Of a stretch of DNA of 64,000 nt, positions 1 to 64,000 are shown piece by piece. The DNA comes from Sulfurimonas aquatica (GTDB lineage Bacteria > Campylobacterota > Campylobacteria > Campylobacterales > Sulfurimonadaceae). The stretch lies in assembly GCF_017357825.1 (NCBI RefSeq), contig NZ_CP046072.1, positions 1,674,001 to 1,738,000 on the forward strand, in the 5' to 3' direction. The translations under genes and the position numbers were made by a program. The notes beneath the pieces are model-generated. The model saw only the letters and a list, made by a program, of their open reading frames with translations. It was not told the DNA's origin and did not search any database. The first letter of the stretch is position 1, and each line of letters starts with the position of its first letter.

Positions 1-289
1 CATTACTCGCTTTGACTATTTCTGCTTCTAGTGCGTTTACCTCTTTACCCAAGGCTTGAGCATTTTTTAGAGTATTTTTTCTTACTACCATTAGCTTCTC
101 TTTTTGAGCGACACTCAATGCTAAATCCTCATCATCCCACATTATTTTCACCATACCAGTTAAATGTGGCAACTGCCCCTGAATTAGAAATGGTTTTGGT
201 TTAGCTGCTGATTGAGCTATTAGTGAGGTAGTTGCAAAGCTACTTAGAATTGCTAAGGCTGTAAGTATTGAAGTTAGTTTTGTTTTCAT
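1..289 (-). CDS. Partial small secreted protein, Spy/CpxP-like (C-terminus outside window)
   Basis: This gene reads from an ATG at 287-289 towards the left edge and is cut off after about 96 codons. A clear ribosome site (AGGA, about 7 bases before the ATG) supports the start. The first 25 residues form a signal peptide (MKTKLTSILTALAILSSFAT...), so the product is probably periplasmic. The visible mature part is short and becomes helical and charged, with a segment reading LSVAQKEKLMVVRKNTLKNA. That LSxxQ plus basic helix resembles the LTxxQ motif of Spy/CpxP-type periplasmic chaperones, but I see only one motif, so this family call is tentative. It lies 64 bases downstream of the DUF255 gene on the same strand and could be co-transcribed with it. 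Confidence 0.55.
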   Translation of the reverse strand, partial: MKTKLTSILTALAILSSFATTSLIAQSAAKPKPFLIQGQLPHLTGMVKIMWDDEDLALSVAQKEKLMVVRKNTLKNAQALGKEVNALEAEIVKASN

Positions 290-353
290 AAGTTTATCCT
301 TTTATATTTATATTCAAATAGTAGTATTTCTGTATTAACACAACATTAAAACA

Positions 354-2270
354 TCACTCAATATTTTCATATCTCTTGTTAATAGCGTCAATCACATTCT
401 CAAGTCTCTTATCTACTACAAAGCACTCTCTCATACTACAGGCTAAATACTCATCATACTCATGTACCTTACTTAGCATATATGGATATTTTATCTCTTT
501 TATTTGTTTGGCATTTAACTCTAAGTTTGGCTTTGAGCTTTTGAGTGTTACTATATTTAACTCTCTCATTAAGTATGCCTGTGCGAGGGCGGGAGCATTT
601 GATTGTTTTTTTACCAAGTCCGATTTTAAAGACTTAAGCGTTTCATCTAAAATAGTTTCATATTTAAAAGAAGATTTTAGAGATGCCATTTTTGCTAAAT
701 TTTGAGTCATTTTTGCTAAAGCGGAAGTATAATATTTATCTTTTATATCGGCTTCTATTTTTAAGCCATCGTCAGAGAGGTACCAAACGCCACTCTTGTA
801 AAACTTATATATAGCCTGAGCAAGAAGATACTCCGCAAAGTCTAGTTTTTCTTTTTTATAGTCAACTTCATAGCCAGCTATAAGCGCTGATATGAAAAAA
901 CTATAATCTTCTAGCAAAGCTTTTTGCGTAGGAGTTACTCCTAAAACGCTCTGATGATAGAGTTCGCTGCGTTTAAACATAAACTCTTTTAAGGCGTTGA
1001 GAGTTCTTTGTGCTTTTTTAGCGTACTTTTTATCTATAAAGCTAGCTGTGCATAAAGCTTCTATCATCATAGCGTTCCATGCAGTATTTATCTTTTTATC
1101 TATAAATGGATACTCTTTTTTAGCTCTTACTTTTAGTAATTCATTTTTAATTTTCATAAAGTCATCGGGACGTTTGTTTTCATAAAAATTTATATGTACT
1201 CTGTCTTCAAAGTTTTCATAATACTCAAACTTTAAGTTTTTTAAATCCTCAGTAGTAAATGTGAAGTAAACTCCCTCTTCATGATTTGTATCTGCGTCGC
1301 TTGCGCTATAGTAGAGATTATCTTTTAAAAATCTACTCTCTAACATCCCAATAGTTTCCTCTACGATTTCTTTATAAACCTCTTTTTTACTCTTTTTGTA
1401 TGCTCTCACATAAAGAGGTATCAATTCTGCTTGATTATAAAGCATCTTCTCAAAGTGAGGAATCTCCCATGCAGCGTCTACGCTATAACGAAAGAAGCCA
1501 CCTTCAATGTGATCATACAAACCTCTAAACGCCATCGCGTCTAGCATCTCATATAGATAAGTTTGGAGTTCACTATCTTGGGTAATCTCTGCAATATCCA
1601 TCATTAAAGAGAGTTTTGCGGCCTCTGGGAACTTTCTACCCTGTCCAAAACCTGCATAGATATCATCATAACTCTCTTTAAGTGAATTTGACAGAGTTGT
1701 GATAGATAAGCTTCTCTTTGTTTGAGTCTTACTCTTCTTACCCACTTCTTGTAGTAAGTTAAAGTCACCTTTTTTGTATGAGGAACCTACTTTTTCAAGC
1801 AAGCTGTCTAAACCTTCAGAATAGGATTTTCTAGTTGCTGGGATGTAAGTATTTATATCTATTATCTCTTTATCTGCTGTCATAAAAATAGATAGAGGCC
1901 ATCCTCCAGAGTGATTTTTGAGCCTAATGTGTTCGCGTTGATAAAATGAGTCAATATGCGGCATCTCTTCACGGTCAATCTTGATAGAGATAAAGTATTT
2001 GTTAAAAAGCTTAGCTATTTGCTTATCACTAAACGACTCCTCTTCCATTACATGACACCAGTGACAGGTTGAATAACCTATGGAAAGAAATATTGCTCTA
2101 TTCTCTTTTTTTGCTTTTGCAAATGCTTTATTTCCCCAAGGATACCACTCTACAGGGTTATTGGCATGCTGTAATAGATAAGGAGAGGTTTCATGCCTTA
2201 GCTCATTAGAAGATGCTTTATCATTTAATAAAATAAAAATAAATAACATAATTAAAAGAAAATTTTTCAT
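354..2270 (-). CDS. Secreted thioredoxin-fold DUF255 (YyaL/SSP411-like) protein
   Basis: The 638-residue product has a hydrophobic signal peptide (residues 1-21), then the DUF255 thioredoxin-like domain with the conserved start [20 protein letters not shown] and a redox-type motif C69-H-W-C72. The rest (about 200-600) matches the (alpha/alpha)6-barrel-like part of YyaL / spermatogenesis-associated protein 20 homologues. Family members are usually 600-700 residues, so this is full length. The family's biochemical role is not established; a redox or glycosidase-like activity has been proposed from folds alone. The signal peptide is noteworthy because many homologues are cytoplasmic. The gene is divergent from the efflux operon starting at 2390. 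TATAAT-like boxes at about 2276-2291 lie just upstream, but no good ribosome site is visible. Confidence 0.85.
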
Positions 2271-2327
2271 ATACTATTATACATTATTATAAGACTTTGC
2301 ATCAATATAGATAAAAATAATAAAAGA

Positions 2328-2357
2328 TTGATAAGCATATGAAATATATGTTATAAT
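2328..2357 (+). promoter_or_regulatory. Sigma70-type promoter of the efflux operon
   Basis: TTGATA at 2328-2333 and TATAAT at 2352-2357 are separated by 18 bases, and the start codon follows 33 bases after the -10 box with an AGGA ribosome site between. This is a good match to a housekeeping promoter for the tolC/adaptor/RND operon. Confidence 0.6.
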
Positions 2358-2389
2358 ACAAACTTAAAATTATAATAGGAAAAACAAAT

Positions 2390-3733
2390 ATGAAAAGATT
2401 ACTTCTCTTAGTTTCATTTTCACTTTTACTCAATGCTTCAGAGAATCTCTCACTACATCAAGCACTAGAAATCTTAAAAACTCAAAACCTAGAAATCGAA
2501 TCTGCTAAAATAGATGAAAGTATTGCTAAAGAGGATGAAAAAAGCGTCTCTGGCATAGAGTATGGTACGCTTAACTTTATTCAAGACTTTGCGCACTCTA
2601 ACGATGCTGGAAATGTTTTTGGATTTACACTTAGCTCTCGTGAAGCTAGTTTTGGAAACTTTGGATTTTCAGAGTTTGATGGTACAAATCCAAATATTTT
2701 AAACGTTCAACCTAAGGACTTAAACTACCCAGATGATAGAAGCTATTTCCAAAGTAAATTAAAATATGAAGTCCCTCTTTTTACAGGCTTTGCGCTTAGC
2801 AACTACAAAGACATTATGAGTTCTATGCGTAGAATAAAAGGCTTAGAAAAAGAGCAAGTCATAAATGCAAAAAGCTATGAGCTTAGAAAAAGCTACTATG
2901 ATATGGCGCTTTTAGATGATTCAATTTATAACTTAAACACTATCATTGAAAATATAAACACATTAGAAGATATGACAAAGAGTATGATTGAAGTTGGATA
3001 TGCAAAACATATAGACCTCTTGGAAGTAAAAGCTAAAAAGGGTAACGTCAAAAGACTTCTTTTACAAATGAACGCAAATAAAAAACTTCTATATCACTAT
3101 GTCAGTTTTCTACTCAATCAAAAAGTAACAGCTATAGTCACTCCAAGCTCAGAGATTGAAATGCCTATATTAAGTGATGAAGAGATACTAAAAAACAATC
3201 TTGATATGCAAAAAGCGTCAATAGCGCTGGAAATACGAAAAGATATGCTTGAGCTTTCAAACGCAGCTTACTACCCTACCCTTGGAGCATTTGGGGAGCT
3301 CTCTACTGCTGATGATAGCTTTTTAGGCGACGCGGATGATCATAAAGCATATACTGTTGGTGCAAGACTCACATGGAATATCTTTAATGGTGGCGTAGAT
3401 AGCGCAAAGATAGAGAAGTCAAAACTAGAACATATAAAAATGAAATCGCAACTTGAACTTGCTCGTAAAGGTATCGCTTTAAAGCTTGCAAAAATAAGAA
3501 CAGAGATTATAAGTGCTGATGAAGAGATAGACTCACTTAAAAAAGAGCTTGAGTTTGCAGAGGCAATATATAAAAATTATGAGGGAAGATATAAAGAGAA
3601 ACTCTCCTCAATGAGTGACGTTATCATTAAACAATCGGCTCAAATAGAAAAAGTGCTACAACTTCAAATAGCAAAAAATAGACGTAACGCAAAGATATTT
3701 CAACTAGAAAAACTAGCAAATGGAGAAAAATAA
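2390..3733 (+). CDS. TolC-family outer membrane efflux protein
   Basis: The 447-residue protein has a signal peptide (MKRLLLLVSFSLLLNA) followed by a TolC-type architecture: two related halves rich in long helices, each carrying the N-terminal pattern LHQALEILKTQNLEIESA and, in the second half, YYPTLGAFGELSTADD plus WNIFNGG. Such proteins form trimeric outer membrane channels with a periplasmic helical barrel. It is the first gene of an operon with a periplasmic adaptor and a two-gene RND pump, so it most likely serves as that pump's exit duct. The next gene starts one base after its stop. It might also be shared with other exporters; nothing here links it specifically to type I secretion of the large adhesin. 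Confidence 0.88.
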   Translation: MKRLLLLVSFSLLLNASENLSLHQALEILKTQNLEIESAKIDESIAKEDEKSVSGIEYGTLNFIQDFAHSNDAGNVFGFTLSSREASFGNFGFSEFDGTNPNILNVQPKDLNYPDDRSYFQSKLKYEVPLFTGFALSNYKDIMSSMRRIKGLEKEQVINAKSYELRKSYYDMALLDDSIYNLNTIIENINTLEDMTKSMIEVGYAKHIDLLEVKAKKGNVKRLLLQMNANKKLLYHYVSFLLNQKVTAIVTPSSEIEMPILSDEEILKNNLDMQKASIALEIRKDMLELSNAAYYPTLGAFGELSTADDSFLGDADDHKAYTVGARLTWNIFNGGVDSAKIEKSKLEHIKMKSQLELARKGIALKLAKIRTEIISADEEIDSLKKELEFAEAIYKNYEGRYKEKLSSMSDVIIKQSAQIEKVLQLQIAKNRRNAKIFQLEKLANGEK

Positions 3734-3734
3734 T

Positions 3735-4484
3735 ATGATAAAAAAAATAATAACAATCACAGCCTTAACCGTTTCACTTGTAGCGGAAACGCTAACTCTC
3801 TCAGGAAGCGTAATCTCAGATAACCAAAAGATGATAACAAGCCGTTTTATGGGCTTTGTTACTTCTGTAAACGTAAGTGAAGGTGAAAAAGTCCAAAAAG
3901 ACCAGATTTTATATAGCATAGACTCTCGTGAAATTGACTCTGCTAAAAGTCAGGCTGAACTAAGCCTTGAGATGTATCAAAATCAGTACTCTAACGTTCA
4001 GATAAATCTTCAACGCCACCGTCGACTTTTAGAAAAAGATATGGTTTCAAAGTATGAGGTTGAAAATCTAGAACTCGCCGCAAGAAACCTTGAAAATATG
4101 ACTTCAATAGCAAAGGCAAGACTTAAAGAGGTACAAAATCAGTATAGGTATTTAAATATTAAAGCTCCAAACAGTGGTGTTGTCGTAGCTAAAAATATTA
4201 AAGTTGGAGAGATGGCGATGCCTGGGATGCCTGCAATTATTCTCTCAGACCTTAGCAACCTTAAAATATCAGCAGAAATTGCCGAGAGTAACTTAAAGCT
4301 TGTATCTCATGGAAAAAAAGTTATGGTAGAGATTCCATCCCTAAAGATTAAAACTATTGGCAAGGTTACGGCAATCATTCCAAACTCAAATCCAATGACG
4401 CATACCTTTAAGATCAAAGTATCATTTAAAACTCTTAGCAAATCGGTTTATCCTGGTATGTATGCGACTGTAGCAATCAACTAA
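3735..4484 (+). CDS. RND efflux periplasmic adaptor (membrane fusion protein)
   Basis: This encodes a 249-residue adaptor that bridges the RND pump to the TolC channel. A signal peptide (MIKKIITITALTVSLVA) is followed by a split biotinyl-lipoyl domain (SRFMGFVTSVNVSEGEKVQK and, after the hairpin, NIKAPNSGVVVAKNIKVGE), a coiled-coil hairpin of about 60 residues between the halves, and a beta-barrel domain at the end. It is short for the family (often 350-400), lacking most of the membrane-proximal domain. I chose the ATG at 3735 rather than the ATG at 3720, because GGAG at 3722-3725 sits at the right distance and the upstream start would add residues before the signal peptide. It lies one base after tolC and 11 bases before the permease gene. 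Confidence 0.85.
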   Translation: MIKKIITITALTVSLVAETLTLSGSVISDNQKMITSRFMGFVTSVNVSEGEKVQKDQILYSIDSREIDSAKSQAELSLEMYQNQYSNVQINLQRHRRLLEKDMVSKYEVENLELAARNLENMTSIAKARLKEVQNQYRYLNIKAPNSGVVVAKNIKVGEMAMPGMPAIILSDLSNLKISAEIAESNLKLVSHGKKVMVEIPSLKIKTIGKVTAIIPNSNPMTHTFKIKVSFKTLSKSVYPGMYATVAIN

Positions 4485-4495
4485 AGGAATTCTCT

Positions 4496-6085
4496 ATGAA
4501 ACATCACAAACCTTATGTACCTAAAGACTATGCAGGAAAATTAGCAGCGGCTTTCATCCGTAGTCCTCTTACTATTGTACTTGGTATTTTTTTACTCTCT
4601 ATAGGTTACCTTTCACTTATGATAATGCCAAGAGAAGAGAATCCCCAAATGGTAGTAAGTGGATCTACCGTTATAGTTGCCCTTCCTGGTGCGAGTGCTA
4701 AAGAGGTTGAAAAGATGATAGTCCAACCACTAGAGCGTAAACTCAAAGAGGTAAAAGGAGTAGAACATATCTATGGTATGGCTATGGACAATGTAGGCAT
4801 AGTAAACGCCGCGTTTTTTATAGGTGAAGAGAAAGAGGGATCAAACTTAAAGATTTACGACAAGATTATGCAAAACGCAAATATGTTTCCCGCTGGCGCT
4901 ATGGATCCTATTATTAAACCTCTTGATATTGACGTTGACATTCCTATTGTCTCCGTAGCGTTTTATTCCGATGCCAAAAGTATGGATAAAACAGAACTCT
5001 ATGACAAAGTCAAGGAGTTACAGCACCATATAAATGGCCTTGAAAACGTTGCCGTCACAGAGTTAAAAGGAGGTTCTCGCCATCAGTTTAACGTTAGCGT
5101 AGACCTAAACAAACTCTCTGGATACAACCTCTCTATGGGACAGATTAGTAGTGCCATAGAGTCATTAGCTTATAATGTTCCCGCAACAAAAAATACTACT
5201 AAAGACAATGAAATAGTTCTTCTTGGTGTTAAAAACGCCATTGAGAGTGCAAAAGACATTGGAAACATTATCATAGCGCAATACATGGGCTCACCAATCT
5301 ATCTTCATCAAGTGGCAGATGTCGAAAACTCCTATGATATACAGAACTTTAAATCGGCAACTATTGCTAAACGCAAAAGCGATGGAGAGTTTTCAAAGTT
5401 TCAAGACCAGGTAACGCTTACTGTTTCCAAACTACAAGGCACAAATGCCGTTATAATCGCTGATGAAGTGAAAAAAGAGTTAGAAAAGTATAAAGAGTAT
5501 CTTAAAAAAGATGGCATTAATTATGTCATTACTAGAAATGATGGCGAACGTGCAGATGAAGCTGTAAACGAGCTTGTTTATCACCTTGTGCTCTCTATTG
5601 TTATTATTGCTATTTTACTTATCTTTGTTCTAGGTTGGAGAGAATCTCTTATAGTTACTTTTACTGTTCCTGCTATTTTAGCTATTACTCTTTTTGTAGC
5701 GTACTTAACAGGCCAGACTATAAACCGTATTACGCTGTTTGCATTTTTACTCTCGCTTGGTCTACTTGTTGACGCTGCTATTATCGTTATTGAAAATATA
5801 CATAGACACTATCACTCCGTTGAGTCTGCTCATGAAACGCCAGATGAGTTGATGATAAAAGCAACCGATGAGATTGGTCCTCCTACAAATATAGCAACGC
5901 TTGCAATCATTATGACAATGGTTCCAATGGCGTTTGTCGGTCAAATGATGGGTCAGTTTATGAAACCCATTCCAGCAAACGTTCCAGTATCTCTAATTGC
6001 GTCTTTATTTGTTGCATATATTTTCACCCCTTACCTCGCAGTTAGAATGCTAAAACGTCCCGATCATTCAAAAGGAGAGCATTAA
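4496..6085 (+). CDS. RND efflux permease, N-terminal half
   Basis: The 529-residue product corresponds to the first half of an AcrB/CusA-type RND pump: TM1 (about 24-45), the PN1/PN2 porter region (about 50-350), then TM2-TM6 (about 360-520). The protein ends in a hydrophilic tail right after TM6. In the TM4 proton-relay motif it reads LLVDAAIIVIEN, so the first Asp (D426) is kept and the second position is Ala427. AcrB has two Asp residues here, whereas CusA-type metal pumps also have a single Asp with a VDAA motif. The stop TAA overlaps the ATG of the second half-gene by one base (TAATG), so the two halves should be translationally coupled. Substrate is unknown. Confidence 0.85.
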   Translation: MKHHKPYVPKDYAGKLAAAFIRSPLTIVLGIFLLSIGYLSLMIMPREENPQMVVSGSTVIVALPGASAKEVEKMIVQPLERKLKEVKGVEHIYGMAMDNVGIVNAAFFIGEEKEGSNLKIYDKIMQNANMFPAGAMDPIIKPLDIDVDIPIVSVAFYSDAKSMDKTELYDKVKELQHHINGLENVAVTELKGGSRHQFNVSVDLNKLSGYNLSMGQISSAIESLAYNVPATKNTTKDNEIVLLGVKNAIESAKDIGNIIIAQYMGSPIYLHQVADVENSYDIQNFKSATIAKRKSDGEFSKFQDQVTLTVSKLQGTNAVIIADEVKKELEKYKEYLKKDGINYVITRNDGERADEAVNELVYHLVLSIVIIAILLIFVLGWRESLIVTFTVPAILAITLFVAYLTGQTINRITLFAFLLSLGLLVDAAIIVIENIHRHYHSVESAHETPDELMIKATDEIGPPTNIATLAIIMTMVPMAFVGQMMGQFMKPIPANVPVSLIASLFVAYIFTPYLAVRMLKRPDHSKGEH

Positions 6086-7800
6086 TGTTTAATAAATTTG
6101 AAAAATTTATACTCAGCAGTATAAAGAGCGTAACTTCAAGACGAATTATCTTAACGCTCACTCTCATAGCGTTTATACTTTCAGTGCTTATGATTGCGCC
6201 GAGTAAATTAGTTCTAGCAAAGATGCTACCGGGAAAAGATAATGACACCTTTAATATCTATGTATCTCTTGCTAGTGGAAGCTCAATAGAACAAACAAAT
6301 AGAGTCACACAGTGCGTAAGCTCTTATGTGGTCAAAGAGAAAAATGTTCTTGATACCGAAGTCTTCTTAGGTATGGGATCACCGCTAGATTTTGCAGGAC
6401 TTATTAAAGGCTCTCATTTTAAAAACTCCGAAAATGTCGCTGAGATTGTACTTAATCTGACAAAAAAACATCACAGGGATGAGCCTTCATATATGATGGT
6501 GCAACGCATTAGGCCACTCATTCAGTCAAACTGCGAAAAACTTTATCCTAACACAAAGATATCTTTTGTAGAGCCACCGGCAGGACCTCCCACTATGGCA
6601 GCTATAGTTGCTGAAGTATATGGAAACAACCCTGATGGCATAAGAAAAATAACAAAAGACATAGAGAGTATATTTCATAAAACTGATGGATTAGTTGATA
6701 TAGACATCATGCAAGATGAAGTTTATGAGACATTTGAGATAATTGTAAACAGTACAAAAATAGCAAAATCCGGCGTAGATATAAAACAGCTCAATAACAT
6801 TATATACCTTGCATTTGAAGGTATGCAAATAGCCGTAAAAAATTCTGAAATATATAATGACCAGATTCCCATCTTCCTATCACTTTCAAGAGAGTCAAAA
6901 AGATTTACTTCAAAAGATTTAAATGCCATAGAGATGAAACTTAGCTCACTCAAACTTATGAATGCAATGGGAATGATGATTCCTCTTACGGAGTTGGTTA
7001 CTATAACTCCTAAGAGATCTAATCCAATGATAATGACAAAAGATTTACATCAAATGAGTAACGTTGTCGCTGAAACAGATATGGTATCGCAAGTATATCC
7101 ATTGATTGATGCAAGAGATCAGATGATAGAACTACTTTCAAATGAGTATGAAGTCACAAAAATTGGTCTTTTTAACCTTGAACTTAAAGATAAAAAAACA
7201 AGTGAACTATATAAAATAATCTGGGATGGAGAGATGGAAGTCACCCTTGATACCTTCGTTGAACTTGGTGCTGCGTTTATTGCGGCTCTTATACTCATAT
7301 TTTTACTAATGGTGATTTATTATAAGAGTTATACTCTGAGCGCGATTATTCTATTAGGATCATTTCTATCAATTATAGGCGTAATTGTTGGTCACTATAT
7401 TATGGATCTCTTCACAGCTGATACTTTCTTTTTAACAGCAACCTCTCTCATTGGATTTATCGCTTTAATAGGTATTAGTTCAAGAAACTCTCTACTACTC
7501 ATTGATTTCACAAAATCTCTAATGCTAGATAAGGGAATGCATCAAGCTGAAGCCATAGCGTATGCTAGTGCAACTAGATCAAAACCAATATTTTTAACTG
7601 CGGTCGCTATCATTTTAGCATCGACTCTTCTAGCTCGTGACGCCGTATTTGGTGGACTTGGAGTATCTCTTATATTTGGTACGGTAGCAGCCGTTATAGC
7701 TTCGCTTGTTGTTGTTCCAGTACTATTAAATATGTCAAATTTAGAAGCGCATTTTGGATTTAGAGAGAAAAAAGCGGTATCAATAAACGATCCACTCTAA
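6085..7800 (+). CDS. RND efflux permease, C-terminal half
   Basis: The 571-residue product is the second half of an RND pump: TM7 (about 20-42), PC1/PC2 porter region (about 50-370), and TM8-TM12 (about 392-550). It starts with its own ribosome site (AAAGGAG about 7 bases before ATG). The TM10 motif reads LIGISSRNSLLLIDF; Arg467 occupies the place of the proton-relay Lys940 of AcrB. Together the halves would give a 1,100-residue pump, the normal RND size, so both are needed for a complete protomer. It ends the efflux operon and faces serA convergently. A recent split of one ancestral gene is the simplest origin; see findings. Confidence 0.85.
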   Translation: MFNKFEKFILSSIKSVTSRRIILTLTLIAFILSVLMIAPSKLVLAKMLPGKDNDTFNIYVSLASGSSIEQTNRVTQCVSSYVVKEKNVLDTEVFLGMGSPLDFAGLIKGSHFKNSENVAEIVLNLTKKHHRDEPSYMMVQRIRPLIQSNCEKLYPNTKISFVEPPAGPPTMAAIVAEVYGNNPDGIRKITKDIESIFHKTDGLVDIDIMQDEVYETFEIIVNSTKIAKSGVDIKQLNNIIYLAFEGMQIAVKNSEIYNDQIPIFLSLSRESKRFTSKDLNAIEMKLSSLKLMNAMGMMIPLTELVTITPKRSNPMIMTKDLHQMSNVVAETDMVSQVYPLIDARDQMIELLSNEYEVTKIGLFNLELKDKKTSELYKIIWDGEMEVTLDTFVELGAAFIAALILIFLLMVIYYKSYTLSAIILLGSFLSIIGVIVGHYIMDLFTADTFFLTATSLIGFIALIGISSRNSLLLIDFTKSLMLDKGMHQAEAIAYASATRSKPIFLTAVAIILASTLLARDAVFGGLGVSLIFGTVAAVIASLVVVPVLLNMSNLEAHFGFREKKAVSINDPL

Positions 7801-7814
7801 AAAAGAATTTTTGA

Positions 7815-7837
7815 TTTCCCATCTAAAAGATGGGAAA
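7815..7837. terminator. Hairpin between convergent RND and serA genes
   Basis: TTTCCCATCT (7815-7824), a three-base loop AAA and AGATGGGAAA (7828-7837) make a perfect 10-bp stem between two convergent genes. Neither side has a strong uninterrupted T-run; on the minus strand TTCTTTTTT follows about 10 bases later. A bidirectional terminator is likely but not proven by the sequence. Confidence 0.5.
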
Positions 7838-7859
7838 GAAAGAGAAGTAATTAAAAAAA

Positions 7860-9449
7860 TTATATACGTGCGTAGTTAACACCTAGGCAAGGTTTTAGGC
7901 TTGATAACTCAAGAAGCGTCTCTTCATTTACAATATCATCTACTAAAATAACCGCTAATGCTTGAGACTGATCATTTCTAGCTAAAGAGAAATCAGATAT
8001 ATTGATATTATGATTTGCTAAAACAGTACCCACACTTCCAATAACACCTGGAACGTCTGTATTTTTAAACATAACCATATCGCCACGAAGTGCTACTTCA
8101 ATATCAAAACCATCAATAGCAACAATACGTTGAACGTTATCATCAAAAATAGTAGCAGAGATAGTTGTAGTACCTTCACTTGTTGTAAGCTTAATAGTAA
8201 TAAGGTTTTTAAATACCTTTGAATCACCACAAGACTCAGATTCAATTTCGATACCCTTCTCTTTTGCAACAAAGTCAGCGTTTACATAGTTTATAGTGTC
8301 ACCTGAGTTTTGACTCATTGCGCCAACTGCTACAAATGTAGAAAGAGAATCAACATACTCAGAAATTTCTCCATATCCAGAAACTTTGATAGATATGATT
8401 TGGCTCTTATTCATTTGAGATTCTAAGAATCCAATTTTTTGTCCCATTTCTAAGAATGGTTTAACAAATGCAGGTATTTTACTCTCATCAATTGGTAAAT
8501 TCATAGCATTTGGATATGCAATTCCCTTAGCAGCCTCTATAGCGTTTTTAGCAGCTTGTGTACCAATATTATACTGAGACTCAAAAGTATTTGCACCTAA
8601 GTGAGGTGAAACAGTTACATTATCTAGGTCAAGAAGTGGATGATCAGTTGCAGGTTCTTTATTAAATACGTCTATACCAGCAAAACGAACCTTACCTGAT
8701 TTGAGATTATTAAACAGTGCCTCTTCATTGTAAAGACCGCCACGAGCACAGTTAATAACTACAACTCCGTCTTTCATCTTAGCAAATTCAGCTTCATCAA
8801 TCATTCCAATAGTCTCTTGATTTTTGGGTGTATGAATTGTAATAATGTCACATGCTAAAATATCTTCAAAATTTTTCGTATATGTCATATCTAAATCTGT
8901 AACTTTAGACGGGTGAATATATGGATCATATGCAACAATATCCATCTCAAACGCGGCAGCACGTTTTGCAACGCGAGAACCAATGTTACCAAAACCAATT
9001 ACACCAAGTTTTTTCCCTTTCATCTCATGACCATACCACTTTTCACGCTTCCAAACTCTATCGATTTTTAAGTGATTATGTGAGTATGGAAACATTCTCA
9101 TACATGAAAGCATATGTGCCATAGTAAGTTCAACCGCGGCAATAGTGTTTGCAGTTGGTACATTCATAACAATGATACCCTCTTTTGAACAGCCAGGGAT
9201 ATCAACATTATCAACACCAACGCCAGCACGAACAATTGCCTTCATATTTGTAGCATTTTTAATAAAAAATTCATCTACATCTGTAGAACTTCTAGTTATT
9301 GCTACATCAGCCGTTGGAATAATAGTCTCTATAAGTTCTTTCTTATCAACATCTGCAGCCATTATAAAGTTGATGTTTTCATCACTTTCAAGCATTTTAA
9401 GACCGGCTTCATGAATATGGTCGCATACTACTACTGTATATTTTTTCAT
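7860..9449 (-). CDS. serA: D-3-phosphoglycerate dehydrogenase
   Basis: SerA oxidises 3-phosphoglycerate to 3-phosphohydroxypyruvate with NAD, the first step of serine synthesis in the cytosol. The 529-residue protein is the long form: NAD-binding GFGNIG at 152-157, catalytic Arg236 (CARGG), Glu265 (NKEPA) and His283 (SPHLGA), then an intervening domain and a C-terminal ACT regulatory domain (about 455-529; FKNTDVPGVIGSVGTVLANH). The ACT domain suggests feedback by serine, as in the family. The gene starts directly after the stop of the small membrane-protein gene (TAA then ATG). It is the last gene of the conserved rpsA-linked block. Confidence 0.95.
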   Translation of the reverse strand: MKKYTVVVCDHIHEAGLKMLESDENINFIMAADVDKKELIETIIPTADVAITRSSTDVDEFFIKNATNMKAIVRAGVGVDNVDIPGCSKEGIIVMNVPTANTIAAVELTMAHMLSCMRMFPYSHNHLKIDRVWKREKWYGHEMKGKKLGVIGFGNIGSRVAKRAAAFEMDIVAYDPYIHPSKVTDLDMTYTKNFEDILACDIITIHTPKNQETIGMIDEAEFAKMKDGVVVINCARGGLYNEEALFNNLKSGKVRFAGIDVFNKEPATDHPLLDLDNVTVSPHLGANTFESQYNIGTQAAKNAIEAAKGIAYPNAMNLPIDESKIPAFVKPFLEMGQKIGFLESQMNKSQIISIKVSGYGEISEYVDSLSTFVAVGAMSQNSGDTINYVNADFVAKEKGIEIESESCGDSKVFKNLITIKLTTSEGTTTISATIFDDNVQRIVAIDGFDIEVALRGDMVMFKNTDVPGVIGSVGTVLANHNINISDFSLARNDQSQALAVILVDDIVNEETLLELSSLKPCLGVNYARI

Positions 9450-9929
9450 TTAATAATCCTCTTTATACGGCTTAATATTTGCCGAAATTTCATAGTTCTT
9501 TAGTTCTTTTACTAAGTTTTGTAATTTATCAACATTTTGTGAATAAATAAATAAATCTACATTTATCTTATCTTTTTTAAGATAATATTTAAGTTTATGT
9601 CTTTTTAGTTCCTCTTTCAAACAAAAAAGCTGATAAGGATCCAATATTTTTGCAGACAACTGGTATGTAATAGTTTTAGTTATTTTTTCTTTTAAATCAA
9701 CTTTTACATAAACTTCATTTACAGGATAAAAGTAGCCAAGTCTTTGAGACTTTGAAAATTTATCTAACCAATTTTTTTCTGGTATTTTTTCATCTGTTTT
9801 ATGTTCAAGTACTAATGGTTCACTCTCTAAAAAAACATCTTGTGAGTTTATAGATATAAGAAAGAAGATTATAAAAACAGCAACTCCTAAAGCGATAATA
9901 GGAGTAAGCCATTTTAAAATCTTTTGCAT
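9450..9929 (-). CDS. Conserved membrane-anchored protein between rpsA and serA
   Basis: I do not recognise a functional family. The 159-residue protein has one N-terminal membrane helix (about 8-28, LTPIIALGVAVFIIFFLISI) and a soluble, Lys-rich remainder presumably outside the membrane. A C-terminal segment (about 75-155) alternates beta and helix, with DPYQLFCLKEELKRHKLKYY followed by another strand-helix pair, somewhat like a SPOR-type or ferredoxin-like fold, but no signature proves this. The position is conserved: C. jejuni also has a hypothetical protein between rpsA and serA. It starts 10 bases after rpsA, so it is co-transcribed with both neighbours. Confidence 0.75.
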   Translation of the reverse strand: MQKILKWLTPIIALGVAVFIIFFLISINSQDVFLESEPLVLEHKTDEKIPEKNWLDKFSKSQRLGYFYPVNEVYVKVDLKEKITKTITYQLSAKILDPYQLFCLKEELKRHKLKYYLKKDKINVDLFIYSQNVDKLQNLVKELKNYEISANIKPYKEDY

Positions 9930-9939
9930 TCAGGAATGC

Positions 9940-11598
9940 TTATTGAAATTTATCTTTTATTAAATCACCTAAAGAGTGTGATTCATTATCATTAATTTCT
10001 TCAAGCATTTCTTGATTTTTAATGTAATCTAATTTTTTAACAGATAGACGGATACGATCACGTTGTGTATCTATGTTAGCGATTGCTGCTTCAATTTCTT
10101 GACCAGCTTCTAGCTCTTCTTTTACAAGTGGAGCTAAATCTTCATCACGAATAAGCGCGTCAACGCCATCTTCTAAAGATACAAAAACACCGAAGTCTTT
10201 GATATCACGGATAGTACCAGTTACAACAGTGTTAACTTTGTTATTTGTTGCAAACTTATCTATTGGTGACTCTAAAAGAGTTTTACGATTTAAAGATATT
10301 TTTTGATCTTCAGAGTTGATTTTAGCAATTTTAACTTCAACTTCATCACCTGATTTTAAAACATCTTTTGCTTTTGTATTTTTATCCCATGAGATATCTT
10401 GGTTATGTAAAAGACCTTCAACACCATCAATACGAACAAATGCACCAAAGTCAGTAAGTGAAGTTACAGTACCAGTAACTATGTCACCTTCATTGTAGTT
10501 CTTTAAGAACTCATCAAATGGTTTTGGTAATAATCTCTTAAGTGAAACACGAAGCTTATGTGTTTTAGAGTTAATTTCAATAACTTCAACATCAATTTCT
10601 TCACCTACAGTTAAATAATCATTTGGATTTTTAACATTTTTGTTCCAAGTAATCTCTGATATATGTAAGAAACCTTCAATATCATTTCCAAGATCAACAA
10701 ATACACCGTATGCTTCTATATTTGAAACAGTTACAGTAATAGTATCGCCTTCATCTAATTCAGACTCAACTTCAGCCCATGGATCTGGTTGAACTGCTTT
10801 GATTGAAAGTGAAAGATGGCGCTTATCTTTATCGTAAGATATTGCCTTAACAGTTACTATATCACCCTCTTTGTAAAGTTTAGATGGATTAACTGGACCT
10901 TTATAGCTTATTTCATTATAGTGAACAAGACCATCAACACCACCAACATCTACAAACATACCGTAGCTAGTGATTTTTTTAATAGCACCTTCAACAACAA
11001 CATCATCTGCCATAAGTTGATCGATGATCTCTTTTTTCTTTTTACGCTCTTCATTGAAAAGTTTTCTACGAGAAACTATTATAGAGTTTTCAGCTGGATC
11101 AATCTTCACAACTTGTGCTTTGATTTTACGACCAACAACTTCATCAGTATCTTTAAATGCTGCTAGAGAACGTGGCATAAAGAAAGAAACTGTATCAGCT
11201 TCGACTACATAACCACCACGGTTCTTTTTAGTAATAATACCTTCAATAATTAACTCTTCAAAATCATCTTTATTAGCATCAATAAACTCAATAGTTTTTT
11301 CTTGCTCTAAAACTTTTTTGTAAGATATTTTAGGACGCTCATTATAGTATCCCATAACCATTACTTTAATCTTATCACCATTAGCAAATATTAATTCACC
11401 ATCTTCACCACGGATCTCATCAAGACTTAAAATACCTTCAAGCTTATCACCAACACCTACTAAAGCTCTGTTGTCTTCCATCTGGATTTCAACTATCTCG
11501 CCTTCTACAATACGACTTGTTTCTTGTTGCTTTTCACTAGCAGCAAACATCTCCGCAAAATTTTCTTCTTCTTCAAATGATTCGTTATCGAACGCCAT
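9940..11598 (-). CDS. rpsA: 30S ribosomal protein S1
   Basis: S1 binds mRNA upstream of the start codon and helps ribosomes initiate. The 552-residue protein carries six S1 (OB-fold) repeats; the later ones are clearest, each with a G-x-V-x-x-(I/L)-x-x-(F/Y)-G-(A/V)-F-V-x-(L/V/I) pattern, for example GTVTSLTDFGAFVRIDGVEG and GTIRDIKDFGVFVSL. The acidic N-terminal extension before the first repeat is usual in this group. Length agrees with S1 of Campylobacterota (about 550). It has its own putative promoter (TATAAT at 11631-11636) and AGAGGATAGGTA just before the ATG, and lies downstream of a terminator ending the ispH transcript. Confidence 0.95.
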   Translation of the reverse strand: MAFDNESFEEEENFAEMFAASEKQQETSRIVEGEIVEIQMEDNRALVGVGDKLEGILSLDEIRGEDGELIFANGDKIKVMVMGYYNERPKISYKKVLEQEKTIEFIDANKDDFEELIIEGIITKKNRGGYVVEADTVSFFMPRSLAAFKDTDEVVGRKIKAQVVKIDPAENSIIVSRRKLFNEERKKKKEIIDQLMADDVVVEGAIKKITSYGMFVDVGGVDGLVHYNEISYKGPVNPSKLYKEGDIVTVKAISYDKDKRHLSLSIKAVQPDPWAEVESELDEGDTITVTVSNIEAYGVFVDLGNDIEGFLHISEITWNKNVKNPNDYLTVGEEIDVEVIEINSKTHKLRVSLKRLLPKPFDEFLKNYNEGDIVTGTVTSLTDFGAFVRIDGVEGLLHNQDISWDKNTKAKDVLKSGDEVEVKIAKINSEDQKISLNRKTLLESPIDKFATNNKVNTVVTGTIRDIKDFGVFVSLEDGVDALIRDEDLAPLVKEELEAGQEIEAAIANIDTQRDRIRLSVKKLDYIKNQEMLEEINDNESHSLGDLIKDKFQ

Positions 11599-11630
11599 TA
11601 CCTATCCTCTGTTACATAAAAATTGTCGTG

Positions 11631-11636
11631 ATTATA
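11631..11636 (-). promoter_or_regulatory. Putative -10 box of rpsA
   Basis: On the minus strand the sequence TAGATATAATCACG holds a TATAAT box 33 bases upstream of the rpsA ATG. It sits after the ispH terminator, so rpsA can be expressed independently of the upstream block. Confidence 0.5.
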
Positions 11637-11699
11637 TCTAAATAATGATTATATAACTATTAAAAAAAGATTAAAACTTATATATAAGATAAGAGGTAT

Positions 11700-11732
11700 A
11701 AAAAGAAGTGTTATATATTAACACTTCTTTTT
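11700..11732 (-). terminator. Rho-independent terminator at the end of ispH
   Basis: A perfect 14-bp inverted repeat (11700-11713 and 11719-11732) with a 5-base loop has a run of A on the 5' side and T on the 3' side in the minus-strand transcript. The ispH stop codon lies inside it. This is a strong intrinsic terminator shape and separates pheS-ispH from rpsA. Confidence 0.75.
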
Positions 11733-12544
11733 ATAGAATTTATAACATTTTGTATAATCCAATCAGGTGTAGAGGCACCTGCCGTTATACCGCAGTACTC
11801 TTTATTATTAAACCATGAAGCTTCAATTTCGTTCTCATCTTCAATATGATAACTATCACTACAGTTATCATGCGAGATACTAAAGAGTTGTTTTGTATTT
11901 GATGAGTTTTTACCGCCTATAATTATCATAACATCCGCTTTTTTAGAGATATCGTCGACCGCTTCTTGATTTTCAAACGTAGCGTTACAAATAGTATTAA
12001 AGACTCTTACTTCTTTATGGCGAGGAATAAGGTAGTTAGCTATACTCATATACTCTTCGACTTTTCTAGTTGTTTGAGCTACAAGAGCAATTCTATCATT
12101 GAATTTTAGATCTTTCACTTCATCCAAAGATGTTACAACCTGAGCCCCATGAGTAGCATAAGACTTTACGCCTTTAATCTCAGGATGCGATTCATCTCCA
12201 AAGATCAAAACATCATAGCCAGCTTCACTCATCTCTTGACAAATTTGTTGTGGTTTTGTCACATATGGGCAAGTCGCGTCAACTACGTCCACACCATTTT
12301 CGTGAAGTGCTTCAAGTTCTTTTTTGGGTATACCATGAGTTCTAACAATAGCTTTATCACCACTCTTAAACTCACGAAAATCTTCAATAAGTCCAACTTT
12401 AAAGTCTTTATCTAGTCGTGCTATCTCTTTTGAATTGTGTATTAAAGGACCATATGTAGATGAGTCGCGATTTTCTTCTGCTATTTTAATTGCTCGTTTT
12501 ACACCAAAGCAAAAACCATAATTTTCAGCTAGTTCAATTTTCAT
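11711..12544 (-). CDS. ispH: 4-hydroxy-3-methylbut-2-enyl diphosphate reductase
   Basis: IspH (LytB) converts HMBPP to IPP and DMAPP, the last step of the MEP isoprenoid pathway, using an iron-sulfur cluster. The three cluster cysteines are all present: Cys12 (NYGFCFGVKRAI), Cys92 (DATCPYV) and Cys186 (NTICNAT). Other family motifs visible are THGIPKKE and, near the end, GITAGASTPDW. The length of 277 residues is normal for the short form. It follows aroA by 52 bases containing a small hairpin, and its stop codon lies within the downstream terminator. Confidence 0.95.
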   Translation of the reverse strand: MKIELAENYGFCFGVKRAIKIAEENRDSSTYGPLIHNSKEIARLDKDFKVGLIEDFREFKSGDKAIVRTHGIPKKELEALHENGVDVVDATCPYVTKPQQICQEMSEAGYDVLIFGDESHPEIKGVKSYATHGAQVVTSLDEVKDLKFNDRIALVAQTTRKVEEYMSIANYLIPRHKEVRVFNTICNATFENQEAVDDISKKADVMIIIGGKNSSNTKQLFSISHDNCSDSYHIEDENEIEASWFNNKEYCGITAGASTPDWIIQNVINSIKRSVNI

Positions 12545-12567
12545 AATGTCTATATCCTTCGAGAAAA

Positions 12568-12584
12568 CTAGGTCTTTAACCTAG
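12568..12584 (-). terminator. Small hairpin with T-run between aroA and ispH
   Basis: On the minus strand CTAGGT, a 5-base loop and ACCTAG are followed by TTTT. The stem is only 6 bp but the A-run before and T-run after make it terminator-like. Because ispH follows without an obvious new promoter, it may act as a partial terminator or attenuator within the operon. Confidence 0.4.
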
Positions 12585-12596
12585 ATTTTTTACTAT

Positions 12597-13880
12597 TTAT
12601 CTTTGTAAGTCAACTTTTGTTATTTTTTGTAATAGTTCAAAAAAGTTTGGAAAAGACGTATTAATACAATCTAAATCAGTAACTTCCATCCCGCATTTAA
12701 GACCTGCAATAATAAAACTCATAGCAATTCTATGATCACCATCACTATCTACTAAAGACTTTTGCAGTTCACCGCCAACAATTTTATATCCATCTTTATA
12801 TTCATGTACTTCTATAGAACAAGAGCGAAGGCCTTCAACAACTGTTGAAATTCTATCTGACTCTTTTACTCTTAACTCTTCAGCATTTTTAACAATACTT
12901 TCACCCTCTGCACATGCCATGGCAATAGATAGAACTGGTAGTTCGTCTATAAGCCAAGAGATATTATCTTCTACAGTTATAGCTTTTAAAGGAGCATATT
13001 TAATCTGTATATTACCTATTGGTTCATATTTATTATCTGTAATTTCATAATTAATGTTAGCACCCATTTTTTCTAAAGCTTTAAAGGCTTCAATACGAGT
13101 AGGATTGAGAGTCACTCCTTCAAGAGTAATATCTGAGTTTGGCGTAATAGCAGCCGCTACGGCAAAGAAAAAAGCGCTTGATGGGTCAGCGGGCACTCTA
13201 ATGTTAAGTGGTGAGAGTAGTTTTTTCATTGGCGTTATAGTACTTTTCAGACCATCTACCGCTATATCTGCACCCATGCCTTTTAACATCCGTTCTGTAT
13301 GATCACGGGAAAGTTCAGGCTCAATATATGTACATACGCCATCAGCTCTTAGCGCCGCTAAAATCATACATGACTTCACTTGAGCCGATGCAATTTTACT
13401 CTCATAATTGAATGCTTTAAGTGACGCTCCACGAATACTAATAGGTGCTAAATCGCCATCAGCTCTTCCATCAAGCTTTGCACCAATATTTTTAAGAGGG
13501 AGAGTTACTCTCTTCATAGGACGGGATCTAAGATATTTATCGCCTGTTAGGACAAAGTGACCATCAGCAGAACTTAAAAGTCCACAAAACAGTCTCATTC
13601 CAGTTCCTGAATTTCCGCAGTCGAGAACTTCAGAACTCTCTTTGATACCCTCAGATGATATTTTTATTATCTTACCATCATCAACTACAGTCGCCCCTAG
13701 GTTTTTCACAATCGCTAAAGAGTTAAGTGTATCTTCTGCTCTTAAAAAGTTTTCAATTACACTCGTTCCATCTGCAAGCATCGCAAACATTACACTACGA
13801 TGAGATATTGACTTATCAGGTGCTATTTCACTAATTTTTAAAGAAAAAGAGTTTGATGAAGATACAACTACTCTACTCAT
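12597..13880 (-). CDS. aroA: 3-phosphoshikimate 1-carboxyvinyltransferase (EPSP synthase)
   Basis: AroA joins shikimate 3-phosphate with phosphoenolpyruvate in the shikimate pathway to aromatic amino acids. The 427-residue length and motifs are typical: DKSISHRSVMFAML near the N-terminus (substrate-binding Lys and Arg), CGNSGTGMRLFCGLL (PEP site), and LSRDHTERMLKGMGAD, plus the C-terminal DGDHRIAMSF. It overlaps pheT by 4 bases, so translation is coupled. Pairing of a shikimate gene with phenylalanyl-tRNA synthetase genes is conserved in Campylobacterota. Confidence 0.95.
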   Translation of the reverse strand: MSRVVVSSSNSFSLKISEIAPDKSISHRSVMFAMLADGTSVIENFLRAEDTLNSLAIVKNLGATVVDDGKIIKISSEGIKESSEVLDCGNSGTGMRLFCGLLSSADGHFVLTGDKYLRSRPMKRVTLPLKNIGAKLDGRADGDLAPISIRGASLKAFNYESKIASAQVKSCMILAALRADGVCTYIEPELSRDHTERMLKGMGADIAVDGLKSTITPMKKLLSPLNIRVPADPSSAFFFAVAAAITPNSDITLEGVTLNPTRIEAFKALEKMGANINYEITDNKYEPIGNIQIKYAPLKAITVEDNISWLIDELPVLSIAMACAEGESIVKNAEELRVKESDRISTVVEGLRSCSIEVHEYKDGYKIVGGELQKSLVDSDGDHRIAMSFIIAGLKCGMEVTDLDCINTSFPNFFELLQKITKVDLQR

Positions 13881-16210
13881 CTTAATCCTATCCCAAGCTC
13901 ACTATTAAGTGCTTCCAATATAGTGTCCATTGATAAGCTTATATCTTCTTCTTCTAATGTTTTTTCATCTGACTGAAGTACAAAACGCAGAGATAGACTC
14001 ATGTTCTCTCCTAAACTCTCATCACTGTATTTATCTACAGGGTAAAAACGAACAAGCTCTTTTGTAGCATTTTTTTCTATGACGGATTTTACTTTATCAT
14101 AACTCATACTTTTTGGCATAATAACGCTCAGGTCTCTAAACGATGCCTGATATTTAGAAGTTTTCACTGCCGACTTAAGTCCATTATCAAGTTTAGAAAA
14201 GTCTATTTCACACATAAAGGTAGTATCTAAATCATACTCTTTTTCAACATTTGGATGAACTCTAAATAGCTCACCAACAACTTCTTCTTCGATTAGAATC
14301 TGTGCTGACTGATATGGATGAGAAAGGGAGTGTGAAGTTTCATATTGAACTAATGTAATATTGCCAATAATATCAGAAATTTTTTGTGTAAAATATGCAA
14401 AATCAACCTTACTTGGTTTACCAGCATTTGATAAAGATTCATCTTCTCTATCTCCGCAAAATAACATTGACAACTTTAAAGACTCATCTCTAGAAGGTGT
14501 AAATACAGAACCTAATTCAAAAAGCCTTACAGATGAATATCCATTTTTAACATTTGTAGATGCAGCTTTTAAAAGTCCTGTAAGTAATGTTGGTCTTAAA
14601 GTATCTAATGTTTGAACTATAGGGTTAAGTAGCTCAAGTTCATCTACCGTAGTCTCAAATCCAAAAGAGTTGAGAACTTTTTTCTCATCAAATACAAAGT
14701 GAATTGATTCAAAAAAACCACTTTGAGCGGCACGGTGTCTATAAGTAGAACGTTTTTTATATTCAAAATAATTATCTTCTAATCTATTCTCTTCAGTAAA
14801 TACAAATGGCTTTGATGGAATATTGTCAATCCCAACCATTCTCACTATCTCTTCAACAATATCCTGTTTGTTTACAATATCATGACGGAATTGAGGAACT
14901 GAAATCACAAAATTATCAGTTGACGATTTAGATGTATTAAATCCTAAATTTTTAAGAATTTTTGAAACTACAACCTTATCAATTTTAGCACCAATAATCT
15001 CATCTATCTCCTGTTTAGTAACTATAACCACCTTCTCTTTATAAGAGTTTATAAGTTCAATGTTACCACTAAACGTAGTTGAAGAGGAGTACTTTTCGAT
15101 CATATCTATACAGTATGCTAAACCACGGTCAAGTTCTGGTTCACTTCCTCTTGAAGTTTTATAAAACATTGGTCCAGAGTCTATTTTTGTTTCAGACATT
15201 TTTTTAGAGATGATATCTGGTGGGATGTAACTTGCTTCTAAAATCACAGTACCCTCAGGTTCTATAACTTTTGACTCATCATTTTGTCTAATTCCTACAA
15301 CAGAAGCCACCCCGCCCATACCATTAATATTGGCATAGCCTTTATCATCTACACTCAGAGCTATTTTTGCACTTTTTTCATCTTTTTCAACAAAATAGCT
15401 ATGGTTGTATGCTCTTAATATAACACCTGTACTCTGCGTTATATAAAGCAGAAGTGTTTCTACATCACAATTTCTTACTTCTTCAATCTGAGCTAGTCTT
15501 ATATTTACTAATAATGGTACTTTAAAGTCTATTAAATCAATCGCTTTATAGTGTAAATTAACATCTAAGTCATTTTCATGTGACAAAGAGATAATTCTAC
15601 CAATACCCCTACGTTCATCATTATCGGTTGGAGTATAGTCTTGAAGCGGTCGATCAAATGCCGCGCTTAAATCACGTGAAACACCTCTGATACTTAAACA
15701 ATCACCTCTGTTTGCTGTCAGTTCTATCTCAATGAGGTCGTCATTAAAAATAGCGTTTTCATTGAGTTCCTGTCCAAGTTTATACTCACCAATACTACTA
15801 TCTATTTCAAGTATACCCTTGCCTAAATCAGGAAAGCCAATTTCACTTGCAGAGCATATCATACCCTCAGAGTCTACACCACGAAGTTGAACAGGCTTTA
15901 TGACCAATCCACTTGGCATTTGAGCACCTATTACAGCAACCACAACATCAAGTCCAGCTCTTACATTTGACGCGCCACATACAATTTGGCGAATACTTGA
16001 ACCTATATCTACTTGACAAATATTAAGTTTATCAGCGTCAGGATGTTTTTCACACTCTAAAACTTTACCAAAAACAATTTTACTTGGAACTCTATACTCA
16101 TGAATTCTATCAACTTCTAAACCGATTGAGTTTAAAGTTTTTGCAATATCATCAGTTGATAATCCACTAAGGTCTATCCATTCGCTTAACCAAGACTTTG
16201 TAACTATCAT
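13877..16210 (-). CDS. pheT: Phenylalanine-tRNA ligase beta subunit
   Basis: PheT forms an alpha2-beta2 enzyme with PheS that charges tRNA-Phe. The 777-residue protein has the expected order: N-terminal EMAP/tRNA-binding OB domain (about 40-150, with [20 protein letters not shown]), B3/B4 editing region (about 205-370), B5 domain (about 390-470), catalytic-like core and a C-terminal anticodon-binding ferredoxin-like domain (about 685-777, starting [14 protein letters not shown]). It overlaps both neighbours by 4 bases (pheS upstream, aroA downstream), indicating tight coupling in one operon. Confidence 0.95.
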
Positions 16211-17199
16211 TGAAACTGCTCCAGTAACTTCATATCACCCTCAAAAAGAGAACGTAAATCTCCAATTTGGTGTATTAACATTGCAAAGCGTTCCACACCC
16301 AAACCAAATGCGTATCCACTTACATTCTCATACTTTACAGCCTCAAATACATTTGGATCAACTATTCCACAACCTAGCACTTCTAACCAGCCAGTATGCG
16401 AACATACTCGACATCCATTGCCTTTACAAAAAACGCATGAGATATCTGCTTCAGCCGAAGGCTCAGTAAAAGGGAAAAAAGAGGGGCGAAAACGAACCTT
16501 TACGTCACCAAACATATATCTTAAAAAATCTTCTAATATATATTTTAAATTTGCAAAAGAAACACTTCCTTCTTTGTCAACTAGAAGACCTTCAACTTGA
16601 TGAAACATTGGCGTGTGAGTAATATCATAATCTCTACGAAAAACAGCACCAGGAGCAATCATTCTAATTGGTGGCTTATGAGACATCATAGTTCTAATTT
16701 GTACAGGTGATGTATGCGTACGAAGCATCATCTCATCTTTAAAGTAGAATGTATCTTGCATATCGCGAGCAGGATGGTACTTAGGGAGATTAAGTGCTTC
16801 AAAGTTGTTAAAATCATCTTCAACCATTTGACCAGTTTTAACTGAGAAATTCATTGATGAAAAATACTCAACTATTCTATCCATAGTTTCCATAACAGGG
16901 TGAAGTGCTCCAGCTTGACTTGAAGTACTAAACATTGAAACATCTATCGCTTCGGCTTTCATTGCTTCTTGCAGTGCTTGAGTTTGAAGAGTAATTTTTT
17001 TAGCAGTAAACTCATTCATTAGTGCTGATTTATGTGTATTTAAATCTTTTGCAATTTGAGATTTTTGCTCATTCGGAGCAGATTTCATTTTTACAAATTC
17101 GGCAGCTAAAATGCCTTTTTTTCCAAATACAGCTATGCGAATCTCTTCTAAAGTTTCTACATCTACTGCTTGATTAATTTTATCGTACCACTCTTTCAA
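16207..17199 (-). CDS. pheS: Phenylalanine-tRNA ligase alpha subunit
   Basis: PheS is the class II catalytic subunit of phenylalanyl-tRNA synthetase. An N-terminal coiled coil (about 1-90) precedes the catalytic domain with motif 2 ([11 protein letters not shown]), GLLVDKE, the [12 protein letters not shown] segment and motif 3 ([14 protein letters not shown]). I place the start at the TTG at 17197-17199: GGAG sits 7 bases upstream, and the resulting 330 residues match the family length. The open frame extends 15 codons further to an ATG, but that extension (ending QLWRLY) is unlike known PheS. It is the first gene of the operon. Confidence 0.92.
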
Positions 17200-17233
17200 A
17201 TAGAGTCTCCATAATTGTATAAATTTGAAATAT

Positions 17234-17239
17234 ATTATA
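17234..17239 (-). promoter_or_regulatory. Putative -10 box of the pheS-pheT-aroA-ispH operon
   Basis: TATAAT on the minus strand lies 34 bases upstream of the pheS TTG start, with TTGAC directly before it. It faces the HIT gene promoter divergently. Confidence 0.45.
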
Positions 17240-17283
17240 GTCAAAATTAATTTATATATAGCTTCATTAAGCTTGTACTATGA

Positions 17284-17289
17284 TATAAT
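17284..17289 (+). promoter_or_regulatory. Putative -10 box of the HIT gene
   Basis: TATAAT lies 23 bases upstream of the HIT-protein ATG, with AAGGA as ribosome site between. The spacing fits a short leader. Confidence 0.5.
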
Positions 17290-17312
17290 TAACTAAAAAT
17301 AAGGAAAACAGT

Positions 17313-17669
17313 ATGTGTCTATTTTGTAAAATCGTAAATAAAGAAATCCCATCAAATGTAATTCTCGAAAATGACAACTTTCTAGCTTTTCATGATATTA
17401 ATCCAAAAGCTCCTGTTCATATTTTAGCTATTCCTAAAATACATGTTGACAGTTTTAATGAACTAAACCCTGAGTTAATGTCTAGTATGACAGAGTTTAT
17501 ACAAGATATTGCTAAAGAGGTAAAAATAGATAAAAGTGGTTATAGAGTTATCACTAATGTTGGTGATAATGGTGGTCAAGAAGTTAAACACCTACACTTT
17601 CATGTTCTGGGTGGGGCTAGACTAAAATGGGGACATTTTAGTGATGCAGACCCTAAAAACAACCTCTAA
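17313..17669 (+). CDS. HIT-family (HinT-like) nucleotide-binding protein
   Basis: The 118-residue protein carries the histidine triad H93-L-H95-F-H97 in VKHLHFHVLGG, which forms the active site of purine nucleoside phosphoramidase-type HIT proteins. The start CLFCKIVNKEIPSNVILEND is typical of the HinT branch, and the full length matches. These cytosolic dimers hydrolyse adenosine phosphoramidates and acyl-adenylates released by aminoacyl-tRNA synthetases. The gene is divergent from pheS, an arrangement also seen in C. jejuni. Function beyond the hydrolase activity is not predictable. Confidence 0.9.
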   Translation: MCLFCKIVNKEIPSNVILENDNFLAFHDINPKAPVHILAIPKIHVDSFNELNPELMSSMTEFIQDIAKEVKIDKSGYRVITNVGDNGGQEVKHLHFHVLGGARLKWGHFSDADPKNNL

Positions 17670-17699
17670 ACTTGAAGTAAAAAAATCGAATTTGAATGG

Positions 17700-17816
17700 T
17701 TAGAAAAAACTCTTTGAGTTTTCGCCCCATTCTCTTCTTTTTAAAATATTAGAGAGTTCATATGCGATAAGCATTAAAACTCCACTTGAAGATAAAACAA
17801 TTGCCATTTCATACAT
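17700..17816 (-). CDS. Small 38-residue single-pass membrane protein (hypothetical)
   Basis: This short frame has an ATG at 17814-17816 with AGGA 6 bases upstream and ends at 17700. The 38-residue product has one hydrophobic helix (about residues 4-23, MAIVLSSSGVLMLIAYELSN) followed by a basic stretch (LKRREWGEN), the positive-inside pattern of a tiny inner-membrane protein. It fills most of the otherwise empty gap between the HIT gene and osmC, which argues for a real gene. I recognise no family. Its conservation cannot be judged here. Confidence 0.5.
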   Translation of the reverse strand: MYEMAIVLSSSGVLMLIAYELSNILKRREWGENSKSFF

Positions 17817-17901
17817 CTACAATCCTTTATGATTATTTGAGGTATTGTAGACTCTTTTTTAGATTGCTTTAAAAAGAATGACATTTTGTCATGAAATATT
17901 A

Positions 17902-18366
17902 TTAACTTGGACAAGCCTCAATTTCACCCATGTCAATCTTACTTCCACCACCACTTATCATTTTTTCATTTTCACGAATAAGTTTGCCATTATGTGTTAT
18001 TGAGTAAGATATTGCAGTTGTATCACGGATAGTGTTTATAGTTGAGCAGTATGTCTCAAGAGATGCCATAACCCATCTTGCGGCTGTTGTATCATCTCCA
18101 TCAGAATTAAAATTGTAAGTTAGATGTAAAGTATCAAATTTAGCAGGATGTGGTTCTGCACGATTCACTTCTCCATCCACAACTAAATCTGTTACAGTTT
18201 TGCCTTGATTTTTAGGTATTAAGATTATATCTGTCGCACTACATGTAATTATTCCAGATAAAAAATACTCAATAGGCGATATAGTTGGACAATCAATTAT
18301 AAAACTACTCTTTGAAGTTGTAGCTTCAAACTTCATAGCCTCTTTATGTGATACTGATATTTTCAT
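17902..18366 (-). CDS. OsmC/Ohr-family thiol peroxidase-like protein
   Basis: The 154-residue protein fits the OsmC/Ohr family, which reduces organic hydroperoxides with two cysteines. Both are present: Cys42 (IITCSATDIIL) and Cys107 (LETYCSTINTIRDTT). The segment between has the family pattern of a beta-alpha-beta fold. It is of the YhfA-like general OsmC type rather than clear Ohr, so the natural substrate is uncertain. Its ATG overlaps the argH stop by one base (TAATG), so it is translated from the argH transcript. It is likely cytosolic, with no signal peptide. Confidence 0.82.
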   Translation of the reverse strand: MKISVSHKEAMKFEATTSKSSFIIDCPTISPIEYFLSGIITCSATDIILIPKNQGKTVTDLVVDGEVNRAEPHPAKFDTLHLTYNFNSDGDDTTAARWVMASLETYCSTINTIRDTTAISYSITHNGKLIRENEKMISGGGSKIDMGEIEACPS

Positions 18367-19751
18367 TACTTTGCTCCTTGTAAATATTTTTTAAAGTACT
18401 CTAGCTGCTCTTTTGTTCTAATTGATGCTGTTCCACCCTCTGAAGTTCTAGCATTCATTGAGTGACGGAGTCCTAAAAACTCCATTACATCTTCATTAAT
18501 TCTCTCATCAATCTCTTTAAGGTATTTATATTCCATTTTAGAGAGGTCAACATTTAACTCTTCACCTTTAGCTACTGCACGCCCTGTAATAAAGTGAGCT
18601 TCACGAAATGGAATAGCACACTTCTCAACTAAATAATCAGCTAAGTCAGTAGCACTTAAGTGTCCTATAGCACATGCAGATTCCATATTTTTAGCTTTAA
18701 CTTCCATAGTTTTTATAGCTTCTTTTAAGATCTCTAAAGATATTTCAGCAGTCTCAACTGCATCAAATACACCCTCTTTATCTTCTTGAGTATCTTTGTT
18801 ATATGCGAGAGGCAAGCCTTTCATAACAGTTAGTAATCCCATAAGTGATCCATAAACACGACCAGTCTTTCCACGAAGAAGTTCTGGAACATCTGGATTT
18901 TTCTTTTGAGGCATGATAGAACTACCCGTAGAGTACTCATCACTTAACTCAACAAATCCAAATTCATATGATGACCACATTACTAGCTCTTCACTTAAAC
19001 GCGAGATATGCATCATCATAGTTGAAATATTAAATAAAATCTCAAGTGCAAAATCTCTATCACTTACCGTATCTAAACAGTTCACACTTACACTATCAAA
19101 GCCTAAAATATCAGCTGTCATCTCTCTATCTACGTTATGTGGAGTTCCTGCAAGTGCAGCACATCCAAGTGGAGATATATTGTTTCGTTTGTATGAATCT
19201 TCAAAACGTGCAATATCGCGTTTAAACATTGAGAGGTAAGCACCTAGATGAAAAGCAAAGTTGATAGGTTGTGCATGTTGTAAGTGAGTCATTCCTGGTA
19301 TAAGTGTTTCAGTATGTAAATCTGCTACTACTACTACTTCATTCATTAAGAGTTTAAGTGCATCAACTATCTCTAAATTTTTACGAAGAACATAACGTCT
19401 AAAATCCACTGCTACTTGATCATTTCTACTTCTAGCAGTATGAAGTTTCTTACCAGTATCACCGATAATAGCAGTTAAACGCTTTTCGATACCCATATGA
19501 AGATCTTCATCAGATATTTTCCACTCGAATTCACCAGATTCTATCTCATTTCTAACTTGATTTAATCCATCTACAATCTCTCGAAGTTCTTCAGTTGTTA
19601 ATATGCCTTGCTTAGCAAGCATAGAAGCATGTGCTAAAGATCCTTCAATATCTTCACGATATAGTTTTCTATCATACATTATTGAAGCATTAAATTGATC
19701 TAACAAGTTTGATGCACCCGCACTAAAGCGACCTGACCACATTTTATCCAT
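18366..19751 (-). CDS. argH: Argininosuccinate lyase
   Basis: ArgH splits argininosuccinate into arginine and fumarate, the last step of arginine synthesis. The 461-residue protein has the fumarase/aspartase superfamily signature [11 protein letters not shown] at 276-286 with the catalytic serine, the N-terminal WSGRFS substrate segment, [10 protein letters not shown] (about 105-114) and HLQHAQPI (156-163) with the conserved His. Length is normal. The argB gene for an earlier pathway step is about 10 kb away on the same strand. The start is an ATG with AAGGA upstream. Confidence 0.96.
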
Positions 19752-19819
19752 AAGGAATCTCCGATTTTAAAAAGTTTTGTATTTTAGCGAAAATAGATGA
19801 TTTAACAAAGGGGTGTAGC

Positions 19820-19849
19820 AAATAAAGCATAATATGTAATGCTTTATTT
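19820..19849 (-). terminator. Hairpin between the lysine-rich cytochrome and argH
   Basis: AAATAAAGCAT (19820-19830) and ATGCTTTATTT (19839-19849) form a perfect 11-bp stem with an 8-base loop, 22 bases after the cytochrome stop on the minus strand. The 3' arm ends in TTT. It is AT-rich, so efficiency is uncertain. Confidence 0.45.
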
Positions 19850-19871
19850 AATAATTTAGAAAGTGATAGAG

Positions 19872-20207
19872 TTAGTTACAAGCAGGAACATTCCCACTAT
19901 CTTTAGCATATTCAATAAGAAATTGCTTTAGATGTTTTGTCTTTTTAAAATATTTTTTACTTTTGAAATACTTATGTGACTTTTTAGCTTTTGGATTTTT
20001 TAGGTGAAGCTGAGAAAGTGGCTTGCCTTTCTTTTTCATAAGCTTTTTCCATTTTCTCATCTTATACTTGGCAACAAAATTTTGTCCAGCATCATGACAC
20101 TTGATACACTGCTTTACAAAAACCCTTTGGCCCTTATATATCGCAGCATTAGAAGATGTTAAAGTAAAAACTGTTAGAGCTAAAAAAATCAATACAAGTT
20201 TTCTCAT
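19872..20207 (-). CDS. Lysine-rich small mono-haem c-type cytochrome
   Basis: The 111-residue protein has a signal peptide (about 1-21, ending SSNAA) and one haem-binding motif, C34-I-K-C37-H38, directly after a GQRVFVKQ segment, as in class I-like cytochromes. The region 45-95 is extraordinarily basic, with repeated Lys in KKLMKKKGKPLSQ and HKYFKSKKYFKKTKHLKQF. The sixth haem ligand is not obvious; Met48, Met56 or a His could serve. It is probably a periplasmic electron carrier; the positive charge could favour docking on acidic partners. The gene has its own good ribosome site (AAAGGATAG) and is separated from ubiD upstream by 92 bases. Confidence 0.75.
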   Translation of the reverse strand: MRKLVLIFLALTVFTLTSSNAAIYKGQRVFVKQCIKCHDAGQNFVAKYKMRKWKKLMKKKGKPLSQLHLKNPKAKKSHKYFKSKKYFKKTKHLKQFLIEYAKDSGNVPACN

Positions 20208-20299
20208 ATCTATCCTTTAAAATTGATATTCTATATTACATTAGAAATTATTATAAATTCCTTATACAAGTTAAATTTAATTTGAAAATAGAAAAATAG

Positions 20300-22114
20300 C
20301 TATAATTGAAACTTATTATTAAGTCTTTCTTCTAAATCCCAAAGTTTTTTTGACTTTAATACTTCTACTATATGTTCTGTACAATCAACATCATCGGGCC
20401 ATTCGCGCTTATATCCATCAAAAGAGTTTTTATTTGTTCCATCTATGCCAACCATTAAACCTGACACATATATATCACGTAGGGCGTCTATATTATTTGT
20501 TACACGCCATATAAGCATATAAGAGTTTAATACATCATTTTTCTTTACATCTACAAAAACTACAATTCTTAGATTTGGACTCAATGTAATTAAAGCATCA
20601 AAACATTCACGAATATTTCTTGTTTTGTTTACTGTGATAACTGTGATAGGATTTTTTGTTCTTCTCATATACTGATGAAGAGCAACAGCTTCTGGTATCA
20701 ACTCTTTTATCTTTAAAAGTAACTCTGCATCTCCGAGTAAATTTGGAGCTTCAACTACATTTGCAGCAGTTGCATCTATACCTAATTTTCCCCCAACTAA
20801 TGTTTCAGGTGATGAGTGGTCAAGTGCATCCAAAATTCCCTCTGTTATAAACATAGATTTTGGGGCAAACCTATTTAAAACATAAGTAGCAAATGACTCA
20901 TAGTTATCAAGTTTAGGTGCATTTTCATCCACAAATATTGCATGTTTTACAAAACTCATCTGCCCTGCACCCCAAAAAGCATGCATAAACTGTTTTGCAT
21001 GACCCTTATATAGAGGCTGCATTTTTGCAAGTATAAGATTATGAAAACCCGCATTTTCTGGCATATGATAGTCTAGCAAATCAGGTGTAGTAGTTTTTAA
21101 AAGAGGAAAAAATATCTTTCCAGTAGCCCAACCCATATACTTATCTTCAAGCGGTGGCTTACCTACAACTGTTGCTAGAAAAGTTCTATCTTTTTTCATA
21201 CTAATTGCACTTACATTCATTACAGGGTACTGTTCTTCTAGAGTATAGTAACCTGTATGATCTCCAAATGGACCTTCCACTCTTAACTGTTCAGTATCCA
21301 CCCAACCTTCAATTACATAATCAACATCATTAGGAATATAGAGGGGTGTAGTTAAGGACTTAACAAGCTTTGCAGGTGTTTTTGTAATAAGGCCATACAT
21401 TAGTAACTCATTAACACCATAAGGTAGAGGAGCAGTTGCACACCAAGTATATAGTGGATTACCTCCAATAGCAACACTCACCGGCATTTTTTTTCCAGCT
21501 TTTTGGTATTGGTCAAAAAAATGTGAACTATCTTTATGAATCTGCCAGTGCATTCCAAGATGATTCTTATCATAGACTTGAAGTCTATACATACCAAGAT
21601 TTACCATTTCACCATCAAGACTTTGAGTATATACTTGACCCATGGTAATAAAGGGACCACCATCTTGCTCCCAAGTTGTGAGGACAGGTATTTTTGTTAG
21701 ATCTACTTCGTCATCTAGGTATTTAATCTCTTGACAAGCACCTTCTCCTTTAAGCTTTTTAGGGAAAATATTTTTTAAAGAGAAAAGTTCACCCGCCATT
21801 GATATCTTATTCATAAAACCTGAAGGTGGTTTCATATGAAGTAATTTAGTAATCTCATCAGCAACTGATTCTATAGAACGACCAAAAAGCAACTCGCAGC
21901 GTTTATAAGATCCAAAGATATTCATTAAAACAGGTTCTTCAAACTTTTTATCATTTTTTTTATCTACTACATTTGTAAAAAGAAGTGCTTTACCTCCATC
22001 TTTTTTCTTTACTTCTGCATAAGCTAGGTGAGGAATTTCTAGATATATATCTAATTCATCTTCTATTATTCTTATTTCATCATTTTCTTTTAAAAGGTTT
22101 ATAGTTTTTTTCAT
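20300..22114 (-). CDS. UbiD-family decarboxylase, likely menaquinone biosynthesis
   Basis: The 604-residue protein belongs to the prenylated-FMN-dependent UbiD decarboxylases. Characteristic stretches are VLMNIFGSYKRCELLFG (62-78), TTWEQDGGPFITMG (146-159) and EGPFGDHTGYY (280-290), which line the cofactor pocket. It is longer than typical UbiD (about 490) and resembles the menaquinone (futalosine-pathway) decarboxylase group used by Campylobacterota, which lack ubiquinone. So the likely job is removing a carboxyl group from a naphthoate intermediate; this is inference from family and phylum. A ubiX-type partner is not in the window. In C. jejuni a ubiD gene likewise lies next to hemC. Confidence 0.87.
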   Translation of the reverse strand: MKKTINLLKENDEIRIIEDELDIYLEIPHLAYAEVKKKDGGKALLFTNVVDKKNDKKFEEPVLMNIFGSYKRCELLFGRSIESVADEITKLLHMKPPSGFMNKISMAGELFSLKNIFPKKLKGEGACQEIKYLDDEVDLTKIPVLTTWEQDGGPFITMGQVYTQSLDGEMVNLGMYRLQVYDKNHLGMHWQIHKDSSHFFDQYQKAGKKMPVSVAIGGNPLYTWCATAPLPYGVNELLMYGLITKTPAKLVKSLTTPLYIPNDVDYVIEGWVDTEQLRVEGPFGDHTGYYTLEEQYPVMNVSAISMKKDRTFLATVVGKPPLEDKYMGWATGKIFFPLLKTTTPDLLDYHMPENAGFHNLILAKMQPLYKGHAKQFMHAFWGAGQMSFVKHAIFVDENAPKLDNYESFATYVLNRFAPKSMFITEGILDALDHSSPETLVGGKLGIDATAANVVEAPNLLGDAELLLKIKELIPEAVALHQYMRRTKNPITVITVNKTRNIRECFDALITLSPNLRIVVFVDVKKNDVLNSYMLIWRVTNNIDALRDIYVSGLMVGIDGTNKNSFDGYKREWPDDVDCTEHIVEVLKSKKLWDLEERLNNKFQL

Positions 22115-22178
22115 GCATCCAACTCAATAATTTTCGCGATTGTAGCATATAATGACTAAGTCTATAAAAAATCTAACT

Positions 22179-23117
22179 TTATTTTTTGTTCATAAAGTAC
22201 ATCAATAAAAGAATCAAGAGCATAATTACAAATCCAAATAGAGATGACAACATTATAGTATTTTTGTCATTCTCAATAAGTTCATTAACTTTTTTACTCG
22301 GTATAGCTAATAAATGCATTCCTACAATATTATTATTAACATCAATAATATCTTTATATACAAACATATACATGTTGCTAAAATAGAATTTGTTACTTCT
22401 AAGTATATTAAAATCTATTTTCCTTGACTCTTCTAAAAAGTCCTTATTAAAATATTTTGATGAAACTTTATAATTTTCCATATCTGGTGACGTAGTAAGA
22501 TACTTTGCAATATTAAGATATGACTTATCCATCAATAACAAGTATTGATTTCCATGCTTTTCAAACTGTGCAGGCACCTGATTAAATTGTTGAATAAACT
22601 CTATTGATCCAAGATATACACCATCATCTTCAATCGGGAGTAATGTTCTCAAAGTAAGCCCAATACGTCCAATTTCAAATGCAAAAACAGATTCTTTTGT
22701 ATCATGTACTTTTACAACTGTTTTCCTAAAGCCACTTAAATCATCTCCATACTTATTAAGTTTCCAGTGTCTAATAAAAGATTTCATATCAGCAGTGTGA
22801 ATATGGATCTTTAAGTTTTTTATGTTAGTTTTAGCTTTATATTCAGCTACTATTTTATTCAACTCTTTTATGGCGATGCTTCTATCATGCTTTTTTAATG
22901 AGTTTATGATTTTAGGATTTTCAGAGATAGTGGTTAAAACTACAAAACCTATATCTTGTGCATACCTCTCTTCAATTTGAAGATCATTTAATAAGTTAGA
23001 TGAAAACTTTGATATAGCATTGTCATAAGCACTAGTAATACTCTTTTGTGCAAAAAAAACTATGACGATACTTAAGAGTATAAAGGTGATGAGTATGAGG
23101 ATATTTCTCAGTAGCAT
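22179..23117 (-). CDS. Sensor-only Cache-domain membrane protein (no output domain)
   Basis: The protein (312 residues from the ATG at 23115-23117) has TM1 (about 4-24, NILILITFILLSIVIVFF), a periplasmic region of about 260 residues with dCache-like features (IEERYAQDIGFVVLTTISENP helix, then a PAS-like core with LGSIEFIQQFNQVPAQFEK), and TM2 (about 284-309). It ends with MNKK right after TM2. Chemoreceptors and sensor kinases with such domains normally continue with HAMP and signalling modules; none follows here. A longer open frame starts at 23222 but would overlap hemC, so I chose the later ATG. It sits between hemC and ubiD, an otherwise conserved pair. Confidence 0.7.
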   Translation of the reverse strand: MLLRNILILITFILLSIVIVFFAQKSITSAYDNAISKFSSNLLNDLQIEERYAQDIGFVVLTTISENPKIINSLKKHDRSIAIKELNKIVAEYKAKTNIKNLKIHIHTADMKSFIRHWKLNKYGDDLSGFRKTVVKVHDTKESVFAFEIGRIGLTLRTLLPIEDDGVYLGSIEFIQQFNQVPAQFEKHGNQYLLLMDKSYLNIAKYLTTSPDMENYKVSSKYFNKDFLEESRKIDFNILRSNKFYFSNMYMFVYKDIIDVNNNIVGMHLLAIPSKKVNELIENDKNTIMLSSLFGFVIMLLILLLMYFMNKK

Positions 23118-23175
23118 GGGATTCCAAATATTAAATTTTGAGAATCTTAGCTTAAGAGTGTAAAGAAAGTATAAA

Positions 23176-24135
23176 TTATAATCTTTGTGGCATTTCTTCT
23201 TTAAAGGCAGTTTTTTCTGCATTTATCAGTAGTTCTAAAGCTCCATTATCTATCATTTTTTTTGCAAGTTCATTACCTAAATCTTGACTCTCATCTATAG
23301 CTCTAATGACTTTTTCTTGCATAATATTTGTACCATTAGGAAAACCTAACATGGTTCTAAAAACTATATTATTACCATCAATTACTGCGTTACATGCAAC
23401 AGGAGCAGAACATCCAGCTCCTATCTTAGAGATAAAGTCGCGTTCAATTTGTGTGCATATAAATGTATTTTCATCTTTTAAACTATTCGCAATCTCACGA
23501 ATCTTTTCATTACCAGTTACTATTTCTATTCCAAGAGCTGCTTGTCCCATAGGAGGGATCATCATATCTAGGGAGAGCTTATCTGTGTATGGAATATCTT
23601 TTAAAAGGTCAAGGCGATTAAGACCTATCCAAGCTAAAATAATTGCATCATATTGGCCTTCACTCAACTTTCGAAGTCTCGTATTTACATTACCTCTTAA
23701 ATCTTTAACCTTTAAATCAGGTCTTTTTTTTAGAAGTTGCATACGACGTCTTAGACTTGTTGTTCCAACTACTGCATCCTGTGGCAACTCATCTAAAGAT
23801 GCATATTTATGAGATAAAAAGACATCGCTTTGATCTTGTCTTTTTGTTACTGCAACAAGTTCTAACCCTTCAGGTATATATGTAGGAACATCTTTTAAAC
23901 TATGTACTGCAATATCAGCGTTTCCAGCTAACATCTCATCTTCAAGTTCTTTAGTAAAGTGACCTTTACCACCAATTAATGCCAGTGGTTTATCTAAAAC
24001 TTTATCACCATTACTTACTATCTTATTTAACTCGACACTAACCTCAGGATAACTCGTTTCTATTCTATCTTTTATATGATAAGCTTGCCAAAGTGCTAGT
24101 TGTGATGTTCTTGTTGCTATTGTTAATTTTGTCAT
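23176..24135 (-). CDS. hemC: Porphobilinogen deaminase (hydroxymethylbilane synthase)
   Basis: HemC links four porphobilinogen units into hydroxymethylbilane in haem synthesis. The 319-residue protein has the family landmarks: Asp82 in HSLKDVPT (catalytic), Arg residues in TTSLRRRMQL and LRGNVNTRLRKL for substrate acids, and Cys242 in GAGCSAPV that carries the dipyrromethane cofactor. Length is normal. It lies in the conserved hemA-proS-fxsA-hemC order, 12 bases downstream of the Dsb-like gene. Confidence 0.96.
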   Translation of the reverse strand: MTKLTIATRTSQLALWQAYHIKDRIETSYPEVSVELNKIVSNGDKVLDKPLALIGGKGHFTKELEDEMLAGNADIAVHSLKDVPTYIPEGLELVAVTKRQDQSDVFLSHKYASLDELPQDAVVGTTSLRRRMQLLKKRPDLKVKDLRGNVNTRLRKLSEGQYDAIILAWIGLNRLDLLKDIPYTDKLSLDMMIPPMGQAALGIEIVTGNEKIREIANSLKDENTFICTQIERDFISKIGAGCSAPVACNAVIDGNNIVFRTMLGFPNGTNIMQEKVIRAIDESQDLGNELAKKMIDNGALELLINAEKTAFKEEMPQRL

Positions 24136-24147
24136 TAATTATATTCT

Positions 24148-24981
24148 TTATTTTACAGTTTGGTATTTTTTCTTTGTTTTATCTACTTTGTCATCAAAGT
24201 AAACTGTTGGCGTTCCAGCAACCATTACACTATTAGCAACATCTAAATCAAACTTTACCTGTTCTTCTATCTCTTTAGGAAGTAAATCTTCAGGTTTAAT
24301 ATTACTTCCAACTGCTTTGTTAAAAGCTGCTAAAACTTTTTTAATGTCTTTTTCGTTGGAATCAATCTTGATGTTGTACATCTTAAGTACTACATCTTTA
24401 AAACCTTTATGTTCAGCTGCTACTGCTGCTCTAACTATAGGCACTGCTGCTGGGTGTAAACGCGGGAGAGGAAAGTGATAGTAGTATATAGCAAACTTTT
24501 CAGGTCTTTTTTTCATCTCTTCTATCGCTTTTGGAACAAAACTTCTGCAAAATGGGCATAAAGGGTCTGAAAAAATTGCAACTCTATGCTCAGCATCTAC
24601 ATTTCCATAGATAAGATTTTCTTTTGAATAGTATGCTGGCTTAAAATTTGGTTTTACAAGGTCAGCTAAATTTTCACCTGAGTTCATACTTGTAAGTTCT
24701 TTTGTGATGATATCACCATTTGAAAACCAGATCATTTTTTGCTTTATGAGGTTCTTTGGATCTTTTTTTATAACTGCTTCAACATCAACTATATAAGCAT
24801 TCCATCCTTTTAAATTCTCAAGTGCTTTTACTTCATCAACTGCAACTTTAACAGATTTTAGATTTGGATTATCTCCAAATTCATCACTTAAGTAATCTTC
24901 AACTTTTTTACTTGTTGTAGTCGCGTTTGCAAAACTACTTAATAGAAGGGTTATCGCTAATAATTTCAACATCAATGACAT
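24148..24981 (-). CDS. Periplasmic DsbA/DsbC-like thiol-disulfide oxidoreductase
   Basis: The 277-residue protein has a signal peptide (1-20, cleavage near FANA) and a two-part build like DsbC/DsbG: an N-terminal region (about 25-115) and a C-terminal thioredoxin fold with the active site C142-P-F-C145 (FSDPLCPFCRSF) and a cis-Pro loop at VAGTPTVYF. It probably forms or isomerises disulfides in the periplasm, perhaps helping apocytochrome maturation. The ATG at 24979-24981 has AAGGA 5 bases upstream, so the overlap of about 47 bases with fxsA appears real. The gene interrupts the fxsA-hemC order known from C. jejuni. Confidence 0.82.
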   Translation of the reverse strand: MSLMLKLLAITLLLSSFANATTTSKKVEDYLSDEFGDNPNLKSVKVAVDEVKALENLKGWNAYIVDVEAVIKKDPKNLIKQKMIWFSNGDIITKELTSMNSGENLADLVKPNFKPAYYSKENLIYGNVDAEHRVAIFSDPLCPFCRSFVPKAIEEMKKRPEKFAIYYYHFPLPRLHPAAVPIVRAAVAAEHKGFKDVVLKMYNIKIDSNEKDIKKVLAAFNKAVGSNIKPEDLLPKEIEEQVKFDLDVANSVMVAGTPTVYFDDKVDKTKKKYQTVK

Positions 24982-25366
24982 CTGAATCCTTTTTTATATT
25001 ATATTGTTCTTTATAAGAACTGTTACACTTTCCTGATTTTACATTATATCGGTTAACAATTAGACTTGTAAAAGTACTCAACTGCATTAAAAGACCTAAA
25101 ATATCCGTTAAAAAACCAGGTACGATTAAAAGTATAGCTCCAAATAGAGTAAAGAGGTTTAACCTTTGAAATTGCTCAAGATCAATACAGTTATAAGAGA
25201 CTGCCGTCATATTTTCAACTAATGTTTTTCTAAAATTGATAAGTATGGAGATACCAATAAATGCACTCAGAAGTATCTCAGCAAATGTCAGTACTCCACC
25301 TAGATAGGAGGAAATTTCTACAGATATGACTACTTCTAAGAAAAAATATACTAAAAAGTATATCAT
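24935..25366 (-). CDS. fxsA: FxsA-family membrane protein
   Basis: The 143-residue protein fits the FxsA family of small inner-membrane proteins: membrane helices at about 2-14, 24-43 and 70-99, with the conserved GAILLIVPGFLTDILGLL segment that marks FxsA, then a hydrophilic tail. FxsA of E. coli was named for suppressing phage exclusion when overproduced; its normal role is unknown. It directly follows proS (stop and start adjoin) and its end overlaps the Dsb-like gene. The same proS-fxsA neighbourhood is known in C. jejuni. Confidence 0.85.
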   Translation of the reverse strand: MIYFLVYFFLEVVISVEISSYLGGVLTFAEILLSAFIGISILINFRKTLVENMTAVSYNCIDLEQFQRLNLFTLFGAILLIVPGFLTDILGLLMQLSTFTSLIVNRYNVKSGKCNSSYKEQYNIKKDSDVIDVEIISDNPSIK

Positions 25367-27070
25367 CTATATCATCTCCATCACTTTAGCAAAAACTTCA
25401 TCTATGTTTGCAGCAGTTTTTTCAGTTGTTTTTCTATCGTAAATTTGAACTTGTCCATTTGCCAACTCTTTTCCAACGATAACAGTGTATGGAAAACCTA
25501 TAAGCTCAGCATCTTTCATCTTAAATCCAAATCTATCTTTTCTATCATCTATCATCACTTCAACACCAGACTCTTGTAGTTTAGAGTACAGCTCTTCTCC
25601 TACTCTCATCTGCTCTTCATCTTTTATATTTGAAACCATGACGTTAACCATATATGGAGCTGTCGCTTTACTCCAGATACAACCATTCTCATCATGATGT
25701 TGCTCTACAACGGAAGCCACTAAACGCGAGACTCCCATTCCATAAGTTCCCATGATAAAAGGCTGTGCTTTTCCATTTTCATCTAAGTACTCCGCTTTTA
25801 AAGCCTTAGAGTAAGTAGTCCCGAGTTTAAAGATATGTCCAACTTCAATTCCCTTAGTAAAAGAGAGTTTTCCATCACAACAAGGACATCCGTCACCCTC
25901 ATTCACTTCAGCGATATCAAAATAGTACGCAACTTCATCAATAACGCTTAAATCAACTCCAACAAAGTGATAATCAAGCTCATTAGCTCCACATATCATA
26001 TTTTTTGCAGCTTTTAAGTCACTATCAATCACATGCTTTGCTTTTAGCTGATCAAGTGGACCAATAAAACCTGGAGTTAAACCTATAGATTTTAGCTCCT
26101 CTTCACTTGCATCTGTTATATCAAGAGCTTCAGTTGCGTTAAGAGCCTTAACCTCTTGGAGATTATCACATCCACGTAAGAAAAAAAGTACTATCTCCTC
26201 TGAGTCTTCATATATAAGTTTTTTAGCAACACATTTTATAGTGTAATAAGAGTCTATTTTAAAAAACTCACTAAGTTCGTCTATACTTTTAATATTTGGC
26301 GTTTGAAATTTGTTAAATTCCGCCTCAGGAGCTTCAGGAATATTAGTTCTTGATGAACGACTTGCCGCTTCTATATTTGCACCATATTCACACTCTGAAC
26401 AAATTGCGATTGTATCTTCGCCACTATCAGCTATAACCATTAACTCTTTACTGCCACTTCCACCAATAGCTCCACTATCCGCTTCAACTACTCTATAATC
26501 AAGTCCTAAACGTGTAAGTATCTTTTTATAAGCCGCCTCAATAGTCTCAAATTCTCTATTTAAGTCTTCGTCTGAAGAGTGAAAAGAGTAGCCATCTTTC
26601 ATAGTAAATTCACGTCCACGCATAAGACCAAAACGCGGTCTTGCTTCATCACGGAACTTTGTTTTAATCTGATAAAGATTAAGTGGTAAGTTTTTATACG
26701 AAGTAACGCGATTGCGTACCATGTCTACCATCATCTCTTCATGCGTTGGTCCAAGTAAAAAAAGATTCTCTTTTCTATCTTTAAAACGCAGAAGTTCTTT
26801 ACCAAACTTCTCTATACGTCCTGACTCTTCCCAAAGTGCTGCAGGCGTAACAAAACTAAGTTCAACTTCTTGTGCCCCTACTTTATGCATCTCTTCATGT
26901 ATAATGTTTTCTATTTTTTTCATAACTCGCTTAGCTAAAGGCATGTAGTTATAAAGCCCGCTTGCGTTTTGTGATATAAAGCCACCACGAGATAAAAATA
27001 TATGACTAGCTAGTTGTGCATCAGATGGTGCTTCTTTAGATGTTGGTATAAATGCCTTACTTCTTCTCAT
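25367..27070 (-). CDS. proS: Proline-tRNA ligase (bacterial type with editing insertion)
   Basis: ProS charges tRNA-Pro. The 567-residue length is that of the bacterial form. Class II motifs are visible: motif 1 region near MPLAKRVMKKIENIIHEEMH, motif 2 with FRDEARPRFGLMRGREFTMKD split across 134-160, and motif 3 GTYGMGVSRLVA. The roughly 180-residue insertion between motifs 2 and 3 (about 225-395) is the YbaK-like domain that edits mischarged Ala-tRNA. The C-terminal anticodon-binding domain starts near APYMVNVMVSNIKDEEQ. It lies 8 bases after hemA in the same run. Confidence 0.95.
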   Translation of the reverse strand: MRRSKAFIPTSKEAPSDAQLASHIFLSRGGFISQNASGLYNYMPLAKRVMKKIENIIHEEMHKVGAQEVELSFVTPAALWEESGRIEKFGKELLRFKDRKENLFLLGPTHEEMMVDMVRNRVTSYKNLPLNLYQIKTKFRDEARPRFGLMRGREFTMKDGYSFHSSDEDLNREFETIEAAYKKILTRLGLDYRVVEADSGAIGGSGSKELMVIADSGEDTIAICSECEYGANIEAASRSSRTNIPEAPEAEFNKFQTPNIKSIDELSEFFKIDSYYTIKCVAKKLIYEDSEEIVLFFLRGCDNLQEVKALNATEALDITDASEEELKSIGLTPGFIGPLDQLKAKHVIDSDLKAAKNMICGANELDYHFVGVDLSVIDEVAYYFDIAEVNEGDGCPCCDGKLSFTKGIEVGHIFKLGTTYSKALKAEYLDENGKAQPFIMGTYGMGVSRLVASVVEQHHDENGCIWSKATAPYMVNVMVSNIKDEEQMRVGEELYSKLQESGVEVMIDDRKDRFGFKMKDAELIGFPYTVIVGKELANGQVQIYDRKTTEKTAANIDEVFAKVMEMI

Positions 27071-27078
27071 TATAGTCC

Positions 27079-28320
27079 TTAATTATTTTCTTTTATTATT
27101 GCTGACATCGCACCGCTTAAGAGCTCAGTTTGTGCATCTTGGGATGAGTTTCTCATACTTGCTGTCATATTGTGTAAAAATCTTTTTAATGTCTGTTCAC
27201 ATAGTTTAAGTGCTTCTTCTTCATACTCTTTTGGAATATATCCATTTTTTATAGCCCGAGTACTCTCTTCTTTAGCTGCAATATTTGCACGTTGGTATAT
27301 CTCTTTTATTATTTGCTCTGTGTCTTGAGTATTTAACCACTCAAAAAACTCTACAATTCCTCGACCAATAATTCCATGAGCCACTCTAGAAGCATGCTCC
27401 CGTGAACTCATATTTTCATCAACAATTATTTTTAAATCATCAATAACATAAAGATGAATTCTCTCACCTTTATTATAGTTAATATCACGAGGTAGTGCTA
27501 AATCAAACCAGTATCTATCAAAGTCTCTTGCATTTATAATCGAATCAGTGATAATGGGTTCACTAGAAGACGTTGCTGTAAAAAGTATTTCAAAATCATT
27601 TACCGCACTTGCTAATTCTTCAAAATTTATAACCTTACATTTACACTCTAACGCGAGAGCTTCTGCCTTATGTTTTGTTCTATTCATTATGTAAACATCT
27701 GCACCAGCATTTACTAAATGTTTTGCTGTAATTTCAGACATTTCGCCTGTCCCAATTACAAGAGCTTTTTTACCACTTATATCATCAACTAATGACTTCA
27801 ACTTTGCAACAGCTACACTCGCCATTGAAACAGGTTTGGAAGATATGTCTGTAGAGTTTCTGACCTTTGCAGCACATTTAAACGCTGATTTCATTGCACG
27901 AGCAAGTTTTTTAGAACAAAACTGATTATCATAAGAGAGTCTAAAAGCATCTTTTAGCTGTCCAACTATCTGTGTTTCACCTATAACCATAGAATCAAGT
28001 GACGCAGCCACGCTAAAAAGATGGTGAATTGCGCTACTATCATCAAAAACATCTGCACGCCCTTCTAGCTCTTCTATACTTATGCCCGATCGATTACTTA
28101 GCATGTTAAATATATGTTCGGTAGCTCCTGGAATATCACTACAATTACATAACACTTCCATTCTATTACAAGTTGAGATTAGTATTGCTTCACTGATATG
28201 AGTAGATGATAAAAGACGCTCAAGGCACTTTTTTTTATCATCATCATCTTTGTGTGAGAGTTTTTCTCTTATCTGCATAGTTGAGTTTTTATGTGTGAAA
28301 CTTATATTTAGATAGTGCAT
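27079..28320 (-). CDS. hemA: Glutamyl-tRNA reductase
   Basis: HemA reduces glutamyl-tRNA to glutamate-1-semialdehyde, the committed step of C5-pathway haem synthesis. The catalytic Cys51 lies in LISTCNRMEV, followed by the helix carrying FSVAASLDSMVIGETQI, the NADPH site GTGEMSEITAKH (about 192-203) and a C-terminal dimerisation helix. The 413-residue length is normal. Its ATG overlaps the stop of the prenyl synthase gene by one base. With hemC about 3 kb downstream it forms part of a haem-centred operon. Confidence 0.96.
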   Translation of the reverse strand: MHYLNISFTHKNSTMQIREKLSHKDDDDKKKCLERLLSSTHISEAILISTCNRMEVLCNCSDIPGATEHIFNMLSNRSGISIEELEGRADVFDDSSAIHHLFSVAASLDSMVIGETQIVGQLKDAFRLSYDNQFCSKKLARAMKSAFKCAAKVRNSTDISSKPVSMASVAVAKLKSLVDDISGKKALVIGTGEMSEITAKHLVNAGADVYIMNRTKHKAEALALECKCKVINFEELASAVNDFEILFTATSSSEPIITDSIINARDFDRYWFDLALPRDINYNKGERIHLYVIDDLKIIVDENMSSREHASRVAHGIIGRGIVEFFEWLNTQDTEQIIKEIYQRANIAAKEESTRAIKNGYIPKEYEEEALKLCEQTLKRFLHNMTASMRNSSQDAQTELLSGAMSAIIKENN

Positions 28321-29207
28321 TAATAACTTCTCTTAATCATAGTTTCTAAAATACCTACTAACTCTTTATCATCACTTACTGCAACTTGTGCTTCATTCGA
28401 TAATTGTTGTGCTAATTCAAAAGATTTTTCTATCGTTTTATTCTCTTGCATCTTTGTTTTTATCCACTCCATTTCTGAAGCAGATATATTTTTTGCATGT
28501 GACGATTTAAGTCTTTGTGACTCCTCACGATTTAGCACCTTGTCTAAGTAGATATATGGCAGAGTACATTTACCTTCTACAAAGTCATTCATTGCAGGTT
28601 TTCCTAAAGTTTTCTCATCTGAAGTGATATCTAAGATATCATCTATTATCTGAAAAGATAGACCTAGATTTTTTCCATAAAGTGCATGTTTTTGGACGTC
28701 TTTATCTACAAGTATTGCACTTGCTTTTGCCGCCGCTTCGATTAGCGTTGCAGTTTTTAAATAGAGCATATTGAGATATTTTTCTTCGTCAGTGTTAAAT
28801 GACTCTGCCATCTTCACATCCATCATTTCACCTTTTGAAAGTGCGGTAACTGAAGATGATATAACTCTAGCGATCTCTTTATCAAACGCCACAAGTTCGG
28901 TAAATGCTTTTGAGTAAAGAACATCCCCAAGCATAATAGACATTTTACTTCCTTCAGTCGCGTTTACTGAGGCTACACCACGTCTTGTCATTGCATCATC
29001 TATAACATCGTCATGTAAAAGCGACGCACCATGAATCAACTCAACTATAGCTGCTAAAAGTGGCGCGTCTTTATGTTCACCCGCAATTTTTAAAATTAAT
29101 TTTGCACGTAAGCGTTTGCCACCACTAAGCATACTAAAGAGTTTAGTAACCTCATCGTAATCTATCTCTTTTATTAACCTTGTTAACTCTTCTTCTACTC
29201 TTTGCAT
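28320..29207 (-). CDS. ispB: Polyprenyl (octaprenyl-type) diphosphate synthase
   Basis: A trans-prenyl transferase that makes the long isoprenoid chain, probably for menaquinone. Both Asp-rich motifs are visible: the first as LLHDDVIDDAMTRRG with D66, D67 and D70, the second as FQIIDDILDITSDEKTLGKP. GGKRLRAKL near residue 30 binds IPP. At 295 residues it is slightly shorter than E. coli IspB. The chain length cannot be read from sequence alone, so the gene symbol is by family and context. It is followed by hemA with a one-base overlap, as in C. jejuni. Confidence 0.88.
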   Translation of the reverse strand: MQRVEEELTRLIKEIDYDEVTKLFSMLSGGKRLRAKLILKIAGEHKDAPLLAAIVELIHGASLLHDDVIDDAMTRRGVASVNATEGSKMSIMLGDVLYSKAFTELVAFDKEIARVISSSVTALSKGEMMDVKMAESFNTDEEKYLNMLYLKTATLIEAAAKASAILVDKDVQKHALYGKNLGLSFQIIDDILDITSDEKTLGKPAMNDFVEGKCTLPYIYLDKVLNREESQRLKSSHAKNISASEMEWIKTKMQENKTIEKSFELAQQLSNEAQVAVSDDKELVGILETMIKRSY

Positions 29208-29216
29208 TGTCTCACT

Positions 29217-29633
29217 TTAATTATTTTTCAAATCTTGTAAATTTATCTGAGACTCTCTATCAGATAAAAAAAGCTCAAAAGTTGCACTATCTTTTTGTAT
29301 ATCAAACTCTTTAAACTTTACCAGCAGGTATGGAGTCTCATAAGAGTGTGCTCCTTTTGCTTTGAGGTAAACTTTAAAACTTTGATTTGTATTATTTAAA
29401 TAAAGGATATTTTGTGCAACTCTTTTATTATAAGAGCGAAGCACTACTAGGCCTTCATTAGTGTAGAGCGTCCATCGGAATTTAAACTCTTTTGTATAAT
29501 TGGCATATTTTACAAGAATTTTCTTTTGCTCATCCTTTTGCAAGGATATTTCTCGCCTCTCTTGGTAGTCATTTGAGAGTAAAGGAGTAAAACAGACAAA
29601 CAAAAGAGTTAAAAATTGTAAAATATATTTCAA
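29217..29633 (-). CDS. Small secreted protein of unknown function
   Basis: I do not recognise a family. The 138-residue product has a signal peptide (about 1-20, ending PLLSN), and the mature part appears mostly beta-structured with alternating hydrophobic residues (FKFRWTLYTNEGLVVLRSYN and SFKVYLKAKGAHSYETPYLL). No Cys, metal or catalytic motif is seen. It lies between argB (15 bases) and the prenyl synthase (9 bases) and is surely co-transcribed. It is probably a periplasmic or outer-membrane-associated protein restricted to this phylum. Confidence 0.7.
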   Translation of the reverse strand: MKYILQFLTLLFVCFTPLLSNDYQERREISLQKDEQKKILVKYANYTKEFKFRWTLYTNEGLVVLRSYNKRVAQNILYLNNTNQSFKVYLKAKGAHSYETPYLLVKFKEFDIQKDSATFELFLSDRESQINLQDLKNN

Positions 29634-29648
29634 GAATTATATCACTTA

Positions 29649-30500
29649 TTACTTAACGATTTGCGTTCCAACACCCTCGGACGTGAAAAGTTCGAGAAGC
29701 ATTGAGTGTTCTAGCCTTCCATCAATGATATGTGCTTTTTGAACCCCACCGTCGATAGCTTCAAGACAAGCGTCCACTTTTGGAACCATACCACCATGGA
29801 TTGTTCCATCAGCTTTTAGTGCCTCTACCTCACCTTTAGTAAGCGTTGAGTAAAGTACTTTGTCTTTATTTAAAACGCCCTCTGTATCCGTTAAGAAGAT
29901 TATCTTGTTTGCCCCTATGGCTTTTGCAACATATGAAGCACACAAGTCTGCGTTTATATTAAACCCTGGATGGCCCATCTCCTCACCCGCTGCAATTGGT
30001 GCAATAACGGGGATAAAACTCTCATGAATAAGATTATTTACCACATCTGCTTTAACATTTGTAATATTTCCAGTAAGACCCCATCTTGAGAAATCTTTTG
30101 CCTCTGCCGTAATAAAATGAGCGTCTTTGCCACTTATACCTATAGCCTTCGCTCCATGAGAGTTAAGCAGTGAGACTATCTCTTTATTTATCTCTCCACT
30201 TAAAATCATCTCAGCTATTCTCATAACCTCTTTGGTTGTTACGCGCTGACCATCTATAAACTTTGTATCTATCTTTAAAGCGTCAAGCATATCTGTAATT
30301 TTTTGACCACCACCATGAATGATAACTGGTTTAATGCCCACAAGGTACATCAGCAAAATATCTTCAGCGAACTTCTCTTTTAACTCAGGAGAAGTTTGTG
30401 CTGAACCACCATACTTTATAACTACTATCTCTTTTCTAAACTCTTTTATAAATGGAAGAGCGTCAAGAAGTGTCTTTACCGTTTCAATTTTAGCTTTCAA
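29649..30500 (-). CDS. argB: Acetylglutamate kinase
   Basis: ArgB phosphorylates N-acetylglutamate, the second step of arginine synthesis. The 283-residue protein has the amino-acid kinase fold motifs: VVIKYGGSAQ at the N-terminus, IIHGGGQKI (about 60-68) for phosphate binding, NINADLCASYVAKAIGANKI, and LTDTEGVL. Start is a TTG at 30498-30500 with AGGA 7 bases upstream; it overlaps the end of lpxK by 11 bases. Feedback inhibition by arginine is common in the family; I cannot judge it here. Confidence 0.95.
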   Translation of the reverse strand: MKAKIETVKTLLDALPFIKEFRKEIVVIKYGGSAQTSPELKEKFAEDILLMYLVGIKPVIIHGGGQKITDMLDALKIDTKFIDGQRVTTKEVMRIAEMILSGEINKEIVSLLNSHGAKAIGISGKDAHFITAEAKDFSRWGLTGNITNVKADVVNNLIHESFIPVIAPIAAGEEMGHPGFNINADLCASYVAKAIGANKIIFLTDTEGVLNKDKVLYSTLTKGEVEALKADGTIHGGMVPKVDACLEAIDGGVQKAHIIDGRLEHSMLLELFTSEGVGTQIVK

Positions 30501-31395
30501 TATACGTTCCTATAATTTCAAATACTTTTTTATCTACTTCCATATGCATATCTAGTAGCGATAGAGGAAGTCCAAATGATTCAACTTTTACAAAATCTTT
30601 ATAAGTTACCAAAAGAGAGTCTGAATTATCTCTTTGTAGTATCTCTTCTAATTCATTTTTTTTAAATGAGTGATGATCTTCAAAGTAGTTTTTACTCACA
30701 ACATTAGGTAGATAGCTATCCAAACGCCGTGGTCTTGCTATAGCTGTTAAAAGCGACATTTTATCACATCTATCTTTAAGCTCGACTACCCTTTTAAAAT
30801 CAACGCCATCTTTGAGGATTATCGCTCTTTTTTCTTTCCATAACCTCTCTCTATAAGGACCTGAGGGTAGGCATCTTCTATTTTTAGACTCTACTTCTAT
30901 TAGGAAGTCTAATTTATTTATATCATGCTTAGAGTATGCATCATCTAAAAAGAGAATCTTTGCACCCATCTCTTTAGCTTTTTGTATGGCAATCTTTCTA
31001 TCTTCACTCACTATAACAATAGCATTTGATACTTTTTTAGCGTATATCATCGCTTCATCGCCACTTACATTTACATCACACAAAATGTTTGAGCCATCAC
31101 TTACGATATGTAGACCTTTTGAGTCTCGTCCATACCCACGAAGTACAATTGCACTCTTTTCGTATCTTTGGGCCAATGCACTCACTAGCGGTGTTTTTCC
31201 ACTACCACCTACATTTAAGTTCCCTACACTAATAACCTTGAGACCAAAATCTTCAGCATTTTTACTCTTAAAACGCAAGTACATTAAAAAACAGTAGAGA
31301 TAACTCAGTGGTAAAAAAAGAAGGGAGAGAAGTTTTTGCAAAAAGCTTGGGCTGTAGAAATACTCTTCAACCCAAAAAACAAAAGATTTTTTCAA
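30490..31395 (-). CDS. lpxK: Tetraacyldisaccharide 4'-kinase (lipid A synthesis)
   Basis: LpxK phosphorylates the lipid A disaccharide at the 4' position on the inner membrane. The 301-residue protein has an N-terminal membrane helix (about 18-40) and a Walker A motif GNLNVGGSGKTP (58-69). The lipid-binding/catalytic region follows with LRGYGRD and a DDAYSK motif near 150, where the usual LpxK reads DDGxQH. The conserved second Asp and the change around it are worth noting but the overall fit is good. It is slightly shorter than the E. coli enzyme (328). In C. jejuni lpxK is also close to nadE. Confidence 0.88.
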   Translation of the reverse strand: MKKSFVFWVEEYFYSPSFLQKLLSLLFLPLSYLYCFLMYLRFKSKNAEDFGLKVISVGNLNVGGSGKTPLVSALAQRYEKSAIVLRGYGRDSKGLHIVSDGSNILCDVNVSGDEAMIYAKKVSNAIVIVSEDRKIAIQKAKEMGAKILFLDDAYSKHDINKLDFLIEVESKNRRCLPSGPYRERLWKEKRAIILKDGVDFKRVVELKDRCDKMSLLTAIARPRRLDSYLPNVVSKNYFEDHHSFKKNELEEILQRDNSDSLLVTYKDFVKVESFGLPLSLLDMHMEVDKKVFEIIGTYIES

Positions 31396-31402
31396 TATCT
31401 TA

Positions 31403-32524
31403 TTAGACTCTTGTTTTAGCTATTTTTTTAATTTTATCAATAACACTTTTTACTTCAGCATCACTCATCGTTGGATAGATTGGAAGTGAGAGTATCTGCT
31501 GATATGAGCGAAGCGCTACTGGAAAGTCATTTACACGCAGTGAATACTTTGTCTTGTAGTAAGAGAGTAAATGTAGTGGTATATAATGAAGACCAGTTCC
31601 AACGCCAGCATCACGTAAGCCAACTGCAAAAGAGTCACGATTTTTGTCTATCTTGATGATATACAGAGAAAATGGGTTCTCTTCATTATCCATATCTGGA
31701 GTAGTTACATGATCAACGTTTTCTAGACCTTTAGTATAGGCCTTAGCTATCTCTTGGTGTCTTTTTATAGTCTCATCTTGCTCGACTATTAATGCACGGA
31801 TATACGCTGCGTTTAATTCACTTAAAGAGTAATCATTTCCAATATCTACAACGTCGTAAATATACTCTAAAGCATCATCATCTCTTACGATTGCATGATT
31901 AGATAAAAGCTTAGCTCTCTCTATGATTACGTCATCATTTGTAACAAGCATACCCCCATTACAGATATTTTTCTTCAGATGTGGAGAGAAGTTAAAACAT
32001 ACTATATCAGCACCTGTAGAGCCTATGCGTTTACCTTTATATGTAGCACCAAGTGCATCACTTGCATCTTCAACTATTCTTACATTATAGATACTAGCCA
32101 TAGAGTAAACACGATCTAGGTCTACTGTTACACCACCTAAATGGGTAATGATTACCGCTTTTAGTTTTTTTGTTTTATTATCTTCAAGATAGCTTTCTAA
32201 CTTATCTAAGTTTATGTTGTAGCTTCCCTCTTGAATATCTATAAAAACAGGTTCTGCATCAAAATGACGTACTACTTCAGGAACGCTAGGGTGAGAGTTT
32301 ACACAACAAACCACTTTGTCCCCGCGTTTCAGATCAAGTGCGATCATTGCAAGATGAAGTGCTGATGTACCATGAGAGGTTGCAAGTGTATAGTCAGCAC
32401 CAACATACTCTGCAAACTCACGCTCTAACTCTTCAACTTGACTTATCTCTTCTCCATCTAGTGAATCACTCACATTTGAGTGCGCATCACGAGAACTTTC
32501 ATATCTATTAAATGGTATATTCAT
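31403..32524 (-). CDS. DegT/DnrJ/EryC1-family PLP-dependent aminotransferase
   Basis: The 373-residue protein is a sugar-aminotransferase-type enzyme. The family pattern is visible: GTSALHLAMIALDL (52-65) for phosphate binding, VEDASDALGATYKGKRIG (151-168) with the Asp that contacts the PLP ring, and the internal aldimine Lys at 184 or 185 in SPHLKKNICNGG (usual form SFHPxKNxxxGEGG). Loss of the usual GE before GG is a mild deviation. Substrate is unknown; homologues act on UDP- or dTDP-ketosugars for surface glycans. It lies between nadE and lpxK, 10 and 7 bases away, so it may serve lipopolysaccharide or flagellin sugar synthesis, but no other sugar genes are nearby. Confidence 0.85.
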   Translation of the reverse strand: MNIPFNRYESSRDAHSNVSDSLDGEEISQVEELEREFAEYVGADYTLATSHGTSALHLAMIALDLKRGDKVVCCVNSHPSVPEVVRHFDAEPVFIDIQEGSYNINLDKLESYLEDNKTKKLKAVIITHLGGVTVDLDRVYSMASIYNVRIVEDASDALGATYKGKRIGSTGADIVCFNFSPHLKKNICNGGMLVTNDDVIIERAKLLSNHAIVRDDDALEYIYDVVDIGNDYSLSELNAAYIRALIVEQDETIKRHQEIAKAYTKGLENVDHVTTPDMDNEENPFSLYIIKIDKNRDSFAVGLRDAGVGTGLHYIPLHLLSYYKTKYSLRVNDFPVALRSYQQILSLPIYPTMSDAEVKSVIDKIKKIAKTRV

Positions 32525-32533
32525 AATAATTCC

Positions 32534-33340
32534 TTATAAAGTTATATCCCTAGGATAATTAAAATCATGGTTTAGGGTTCTAGATGTTAGTTTCGCTATT
32601 ACTGGCATTTTTCTTTTAAAATGGTTGCGAAATATTCTACTTATAATCATATCTAACATTTTTGCTTCTACACCCTTTGCTACTATCTCATCACGAGACA
32701 ACCTATCTTCAACGTAGAGCTTCATTGCGCTATCAAGCTGTGCATATGTATACCCTAAATCTGCTTCATCACTTTGACCATCCCATAAATCAGCAGATGG
32801 TGGCTTTTTAATAATACTCTTACTCACTCCAAGGTAGCGTGCGAGTTCAAAAACTTCACTTTTATAAAGATCACCTATAGGGTTGAGTGCACTAGAGAGA
32901 TCCCCATAAAGAGTTCCGTATCCAAGCATAAGTTCACTTTTGTTACTTGTACCCAAAACTAAAGCATTCTCACGAGCGGAGATGTCAAACAGAGTAGACA
33001 TTCTCATACGAGATGAAAAATTCCCTTTTCTAAGGTTATCTAAGTCTGGATTCATCTCTTCATAAACTTTTAACATTGGCTCAATAGAAGCTGTCTCAGA
33101 TTTCATCTTAAAATCTCTACACAACTCATCCGCATCATCAATTGAACTCTGTGAAGAGTAATGAGATGGCATTTTTACACATAAAAGGTCATCACCAAAA
33201 ACTCTATGAGCTAACACAGCAACAACAGCAGAATCAAGTCCACCACTAAGTCCAACTACAACTTTTTTAATACCAGTCTTTTTGACTTCATTGTCTAAAA
33301 AATACTCTAAGTAGCTAGAAATTTGCGAATATTTACTCAT
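32534..33340 (-). CDS. nadE: NAD synthetase (ammonia-dependent type)
   Basis: NadE adenylates nicotinic acid adenine dinucleotide and amidates it to NAD. The 268-residue protein lacks a glutaminase domain and is the short NH3-dependent type. The P-loop of the PPi synthetase family, GLSGGLDSAVV (30-40), and the downstream LGTSNKSELMLGYGTLYGD and PSADLWDGQSDEADLGYTY segments are diagnostic. It has a putative own promoter (TATAAT at 33378-33383) and is the first gene of the long minus-strand run ending near ubiD. Confidence 0.95.
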   Translation of the reverse strand: MSKYSQISSYLEYFLDNEVKKTGIKKVVVGLSGGLDSAVVAVLAHRVFGDDLLCVKMPSHYSSQSSIDDADELCRDFKMKSETASIEPMLKVYEEMNPDLDNLRKGNFSSRMRMSTLFDISARENALVLGTSNKSELMLGYGTLYGDLSSALNPIGDLYKSEVFELARYLGVSKSIIKKPPSADLWDGQSDEADLGYTYAQLDSAMKLYVEDRLSRDEIVAKGVEAKMLDMIISRIFRNHFKRKMPVIAKLTSRTLNHDFNYPRDITL

Positions 33341-33377
33341 AAAAAACTTGAACCTTTAAAATTTATTAACAAAAATG

Positions 33378-33383
33378 ATTATA
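33378..33383 (-). promoter_or_regulatory. Putative -10 box of nadE run
   Basis: TATAAT on the minus strand in AGATATAATCA lies 38 bases upstream of the nadE ATG, facing the divergent cytochrome promoter. Confidence 0.45.
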
Positions 33384-33443
33384 TCTAAATTTGGCAACAA
33401 ATAAGACTTTAAGTAAATTAGGACAATAATTTAATTATTACTT

Positions 33444-33449
33444 TATAAT
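33444..33449 (+). promoter_or_regulatory. Putative -10 box of the small cytochrome gene
   Basis: TATAAT lies 21 bases before the ATG at 33471, with AGGA between as ribosome site. Confidence 0.45.
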
Positions 33450-33470
33450 AGATAATTTCAGGAAACCATT

Positions 33471-33758
33471 ATGTCTTTACATCATTTAACTTTTTTAATT
33501 ATTTTACTTTTTATCACACTAAACTTATCTGCTAATTCTCCTGAGGCCAAAGAGCTATTTAACAAGGCTGAATGTATGTCTTGCCATGAGAGTATAGACT
33601 TTTCGCATAAAAAAGATAAGGTAAATAGTTTTAAAAAACTTCACACAAGTGTAGAAGCTTGTGTTATTAACAACGAAGTAGAGTGGTTTGATGATGAGAC
33701 ACTTGATGTTACAGAGTATCTAAATAAAAAGTATTACTTTTTTAAAAGTAAAGAGTAA
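33471..33758 (+). CDS. Small mono-haem c-type cytochrome-like protein
   Basis: The 95-residue product has a signal peptide (about 1-21, ending LSANS) and one haem motif, C35-M-S-C38-H39. A C-terminal segment with VEACVINNEVEWFDDETLDV and EYLNKKYY follows the pattern of tiny periplasmic cytochromes seen next to respiratory genes in sulfur-oxidising Campylobacterota. An extra cysteine in that segment is noteworthy. No partner enzyme is adjacent; it is a single-gene unit with its own promoter and a convergent hairpin at its end. Its redox partner is unknown. Confidence 0.75.
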   Translation: MSLHHLTFLIILLFITLNLSANSPEAKELFNKAECMSCHESIDFSHKKDKVNSFKKLHTSVEACVINNEVEWFDDETLDVTEYLNKKYYFFKSKE

Positions 33759-33770
33759 TACTCTTACTTT
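33745..33770. terminator. Hairpin between the convergent cytochrome and DUF455 genes
   Basis: AAAGTAAAGAGTA and TACTCTTACTTT pair with one bulged base across the junction of two convergent genes. It overlaps both stop codons and is probably a shared terminator. No long T-run follows directly, so this is moderate evidence. Confidence 0.4.
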
Positions 33771-34584
33771 AACAGACCTCTTTTTTAGCCATAAAATTTA
33801 GCTCTTTACAACTAAATCCCGCTTCTTTTCTTGCTTGCATATTTAAATTTTTTGCTCTTAGAAATCCTTGTGGGTAGTACTTGTCAATAATCTCAAAATA
33901 GACATCACTCTGTACACCCTCTTGTTGGCAAGCATAGTTAAACCAATCATCCCCTTTTTTTACATGATCAACCTCTTCATCTAAAATCGTGTTTAAAACT
34001 CTCATCATTTTTTCTATCATCTCACTTTTAGGAAGCTTCTTTAACTTTGTCAGTATCATGGGTGTTGCATCTAAGCCATTGGCTTCAAGGTAACGCGGAA
34101 CTACTGCCATACGTTCCAAAAGTGTCTGTGTTCTTTGACTCGCTTCAAAAAGAGCATCATGTACTTCTATATCACCATAGCTACTATCTAACTCATGCAG
34201 AAGCTCTTCTAACATCAAAAAGTGCCTTATCTCATCTGCAGCAACTTTTAACCAGTCATCATAGTACTTTTTAGGAAGTCCAAAAAATCTATATGCCCCA
34301 TCGATTGCCAAATCTATTGCAGAGTACTCAATATGTGCTATAGCATGAATGAGAACTACTTGACCTTCTCTAACAGTAAGATTACTTCGTTTAGGTACGT
34401 CTTGAGGAGGAACGACTCTACAAATGCCACTATATGATGGTGTGCTAAACTCTTTAGCAGTGAAGCTGCTTTCAAACGCAACACTACCCTCATTATAAGC
34501 TGTGTAAAAATTATCAAACATTTCTATTTTTTTATTTGGGCTTTTTTCTTCCAATATTAATTCTAATTCTTTATAAAAATTCAT
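33769..34584 (-). CDS. DUF455 ferritin-like protein
   Basis: The 271-residue protein belongs to the DUF455 family, a ferritin-like four-helix group related to tRNA-modifying MiaE-type di-iron proteins. Candidate metal ligands lie in HAIAHIEYSAIDLAID, ADEIRHFLMLEELL and ILDEEVDHVKKGDDWF, which give the expected E/ExxH pairs. The family's reaction is unknown. The gene overlaps no neighbour and is divergent from the metallo-hydrolase gene with only 39 bases between start codons. Confidence 0.82.
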   Translation of the reverse strand: MNFYKELELILEEKSPNKKIEMFDNFYTAYNEGSVAFESSFTAKEFSTPSYSGICRVVPPQDVPKRSNLTVREGQVVLIHAIAHIEYSAIDLAIDGAYRFFGLPKKYYDDWLKVAADEIRHFLMLEELLHELDSSYGDIEVHDALFEASQRTQTLLERMAVVPRYLEANGLDATPMILTKLKKLPKSEMIEKMMRVLNTILDEEVDHVKKGDDWFNYACQQEGVQSDVYFEIIDKYYPQGFLRAKNLNMQARKEAGFSCKELNFMAKKEVC

Positions 34585-34594
34585 AAGCTAATAA

Positions 34595-34603
34595 TGCTAT
34601 AAT
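34595..34603 (+). promoter_or_regulatory. Extended -10 promoter of the metallo-hydrolase operon
   Basis: TGCTATAAT (extended -10 type, TGn before TATAAT) lies about 20 bases upstream of the ATG at 34624. Confidence 0.5.
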
Positions 34604-34623
34604 CGCACTAAAAAAGAGATTAT

Positions 34624-35217
34624 ATGCAGATAAAAGTTCAACCTATGGGGATTTATCAAACTAACTGTTACATTGCTACCATTGATGGTAAAGATTTTAT
34701 CATTGATCCTGGTGTAGATGCCACAGAGTGGGTAAAACAAAATGTTACAAATCCAGTAGCTATTTTAAATACACATGGTCACTTTGATCATGTATGGTCA
34801 AATGATGAACTTCAAAATCAACTTGGCATAAAACTATACACTCCAAAAGGGGATGTGCCCTTACTTGTTGATAGCTCTTGGATGCCAGACCTTCCACCAT
34901 CTGTTCCAGATGTGATTGTAGTTGGTGATGAAGAGTTAGATTTTGATGGTGTAAAGGTCAAGTACCGTCATTTTCCAGGACATTGCCCAGGATGTTCTAC
35001 TATAGAGATAGGTGATGCGATGTTTAGTGGAGATTTTATATTTGAGCGAAGCATAGGTAGAACTGACTTTCCACTGTCATCTCCACAAGACATGAAAAAA
35101 TCTCTTGAGAAGTTTAAACTGCTTGATTTTGACAAGACAATTTACCCTGGTCATGGAAACACTACAACTATAAAGCAAGAACAAAAACATGCAGATTATT
35201 GGATTAATAGTCTATAA
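34624..35217 (+). CDS. Metallo-beta-lactamase-fold hydrolase (glyoxalase II-like)
   Basis: The 197-residue cytosolic protein has the full set of metal ligands of the MBL fold: H51-G-H53-F-D55-H56 in NTHGHFDHVW, a His in RHFPGHCPGC, an Asp in MFSGDFIF and a His in YPGHGN. The arrangement matches the short glyoxalase II-like hydrolases that act on thioesters such as S-lactoylglutathione, but the C-terminal substrate-binding domain of true GloB is missing, so the substrate is open. It is followed after 12 bases by a methyltransferase gene; these two form an operon. Confidence 0.88.
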   Translation: MQIKVQPMGIYQTNCYIATIDGKDFIIDPGVDATEWVKQNVTNPVAILNTHGHFDHVWSNDELQNQLGIKLYTPKGDVPLLVDSSWMPDLPPSVPDVIVVGDEELDFDGVKVKYRHFPGHCPGCSTIEIGDAMFSGDFIFERSIGRTDFPLSSPQDMKKSLEKFKLLDFDKTIYPGHGNTTTIKQEQKHADYWINSL

Positions 35218-35229
35218 AGAAGGAAATTT

Positions 35230-35826
35230 ATGAAAGATCATTTTGAAGAAAAATCAAAGACTTGGGATAAAGGCGACGTTCAAGTAAATGGTGCAAAAAA
35301 AATTGCAAACGCCATTAGAGAGAACATTAATCTCACAACTGAAATGGATATTTTAGATTTTGGCGTTGGAACGGGTCTACTTGGATTTGAAATAGCAAAA
35401 TCTGTCAAGAAAGTTTACGGTGTAGATATGTCTCTTAGTATGCTAAAAAAACTAGAAGAGAAAAATACTCCAGAGCTTAGCATTGAAGCTGTATGTCAAG
35501 ACATAGTAAAAGAGCCTCTAGATCAGACTTTTCATGGAATAGTTAGCTCTATGACTCTTCATCATGTAGAAAACCTTGAAGGATTTTTTAAATCTATCTA
35601 TAATAATATAGAAGAGAATGGCTTTATTGCCATCGCTGATTTAGAAAAAGAGGATGGAACTTTTCACTCAGATAATACAGGAGTATTTCACTTTGGTTTT
35701 CATGAAAAAGAACTTTGTCAAGCCGTAGAAACTGCTGGCTTTAAAAATATAGCCTTTAAAAATATAAACACTATCAACAAACCTCACAGAGATTTTGGAG
35801 TTTTTTTAATAACAGCACAGAAGTAA
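35230..35826 (+). CDS. Class I SAM-dependent methyltransferase
   Basis: The 198-residue protein has the SAM-binding motif I ILDFGVGTGLLGFEIA (41-56), motif II around VYGVDMSLSMLKKL and a motif IV with SSMTLHHVENLE. The N-terminal part KSKTWDKGDVQVNGAKKIA is similar to the small type-11 methyltransferases. Substrate is unknown; a small molecule is more likely than nucleic acid. AAGGA lies 6 bases before the ATG. It follows the metallo-hydrolase gene and converges with the thioesterase gene. Confidence 0.85.
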   Translation: MKDHFEEKSKTWDKGDVQVNGAKKIANAIRENINLTTEMDILDFGVGTGLLGFEIAKSVKKVYGVDMSLSMLKKLEEKNTPELSIEAVCQDIVKEPLDQTFHGIVSSMTLHHVENLEGFFKSIYNNIEENGFIAIADLEKEDGTFHSDNTGVFHFGFHEKELCQAVETAGFKNIAFKNINTINKPHRDFGVFLITAQK

Positions 35827-35843
35827 AAAGAGATAAATACTCT

Positions 35844-36326
35844 CTACTTCTTCTCGCCCTCTTCATCTAAAAGTTTTAACCTTAGCACGTGCCTCTCTGT
35901 GACAACAGTTTTAAACTCTCCCTCAAACACTTTAATATCTAAAACAAAAGCTTCTACGTGAACGTTTCGTTTTTTTCCCTCTTTATGACGAACGCGAGCA
36001 ATAAACTTCACTTCATCATGAAGCTTTACAGGAGAGAGAAACTGACACTCACTTCCGACTAAAACAACATTTCTCTCATTTACAGCAAGCATAGCAGCAT
36101 AATCTGCACCAGAAAAGATAAAACCTCCATGAATAAGCCCTACATCATCAGCAACCATCTCATAAGTAGTACTCAGTCTTGTCTCTACATACCCTTTTTC
36201 CATAAGCAGTACTTCACCACTGAGATTCTGTTCTATCTTCTCATGTGTTCGTATACTAACTTCATTTTCATTCTCTTCACTCTCAAAATCTAATGCATCA
36301 TTTTCGTTTTGTTCTTCTTCTATCAA
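35844..36326 (-). CDS. Hotdog-fold thioesterase (PaaI-like)
   Basis: The 160-residue protein has an acidic N-terminal tail (about 1-25) and a hotdog domain with the segment [24 protein letters not shown], as in 4HBT/PaaI thioesterases that cleave acyl-CoA; the HGG is typical. The acyl substrate is unknown. The start is a TTG at 36324-36326, with AGGA 7 bases upstream, overlapping the cmoB stop in TTGA, so it is coupled to cmoB. It converges with the methyltransferase gene across an imperfect hairpin at about 35820-35850. Confidence 0.8.
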
Positions 36327-37216
36327 CTTTTATCCTTTATTAATCTTACATATACTCTCGCAGGAGCTGGGTAGCCCTCTACAGTTTTACTACTATCATT
36401 TGGATCTAAAAAATCCTCTAAGGACTGTCCTTCTATCCAAGAAGTCTTTCTTTGCTCATTTGCTTGTGTAACTGAAGTCTCAAGTACTTCAAACTCACAA
36501 AATCCAGCACGTAGACACCAGTTTTTCAGAGCTTTTATAGTTGGAACAAAGTAGATGTTTGGTATTTTAGAGTAACTTGACTCTGGACACAGACACATCT
36601 CATCATCACCTTCAATATAAAAAGTATCAAGTATTACTTCACCTTTTTTATCAAGACCCTTAAACAACTGTTTAAGCATTGCAACAGGGTCACTTCTGTG
36701 ATACAAAACACCAAGACAGAAGATAGTATCAAACTTCTCTTCATAAAACTCAAGATGTTCAACACCAAGAAGCTCATAAACTATATTGCTTTTTACAAAA
36801 TGATTTATAAAATCAAACTGTGTTTTATATAAAGGAGATGGATCAAAGCCCACTAAGGACTTTGGAGAATCCTCTTGCATACGAAACATATAGTAACCAT
36901 TGTTACATCCTATATCGGCCACTCGTTTATCTTTTAAATTAAAGTGTGGTCTAAGAAGATTATATTTTATATTACTCTGCCACTCTGTATCAATGAAGGT
37001 CTCACCAATTAGAAACGGCCCTTTTCTCCAAGGCATAAGAAGTTTTGCACTCTCATATATAGCATTATCATCAAAATTTGCACTTATTTTTACAATATCT
37101 GAGAGTTCAACTTTACACTCTAACTCAGGTAAAGCATCTACTACCTCGCGCAGTGGAGCGATGTTTTTCCATCTCATCCATTTTTCTCTATCTTTTCTTA
37201 GTTCGTCTAGGTTCAT
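36323..37216 (-). CDS. cmoB: tRNA U34 carboxymethyltransferase
   Basis: CmoB transfers the carboxymethyl group of carboxy-SAM to 5-hydroxyuridine at position 34 of tRNAs, forming cmo5U. The 297-residue protein shows the SAM-type motif [15 protein letters not shown], the WRKGPF segment and [16 protein letters not shown], all typical of CmoB. The open frame has a GTG at 37225, but the ATG at 37214-37216 gives a normal N-terminus ([13 protein letters not shown]); neither has a strong ribosome site. No cmoA gene is visible. It shares a transcript with the downstream thioesterase gene. Confidence 0.9.
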
Positions 37217-37244
37217 TTTAATCACTATGATATATTTATTTTAA

Positions 37245-37250
37245 TATAAT
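37245..37250 (+). promoter_or_regulatory. Putative -10 box of the cation efflux gene
   Basis: TATAAT in TTAATATAATTGT lies 28 bases upstream of the ATG at 37279, followed by an AGAGGATAA ribosome site. It is divergent from cmoB. Confidence 0.45.
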
Positions 37251-37278
37251 TGTATCCAAATAGACAGAGGATAAATAA

Positions 37279-38172
37279 ATGCGATTAGAGAAAAAAGCGA
37301 CTGCTGTTTCGACAAGTGTAGCTGGCTTACTTGTTTTGATGAAAATGACAGTTGGAATTTTAAGTGGTTCTATCGCTGTTTTTGCATCTGCAATAGATAG
37401 TTTCTTAGACTTAACTGTCTCTATGTTTAACTACTTTGCCCTTCATAATGCTGAAAAAGACCCAGATGATAAGTTTCACTTTGGACGCAGTAAAATAGAA
37501 CCTTTAGCAGCAGTTATAGAGGGTACTGTTATCAGTATGTCAGCCATTTTTATACTCTATGAAGCACTCTCAAAAATTATCCATCCTAAAGAGATGACAC
37601 ATATGAGTGAGAGTATCGCTGTTATGATTATCTCTTTTATCATTACGGCTCTACTTGTTGCATTTTTAACATATGTAGCTAAGAAAACGAATAACATGGT
37701 TATAAAAGCGGATGCTCTTCACTATAAAACTGACCTCTTCTCAAATGGTGCTGTTTTATTTGCTCTTGGTGCTATTCACTATACCGGTGAATATTTAATC
37801 GACCCTATCTTGGGTATTGCCATAGCAATCTACATGATTTACTCCGCATTTCCTATCATAAAAGAGGGTATTTTGATGCTGCTTGATGCAGCTCTTAAAG
37901 AGGATGACATCAAAGCTATTGAGGAGATTTTAGACTCACAAGAAGGCATTAAAACTTATCATTACCTTCAAACAAGGGAATCAGGTTCTCATATTTTTAT
38001 TTCTGTTCATACTGTGTTTAATGTAAGCATAACTCTTTATGATGCACACTTAATCTCTGACTCCCTTGAAGCGAAGATGAAAGCACTTTTTAAAGATAAA
38101 AAAACACATGTCTTAATTCATATGGACCCGTATGATGATTCAGACATTAATGATGAAGAGGAAGATTGGTAG
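37279..38172 (+). CDS. Cation diffusion facilitator, FieF/YiiP-like
   Basis: The 297-residue inner-membrane antiporter has six predicted helices (about 10-200) and a cytoplasmic ferredoxin-like C-terminal domain. The transport-site ligands of YiiP (D45, D49, H153, D157) align with D40 and D44 (DSFLD) and H147 and D151 (HYKTD), giving a D-D/H-D site usual for Zn, Cd or Fe exporters. GRSKIEPLAA at 69-78 is a family signature. The acidic tail DDSDINDEEEDW may bind metal. It is monocistronic with a strong bidirectional terminator after it. Confidence 0.9.
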   Translation: MRLEKKATAVSTSVAGLLVLMKMTVGILSGSIAVFASAIDSFLDLTVSMFNYFALHNAEKDPDDKFHFGRSKIEPLAAVIEGTVISMSAIFILYEALSKIIHPKEMTHMSESIAVMIISFIITALLVAFLTYVAKKTNNMVIKADALHYKTDLFSNGAVLFALGAIHYTGEYLIDPILGIAIAIYMIYSAFPIIKEGILMLLDAALKEDDIKAIEEILDSQEGIKTYHYLQTRESGSHIFISVHTVFNVSITLYDAHLISDSLEAKMKALFKDKKTHVLIHMDPYDDSDINDEEEDW

Positions 38173-38174
38173 AG

Positions 38175-38204
38175 AGTAGAGCTTTTTAAAAAGCTCTACT
38201 TTTT
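38175..38204. terminator. Bidirectional terminator between cation efflux gene and truD
   Basis: A perfect 26-bp palindrome (38175-38200, two 13-base arms with AGAGC cores and an A/T centre) is followed by TTTT on the plus strand. It sits between convergent genes and should terminate both. Confidence 0.7.
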
Positions 38205-39215
38205 AGGTTTTTTAACCTTTTTGGCCTTAAACTCTTTACTTGCTATATTTTCTAAAAATACAGTTGCATAAGAGCCTTTTGGAAGAGTAAACGCTATGTT
38301 CATCTTATCAAAATCATTTGTATACTTCATCTCTATGTCTTTTGGAAAGATTATCGCTTCGCGACGAAGCCCCTTATCATAAAGAAACCCATCATCATAC
38401 TTTGCTTCTATCTCTGCTGCAGCACCAGTTGAGCGGTAAACTCCACGACCACATAAGAGTCCAGTTGGAACTACTTTTTTAGCCTCAAAATCTTTTTGTT
38501 GTGGTTGTTTTGGAGTAAAAAGCTTCCCCTTGGAGTCAATATACAGGTCACCCTCAAGAAGTAAAAATTTACCACCATTTTGCTCACGGCTCATCTTAAC
38601 ACGCTCAGCTAGCCACTCATTAAAATAAACACTTTGGTAAATAGATATCAGAAACTTTTTTAGCTTTGCGTCTTCAATGTGTAGGTCACCAGCTATCATT
38701 TTCTTTGCTTGTTCTATAGAGTCTCCATCACGACCAAAGCGCTGGTAACCAAAGTAGTTTGGAAGTCCAAGCTTTTCACTTTTTCTGGCCAATTTTTCTA
38801 TCTGTCCAGCTTGAATTTGATTTACTTCAAAGAGGTTAATTGTGAAGCGATTCCCAACTAGATCACCCATTCTTATAGCATGTGAGTGTCTTTTTGAGCT
38901 TAGTATCTTTATCTGAGGATGCTTAAATCTCTTCAACTCTTTTTCATATCTAGCTTCTATAGAGATATACTGAGTTGTAGTTGCATGCTTATCTTTTAAA
39001 CCTGCATAACCTATTTTCTCCGCATTTAAATTTAAATATTTTGCAAACTCGGCTATCATATCCCAAGTAGTCATCTCTACTTTTTTTATATGCAAGATTG
39101 TATAGTTTCCACTACCCTTCCAGTCCAGTCCTATCTCATCAACTATAAAGTCATCTTCATTTTGCTCAAACTTAAAGTGTATTGGCTCTTTTTCTTCTAA
39201 GTATATTCGTTGCAA
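38196..39215 (-). CDS. truD: tRNA pseudouridine(13) synthase
   Basis: TruD makes pseudouridine at tRNA position 13. The 339-residue protein has the catalytic Asp75 in GYAGLKDKHATT (equivalent to E. coli Asp80), GNRFTINL and the PNYFGYQRFGRDGDS segment with the conserved Phe/Tyr, all diagnostic. Length is normal. The start is a TTG at 39213-39215 with AAGGA 7 bases upstream; an ATG there is in a different frame. The gene follows ribF after a large palindrome. Confidence 0.94.
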   Translation of the reverse strand: MQRIYLEEKEPIHFKFEQNEDDFIVDEIGLDWKGSGNYTILHIKKVEMTTWDMIAEFAKYLNLNAEKIGYAGLKDKHATTTQYISIEARYEKELKRFKHPQIKILSSKRHSHAIRMGDLVGNRFTINLFEVNQIQAGQIEKLARKSEKLGLPNYFGYQRFGRDGDSIEQAKKMIAGDLHIEDAKLKKFLISIYQSVYFNEWLAERVKMSREQNGGKFLLLEGDLYIDSKGKLFTPKQPQQKDFEAKKVVPTGLLCGRGVYRSTGAAAEIEAKYDDGFLYDKGLRREAIIFPKDIEMKYTNDFDKMNIAFTLPKGSYATVFLENIASKEFKAKKVKKPKK

Positions 39216-39256
39216 TTGTGCATCCTTGTTTCTTATCTGTTATTCTTGTTTTATAA

Positions 39257-39323
39257 GCATAGAAGCGTATTTTATAGGCTCAGACCAAAGGGAGGATTTG
39301 TCCTATAAAATACTCTTCTATGC
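39257..39323. repeat. Large inverted repeat between ribF and truD
   Basis: Two 22-base arms (39257-39278 and 39302-39323) are inverted copies with a single mismatch, separated by 23 bases. A further TTATAAG/CTTATAA pair flanks them. It starts directly after the ribF stop and ends before the truD ribosome site. It could be a terminator, an RNA processing site or a small palindromic element; no strong T-run follows. Confidence 0.6.
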
Positions 39324-39330
39324 GATTAGC

Positions 39331-40179
39331 TTATAACTGTAAAAACTTCAACTCTTTTGAGGCTTTTGCTATATCTTTTTGTATCATTTTTTTCAACTCT
39401 TCTAGTGAATCAAACTTTTCGTTGCCTCTTATGTATGCAACAAAACTTATCTCAACTCTCTCTTTACATGTCACTTCGCCATCTAAAATGTGCGTCTCTA
39501 TGGCAAAACTGCCATCGGTTGTAACACGATGACCTACAAATGAGACAGATGGGTGAAAATGCTCTTCATCGTTTATACGAGTGAGAGTAGCATAAACACC
39601 CTCTTTTGGCATTAAGAACTCTGTTGCTTGAACATTTATAGTTGCTACAAGCTCTTTTGCTCCTATGCCCTGCCCTCTAATATGCTTGCCAATTATAGTA
39701 TAGTTATGACCTAAAAACTCATTGGCACTTTTAATATCGCCTATTTGAAGTTTCGCTCTAATCTTATGAGAGTGAACAGAGTCATTTTTGTGTGTCACTT
39801 CATCTACGACAACAACTTCACCATCAAATAGCTCAGTTAAGTCCACATAAGAGTATCTTCTATCTTTTCCAAAATGAAAGTCATATCCAACTACTATTTT
39901 TTCTAAATCTACAAACTTCTCATTTAAAAGCTTCATAAATCCCACTCCATCTAAATGACGAATAGACTCAAGCTCTAAATATATGATGTTTTTATTAGTA
40001 AATTTTTCTCTACACCTCTTTGGCGTTAGGTTAGCATAGCCAGTCTCTATGACTACTATCGTACCATTTTCTCCTAACTCATTAAAAAGTGCTTGATGCC
40101 CTATGTGCATACCATCAAAACCACCTATGGCTATGGTAGTACTATTTTTTATAGTAGTAACAGTATTCAAGATTACCAT
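39331..40179 (-). CDS. ribF: Bifunctional riboflavin kinase / FAD synthetase
   Basis: RibF phosphorylates riboflavin to FMN and adenylates it to FAD. The 282-residue protein has the nucleotidyltransferase site GGFDGMHIGHQALF (18-31) with the HxGH motif and a C-terminal riboflavin-kinase domain with RGQGIGAKEL and the VEISFVAYIRGNEKFDSLEE segment. The open frame starts with an ATG at 40179 overlapping tlyA by 38 bases. A TTG three codons later (40170) has AAAGGA at better distance and may be the real start. It pairs with tlyA upstream, as in C. jejuni. Confidence 0.92.
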   Translation of the reverse strand: MVILNTVTTIKNSTTIAIGGFDGMHIGHQALFNELGENGTIVVIETGYANLTPKRCREKFTNKNIIYLELESIRHLDGVGFMKLLNEKFVDLEKIVVGYDFHFGKDRRYSYVDLTELFDGEVVVVDEVTHKNDSVHSHKIRAKLQIGDIKSANEFLGHNYTIIGKHIRGQGIGAKELVATINVQATEFLMPKEGVYATLTRINDEEHFHPSVSFVGHRVTTDGSFAIETHILDGEVTCKERVEISFVAYIRGNEKFDSLEELKKMIQKDIAKASKELKFLQL

Positions 40180-40855
40180 CCTTTCCAGTTAGTTGTGATG
40201 GAGACTTCTTCACTAAATCCCACTTTAAAAGCAGACATGCGTCTTCAAATCTCTGCATAGCATTTGCTATGGCTCTTTTATCTACTACAACACCATTTTT
40301 GTCGCGTTTAGCTTCTCGTCCCACTTCAAACTGTGGTTTAAATAGTAAGATGATATTTTCTTGTGAAAGTCTATGAACGTCATCAAGTATATAGAAAAGC
40401 GATATAAACGCCACATCACTCACAACTATCTCAAATAGTTTATCAGACTCAAAAGCTCTTATGTCACAACTCTCATATGAGTGCACACGGCTATCATCTT
40501 TAAGTGATTTGTGAAGCTGGTCGGTTCCAACATCTACAGCAGTTACTTCGCTAGCTCCATACTCTAAAAGAACCTGCGTAAAGCCACCTGTAGATGAGCC
40601 TATATCTAACGCGACACTATTTTGGATATCTAAATCGATTTCTTTTAAAAACTCATCGAGTTTATGAGCTGAACGCGAGACATACTGTTTATGTTCTTTG
40701 ATAGTTACTCTATCATTCTCTGGCTCTACCTTAAAAGAGCTCTTAGTGATAAGTTCACCATTTACACTCACAAATGAGTTTTTTATCATCATTTGTGCTT
40801 TAGTTCTACTATCTGCTAATTTTTCATCAACTAAATAGTTGTCTAGTCTCACCAA
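40142..40855 (-). CDS. tlyA: TlyA-family rRNA 2'-O-methyltransferase
   Basis: The 237-residue protein has an N-terminal S4 RNA-binding domain (about 1-60, VRLDNYLVDEKLADSRTKAQ) and an FtsJ/RrmJ-like methyltransferase domain with SAM motif VALDIGSSTGGFTQVLLEYG. TlyA methylates 2'-OH groups in 16S and/or 23S rRNA; Campylobacter has the short form. The older name haemolysin A is misleading. Start is a TTG at 40853-40855, or the GTG next to it. It overlaps ribF downstream by 38 bases. Confidence 0.92.
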   Translation of the reverse strand: MVRLDNYLVDEKLADSRTKAQMMIKNSFVSVNGELITKSSFKVEPENDRVTIKEHKQYVSRSAHKLDEFLKEIDLDIQNSVALDIGSSTGGFTQVLLEYGASEVTAVDVGTDQLHKSLKDDSRVHSYESCDIRAFESDKLFEIVVSDVAFISLFYILDDVHRLSQENIILLFKPQFEVGREAKRDKNGVVVDKRAIANAMQRFEDACLLLKWDLVKKSPSQLTGKDGNLEYCYYYKK

Positions 40856-40910
40856 AATAAGGCCCTTAAATATAAAGATTTATCTTATTTTACAATAATC
40901 TTGTTAAAAA

Positions 40911-41333
40911 CTAGCCTTTTACCTTTACTAAGAACTTTGTCCCACGAATCCCGACAACACCCTCTGGAGTTTTTAATTGAAAGTTTTCTGGTGCCACTTC
41001 ACCTATCTTTCCAGACTCAAAAGATACAGAACCCTTCGTTAATGATAAATCAAATGCATACTCTTTTTCTATTGGTTTAAATATATACTTGTCTATGCTA
41101 AAAATACTATTAGAACCCAAAACCAGGCTTGAGTTATCATTAAAAATCACTACGACTTTTGAATCATTTTCCGTCATAATCACATCTTTACTAGAGAGTT
41201 TAGCCCCTTTTGTTAAAGAGACTACTTTTGCATTACTTTTAAGCGTAGCAACTCCCTCAACACTTTTTACTATTGCGACTTCTTCTGCATTAAGAGCTAA
41301 TGCTAAAAACAGAACCATTAAAAATAACTTCAT
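40911..41333 (-). CDS. Secreted FecR-domain protein
   Basis: The 140-residue product has a signal peptide (about 1-16, MKLFLMVLFLALALNA) and a FecR-like beta domain: KSVEGVATLKSNAKVV, LSSKDVIMTENDSKVVVIF and the C-terminal TPEGVVGIRGTKFLVKV that is typical of FecR repeats (TPxGxxxxRGTxF). It has no membrane helix after the signal peptide and so differs from sigma regulators like FecR of iron transport. In several bacteria such proteins are encoded beside CHASE2 receptors, so it may be the periplasmic partner of the neighbouring protein. AGGAG sits 6 bases before the ATG, 16 bases after the upstream gene. Confidence 0.8.
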   Translation of the reverse strand: MKLFLMVLFLALALNAEEVAIVKSVEGVATLKSNAKVVSLTKGAKLSSKDVIMTENDSKVVVIFNDNSSLVLGSNSIFSIDKYIFKPIEKEYAFDLSLTKGSVSFESGKIGEVAPENFQLKTPEGVVGIRGTKFLVKVKG

Positions 41334-41349
41334 CTAAACTCCTCTTATT

Positions 41350-43293
41350 TTATGAGTACATATTGTCTTTATAATTCTCAGCAATACTTTTAAACTCATC
41401 TTGAATCTCTAAAAATGCTTCAACCATTACAGGGTCGAAGTGCTTGCCCTTGCCATCAACTATGATGTCTATAGTTCTCTCGTAACTAAATGGCTCTTTG
41501 TAGACTCTTTTACTTACAAGTGCATCATAAACATCTGAGAGTGCCATAAAACGAGCTTCTAACGGTATGTCATGACCTGAAAGTCCCTCAGGATAACCGC
41601 TTCCATCCCACTTTTCATGATGATAGTGTGCGATATTTCTTGCCATCACAAAAAAGTCATTTGCCTTATAACTAGAGATGGCGTTATTAATTATATGCTT
41701 GCCCAAATCAGCATGCGTTTTCATTACCTCATATTCTAGGGCAGTTAGTCTACCATTCTTCTTTAAAATGGCATCTTCAATCCCAACCTTACCCAAATCA
41801 TGCAGTGGTGCTGTCCTATACATCATCTCTATAGTCTCATAAGAGAGTTCATCTTTATACATGCCTTTTTCATACATATATGTAGCAAGGTGTTTAATAT
41901 ACTTTTTTGTTCTAATGATATGCGCGCCTGTTTCGATGTCATGTACTTCAGCGACATGAACCATACTATCAAGAAGCGCTACGTGAGAGCGGTTAAGCTC
42001 TTCACTAAAAGCCTTTCGCTCATAAGTATCTATGACAATATATGCCAAACCTATGATGAAGAAGTGTATATGATATGGAAATAAAAAATAACCTATAGAG
42101 ATATTAACGCCATTAATCAACTGATACATATACAGTGTCATTGAGGAGATGAGAGCACCTACGAAGAGTACTAATATCATCTTATTATATTTTTTAACAA
42201 GTAAAAAGAAAAACAGGAGACTTAAAAAGAGTGAAATTAAAACATTTACATAAGCATAAGAGTCTGGCTGATAGAGTAAAGAGCCACCAAGTAGGTTGTC
42301 AATAAGAGTAGCATGGATACTAACACCCACTACCCTCTTCCCACCAGATATAGTCACCTGATCATGTAGACCAACTGCAGAAGAGCCTATAAGGACTATT
42401 TTACCCATAAGCATATCTTGTGGGATATTTCCACTTATAACATCGATGAGAGAAACTTTTTTATACCACTCATCAGAGTAGTAGTTAAGAAGTACATCTG
42501 CATGTTTATCAGTTTTAACTTTATGCCCTAAAATTTCAAAACTCTTCTCTTTTGTCAACTCTAAATCAGGGTCTATACTTAGCAGAGTAGCTAGTGAAAA
42601 TGTTGGAATATACTGAGTGTTGTAAGATCGAAAGAGAGGCATACGACGTAAAATCCCATCCTCATCTATTGTCGCGTTTAAAAAACCAAAATTATCGGTT
42701 GCATTTCTAATGACTTCTGTATTAAGAGTCATATATTTTGACTCTCGTATATCAAACTTCGCTAGGTCAATATCTATACTTTTAAAAATATTACTATTGT
42801 TGTTTGATATATGCTCACTGCTCAGATATATGCCAAGTGTACTCTGCGTCTCTTTTAGGGATGATGCAAAGATCTTGTCATTATCTTGAAGGTTTAGATT
42901 TATACCAGTTATACTACTTACTATGTTGAAAAAGTCTTTATAAAAAGAGATGATTTGCGAAGGAGAAGTACGATCTTTTTCTGGAAATATCAAGTCAAGT
43001 CCAATAGCACTTGGTGAATAAGAGTCTATCTTATCTACTGCTTCTGCTAAAACTATTCTTGGCCAAGGCCATTGTCCTAAAGCATTGATACTCTTCTCAT
43101 CAATGTCAACTATAACAACATGGGACTCACCCTTTTCTTCTTCAAAACTACCGATAATTTGCTGTGCAATATCATAAATCTTATAATCTACTATCTTGGT
43201 AGTACCACTCACATAAAGGATATAGTGAGTTAAAACAGTAAACGCGACAATGACAAGATATGTAATAGTTACTTTTATTTTTAACGAATTAAT
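41350..43293 (-). CDS. CHASE2 sensor with HD-GYP domain (predicted c-di-GMP phosphodiesterase)
   Basis: Using the start at 43293, the protein has 647 residues: a first membrane helix (about 9-27), an extracytoplasmic CHASE2 sensor (about 35-335; VDIDEKSINALGQWPWPR), three helices (about 345-420) and a cytoplasmic HD-GYP domain. The latter has HD at 498-499 (APLHDLGKVGI), HADLGKHI and the GYP at 566-568 (HHEKWDGSGYP). Such domains hydrolyse c-di-GMP to GMP. No canonical ATG/GTG/TTG precedes the first helix; the first in-frame GTG is at 43212 and would remove it. An ATT at 43291-43293 has AGAAGGG at ideal distance. It overlaps the ompA-like gene by 13 bases and is followed by the FecR gene. Confidence 0.85.
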   Translation of the reverse strand: MNSLKIKVTITYLVIVAFTVLTHYILYVSGTTKIVDYKIYDIAQQIIGSFEEEKGESHVVIVDIDEKSINALGQWPWPRIVLAEAVDKIDSYSPSAIGLDLIFPEKDRTSPSQIISFYKDFFNIVSSITGINLNLQDNDKIFASSLKETQSTLGIYLSSEHISNNNSNIFKSIDIDLAKFDIRESKYMTLNTEVIRNATDNFGFLNATIDEDGILRRMPLFRSYNTQYIPTFSLATLLSIDPDLELTKEKSFEILGHKVKTDKHADVLLNYYSDEWYKKVSLIDVISGNIPQDMLMGKIVLIGSSAVGLHDQVTISGGKRVVGVSIHATLIDNLLGGSLLYQPDSYAYVNVLISLFLSLLFFFLLVKKYNKMILVLFVGALISSMTLYMYQLINGVNISIGYFLFPYHIHFFIIGLAYIVIDTYERKAFSEELNRSHVALLDSMVHVAEVHDIETGAHIIRTKKYIKHLATYMYEKGMYKDELSYETIEMMYRTAPLHDLGKVGIEDAILKKNGRLTALEYEVMKTHADLGKHIINNAISSYKANDFFVMARNIAHYHHEKWDGSGYPEGLSGHDIPLEARFMALSDVYDALVSKRVYKEPFSYERTIDIIVDGKGKHFDPVMVEAFLEIQDEFKSIAENYKDNMYS

Positions 43294-43928
43294 ATTTCAA
43301 CCCTTCTGTTAAGTTCTTCGTACACACCAGGATCAGTTTGAACTGCTAAATTTGCATCTCCGTACCATTCAACACTCAAGTTTTCATAGACCAATCCAGC
43401 CTTAATTAAAAGCTTGGAAATATTTTCTGCTCTTTGCCTTGATATACTTTCTTTATACTCCAAACTACCTTTAGTATCCGAATGTCCAATTATCTTTATG
43501 TATAAATCTTTTTTGTTTTTAGAATACTCTACTATTTCATTTATCTTTTCATTTGACTCTAAAGTTGAAGAGTTTATTTTAAAATATATAAGATACTTGA
43601 GGGATTTTGCATATATGTGTTTAGAGAGTTGTGTAAATATTTTTTCAAACTCTTCTTTTGAGATATCTCTTGGTTGTGTAGGTGCTTTTTTTGCAGAGAG
43701 TATGTTGACGACTTGATTTGCTTTGTCCACAACAACCGAGCTCATACTGTTTTTAACTGTAATAGAGCTATCTTTCTTTTCGCCCTCCGCTAAGACTATT
43801 ATAGTTTTTGGTGATTCCCTTTTTACCACGTCAGTATAAGGATAGTACTCATCATCAAGATTATACTTAAAGTCAGCAGATAAGCTCAATCCAAAAAACA
43901 ATATAAAATAGTAAAAAAATATTTTCAT
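43281..43928 (-). CDS. OmpA-family peptidoglycan-binding protein
   Basis: The 215-residue protein has a signal peptide (about 1-18) without a lipobox Cys, a linker region, and a C-terminal OmpA-like domain. In that domain D151 (IIGHSDTKGS) and R166 (SRQRAENI) match the two residues of E. coli OmpA that hold diaminopimelate in peptidoglycan, and the end carries NRRVEI. It thus probably anchors to the cell wall. The N-terminal part has no beta-barrel, so it is not a porin. It is the first gene of the operon with the CHASE2/HD-GYP and FecR genes. Confidence 0.85.
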   Translation of the reverse strand: MKIFFYYFILFFGLSLSADFKYNLDDEYYPYTDVVKRESPKTIIVLAEGEKKDSSITVKNSMSSVVVDKANQVVNILSAKKAPTQPRDISKEEFEKIFTQLSKHIYAKSLKYLIYFKINSSTLESNEKINEIVEYSKNKKDLYIKIIGHSDTKGSLEYKESISRQRAENISKLLIKAGLVYENLSVEWYGDANLAVQTDPGVYEELNRRVEILIR

Positions 43929-43965
43929 TATTATTCCTTCATTATATTCTAGCTTATTTGGCTTA

Positions 43966-43971
43966 ATTATA
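43966..43971 (-). promoter_or_regulatory. Putative -10 box of the OmpA/CHASE2-HD-GYP/FecR operon
   Basis: TATAAT on the minus strand in AGGATATAATTAAG lies 37 bases before the ATG at 43928. It follows the terminator of the adhesin gene, so the operon has its own promoter. A second TATAAT (43941-43946) is too near the ribosome site. Confidence 0.45.
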
Positions 43972-43988
43972 TCCTTAGTGTGTAAATT

Positions 43989-44019
43989 AAAAGAACCTCT
44001 GAGGCTTTGAGGTTCTTTT
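43989..44019 (-). terminator. Rho-independent terminator of the giant adhesin gene
   Basis: AAAAGAACCTC, a 9-base loop and GAGGTTCTTTT form a perfect 11-bp stem; on the minus strand the 3' arm ends in TTTT and is followed by AATTT. It begins 5 bases after the adhesin stop. Confidence 0.8.
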
Positions 44020-44024
44020 CTTAG

Positions 44025-47000
44025 CTATATGATATTGTCATTTATATCTGTGTCGATTTTTACTGTCACTGAAGCATCACCACTATTAGTATAGGTATCA
44101 TATGTGTTTGCACCTTCAGTTACTGGTCCTCCTTTAGTCCAAGTGTTTCCACCTTCATCTAAAACATTTACAGTATCTCCTGAGTCACCATCTATTTTTA
44201 GTTCATTATTGACATCTGTCAGACCAACAACATCAGCTAATGAGAGATTAGTTAATGTATGTGCATCATTTCCACTATCTGCATCACTATTTAAGTCAAT
44301 AACTTCAAAGTTTTTAACTTTATCGTTTGCAATTGTTGAGAAGTCAATTCCTTCATTTAAAGTTGCTCCGCTAAATACTAAAGTGTCATCAGTAGCAGTT
44401 ATACCTGTTTGCTCGTCTCCCGCATCAATTGAAGTTTTAGTAGAGTCATATACAACCACTTCATCTCCATCAAGACTAATAGTCACAGAACCAATGTCAC
44501 TATCGCCATCTGCATCAGTAATCGCATAAGCTAAAGTCATATCAAAGTCAGTGTTATAATCTATTGCACTGATACCCTGAATACCTAGCTTAAACGAACT
44601 CTCATTTCCAGCTAAGAACTCAACACTAGTAATAGCATGACTGTTAGCACTTTTAACTGTGTACTCTAACTCTGTTGTATAATCAGAATCTTGTGTTAAA
44701 AGAATAGTTTCAGTTGTAGTTGCTGTTTTAACAGTTATATAAAGCTCATCGCCAGATTTTTCAGACCCAAAGTTAAAGAGTTTAATATCCATTGATGAGA
44801 CTTCATTTGCTGTTGAAGAATTACCAGAGCCATCAGATCCAACTGTTGCAAAATCAAATATAAGTTGCTGTCCTGCATTCATATTATTACTATCAACACC
44901 TATATAAAAATTATTTGTATTTACTGTATGCTCAGGAGTTGGACTTGATATCTCAGCTGCTGTATCTTCTATCAGATCATGTGCAACTACAATTGCATTT
45001 ACACCGGAATCACTTCCATCGGTATTATTGAAACCTAAGATAATCGTATCGTTATTTCCACCACCTGGGAGTACTATACCACCATCTATTTTCACTTCAA
45101 CCCCTAGTAGTGCACTTGGCTGATTGTACGTTACTGTTGAACCACCGGTTGCAATATCATTATCCCCATCAGCTGGAGCTATTGTAACAGTATATACAGT
45201 TCCACTGGTAGTTGTTGAACCTGTAACAGTTCCTGCAACACTATTGTAAGTATTTACCACAAGTTCACCACCTACATATAGGTCAGGGATATTTGATTTA
45301 GCTGTATCCCATGTAAATGTGTTTCCACCATCAGTAGAGAAGTAAGTATCTATACTCTCTGATATAGTTCCACTAAAACCTACTTCGTTTGCCATAATTA
45401 GAGTGTTGTCACCTATGATAGGTGTATCATTACTACTAATAATATCCAGAGTTACCGTTGCGCTTGCCGTATCACTATTACTCAGCTCTTGTGATGTTGC
45501 AGTAGACACAAGTTTAAATCCATTTGAAGCGAGTGTATTAGTAACTGTAATAGTCAGTCCAACTAGCTGAGTTTGTATAAATGTCCATGTATCAGTAGTA
45601 GTATTGTAACTACCTTGATTAAAGAAGTCAGTCGAATCAATTTTTGTACCTGTATTATCCTGAACAACTAAAGTAACATCTTGTAACTCTTCGTTTTGAG
45701 CACTTTGAGTATCTGTATCTGCTAAATAATTAGTGATATTTACATCGTACATTGTATTTGTAGCACCAACTGTCTCCTGAGCTGCAAAAGAGGTAATATT
45801 TGCTGCACTACTATTAACATTTGAAACTAATATTGTATCAAATCCTGTCATGTCAACTGACTCAGCAACTCCTGAAGTAAGTTGTCCTACCGATATCTGA
45901 CTAATACTTACAATATCTGTTCCAGAGAGTGTCCCTCCGTATATCGTCAAGCCCCCATTTGTATAGCTTATATCAATATCAAAGAACCCACTTAGCACTG
46001 TATCAAAAGACTGATAAACAAAATCCCCTTTTCCAATATCAAAAGATATACTTGTATCAACAAGTACACCAGCTGATACATCTTCTGTAGTACCAACACT
46101 CCCATTCGTATCTATTAAGTTCCATGCATTTGAATCAATAATATTTTCAATAATAGCTTCATTAAAACTAATCGTAATATCCGGTGTGTCGGCAACCGCT
46201 GTCACAGTTACGTTTGCAGTCGCGCCTGTTCTCTCTCCAGTAACTTTATCAACTTTAACATACGAGAAAGTATCTGTTCCAGAAAAGTCTGTATTTGCAG
46301 TATATGTAAGAGTGCCATCTCCATTATCTGTTACACTTCCATTAGCTCCCTCTCCCGATTTTATATAGTTGTAATTTGCATCAGCTGCTGTTGTCACTGT
46401 AGTTGTATTTGCTATTGCAACACCATCTTTTTCTTCACTTATACTCAATGTCAATGCATCTACTATAACTGTGTCACCACTAACACTATTACCAGCTGGA
46501 GAAATTGCTGCATCTGTTGTTGTAGCAGTTAAAACTAGAGATTCATTTCCTTCAGTTAGTGCATCTGTAGAAGTAGTGACCCTTACTAAAAATGAAGGGA
46601 TAATAGTCGCCGATGCAGCCATTGTAACAGCTCCAGATACATTTACCCAAGTAGCTCCCTCATCTAAAGAGTACTCATATGTTGCAAGATAATCTGTTCC
46701 AGATATAGCCTCTCCACTGAGAGCTAAAGTAACATCCGTAGTCGTAGCCTTTGTATTTGTTAATGCAACTTCAAAGATTGCACTACTTCCTTCGGTTACC
46801 GAATTTGGAGCACTCACAGTTAATGATGGAAACTCAGTAATCGTTGTTCCAGCAGATGCAACTGTATTTGCCAAACTAGTAAGTGTTCCTGAACCAGCAG
46901 CATCTATAGTTGCAGTTAAAGTAAGACTCTCCCCGTCATCTGAAGTTGGACTATCATCTATGGTTTTCACTTTAATATCTGCACGAGTTTCACCATTTGG

Positions 47001-50000
47001 TATAACAACATACTCTCCACTACCATCACTCAGTACGTTTGTCCAAACACCAGGTGAACTTTCATACATAAGTTGCGTTTCGTAGTCGCTTCCACTTGTT
47101 GCTACTCCACCTGTAGTTAAGTATATTTTTGCACCTGAACCATCGATAGTTGTTTTAAGTTCAACTATAAATATAGCAGATTTGCCCTCTTCCACTACTT
47201 CTGGAGCTCTTACACTTAATGCATTCGTAGCTACATCTATAGTTGTAGTTGCCGTATTTGAGTTATCCGTTCCATCATTTACAACAACTGTTACAGTTCT
47301 AGCAGTTGTATCTGCCCCTGTATTTGAGTTATAAAACTTTATAGCTTCTATAGCCGTTTCATACTCTGCAAGTGTCGCCGAACCACTTAATGTCATAATA
47401 CCCGTAGTTGCATTGTATGCACTTGCTGTTATTCCTGTAGGTAGATTCCCATCAAATAAAATATCACCAACTTGTTTGTTTGTAAGAGTAATAGTCGCAC
47501 TTTCAATGTTTGTATCATCAACATCACTAATAGCCACATCAACATCACCAATACTCACACCAACTTCACCTAGAGCATACGAAGTTGTAAAATCTTTACT
47601 ATTTGCTGCTGTTGTTGAGTCGTTACTATCTAAGTCTAAAATAGCTGCATCATTTACTGGATTTACTGTGATATCTAAAGTACTATTTGAGCCAGTATTT
47701 GTTGTGTAAGTAGCTGTAGGAACAGCTCCATTATAATCAGCTACTGGAGTAAATACATAACCACCATCAGTATTTATCTGCAGTGTACCTTTTCCAACTA
47801 TAGTAGCTATTTGTCCCGCAGTGAAACTCTCTTGCGTTGCATTTCCATCAGTATCTACCGTAAATGAAGCTACGGTTAATGTATCATCAACATCGCTATC
47901 ATTACTTAGAACACCACCAGCTGCATTTACCGTTAAAGTCGTATCTTCATCAGTGCTATCTGTATCTACATTTACAACTGTTGGACTATTTGTTGCACTT
48001 ACACTTATAGTCGTAGCTGCAACATTAGAATCTACATCTCCATCATTAACTTTAACTGTTATAACTCTATCTGTAGTATCAGGATTTGCATTTGTATTGT
48101 TAAATGTAATAGCTTCTATAGCCGTTTGATAGTTTGCCAGGGTATCTGAACCAGTAAGCGTAACTGTAATAACACCCGATACAAAAGTATCTATATTTGT
48201 TGTAAGTCCTACAACTGCAGCTACACTAAGAGCATCATCAGTTTTTGCATTTGTAAGAACTATTGTTGCACTCTCTATGTTTGTATCATCTATGTCTGCG
48301 ATTAAACTATCCACATCAGATATACTTATTGCACCCGCTCCCTCTGTAAATGTTGTTTGAAAGTTTACAGTGCTACCAGTGTCATTGTCATCATTTGCAT
48401 CAAGGTCTAAGGTAGGTGCATCGTTTACTCCAGCTACACTAATAGTCGATGTTGCTAAAGCTGAGTCATTTGAGCCATCATTTACTTTAACTGTAATGAT
48501 TCTATCCGTTGTATTTGGATTATCTGATGAGTTACTAAATGTTATCGCTTCTATAGCAGTCTCATAATTTGCTAAAGTATCTGAGCCGGTAAGAATAACT
48601 GTAATAACGCCAGGTGTCGCAGTGTCAACTGCAGTAGTCAATCCAGCAACACTAGATACGTCAAGAGTATCTCCAGTTTCTGCGTTGGTAAGGACTATAG
48701 TTGCACTTGCCATATTAATGCTATCTGCATCTGTAACAGAACTATCAGTGTCAGCGATACTTACAGCACTTCCACCTTCGGTAAATGTAGTCTGGAAATT
48801 CACTGTATTACCAGTGTCATTATCATTACTTAAATCAAGGTCTATAACTGGTAATCCCGAAGATGTATTTACATCAAATGTTAATGTCTTGGTAATAGGA
48901 TCCCCATCATTATCAACAACTACAATACTTAAAACTTCACTATAAGCTGCATTACCAAGAGTAGAGTTGATAGTATATGAGTATGAACCATCAGAAAAAT
49001 CAACTTTTATTGAAGAACCAATTGGATCTGTTCCATTTGTCAACGTCGTAGCTACATCCATTACAGAGCCTGCAATAACAGTTGCATCCACATTATTTGT
49101 AATTGAATTTCCACTATAAGTATATGTTTTACTGCCTATTACTATAGACTGAACATATGCACCATCAGCACCTTCATCAATTAATATAGTTGCACCGTTA
49201 GAAATGATATTTCCAACTTCAACTACAGTTGTAGAGTCAACTAGTTTAGCTTGCATTTCTGCTTCACTAGTTACCGTATATACTGAACCTTCTTTAGTAA
49301 AATTAGCATCACCTACCCCAGCAACATCATTGAGTGTTGCTGTTGCAACACTGGCAGTAATCCCAACAACATCAAGAGCATCAACACCATTTATAAATGT
49401 AGCCCAATCTGCTAACTCATCGGTAGGTTCATGAGTAGGTGTAGGTTCACCATCTGAGAGAAAATAAACATAAGTATAGTCCGCTGTAGGAACATCACCA
49501 TTTGCTAAATCAGTAATATATGCATTATAGGTTGTCGATAAAGCTGTATCATACCATGTCCCAGCATCAGGACTTAAAGCACTAATTTCTGTTTTGGCTG
49601 TAGAAGCACTTAACCAATTACTTCCAGCACTTTGAATAACTAGTGCATAATCTGTAAATTTAGTAACCATCACATTTACTTCACCAAGTTCATTATAAGC
49701 ATCAATCATCGCATTTGCAGAGTTTATAGCAGCATTCATACGTTCATCACCTGATGTATTACCTCCGCCATCGGGATAAGTAAAATCCCATGCCATACTT
49801 CCAGAAATATCCATAATAATTACAACATTAAAAGTTGATGGCCCAATATTTAAAGTATCCACAGCATTATTTAAAAGTGGAATATCATCAGTAATAGATA
49901 CACTAAAAGTACTAGTCGCATTATCGGTATTATTATCTTCTTGAACTTTAAAACCAAAGTCTATAGTTTCTACATTCTCACCATTTGCTGTTACATGATC

Positions 50001-53000
50001 AATTGCATCCGTAAGTTCAAATGTATATCCAGCTGTTGCAGCATCCGTAGTATTTGTAAGTCCAACTGTAAAGATTGTATTACCAGTAGCTATTCCGCCT
50101 GCAGTTGTAGATGTAGAAGCCGTTAGGTTTTGAGATGAAGTATCTAAATAGTAATAAACTATGGCACTATTAGATGTAAGCCCACTATTCTGACCATCAG
50201 TGATACCGTTAAATACAGTATCAAATGTATCTGTTCCAGCAGTGATGTCTAAATCGCCACTTTTTATAAGTGTCTCTTTAGTATCGTCATTTCCATCAGC
50301 TAAATCATCTTCATCAACAGCTACATCAGTAGGTGTACCAATAGAAGCACTTGTGTAGTTATCTAAAATAGTAGCTGTACCACTTGCACTTACATTTGTA
50401 GTTGTACCGGCTGTAACAGTAGCTACTAAATCAAAGGTTTCACTTCCTTCGTTTAATACATCTGCATTAGTAGGCACTCTAACCAAAATAGAAGTAGAAC
50501 CAGCTGCTATAGTTGCTGAAGTAGCAGAGTTCCAAATAGTTCCACCATCAGTAGAAACTTCAAATGAATTTGTATAATCTGGTTGAGCTACTAAAGCTGT
50601 TCCATCTGAAGTTGAAAGATCAAATACAACATCTTCTACAGAGAGATTACTTATACTAACACTAAATTCAGCCTTAGAAGCTTCATTTACATTCACACTA
50701 TTTATACTCAGTGTTGGTCTATCATTATCTGCGTTTGGTCCTGGGTTAAATGGTCCATCACCTGTTCCATCATCTTTAATGGTACCAGTTGCTACTCCAT
50801 CTGTTATAGTTGAGCCTACTGAGTTATTGCTAAGAGTTGCTGTAAATGTTTCACTTCCCTCATATGGTACGTCTTGAGTAGTTTGTACTGTAAATGTTTG
50901 GCTTGTAACGCCAGTTGCAAACGTAAGAGTTCCAGAGTTTCCTGTAAAGTCTATTGCTTCTGCATTATCACCTGCTTCTATGCTTGTAGCGAAGTCTATA
51001 GTTTGAGAAGCTTCTGCATCACCAACTCTAGTAACTGTGAAAGTCATAAGACCACCCTCAGATATAGAGACATCTCCTATACTAAATGATGTTGTGTCAT
51101 TATCTGCGTTTGGTCCTGGGTTAAATGGTCCATCACCTGTTCCATCATCTTTAATAGTACCAGTTGCTACTCCATCTGTTATAGTTGAGCCTACTGAGTT
51201 ATTGCTAAGTGTTGCTGTAAATGTTTCACTTCCCTCATATGGTACGTCTTGAGTAGTTTGTACTGTAAATGTTTGGCTTGTAACGCCAGTTGCAAACGTA
51301 AGAGTTCCAGAGTTTCCTGTAAAGTCTATTGCTTCTGCATTATCACCTGCTTCTATGCTTGTAGCGAAGTCTATAGTTTGAGAAGCTTCTGCATCACCAA
51401 CTCTAGTAACTGTGAAAGTCATAAGACCACCCTCAGATATAGAGACATCTCCTATACTAAATGATGTTGTGTCATTATCTGCGTTTGGTCCTGGGTTAAA
51501 TGGTCCATCACCTGTTCCATCATCTTTAATAGTACCAGTTGCTACTCCATCTGTTATAGTTGAGCCTACTGAGTTATTGCTAAGTGTTGCTGTAAATGTT
51601 TCACTTCCCTCATATGGTACATCTTGAGTAGTTTGAACTGTAAATGTTTGGCTTGTAACGCCAGTTGCAAACGTAAGAGTTCCAGTATTAGCTGTAAAGT
51701 CTATTGCTTCTGCATTATCACCTGCTTCTATGCTTGTAGCGAAGTCTATAGTTTGATCAGCTTCTGCGTCTCCAACTCTAGTAACTGTGAAAGTCATAAG
51801 ACCACCCTCAGATATAGAGACATCTCCTATACTAAATGATGTTGTGTCATTATCTGCGTTTGGTCCTGGGTTAAATGGTCCATCACCTGTTCCATCATCT
51901 TTAATGGTACCAGTTGCTACTCCATCTGTTATAGTTGAGCCTACTGAGTTATTGCTAAGTGTTGCTGTAAATGTTTCACTTCCCTCATATGGTACATCTT
52001 GAGTAGTTTGCACTGTAAATGTTTGGCTTGTAACGCCGCTAGCAAATGTAAGAGTTCCAGTATTAGCTGTAAAGTCTATTGCTTCTGCATTATCACCTGC
52101 TTCTATGCTTGTAGCGAAGTCTATAGTTTGAGAAGCTTCTGCATCTCCAACTCTAGTAACTGTGAAAGTCATAAGACCACCCTCAGATATAGAAACATCT
52201 CCTATACTAAATGATGTTGTGTCATTATCTGCGTTTGGTCCTGGGTTAAATGGTCCATCACCTGTTCCATCATCTTTAATAGTACCAGTTGCTACTGCAT
52301 CTGTTATAGTTGAGCCTGTTGAGTTATTGCTAAGTGTTGCTGTAAATGTTTCACTTCCCTCATATGGTACGTCTTGAGTAGTTTGTACTGTAAATGTTTG
52401 GCTTGTAACGCCAGTTGCAAACGTAAGAGTTCCAGAGTTTCCTGTAAAGTCTATTGCTTCTGCATTATCACCTGCTTCTATGCTTGTAGCGAAGTCTATA
52501 GTTTGAGAAGCTTCTGCATCACCAACTCTAGTAACTGTGAAAGTCATAAGACCACCCTCAGATATAGAGACATCTCCTATACTAAATGATGTTGTGTCAT
52601 TATCTGCGTTTGGTCCTGGGTTAAATGGTCCATCACCTGTTCCATCATCTTTAATAGTACCAGTTGCTACTCCATCTGTTATAGTTGAGCCTACTGAGTT
52701 ATTGCTAAGTGTTGCTGTAAATGTTTCACTTCCCTCATATGGTACGTCTTGAGTAGTTTGTACTGTAAATGTTTGGCTTGTAACGCCAGTTGCAAACGTA
52801 AGAGTTCCAGAGTTTCCTGTAAAGTCTATTGCTTCTGCATTATCACCTGCTTCTATGCTTGTAGCGAAGTCTATAGTTTGAGAAGCTTCTGCATCACCAA
52901 CTCTAGTAACTGTGAAAGTCATAAGACCACCCTCAGATATAGAGACATCTCCTATACTAAATGATGTTGTGTCATTATCTGCGTTTGGTCCTGGGTTAAA

Positions 53001-56000
53001 TGGTCCATCACCTGTTCCATCATCTTTAATAGTACCAGTTGCTACTCCATCTGTTATAGTTGAGCCTACTGAGTTATTGCTAAGTGTTGCTGTAAATGTT
53101 TCACTTCCCTCATATGGTACGTCTTGAGTAGTTTGTACTGTAAATGTTTGGCTTGTAACGCCAGTTGCAAACGTAAGAGTTCCAGAGTTTCCTGTAAAGT
53201 CTATTGCTTCTGCATTATCACCTGCTTCTATGCTTGTAGCGAAGTCTATAGTTTGAGAAGCTTCTGCATCACCAACTCTAGTAACTGTGAAAGTCATAAG
53301 ACCACCCTCAGATATAGAGACATCTCCTATACTAAATGATGTTGTGTCATTATCTGCGTTTGGTCCTGGGTTAAATGGTCCATCACCTGTTCCATCATCT
53401 TTAATAGTACCAGTTGCTACTGCATCTGTTATAGTTGAGCCTGTTGAGTTATTGCTAAGTGTTGCTGTAAATGTTTCACTTCCCTCATATGGTACATCTT
53501 GAGTAGTTTGTACTGTAAATGTTTGGCTTGTAACGCCGCTAGCAAATGTAAGAGTTCCAGAGTTTCCTGTAAAGTCTATTGATTCTGCATTATCACCTGC
53601 TTCTATGCTTGTAGCGAAGTCTATAGTTTGAGAAGCTTCTGCATCTCCAACTCTGGTTACTGTGAATGTCATAAGACCACCCTCAGATATAGAAACATCT
53701 CCTATACTAAATGATGTTGTGTCATTATCTGCGTTTGGTCCTGGGTTAAATGGTCCATCACCTGTTCCATCATCTTTAATAGTACCAGTTGCTACTGCAT
53801 CTGTTATAGTTGAGCCTGTTGAGTTATTGCTAAGTGTTGCAGTAAATGTTTCACTTCCCTCATATGGTACATCTTGAGTAGTTTGTACTGTAAATGTTTG
53901 GCTTGTAACGCCGCTAGCAAATGTAAGAGTTCCAGAGTTTCCTGTAAAGTCTATTGCTTCTGCATTATCACCTGCTTCAATGCTTGTAGCGAAGTCTATA
54001 GTTTGAGAAGCTTCTGCATCTCCAACTCTGGTTACTGTGAATGTCATAAGACCACCCTCAGATATAGAAACATCTCCTATACTAAATGATGTTGTGTCAT
54101 TATCTGCGTTTGGTCCTGGGTTAAATGGTCCATCACCTGTTCCATCATCTTTAATAGTACCAGTTGCTACTGCATCTGTTATAGTTGAGCCTGTTGAGTT
54201 ATTGCTAAGTGTTGCAGTAAATGTTTCACTTCCCTCATATGGTACATCTTGAGTAGTTTGTACTGTAAATGTTTGGCTAGTTACACCTGTTGCGAAAGTA
54301 AGAGTTCCAGAGTTTCCTGTAAAGTCTATTGCTTCTGCATTATCACCTGCTTCTATGCTTGTAGCGAAGTCTATAGTTTGAGAAGCTTCTGCATCTCCAA
54401 CTCTAGTAACTGTGAATGTCATAAGACCACCCTCAGATATAGAAACATCTCCTATACTAAATGATGTTGTGTCATTATCTGCGTTTGGTCCTGGGTTAAA
54501 TGGTCCATCACCTGTTCCATCATCTTTAATAGTACCAGTTGCTACTCCATCTGTTATAGTTGAGCCTACTGAGTTATTGCTAAGTGTTGCTGTAAATGTT
54601 TCACTTCCCTCATATGGTACGTCTTGAGTAGTTTGTACTGTAAATGTTTGGCTTGTAACGCCAGTTGCAAACGTAAGAGTTCCAGAGTTTCCTGTAAAGT
54701 CTATTGCTTCTGCATTATCACCTGCTTCTATGCTTGTAGCGAAGTCTATAGTTTGAGAAGCTTCTGCATCACCAACTCTAGTAACTGTGAAAGTCATAAG
54801 ACCACCCTCAGATATAGAGACATCTCCTATACTAAATGATGTTGTGTCATTATCTGCGTTTGGTCCTGGGTTAAATGGTCCATCACCTGTTCCATCATCT
54901 TTAATAGTACCAGTTGCTACTGCATCTGTTATAGTTGAGCCTGTTGAGTTATTGCTAAGTGTTGCTGTAAATGTTTCACTTCCCTCATATGGTACATCTT
55001 GAGTAGTTTGTACTGTAAATGTTTGGCTTGTAACGCCGCTAGCAAATGTAAGAGTTCCAGAGTTTCCTGTAAAGTCTATTGATTCTGCATTATCACCTGC
55101 TTCTATGCTTGTAGCGAAGTCTATAGTTTGAGAAGCTTCTGCATCTCCAACTCTGGTTACTGTGAATGTCATAAGACCACCCTCAGATATAGAAACATCT
55201 CCTATACTAAATGATGTTGTGTCATTATCTGCGTTTGGTCCTGGGTTAAATGGTCCATCACCTGTTCCATCATCTTTAATAGTACCAGTTGCTACTGCAT
55301 CTGTTATAGTTGAGCCTGTTGAGTTATTGCTAAGTGTTGCAGTAAATGTTTCACTTCCCTCATATGGTACATCTTGAGTAGTTTGTACTGTAAATGTTTG
55401 GCTTGTAACGCCGCTAGCAAATGTAAGAGTTCCAGAGTTTCCTGTAAAGTCTATTGCTTCTGCATTATCACCTGCTTCAATGCTTGTAGCGAAGTCTATA
55501 GTTTGAGAAGCTTCTGCATCTCCAACTCTGGTTACTGTGAATGTCATAAGACCACCCTCAGATATAGAAACATCTCCTATACTAAATGATGTTGTGTCAT
55601 TATCTGCGTTTGGTCCTGGGTTAAATGGTCCATCACCTGTTCCATCATCTTTAATAGTACCAGTTGCTACTGCATCTGTTATAGTTGAGCCTGTTGAGTT
55701 ATTGCTAAGTGTTGCTGTAAATGTTTCACTTCCCTCATATGGTACATCTTGAGTAGTTTGTACTGTAAATGTTTGGCTTGTAACGCCAGTTGCAAACGTA
55801 AGAGTTCCAGAGTTTCCTGTAAAGTCTATTGCTTCTGCATTATCACCTGCTTCTATGCTTGTAGCGAAGTCTATAGTTTGATCAGCTTCTGCGTCTCCAA
55901 CTCTAGTAACTGTGAAAGTCATAAGACCACCCTCAGATATAGAGACATCTCCTATACTAAATGATGTTGTGTCATTATCTGCGTTTGGTCCTGGGTTAAA

Positions 56001-59000
56001 TGGTCCATCACCTGTTCCATCATCTTTAATAGTACCAGTTGCTACTCCATCTGTTATAGTTGAGCCTACTGAGTTATTGCTAAGAGTTGCTGTAAATGTT
56101 TCACTTCCCTCATATGGTACGTCTTGAGTAGTTTGTACTGTAAATGTTTGGCTAGTTACACCTGTTGCGAAAGTAAGAGTTCCAGAGTTTCCTGTAAAGT
56201 CTATTGCTTCTGCATTATCACCTGCTTCTATGCTTGTAGCGAAGTCTATAGTTTGAGAAGCTTCTGCATCTCCAACTCTAGTAACTGTGAATGTCATAAG
56301 ACCACCCTCAGATATAGAAACATCTCCTATACTAAATGATGTTGTGTCATTATCTGCGTTTGGTCCTGGGTTAAATGGTCCATCACCTGTTCCATCATCT
56401 TTAATAGTACCAGTTGCTACTGCATCTGTTATAGTTGAGCCTGTTGAGTTATTGCTAAGTGTTGCAGTAAATGTTTCACTTCCCTCATATGGTACATCTT
56501 GAGTAGTTTGTACTGTAAATGTTTGGCTTGTAACGCCGCTAGCAAATGTAAGAGTTCCAGTATTAGCTGTAAAGTCTATTGCTTCTGCATTATCACCTGC
56601 TTCTATGCTTGTAGCGAAGTCTATAGTTTGATCAGCTTCTGCATCTCCAACTCTAGTAACTGTGAAAGTCATAAGACCACCCTCAGATATAGAGACATCT
56701 CCTATACTAAATGATGTTGTGTCATTATCTGCGTTTGGTCCTGGGTTAAATGGTCCATCACCTGTTCCATCATCTTTAATGGTACCAGTTGCTACTCCAT
56801 CTGTTATAGTTGAGCCTACTGAGTTATTGCTAAGTGTTGCTGTAAATGTTTCACTTCCCTCATATGGTACATCTTGAGTAGTTTGAACTGTAAATGTTTG
56901 GCTTGTAACGCCAGTTGCAAACGTAAGAGTTCCAGTATTAGCTGTAAAGTCTATTGCTTCTGCATTATCACCTGCTTCTATGCTTGTAGCGAAGTCTATA
57001 GTTTGATCAGCTTCTGCGTCTCCAACTCTAGTAACTGTGAAAGTCATAAGACCACCCTCAGATATAGAGACATCTCCTATACTAAATGATGTTGTGTCAT
57101 TATCTGCGTTTGGTCCTGGGTTAAATGGTCCATCACCTGTTCCATCATCTTTAATGGTACCAGTTGCTACTCCATCTGTTATAGTTGAGCCTACTGAGTT
57201 ATTGCTAAGTGTTGCTGTAAATGTTTCACTTCCCTCATATGGTACATCTTGAGTAGTTTGCACTGTAAATGTTTGGCTTGTAACGCCGCTAGCAAATGTA
57301 AGAGTTCCAGTATTAGCTGTAAAGTCTATTGCTTCTGCATTATCACCTGCTTCTATGCTTGTAGCGAAGTCTATAGTTTGAGAAGCTTCTGCATCACCAA
57401 CTCTAGTAACTGTGAAAGTCATAAGACCACCCTCAGATATAGAGACATCTCCTATACTAAATGATGTTGTGTCATTATCTGCGTTTGGTCCTGGGTTAAA
57501 TGGTCCATCACCTGTTCCATCATCTTTAATAGTACCAGTTGCTACTCCATCTGTTATAGTTGAGCCTACTGAGTTATTGCTAAGTGTTGCTGTAAATGTT
57601 TCACTTCCCTCATATGGTACGTCTTGAGTAGTTTGTACTGTAAATGTTTGGCTTGTAACGCCGCTAGCAAATGTAAGAGTTCCAGAGTTTCCTGTAAAGT
57701 CTATTGATTCTGCATTATCACCTGCTTCTATGCTTGTAGCGAAGTCTATAGTTTGAGAAGCTTCTGCATCTCCAACTCTGGTTACTGTGAATGTCATAAG
57801 ACCACCCTCAGATATAGAGACATCTCCTATACTAAATGATGTTGTGTCATTATCTGCGTTTGGTCCTGGGTTAAATGGTCCATCACCTGTTCCATCATCT
57901 TTAATAGTACCAGTTGCTACTCCATCTGTTATAGTTGAGCCTACTGAGTTATTGCTAAGTGTTGCTGTAAATGTTTCACTTCCCTCATATGGTACGTCTT
58001 GAGTAGTTTGTACTGTAAATGTTTGGCTTGTAACGCCAGTTGCAAACGTAAGAGTTCCAGAGTTTCCTGTAAAGTCTATTGCTTCTGCATTATCACCTGC
58101 TTCTATGCTTGTAGCGAAGTCTATAGTTTGAGAAGCTTCTGCATCACCAACTCTAGTAACTGTGAAAGTCATAAGACCACCCTCAGATATAGAGACATCT
58201 CCTATACTAAATGATGTTGTGTCATTATCTGCGTTTGGTCCTGGGTTAAATGGTCCATCACCTGTTCCATCATCTTTAATAGTACCAGTTGCTACTGCAT
58301 CTGTTATAGTTGAGCCTGTTGAGTTATTGCTAAGTGTTGCTGTAAATGTTTCACTTCCCTCATATGGTACATCTTGAGTAGTTTGTACTGTAAATGTTTG
58401 GCTTGTAACGCCGCTAGCAAATGTAAGAGTTCCAGAGTTTCCTGTAAAGTCTATTGATTCTGCATTATCACCTGCTTCTATGCTTGTAGCGAAGTCTATA
58501 GTTTGAGAAGCTTCTGCATCTCCAACTCTGGTTACTGTGAATGTCATAAGACCACCCTCAGATATAGAAACATCTCCTATACTAAATGATGTTGTGTCAT
58601 TATCTGCGTTTGGTCCTGGGTTAAATGGTCCATCACCTGTTCCATCATCTTTAATAGTACCAGTTGCTACTGCATCTGTTATAGTTGAGCCTGTTGAGTT
58701 ATTGCTAAGTGTTGCAGTAAATGTTTCACTTCCCTCATATGGTACATCTTGAGTAGTTTGTACTGTAAATGTTTGGCTTGTAACGCCGCTAGCAAATGTA
58801 AGAGTTCCAGAGTTTCCTGTAAAGTCTATTGCTTCTGCATTATCACCTGCTTCAATGCTTGTAGCGAAGTCTATAGTTTGAGAAGCTTCTGCATCTCCAA
58901 CTCTGGTTACTGTGAATGTCATAAGACCACCCTCAGATATAGAAACATCTCCTATACTAAATGATGTTGTGTCATTATCTGCGTTTGGTCCTGGGTTAAA

Positions 59001-62000
59001 TGGTCCATCACCTGTTCCATCATCTTTAATAGTACCAGTTGCTACTGCATCTGTTATAGTTGAGCCTGTTGAGTTATTGCTAAGTGTTGCTGTAAATGTT
59101 TCACTTCCCTCATATGGTACATCTTGAGTAGTTTGTACTGTAAATGTTTGGCTTGTAACGCCGCTAGCAAATGTAAGAGTTCCAGAGTTTCCTGTAAAGT
59201 CTATTGATTCTGCATTATCACCTGCTTCTATGCTTGTAGCGAAGTCTATAGTTTGAGAAGCTTCTGCATCTCCAACTCTGGTTACTGTGAATGTCATAAG
59301 ACCACCCTCAGATATAGAAACATCTCCTATACTAAATGATGTTGTGTCATTATCTGCGTTTGGTCCTGGGTTAAATGGTCCATCACCTGTTCCATCATCT
59401 TTAATAGTACCAGTTGCTACTCCATCTGTTATAGTTGAGCCTGTTGAGCTGTTGCTAAGTGTTGCTGTAAATGTTTCACTTCCCTCATATGGTACATCTT
59501 GAGTAGTTTGTACTGTAAATGTTTGGCTTGTAACGCCGCTAGCAAATGTAAGAGTTCCAGAGTTTCCTGTAAAGTCTATTGCTTCTGCATTATCACCTGC
59601 TTCTATGCTTGTAGCGAAGTCTATAGTTTGAGAAGCTTCTGCATCTCCAACTCTGGTTACTGTGAATGTCATAAGACCACCCTCAGATATAGAAACATCT
59701 CCTATACTAAATGATGTTGTGTCATTATCTGCGTTTGGTCCTGGGTTAAATGGTCCATCACCTGTTCCATCATCTTTAATAGTACCAGTTGCTACTGCAT
59801 CTGTTATAGTTGAGCCTGTTGAGTTATTGCTAAGTGTTGCAGTAAATGTTTCACTTCCCTCATATGGTACATCTTGAGTAGTTTGTACTGTAAATGTTTG
59901 GCTAGTTACACCTGTTGCGAAAGTAAGAGTTCCAGAGTTTCCTGTAAAGTCTATTGCTTCTGCATTATCACCTGCTTCTATGCTTGTAGCGAAGTCTATA
60001 GTTTGAGAAGCTTCTGCATCTCCAACTCTAGTAACTGTGAATGTCATAAGACCACCCTCAGATATAGAAACATCTCCTATACTAAATGATGTTGTGTCAT
60101 TATCTGCGTTTGGTCCTGGGTTAAATGGTCCATCACCTGTTCCATCATCTTTAATAGTACCAGTTGCTACTCCATCTGTTATAGTTGAGCCTACTGAGTT
60201 ATTGCTAAGTGTTGCTGTAAATGTTTCACTTCCCTCATATGGTACGTCTTGAGTAGTTTGTACTGTAAATGTTTGGCTTGTAACGCCAGTTGCAAACGTA
60301 AGAGTTCCAGAGTTTCCTGTAAAGTCTATTGCTTCTGCATTATCACCTGCTTCTATGCTTGTAGCGAAGTCTATAGTTTGAGAAGCTTCTGCATCTCCAA
60401 CTCTGGTTACTGTGAATGTCATAAGACCACCCTCAGATATAGAAACATCTCCTATACTAAATGATGTTGTGTCATTATCTGGAGTTCCTGGATCAAACAC
60501 TGGTCCTACATCATTCTCATCTCCGCCATCTGGTCCAGTTCCATTATCTGTAATAGTTCCTGTTCCTGATGTATCAGATGTCATAAACTCTGTTTTACCA
60601 TTTAGCTCAAATGTCTCAGAACCTTCATAGATATTATCATCTGTTGTTGGTACTTCTACATTAAATGATGTTGTTCCTGCTGTTACAGTATAACTATAAA
60701 CACCAGCTACTGCATTTACAGTTGTGCCATTTATAATTATTGGTGTTGTTATATCTGTAGCTTCTGCGGTGCCATTTGTAGTTGTATTAAAAGTAACAGT
60801 ATAGTTATCTTCTGCTTCACCAACTGTTACTGCAAATACTGCATTTGAACCCTCTTCGATTGTTACATCTGAGATTACCATTTGAGGTTTATCGTTATCT
60901 ACACTTGGAGGTGTATTTGGATCTTCTGGATCATCTCCATCATCACCTGTTCCATTATCTGTGATTGTTCCGACTGCTGTAGTCTCGCTTGGCATAAACT
61001 CCGTTTTACCACCAAGTACAAATGTCTCTTCATTTTCATAAACGCCATCAGTTGTTGTTGGTACTTCTACTGTTAGCTTTGTTTCACCCGCTGGTACTGT
61101 ATAGCTTCCATCTGTATTTTGAGGAATAACATTTCCATTTGAGTCTTTAACAACTATCACTGGATTTATATCTGTTGATTCCGCTGAACCTGTTGCAGTT
61201 GTTGGTGTAAACGTAACGTTATATGGATCTTCCGCTTGTCCAACTGTTACTGCGAAAGTTGCAGTTGAACCCTCTTCCACCGTTACTGGAGTGATTACCA
61301 TTTGAGGTTTATCGTTATCTACACTTGGAGGAGTATTTGGATCTTCTGGATCATCTCCATCATCACCTGTTCCATTATCTGTGATTGTTCCTTCACCACT
61401 TACTGTAACATCTGGAGTTAATTCTGAAGTAGCAAAAAGAGAGAATGTCTCATCACCTTCATAAATATTGTCCGCGGTAGTAGGAACAGATATTTTCAGT
61501 GATGTTGCTCCAACAGGAACTGCATATGTTCCATCAGAGTTTTGAGAAATAACTTTTCCTGTTGAAGTAGTTACTATCATATCCGAAGAGATATCTATAG
61601 GTTCGGCAGTTCCATTATCTGTAGTTAATTGTAACTTAACATTAAACACACTATTTGGCTTCTCTGAAAATGCAAGCACAAAGTTAGCAGATGAACCCTC
61701 TTCAACTACAACATTATTTATACTTAAGTCAGGAGAAACTATTGTAGGTACGAATGGTATAACATCTGGTACATCCTCTACAGGAGGTGTAATAACTGGA
61801 GGCAATACACTTACAATATCCAAAGGTATATTACCTGCTGTTTCTGTTTCAATATCTTCTGGTGCTTTTTCTTTATAGTCAGGAACATCACTATAAGATT
61901 GGGACTTTACAAGTACAGGTGAATCTACTGGTTCTAGATCATCATCAAACTTTATTTCATCTTGCTTAAACTTTGCATTACCTAAAGCTGTATTTGCATC

Positions 62001-62399
62001 AGTCTCTTTACCATCACGTGCTTTAAAGTCTAGGTTTAGCTCACCTTCAGGTGTAGTACTACTCTCCTCACCAGATGCAGTCTCTACTTCATCCATCTGA
62101 TCTATATCACCCATAAGATCATCAAAGTACTCATCATCTTCAAACGCTACTTCTTCATCTAAAAATGCTGCTTCAAAAAGAGAAGTGTCAAAAAGTAATG
62201 GTTCGTTTCCAGCTAAAACAATCTCACCCGAATTTTCTTCTAGAGCTACGACAATAGAGCTATTAACATTACCATCACCAACAACTTTTTCACCTTCAAA
62301 AATCGCATCGCCGATAAGAAGTACTCTCTCTACTCCATCAGCATTGATAGCTTTAAACTCACCCTCTATTTTTGTAACATATCCAATAATTTTTGACAT
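44025..62399 (-). CDS. Giant LapA-like surface adhesin with 26 tandem Calx-beta-like repeats and a vWFA domain
   Basis: The 6,124-residue protein opens with a LapA-type retention module (1-80, IIGYVTKIEGEFKAINADGVE) and an acidic linker containing TASG at 107-110, the place where LapG cuts TAAG in P. fluorescens LapA. Three related but diverged Calx-beta-like domains follow (about 224-640), then 26 near-identical units of 125 residues (641-3890). The C-terminal third has further Calx-beta/cadherin-like domains, a vWFA domain (about 4188-4396, MIDAS DISGS), VCBS-like repeats and a type I secretion-like end (DDTLVFSGATLNEG), but no row of RTX nonapeptides. AGGAG precedes the ATG by 5 bases. It is predicted to be exported by an ABC/TolC system and retained in the outer membrane as a tether for surface attachment. 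Confidence 0.92.
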   Translation of the reverse strand: MSKIIGYVTKIEGEFKAINADGVERVLLIGDAIFEGEKVVGDGNVNSSIVVALEENSGEIVLAGNEPLLFDTSLFEAAFLDEEVAFEDDEYFDDLMGDIDQMDEVETASGEESSTTPEGELNLDFKARDGKETDANTALGNAKFKQDEIKFDDDLEPVDSPVLVKSQSYSDVPDYKEKAPEDIETETAGNIPLDIVSVLPPVITPPVEDVPDVIPFVPTIVSPDLSINNVVVEEGSSANFVLAFSEKPNSVFNVKLQLTTDNGTAEPIDISSDMIVTTSTGKVISQNSDGTYAVPVGATSLKISVPTTADNIYEGDETFSLFATSELTPDVTVSGEGTITDNGTGDDGDDPEDPNTPPSVDNDKPQMVITPVTVEEGSTATFAVTVGQAEDPYNVTFTPTTATGSAESTDINPVIVVKDSNGNVIPQNTDGSYTVPAGETKLTVEVPTTTDGVYENEETFVLGGKTEFMPSETTAVGTITDNGTGDDGDDPEDPNTPPSVDNDKPQMVISDVTIEEGSNAVFAVTVGEAEDNYTVTFNTTTNGTAEATDITTPIIINGTTVNAVAGVYSYTVTAGTTSFNVEVPTTDDNIYEGSETFELNGKTEFMTSDTSGTGTITDNGTGPDGGDENDVGPVFDPGTPDNDTTSFSIGDVSISEGGLMTFTVTRVGDAEASQTIDFATSIEAGDNAEAIDFTGNSGTLTFATGVTSQTFTVQTTQDVPYEGSETFTATLSNNSVGSTITDGVATGTIKDDGTGDGPFNPGPNADNDTTSFSIGDVSISEGGLMTFTVTRVGDAEASQTIDFATSIEAGDNAEAIDFTGNSGTLTFATGVTSQTFTVQTTQDVPYEGSETFTATLSNNSTGSTITDAVATGTIKDDGTGDGPFNPGPNADNDTTSFSIGDVSISEGGLMTFTVTRVGDAEASQTIDFATSIEAGDNAEAIDFTGNSGTLTFASGVTSQTFTVQTTQDVPYEGSETFTATLSNSSTGSTITDGVATGTIKDDGTGDGPFNPGPNADNDTTSFSIGDVSISEGGLMTFTVTRVGDAEASQTIDFATSIEAGDNAESIDFTGNSGTLTFASGVTSQTFTVQTTQDVPYEGSETFTATLSNNSTGSTITDAVATGTIKDDGTGDGPFNPGPNADNDTTSFSIGDVSISEGGLMTFTVTRVGDAEASQTIDFATSIEAGDNAEAIDFTGNSGTLTFASGVTSQTFTVQTTQDVPYEGSETFTATLSNNSTGSTITDAVATGTIKDDGTGDGPFNPGPNADNDTTSFSIGDVSISEGGLMTFTVTRVGDAEASQTIDFATSIEAGDNAESIDFTGNSGTLTFASGVTSQTFTVQTTQDVPYEGSETFTATLSNNSTGSTITDAVATGTIKDDGTGDGPFNPGPNADNDTTSFSIGDVSISEGGLMTFTVTRVGDAEASQTIDFATSIEAGDNAEAIDFTGNSGTLTFATGVTSQTFTVQTTQDVPYEGSETFTATLSNNSVGSTITDGVATGTIKDDGTGDGPFNPGPNADNDTTSFSIGDVSISEGGLMTFTVTRVGDAEASQTIDFATSIEAGDNAESIDFTGNSGTLTFASGVTSQTFTVQTTQDVPYEGSETFTATLSNNSVGSTITDGVATGTIKDDGTGDGPFNPGPNADNDTTSFSIGDVSISEGGLMTFTVTRVGDAEASQTIDFATSIEAGDNAEAIDFTANTGTLTFASGVTSQTFTVQTTQDVPYEGSETFTATLSNNSVGSTITDGVATGTIKDDGTGDGPFNPGPNADNDTTSFSIGDVSISEGGLMTFTVTRVGDAEADQTIDFATSIEAGDNAEAIDFTANTGTLTFATGVTSQTFTVQTTQDVPYEGSETFTATLSNNSVGSTITDGVATGTIKDDGTGDGPFNPGPNADNDTTSFSIGDVSISEGGLMTFTVTRVGDAEADQTIDFATSIEAGDNAEAIDFTANTGTLTFASGVTSQTFTVQTTQDVPYEGSETFTATLSNNSTGSTITDAVATGTIKDDGTGDGPFNPGPNADNDTTSFSIGDVSISEGGLMTFTVTRVGDAEASQTIDFATSIEAGDNAEAIDFTGNSGTLTFATGVTSQTFTVQTTQDVPYEGSETFTATLSNNSVGSTITDGVATGTIKDDGTGDGPFNPGPNADNDTTSFSIGDVSISEGGLMTFTVTRVGDAEADQTIDFATSIEAGDNAEAIDFTGNSGTLTFATGVTSQTFTVQTTQDVPYEGSETFTATLSNNSTGSTITDAVATGTIKDDGTGDGPFNPGPNADNDTTSFSIGDVSISEGGLMTFTVTRVGDAEASQTIDFATSIEAGDNAEAIDFTGNSGTLTFASGVTSQTFTVQTTQDVPYEGSETFTATLSNNSTGSTITDAVATGTIKDDGTGDGPFNPGPNADNDTTSFSIGDVSISEGGLMTFTVTRVGDAEASQTIDFATSIEAGDNAESIDFTGNSGTLTFASGVTSQTFTVQTTQDVPYEGSETFTATLSNNSTGSTITDAVATGTIKDDGTGDGPFNPGPNADNDTTSFSIGDVSISEGGLMTFTVTRVGDAEASQTIDFATSIEAGDNAEAIDFTGNSGTLTFATGVTSQTFTVQTTQDVPYEGSETFTATLSNNSVGSTITDGVATGTIKDDGTGDGPFNPGPNADNDTTSFSIGDVSISEGGLMTFTVTRVGDAEASQTIDFATSIEAGDNAEAIDFTGNSGTLTFATGVTSQTFTVQTTQDVPYEGSETFTATLSNNSTGSTITDAVATGTIKDDGTGDGPFNPGPNADNDTTSFSIGDVSISEGGLMTFTVTRVGDAEASQTIDFATSIEAGDNAEAIDFTGNSGTLTFASGVTSQTFTVQTTQDVPYEGSETFTATLSNNSTGSTITDAVATGTIKDDGTGDGPFNPGPNADNDTTSFSIGDVSISEGGLMTFTVTRVGDAEASQTIDFATSIEAGDNAESIDFTGNSGTLTFASGVTSQTFTVQTTQDVPYEGSETFTATLSNNSTGSTITDAVATGTIKDDGTGDGPFNPGPNADNDTTSFSIGDVSISEGGLMTFTVTRVGDAEASQTIDFATSIEAGDNAEAIDFTGNSGTLTFATGVTSQTFTVQTTQDVPYEGSETFTATLSNNSVGSTITDGVATGTIKDDGTGDGPFNPGPNADNDTTSFSIGDVSISEGGLMTFTVTRVGDAEASQTIDFATSIEAGDNAEAIDFTGNSGTLTFATGVTSQTFTVQTTQDVPYEGSETFTATLSNNSVGSTITDGVATGTIKDDGTGDGPFNPGPNADNDTTSFSIGDVSISEGGLMTFTVTRVGDAEASQTIDFATSIEAGDNAEAIDFTGNSGTLTFATGVTSQTFTVQTTQDVPYEGSETFTATLSNNSTGSTITDAVATGTIKDDGTGDGPFNPGPNADNDTTSFSIGDVSISEGGLMTFTVTRVGDAEASQTIDFATSIEAGDNAEAIDFTANTGTLTFASGVTSQTFTVQTTQDVPYEGSETFTATLSNNSVGSTITDGVATGTIKDDGTGDGPFNPGPNADNDTTSFSIGDVSISEGGLMTFTVTRVGDAEADQTIDFATSIEAGDNAEAIDFTANTGTLTFATGVTSQTFTVQTTQDVPYEGSETFTATLSNNSVGSTITDGVATGTIKDDGTGDGPFNPGPNADNDTTSFSIGDVSISEGGLMTFTVTRVGDAEASQTIDFATSIEAGDNAEAIDFTGNSGTLTFATGVTSQTFTVQTTQDVPYEGSETFTATLSNNSVGSTITDGVATGTIKDDGTGDGPFNPGPNADNDTTSFSIGDVSISEGGLMTFTVTRVGDAEASQTIDFATSIEAGDNAEAIDFTGNSGTLTFATGVTSQTFTVQTTQDVPYEGSETFTATLSNNSVGSTITDGVATGTIKDDGTGDGPFNPGPNADNDRPTLSINSVNVNEASKAEFSVSISNLSVEDVVFDLSTSDGTALVAQPDYTNSFEVSTDGGTIWNSATSATIAAGSTSILVRVPTNADVLNEGSETFDLVATVTAGTTTNVSASGTATILDNYTSASIGTPTDVAVDEDDLADGNDDTKETLIKSGDLDITAGTDTFDTVFNGITDGQNSGLTSNSAIVYYYLDTSSQNLTASTSTTAGGIATGNTIFTVGLTNTTDAATAGYTFELTDAIDHVTANGENVETIDFGFKVQEDNNTDNATSTFSVSITDDIPLLNNAVDTLNIGPSTFNVVIIMDISGSMAWDFTYPDGGGNTSGDERMNAAINSANAMIDAYNELGEVNVMVTKFTDYALVIQSAGSNWLSASTAKTEISALSPDAGTWYDTALSTTYNAYITDLANGDVPTADYTYVYFLSDGEPTPTHEPTDELADWATFINGVDALDVVGITASVATATLNDVAGVGDANFTKEGSVYTVTSEAEMQAKLVDSTTVVEVGNIISNGATILIDEGADGAYVQSIVIGSKTYTYSGNSITNNVDATVIAGSVMDVATTLTNGTDPIGSSIKVDFSDGSYSYTINSTLGNAAYSEVLSIVVVDNDGDPITKTLTFDVNTSSGLPVIDLDLSNDNDTGNTVNFQTTFTEGGSAVSIADTDSSVTDADSINMASATIVLTNAETGDTLDVSSVAGLTTAVDTATPGVITVILTGSDTLANYETAIEAITFSNSSDNPNTTDRIITVKVNDGSNDSALATSTISVAGVNDAPTLDLDANDDNDTGSTVNFQTTFTEGAGAISISDVDSLIADIDDTNIESATIVLTNAKTDDALSVAAVVGLTTNIDTFVSGVITVTLTGSDTLANYQTAIEAITFNNTNANPDTTDRVITVKVNDGDVDSNVAATTISVSATNSPTVVNVDTDSTDEDTTLTVNAAGGVLSNDSDVDDTLTVASFTVDTDGNATQESFTAGQIATIVGKGTLQINTDGGYVFTPVADYNGAVPTATYTTNTGSNSTLDITVNPVNDAAILDLDSNDSTTAANSKDFTTSYALGEVGVSIGDVDVAISDVDDTNIESATITLTNKQVGDILFDGNLPTGITASAYNATTGIMTLSGSATLAEYETAIEAIKFYNSNTGADTTARTVTVVVNDGTDNSNTATTTIDVATNALSVRAPEVVEEGKSAIFIVELKTTIDGSGAKIYLTTGGVATSGSDYETQLMYESSPGVWTNVLSDGSGEYVVIPNGETRADIKVKTIDDSPTSDDGESLTLTATIDAAGSGTLTSLANTVASAGTTITEFPSLTVSAPNSVTEGSSAIFEVALTNTKATTTDVTLALSGEAISGTDYLATYEYSLDEGATWVNVSGAVTMAASATIIPSFLVRVTTSTDALTEGNESLVLTATTTDAAISPAGNSVSGDTVIVDALTLSISEEKDGVAIANTTTVTTAADANYNYIKSGEGANGSVTDNGDGTLTYTANTDFSGTDTFSYVKVDKVTGERTGATANVTVTAVADTPDITISFNEAIIENIIDSNAWNLIDTNGSVGTTEDVSAGVLVDTSISFDIGKGDFVYQSFDTVLSGFFDIDISYTNGGLTIYGGTLSGTDIVSISQISVGQLTSGVAESVDMTGFDTILVSNVNSSAANITSFAAQETVGATNTMYDVNITNYLADTDTQSAQNEELQDVTLVVQDNTGTKIDSTDFFNQGSYNTTTDTWTFIQTQLVGLTITVTNTLASNGFKLVSTATSQELSNSDTASATVTLDIISSNDTPIIGDNTLIMANEVGFSGTISESIDTYFSTDGGNTFTWDTAKSNIPDLYVGGELVVNTYNSVAGTVTGSTTTSGTVYTVTIAPADGDNDIATGGSTVTYNQPSALLGVEVKIDGGIVLPGGGNNDTIILGFNNTDGSDSGVNAIVVAHDLIEDTAAEISSPTPEHTVNTNNFYIGVDSNNMNAGQQLIFDFATVGSDGSGNSSTANEVSSMDIKLFNFGSEKSGDELYITVKTATTTETILLTQDSDYTTELEYTVKSANSHAITSVEFLAGNESSFKLGIQGISAIDYNTDFDMTLAYAITDADGDSDIGSVTISLDGDEVVVYDSTKTSIDAGDEQTGITATDDTLVFSGATLNEGIDFSTIANDKVKNFEVIDLNSDADSGNDAHTLTNLSLADVVGLTDVNNELKIDGDSGDTVNVLDEGGNTWTKGGPVTEGANTYDTYTNSGDASVTVKIDTDINDNII
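49210..49840 (-). other. von Willebrand A domain within the adhesin
   Basis: Residues about 4188-4396 read FNVVIIMDISGSMAWDF at the start, giving the MIDAS motif DxSxS with D4197. A Thr (AGTWYDTAL) and an Asp (FLSDGEPTP) complete the metal site further on. Such domains bind ligands through a divalent cation and are found in the ligand-binding ends of RTX adhesins. Confidence 0.85.
50730..60479 (-). repeat. 26 tandem 375-bp repeats encoding 125-residue Calx-beta-like domains
   Basis: The unit starts with DNDTTSFSIGDVSISEGG and ends GTGDGPFNPGPNA. First and last unit boundaries are 9,750 bases apart, exactly 26 x 375, with no length variation. Variation is limited to a few positions: Ser/Asp in EASQ, Ala/Ser in NAEA, GNS/ANT, FAT/FAS, SVG/STG, TDG/TDA. 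Unit 3 alone has NSSTG. The sites vary in blocks spanning several units. The units are predicted rigid extenders with Asp-rich linkers that probably bind calcium. Confidence 0.95.
60480..61319 (-). repeat. Two diverged 420-bp repeats preceding the 375-bp array
   Basis: Two 140-residue units, each starting DNDKPQMVI and carrying EEGS and GTITDNGTG elements, lie just before the main array; the first is preceded by a partial relative. The linker DDGDDPEDPNTPPSVDNDKP occurs at both junctions. They are related in fold to the 375-bp units but differ in sequence and length, so they were not swept along in their homogenisation. Confidence 0.8.
62070..62081 (-). other. Candidate LapG cleavage site (TASG) in the adhesin
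   Basis: Residues 107-110 read Thr-Ala-Ser-Gly in VETASGEES, within an acidic linker after the retention module. In P. fluorescens LapA the protease cuts TAAG between Ala108 and Ala109, so both position and tetrapeptide agree apart from Ser for the second Ala. That it is cut is inference. Confidence 0.6.
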
Positions 62400-62404
62400 A
62401 AGAA

Positions 62405-62430
62405 CTCCTGAGACTTTTTTAATTGTCTCA
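62405..62430 (-). promoter_or_regulatory. Leader hairpin touching the adhesin ribosome site
   Basis: TGAGAC and GTCTCA (6-bp perfect inverted repeat, 10-base A/T spacer) directly precede GGAG in the adhesin mRNA, sharing a base with the ribosome site AGGAG (62405-62409). It could be an RNA hairpin that limits translation or a DNA operator. Confidence 0.4.
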
Positions 62431-62469
62431 TATTACAACTATTTTAGGAACATAACAATAATACTTTGG

Positions 62470-62476
62470 TATTATA
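62470..62476. promoter_or_regulatory. Shared -10 region of the divergent adhesin and lapG genes
   Basis: The stretch TATTATA reads TATTAT on the plus strand (37 bases before the lapG start) and TATAAT on the minus strand (about 70 bases before the adhesin start). The 113-base gap must hold both promoters, so they probably overlap here. Confidence 0.4.
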
Positions 62477-62512
62477 TTTGACTAAATATTGAAGGTAAAT
62501 AGGTAAAACAGA

Positions 62513-63139
62513 GTGCAAATACATAAGTTATTTTTATTTATTATTTTTATACTTATGCTTAAGCAAAACCTTTTTGCAGAGCTTATAACTCCAGAGCTTA
62601 TCACTGATGCTGAGAAAAAATACAATAAATTTGCTAAAAACCGATTTATCTCCATAGACGAAAAACTCCTTAAAAAATTAAAAGATGAAGATGACATCAA
62701 AAAGCTAAACTTTGTTAACACTTGGGTCAATTACATAAAGTACAAAAGTGATAAAAAGCTTTATGGGGTTAATGACTACTGGGCTACTCTTTATGAATTC
62801 GTTGGAAAAAATGAAGGTGATTGTGAAGATTATACTATTGCAAAATATTACATACTTAAAGAGTTAGGGGTCAATCCAAAAAGGATGAAGTTCACCTATG
62901 TTATATATAAAGACAGAAAAGGCAAAAAAATATCTCACATGGTTTTATCCTATCTCAAAAAACCAAAACCAAAATCTAAAAAAGATATTTTAATTTTAGA
63001 TAACAATAATAAAATGGTTTTACCAGCTTCAAAAAGACCCGACTTAGTAAAGGTTGTCAAAATGATGAATGGTGACACTGGAGCAAAATCTAAAAAATGG
63101 AAAAAACTCGAACTTGACATGAAAAGGAAAAAACTATGA
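62513..63139 (+). CDS. lapG: LapG-like periplasmic cysteine protease (transglutaminase-like, DUF920)
   Basis: The 208-residue protein has a signal peptide (about 1-22) and the bacterial transglutaminase-like cysteine proteinase fold. The catalytic triad is visible: Cys104 (NEGDCEDYTIAKYYIL), His142 (ISHMVLSY) and Asp163 (DILILDNNNK). Acidic residues around the Cys (D103, E105, D106) match the calcium site of known LapG proteins. LapG cuts the retention module off LapA-type adhesins and releases them. The start is a GTG at 62513; the next in-frame ATG lies inside the signal peptide. It is divergent from the adhesin and overlaps lapD by 4 bases (ATGA), which strongly supports the assignment. 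Confidence 0.88.
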   Translation: MQIHKLFLFIIFILMLKQNLFAELITPELITDAEKKYNKFAKNRFISIDEKLLKKLKDEDDIKKLNFVNTWVNYIKYKSDKKLYGVNDYWATLYEFVGKNEGDCEDYTIAKYYILKELGVNPKRMKFTYVIYKDRKGKKISHMVLSYLKKPKPKSKKDILILDNNNKMVLPASKRPDLVKVVKMMNGDTGAKSKKWKKLELDMKRKKL

Positions 63140-64000
63140 CACTCTATAAACAGATAGCGCTTATCACCTCGATGATTATTATTATATTGCTCTCTTCGGT
63201 AATGGTGATAAATTATCAATCAGCAAAGGATGATATGCTACAAAGCTTGTATGAGACAACTGTAAATAATATATCAACACTCACAAGTAAACTAGCAGAA
63301 GCTAGTGATGAGAGAGCACTTCTAGTGACAACAATAGACTCCGAGTTTGATAGTGGATACTATAAAATGATTCACTTTGAGTCCAATGATGGGAAAAGTG
63401 ATTATAAACAGATAGACAATCATCCAATCGAGGGAGTTCCTTTATGGTTTATCAATTTTGCAAATATTGAACTTCAAACAGTTTCAGCAGATGTCTCCTC
63501 AGGATGGAGTATGATAGGTAGAGTACATGTTCAAGGCGATGTAGCTATTGTATATAAAGCACTTTATGAAACATTTACAAAACTATTTTATCTCTTTATA
63601 GTCTTCTTATCTGTGACATTAACTATACTAAGCTTTCTTCTGCGTTTAGTTCTAAAACCACTATATAGAATACAAAAACAGGCAGAAGCTATACTGAAAA
63701 ATGAGTTTATCATTCAAGAAGAGATGCCATATACTACAGAGTTTAAAGATGTCGTTATGGGCATGAATGCTATGGTAAGAAAAGTTGAAGATATTTTTCA
63801 CAAAGGAAATCAGGCGGCTCAAAGAAACAAAGAACTACTCTATAACGATCCAACTACAAAACTTTTCAATAGACGATACCTAATGCTCAAGCTTCCAGAC
63901 TTAATCAAAGAAGAAAATAAGACCTATGGTGGAACCATCATCTTTATTGCTCTTAGTGGTGCTGAAGTTATCAACCAAGTTTTAGGTCGTCAAAAAGCGG
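63136..64000 (+). CDS. lapD: LapD-like c-di-GMP receptor (partial, cut by window end)
   Basis: The 288 visible residues show TM1 (about 7-26), a periplasmic LapD/MoxY N-terminal domain (27-145), TM2 (about 150-172), a HAMP-like linker (LRLVLKPLYRIQKQAEAIL) and the start of a GGDEF domain (NDPTTKLFNRRYLMLKL). Trp124 in SGWSMIGRVHV is at the place of the Trp that contacts LapG in P. fluorescens LapD (W125). LapD senses c-di-GMP with a degenerate GGDEF-EAL tail and holds LapG inactive when bound. The tail is outside the window, so the state of its GGDEF and EAL sites cannot be read. The ATG overlaps the lapG stop. Confidence 0.85.
   Translation, partial: MTLYKQIALITSMIIIILLSSVMVINYQSAKDDMLQSLYETTVNNISTLTSKLAEASDERALLVTTIDSEFDSGYYKMIHFESNDGKSDYKQIDNHPIEGVPLWFINFANIELQTVSADVSSGWSMIGRVHVQGDVAIVYKALYETFTKLFYLFIVFLSVTLTILSFLLRLVLKPLYRIQKQAEAILKNEFIIQEEMPYTTEFKDVVMGMNAMVRKVEDIFHKGNQAAQRNKELLYNDPTTKLFNRRYLMLKLPDLIKEENKTYGGTIIFIALSGAEVINQVLGRQKA

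Follow-up and report, generated by a model that had tools for sequence, protein, structure and literature searches.

Full-size RND efflux permeases are viewed as single chains derived from a duplicated unit of six transmembrane segments (TMs), and a chain of about 1000–1100 residues is expected of such a permease. In the window, by which we mean the whole 64,000-nucleotide stretch of the Sulfurimonas aquatica genome (2.85 Mb) that was analyzed, two genes with products of 529 and 571 aa were found in place of this single chain. The locus raises the question of whether one gene has been broken, or whether a permease is naturally made from two polypeptides, as a previous sequence-only reading of this DNA had proposed. 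NolGHI was formerly read as three genes. It is called a single gene in the part of PMC8277102 cited here. Given this history, the conservation of the split had to be tested first. A literature search returned no report of such a split in the permease of a tripartite efflux pump.

The two genes belong to a group of four plus-strand genes (2390–7800) that encode a TolC-like outer membrane channel (2390–3733, 447 aa; PF02321), a periplasmic adaptor (3720–4484, 254 aa) and, jointly, one RND permease. ORF1 (4496–6085, plus strand, 529 aa) comprises TM1–TM6 and the first periplasmic loop and matched residues 4–497 of PF00873, and ORF2 (6085–7800, plus strand, 571 aa) comprises an amphipathic helix, TM7–TM12 and the second periplasmic loop and matched residues 522–1016. 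Both scores (265.8 and 132.9 bits, respectively) passed the cut-off of 28 bits. Because the two matches are complementary and do not overlap, the break lies in the TM6/TM7 linker, where the sequence-only reading had placed it; the gene boundaries that it gave were exact, and both halves are intact, as it had held, with no internal stop in either. The second half also has the ribosome site of its own and the overlapping start that had been described: in the plus-strand junction (6072–6087), a Shine-Dalgarno sequence (AAGGAG, 6072–6077) is followed, at a 7-nt spacing, by TAATG, in which the stop TAA (6083–6085) and the start ATG (6085–6087) share one base (6085). Folding of the RNA at the window's junction gave no unusual structure (z 0.18).

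Upstream of the operon, the best promoter-like site (2328–2357, plus strand; TTGATA, 18 nt, TATAAT, with TG before the second hexamer and 11 of 12 matches) is a putative promoter. Promoter-like sites showed no regional excess ahead of the operon (24 found vs 21.3 in shuffles, sd 4.4). The genes flanking the operon gave no clue to the substrate: judged by eye and from the annotated order in Sulfurovum mangrovi, they are serA- and rpsA-like, apparently with housekeeping roles.

In the predicted topology, there are two six-TM repeats, in each of which the first TM is followed by a large periplasmic loop. Hydropathy gave six segments in the N-half and five in the C-half, the last of which (499–557) is long enough for two. 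ORF1 matched PDB chains over nearly its full length (residues 10–522 with an MdtB chain and 19–529 with 8f3e) and resembled MdtB- and AcrD-type chains; the resemblance of ORF2 was weaker by sequence. An AlphaFold2 model of the C-half, of moderate confidence (pLDDT 67), shows TM7–TM12. Foldseek aligned this model with BpeF, CmeB and AcrB at E 1e-19, but with a TM-score of about 0.46 and an rmsd of about 13. The model of the N-half was poor (pLDDT 46) and was left out of the evidence.

Split loci were collected by likeness to ORF1, so that Sulfurimonas and its kin weigh most, from named genome contigs (the best 79 of 173 confirmed stretches), further genomes and plasmids. Forty rows were dropped from the junction survey, namely 34 repeats and 6 in which no C-half could be scored; 2 of these 6 were fused plasmid loci. 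The same split was found at 134 distinct loci (those not identical over about 660 nt), with the C-half adjacent to and after the N-half throughout, and the junctions resembled that of the window. At 119 of the 134, a ribosome-site word (GGAG, GAGG or AGGA) was present within 14 nt before the second start, against a background of 6.5% in random 14-mers from the same N genes. With the start codon nearest the stop chosen by script, a choice that favours overlap geometry, the start stood at +2 relative to the stop (TAATG-like) at 98 loci and at −1 (ATGA-like) at 13, together 111, and the offsets spanned −26 to +51. The relative frame of the second half was 2, 1 and 0 at 115, 14 and 5 loci, respectively; the N-half ended with TAA at 106, TGA at 22 and TAG at 6, and the C-half began with ATG at 124. 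Clean junctions in relatives, which the sequence-only reading had named as a check, were thus found, and the junction looks like one of ordinary coupled translation rather than an error.

A match to ORF1 was present in 49 of 60 relatives at E ≤ 1e-40 and in 163 of 397 genomes of a phylum-wide draw at E ≤ 1e-60; among the matches listed from this draw, the ORF1-matching frames were of split size (509–604 aa). Of 104 genomes of family f9, 85 had the C-half, every frame being 279–616 aa. The split is also carried by one-contig genomes, and public annotation of Sulfurovum mangrovi and Sulfuricurvum kujiense gives both halves as ordinary genes. Six fused orthologues (frames 1077–1171 aa) occurred among the 60 relatives, and two genomes (G040 and G059) carry a fused orthologue plus a split copy. 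The same relatives yielded two distant full-size pumps (26–28% identity), as well as a small number of incomplete matches (frames of 120, 273 and 469 aa). None of the close relatives examined had a continuous frame across 6085; the continuous ones are fused orthologues with about 44–52% ORF1 identity or less. In family f16, which belongs to the same order, the fused form was present in 20 of 21 genomes (frames 1012–1181 aa). A query with a fused member at E ≤ 1e-220, which requires that the halves share a frame and is thus biased towards such cases, matched 27 of the 397 genomes: the frame was uninterrupted in 11 (nine f16, one f5 and one f20), and the other 16 had the halves in one frame with one or two stops inside. 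Beyond the phylum, the comparison covered plasmid records. Eight of these were examined among the matches listed (30 of 55); the six from other phyla were all fused and the two from this phylum both split. The permease on Polaromonas pPNAP01 (WP_011797839.1), for example, is fused and encoded by a 3282-bp gene.

Several observations were made beside this survey. On the Sulfuricurvum kujiense plasmid pSULKU01 (L010), the split pair follows a TetR gene, and no adaptor is annotated in the stretch. The fused relatives on Paracoccus and Rhizobium plasmids (L188 and L189) adjoin genes for an FAD-dependent oxidoreductase, DUF2892 and ArsR-type proteins, and the Paracoccus neighbourhood additionally holds thiosulfate-transporter and sulfur-transferase genes; these neighbours hint at a sulfur-related role, a hint too thin to build on. 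Some N-halves end in His-rich tails that resemble a natural His-tag, with six-His runs in L145, L147 and L153 and at least 6 His within the last 45 residues in L150, L163 and L183.

The sequence-only reading had also called for a tree of fused and split forms. The tree was made from 59 rows, comprising 42 split forms chosen for spread from the 134, 12 fused forms and, as the outgroup, 5 other pumps of this genome. All 42 split forms fell into one clade (SH-aLRT 100; quick search without bootstrap) that was nested among the fused forms and had a long stem of 1.19 changes per site. The tool flagged uneven composition and very long branches in the outgroup, so that the position of the root is less certain than the grouping of all split forms together. 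Because the split forms make up one nested clade, the tree indicates one fission: the permease was split once, within Campylobacterales, in an old event of single origin. The rows of family f9 were scattered over several parts of the split clade, and transfer between lineages may therefore have helped to spread the split form.

The two halves have been inherited jointly. Trees of the N-half and the C-half alone each separated split from fused forms with a support of 100, and the well-supported branches of the two trees, 28 in each, did not contradict one another. The N and C distances correlated at 0.946 (861 pairs); since any two co-inherited genes would correlate, this value reflects joint descent and not contact. 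Between the window and six relatives, pN/pS was 0.15–0.17 for the N-half and 0.18–0.22 for the C-half, with synonymous sites near saturation. By these ratios, both halves are under purifying selection.

These data bear on how the two frames came about and on what they produce. A sequencing error or a recent frameshift that cut one gene in two would have produced a pseudogene; the two frames do abut at the linker, and fused relatives exist with frames of 1012–1181 aa. However, an accident of this kind is hard to reconcile with a split that recurs at 134 distinct loci, one-contig genomes included, that occurs in three relative frames and that has a ribosome-site word at 119 of the junctions, nor does it fit the purifying selection on both halves, the second split copy within the same genome, or the lack of a continuous frame in the close relatives examined; we give it next to no weight. 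Programmed frameshifting or stop-codon read-through could instead join the halves, so that some full-length pump is made. The overlap of stop and start would suit such a mechanism, as would the in-frame pairs of halves that are separated by stops (5 of 134 loci, and 16 of 27 genomes in the frame-biased search). Yet the relative frame, the distance and the stop codon are all variable, the stop is followed or overlapped by a start codon, which in most cases has a ribosome-site word ahead of it, and the fold of the window's junction is unremarkable, all of which makes such joining of the halves very unlikely.

The remaining alternative is that the halves do not form one pump and act as separate half-transporters, for example as homodimers of N or of C. 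Each half has its own start, and the six-TM half is generally presumed to be the ancestral RND unit. In RND proteins, however, the TM4 and TM10 residues both belong to the proton relay of one protomer, and here the TM4 Asp is in the N-half and the TM10 Arg in the C-half; the N-then-C adjacency at 134 loci and the joint inheritance also argue against independent transporters, which we consider very unlikely. RND gene duplication as such is mentioned in the cited part of PMC8277102. The claim that the pump consists of two polypeptides is thus supported by the comparative data, i.e., by 134 split loci, their single clade and the agreement of the N and C trees, from which assembly of the halves may be inferred.

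The relay residues had been called unusual by the sequence-only reading. The residues themselves are as described, with D426 followed by Ala in TM4 (ORF1) and R467 in TM10 (ORF2), but they are not tied to the split. The TM4 Asp was constant in 54 aligned split and fused members, and TM10 Arg was present in 54 of 54; by pattern, the Arg was found in 132 of 134 split members (two were unmatched by the pattern) and in 10 of 10 fused members. Because it is shared by split and fused forms alike, the Arg is a mark of the subfamily that predates the split. The residue after the TM4 Asp was A in 126, D in 7 and S in 1 of the 134 split members, and D in 5, S in 2, A in 2 and G in 1 of the 10 fused members (the other two of the 12 fell below the C-half score limit in this pattern count).

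HAE-1 multidrug permeases are expected to have Asp-Asp in TM4 and Lys in TM10, and the window pump has Asp-Ala and Arg instead. Among the other pumps of this genome, L001, multidrug-like by motif only, has TM4 Asp-Asp and TM10 Lys, and L003, metal-like by motif only, has TM4 Asp-Ala and TM10 Glu; the combination of Asp-Ala with Arg matches neither. No NCBIfam permease model reached its own cut-off for ORF1 or ORF2. The HAE-1 model TIGR00915 gave 191 and 76 bits against a cut-off of 940 that is set for the whole protein, the HME model TIGR00914 gave 136.7 and 60.7 bits against 701, and the SecDF models gave 19.6–26.2 bits for ORF1 against cut-offs of 160–723, with none listed for ORF2. The likeness to metal pumps that had been noted therefore holds for the Asp followed by Ala in TM4 but does not extend further: for both ORFs, TIGR00914 was outscored by the general multidrug models and fell far short of its cut-off, and TM10 has Arg vs Glu in L003. 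Assignment as a metal pump is thus disfavoured, and our guess is that the substrate would be a small amphiphile rather than a metal ion.

The same genome contains a second split pair (G000:C1:2592794-2596008, L204), whose ORF1 is 56% identical to that of the window. Genes nearby look MotA/TolQ- and OmpA/MotB-like by eye, and the nearest adaptor, also short, is about 2.5 kb away; a similar layout was seen in L210 and L211.

The adaptor of the window matched TIGR01730 with 130.5 bits (cut-off 94.9), but the match covered only 3–244 of 322, and the C-terminal stretch of other RND adaptors is missing. From the domain assignment in the cited part of PMC4446572, this stretch is probably the membrane-proximal domain. 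A profile was also made from fused-locus adaptors (11 of the 12 loci). It detected an adaptor in the stretch examined around 129 of the 138 distinct split genes, in every case with the match ending at 264–270 of 340; for the other 9, the stretch examined yielded none. The 12 fused-locus adaptors reached 326–339 of 340, which is expected, as 11 of them built the profile. In direct alignment to the window adaptor, the fused-locus adaptors extended 71–84 residues beyond its end (10 of 12 loci alignable), and the split-locus adaptors 0–8 residues (31 of 40). Across 144 permease-gene stretches, repeats and fused loci included, the adaptor family was present in 127 and the channel family in 115.

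Three adaptors of this genome are short (matches ending at 247–248 of 322) and three reach 319–321; a fused permease is preceded by a 236-aa member of the short group (G000:C1:2687591-2691239; L193, L212). The shortening is one change on one stem, so that its association with the split may be due to chance; with a single evolutionary event and a fused permease that has a short adaptor in this genome, we claim no causal link. As a compensating insertion in the split permease, the only candidate was ORF2 residues 273–280, one short run typical of split and not of fused forms, and it was set aside. Conceivably, the permease was split and the adaptor lost its membrane-proximal domain as two parts of a single redesign on a shared stem, which created a distinct four-gene class of tripartite pump, in which the half-permeases compensate for the lost domain or mix between a genome's two split copies; we think this rather unlikely.

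The reading that we prefer, with a probability of roughly 0.87, is that the four genes encode one RND tripartite pump whose permease gene underwent a single fission in Campylobacterales, at the TM6/TM7 linker, to give two translationally coupled genes. After finishing the N-half, the ribosome would restart at the overlapping ATG, so that similar amounts of both halves are made. The two six-TM halves would pair into one protomer, and three such two-polypeptide protomers would form the permease trimer, which would dock via the short adaptor to the TolC-like channel. The pump would be driven by protons that pass a relay divided between the two polypeptides, with the TM4 Asp in the N-half and the TM10 Arg in the C-half.

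Known systems resemble this pump in part. The fused members that the tree places in the same RND subfamily (Polaromonas WP_011797839.1; family f16) likewise have the TM10 Arg, the TM4 Asp and an operon with an adaptor, but their permease is one polypeptide and their adaptor is 71–84 residues longer at the C-end (10 alignable), whereas the window has two polypeptides and a short adaptor. The AcrB/MdtB-type (HAE-1) permeases gave the best sequence and fold matches and share the tripartite operon; they differ in being single chains with TM4 Asp-Asp and TM10 Lys. CusA/CzcA (HME) pumps share a TM4 Asp followed by a non-Asp residue, but they are single chains, the window scores far below the TIGR00914 cut-off, and the TM10 Glu is seen in L003, which is metal-type by motif only. 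In heteromeric MdtB/MdtC pumps, the permease is made from two gene products; both are full-size, however (the solved MdtB chain has 1040 residues), whereas each product of the window is half a protein. SecD and SecF are two genes in many bacteria. In the part of PMC8277102 cited here, SecD/SecF is described as a member of the RND superfamily and a heterodimer of two six-TM halves, and the Thermus SecDF is called a single fused chain. SecD/SecF serves protein translocation and has neither adaptor nor outer channel, unlike the window pump, which has genes for both; it may nevertheless be regarded as a known parallel and a precedent for the principle of a two-half RND protein.

In the cited part of PMC4446572, the membrane-proximal domain is proposed to be a spacer or a cargo presenter for RND pumps, and the shortened adaptor of the split loci bears on these proposals. 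An old and stable natural break at the duplication junction would mean that an RND permease can do without a covalent link between its halves, and the split pump would lend itself to studies of how proton flow is coupled to transport by its two halves.
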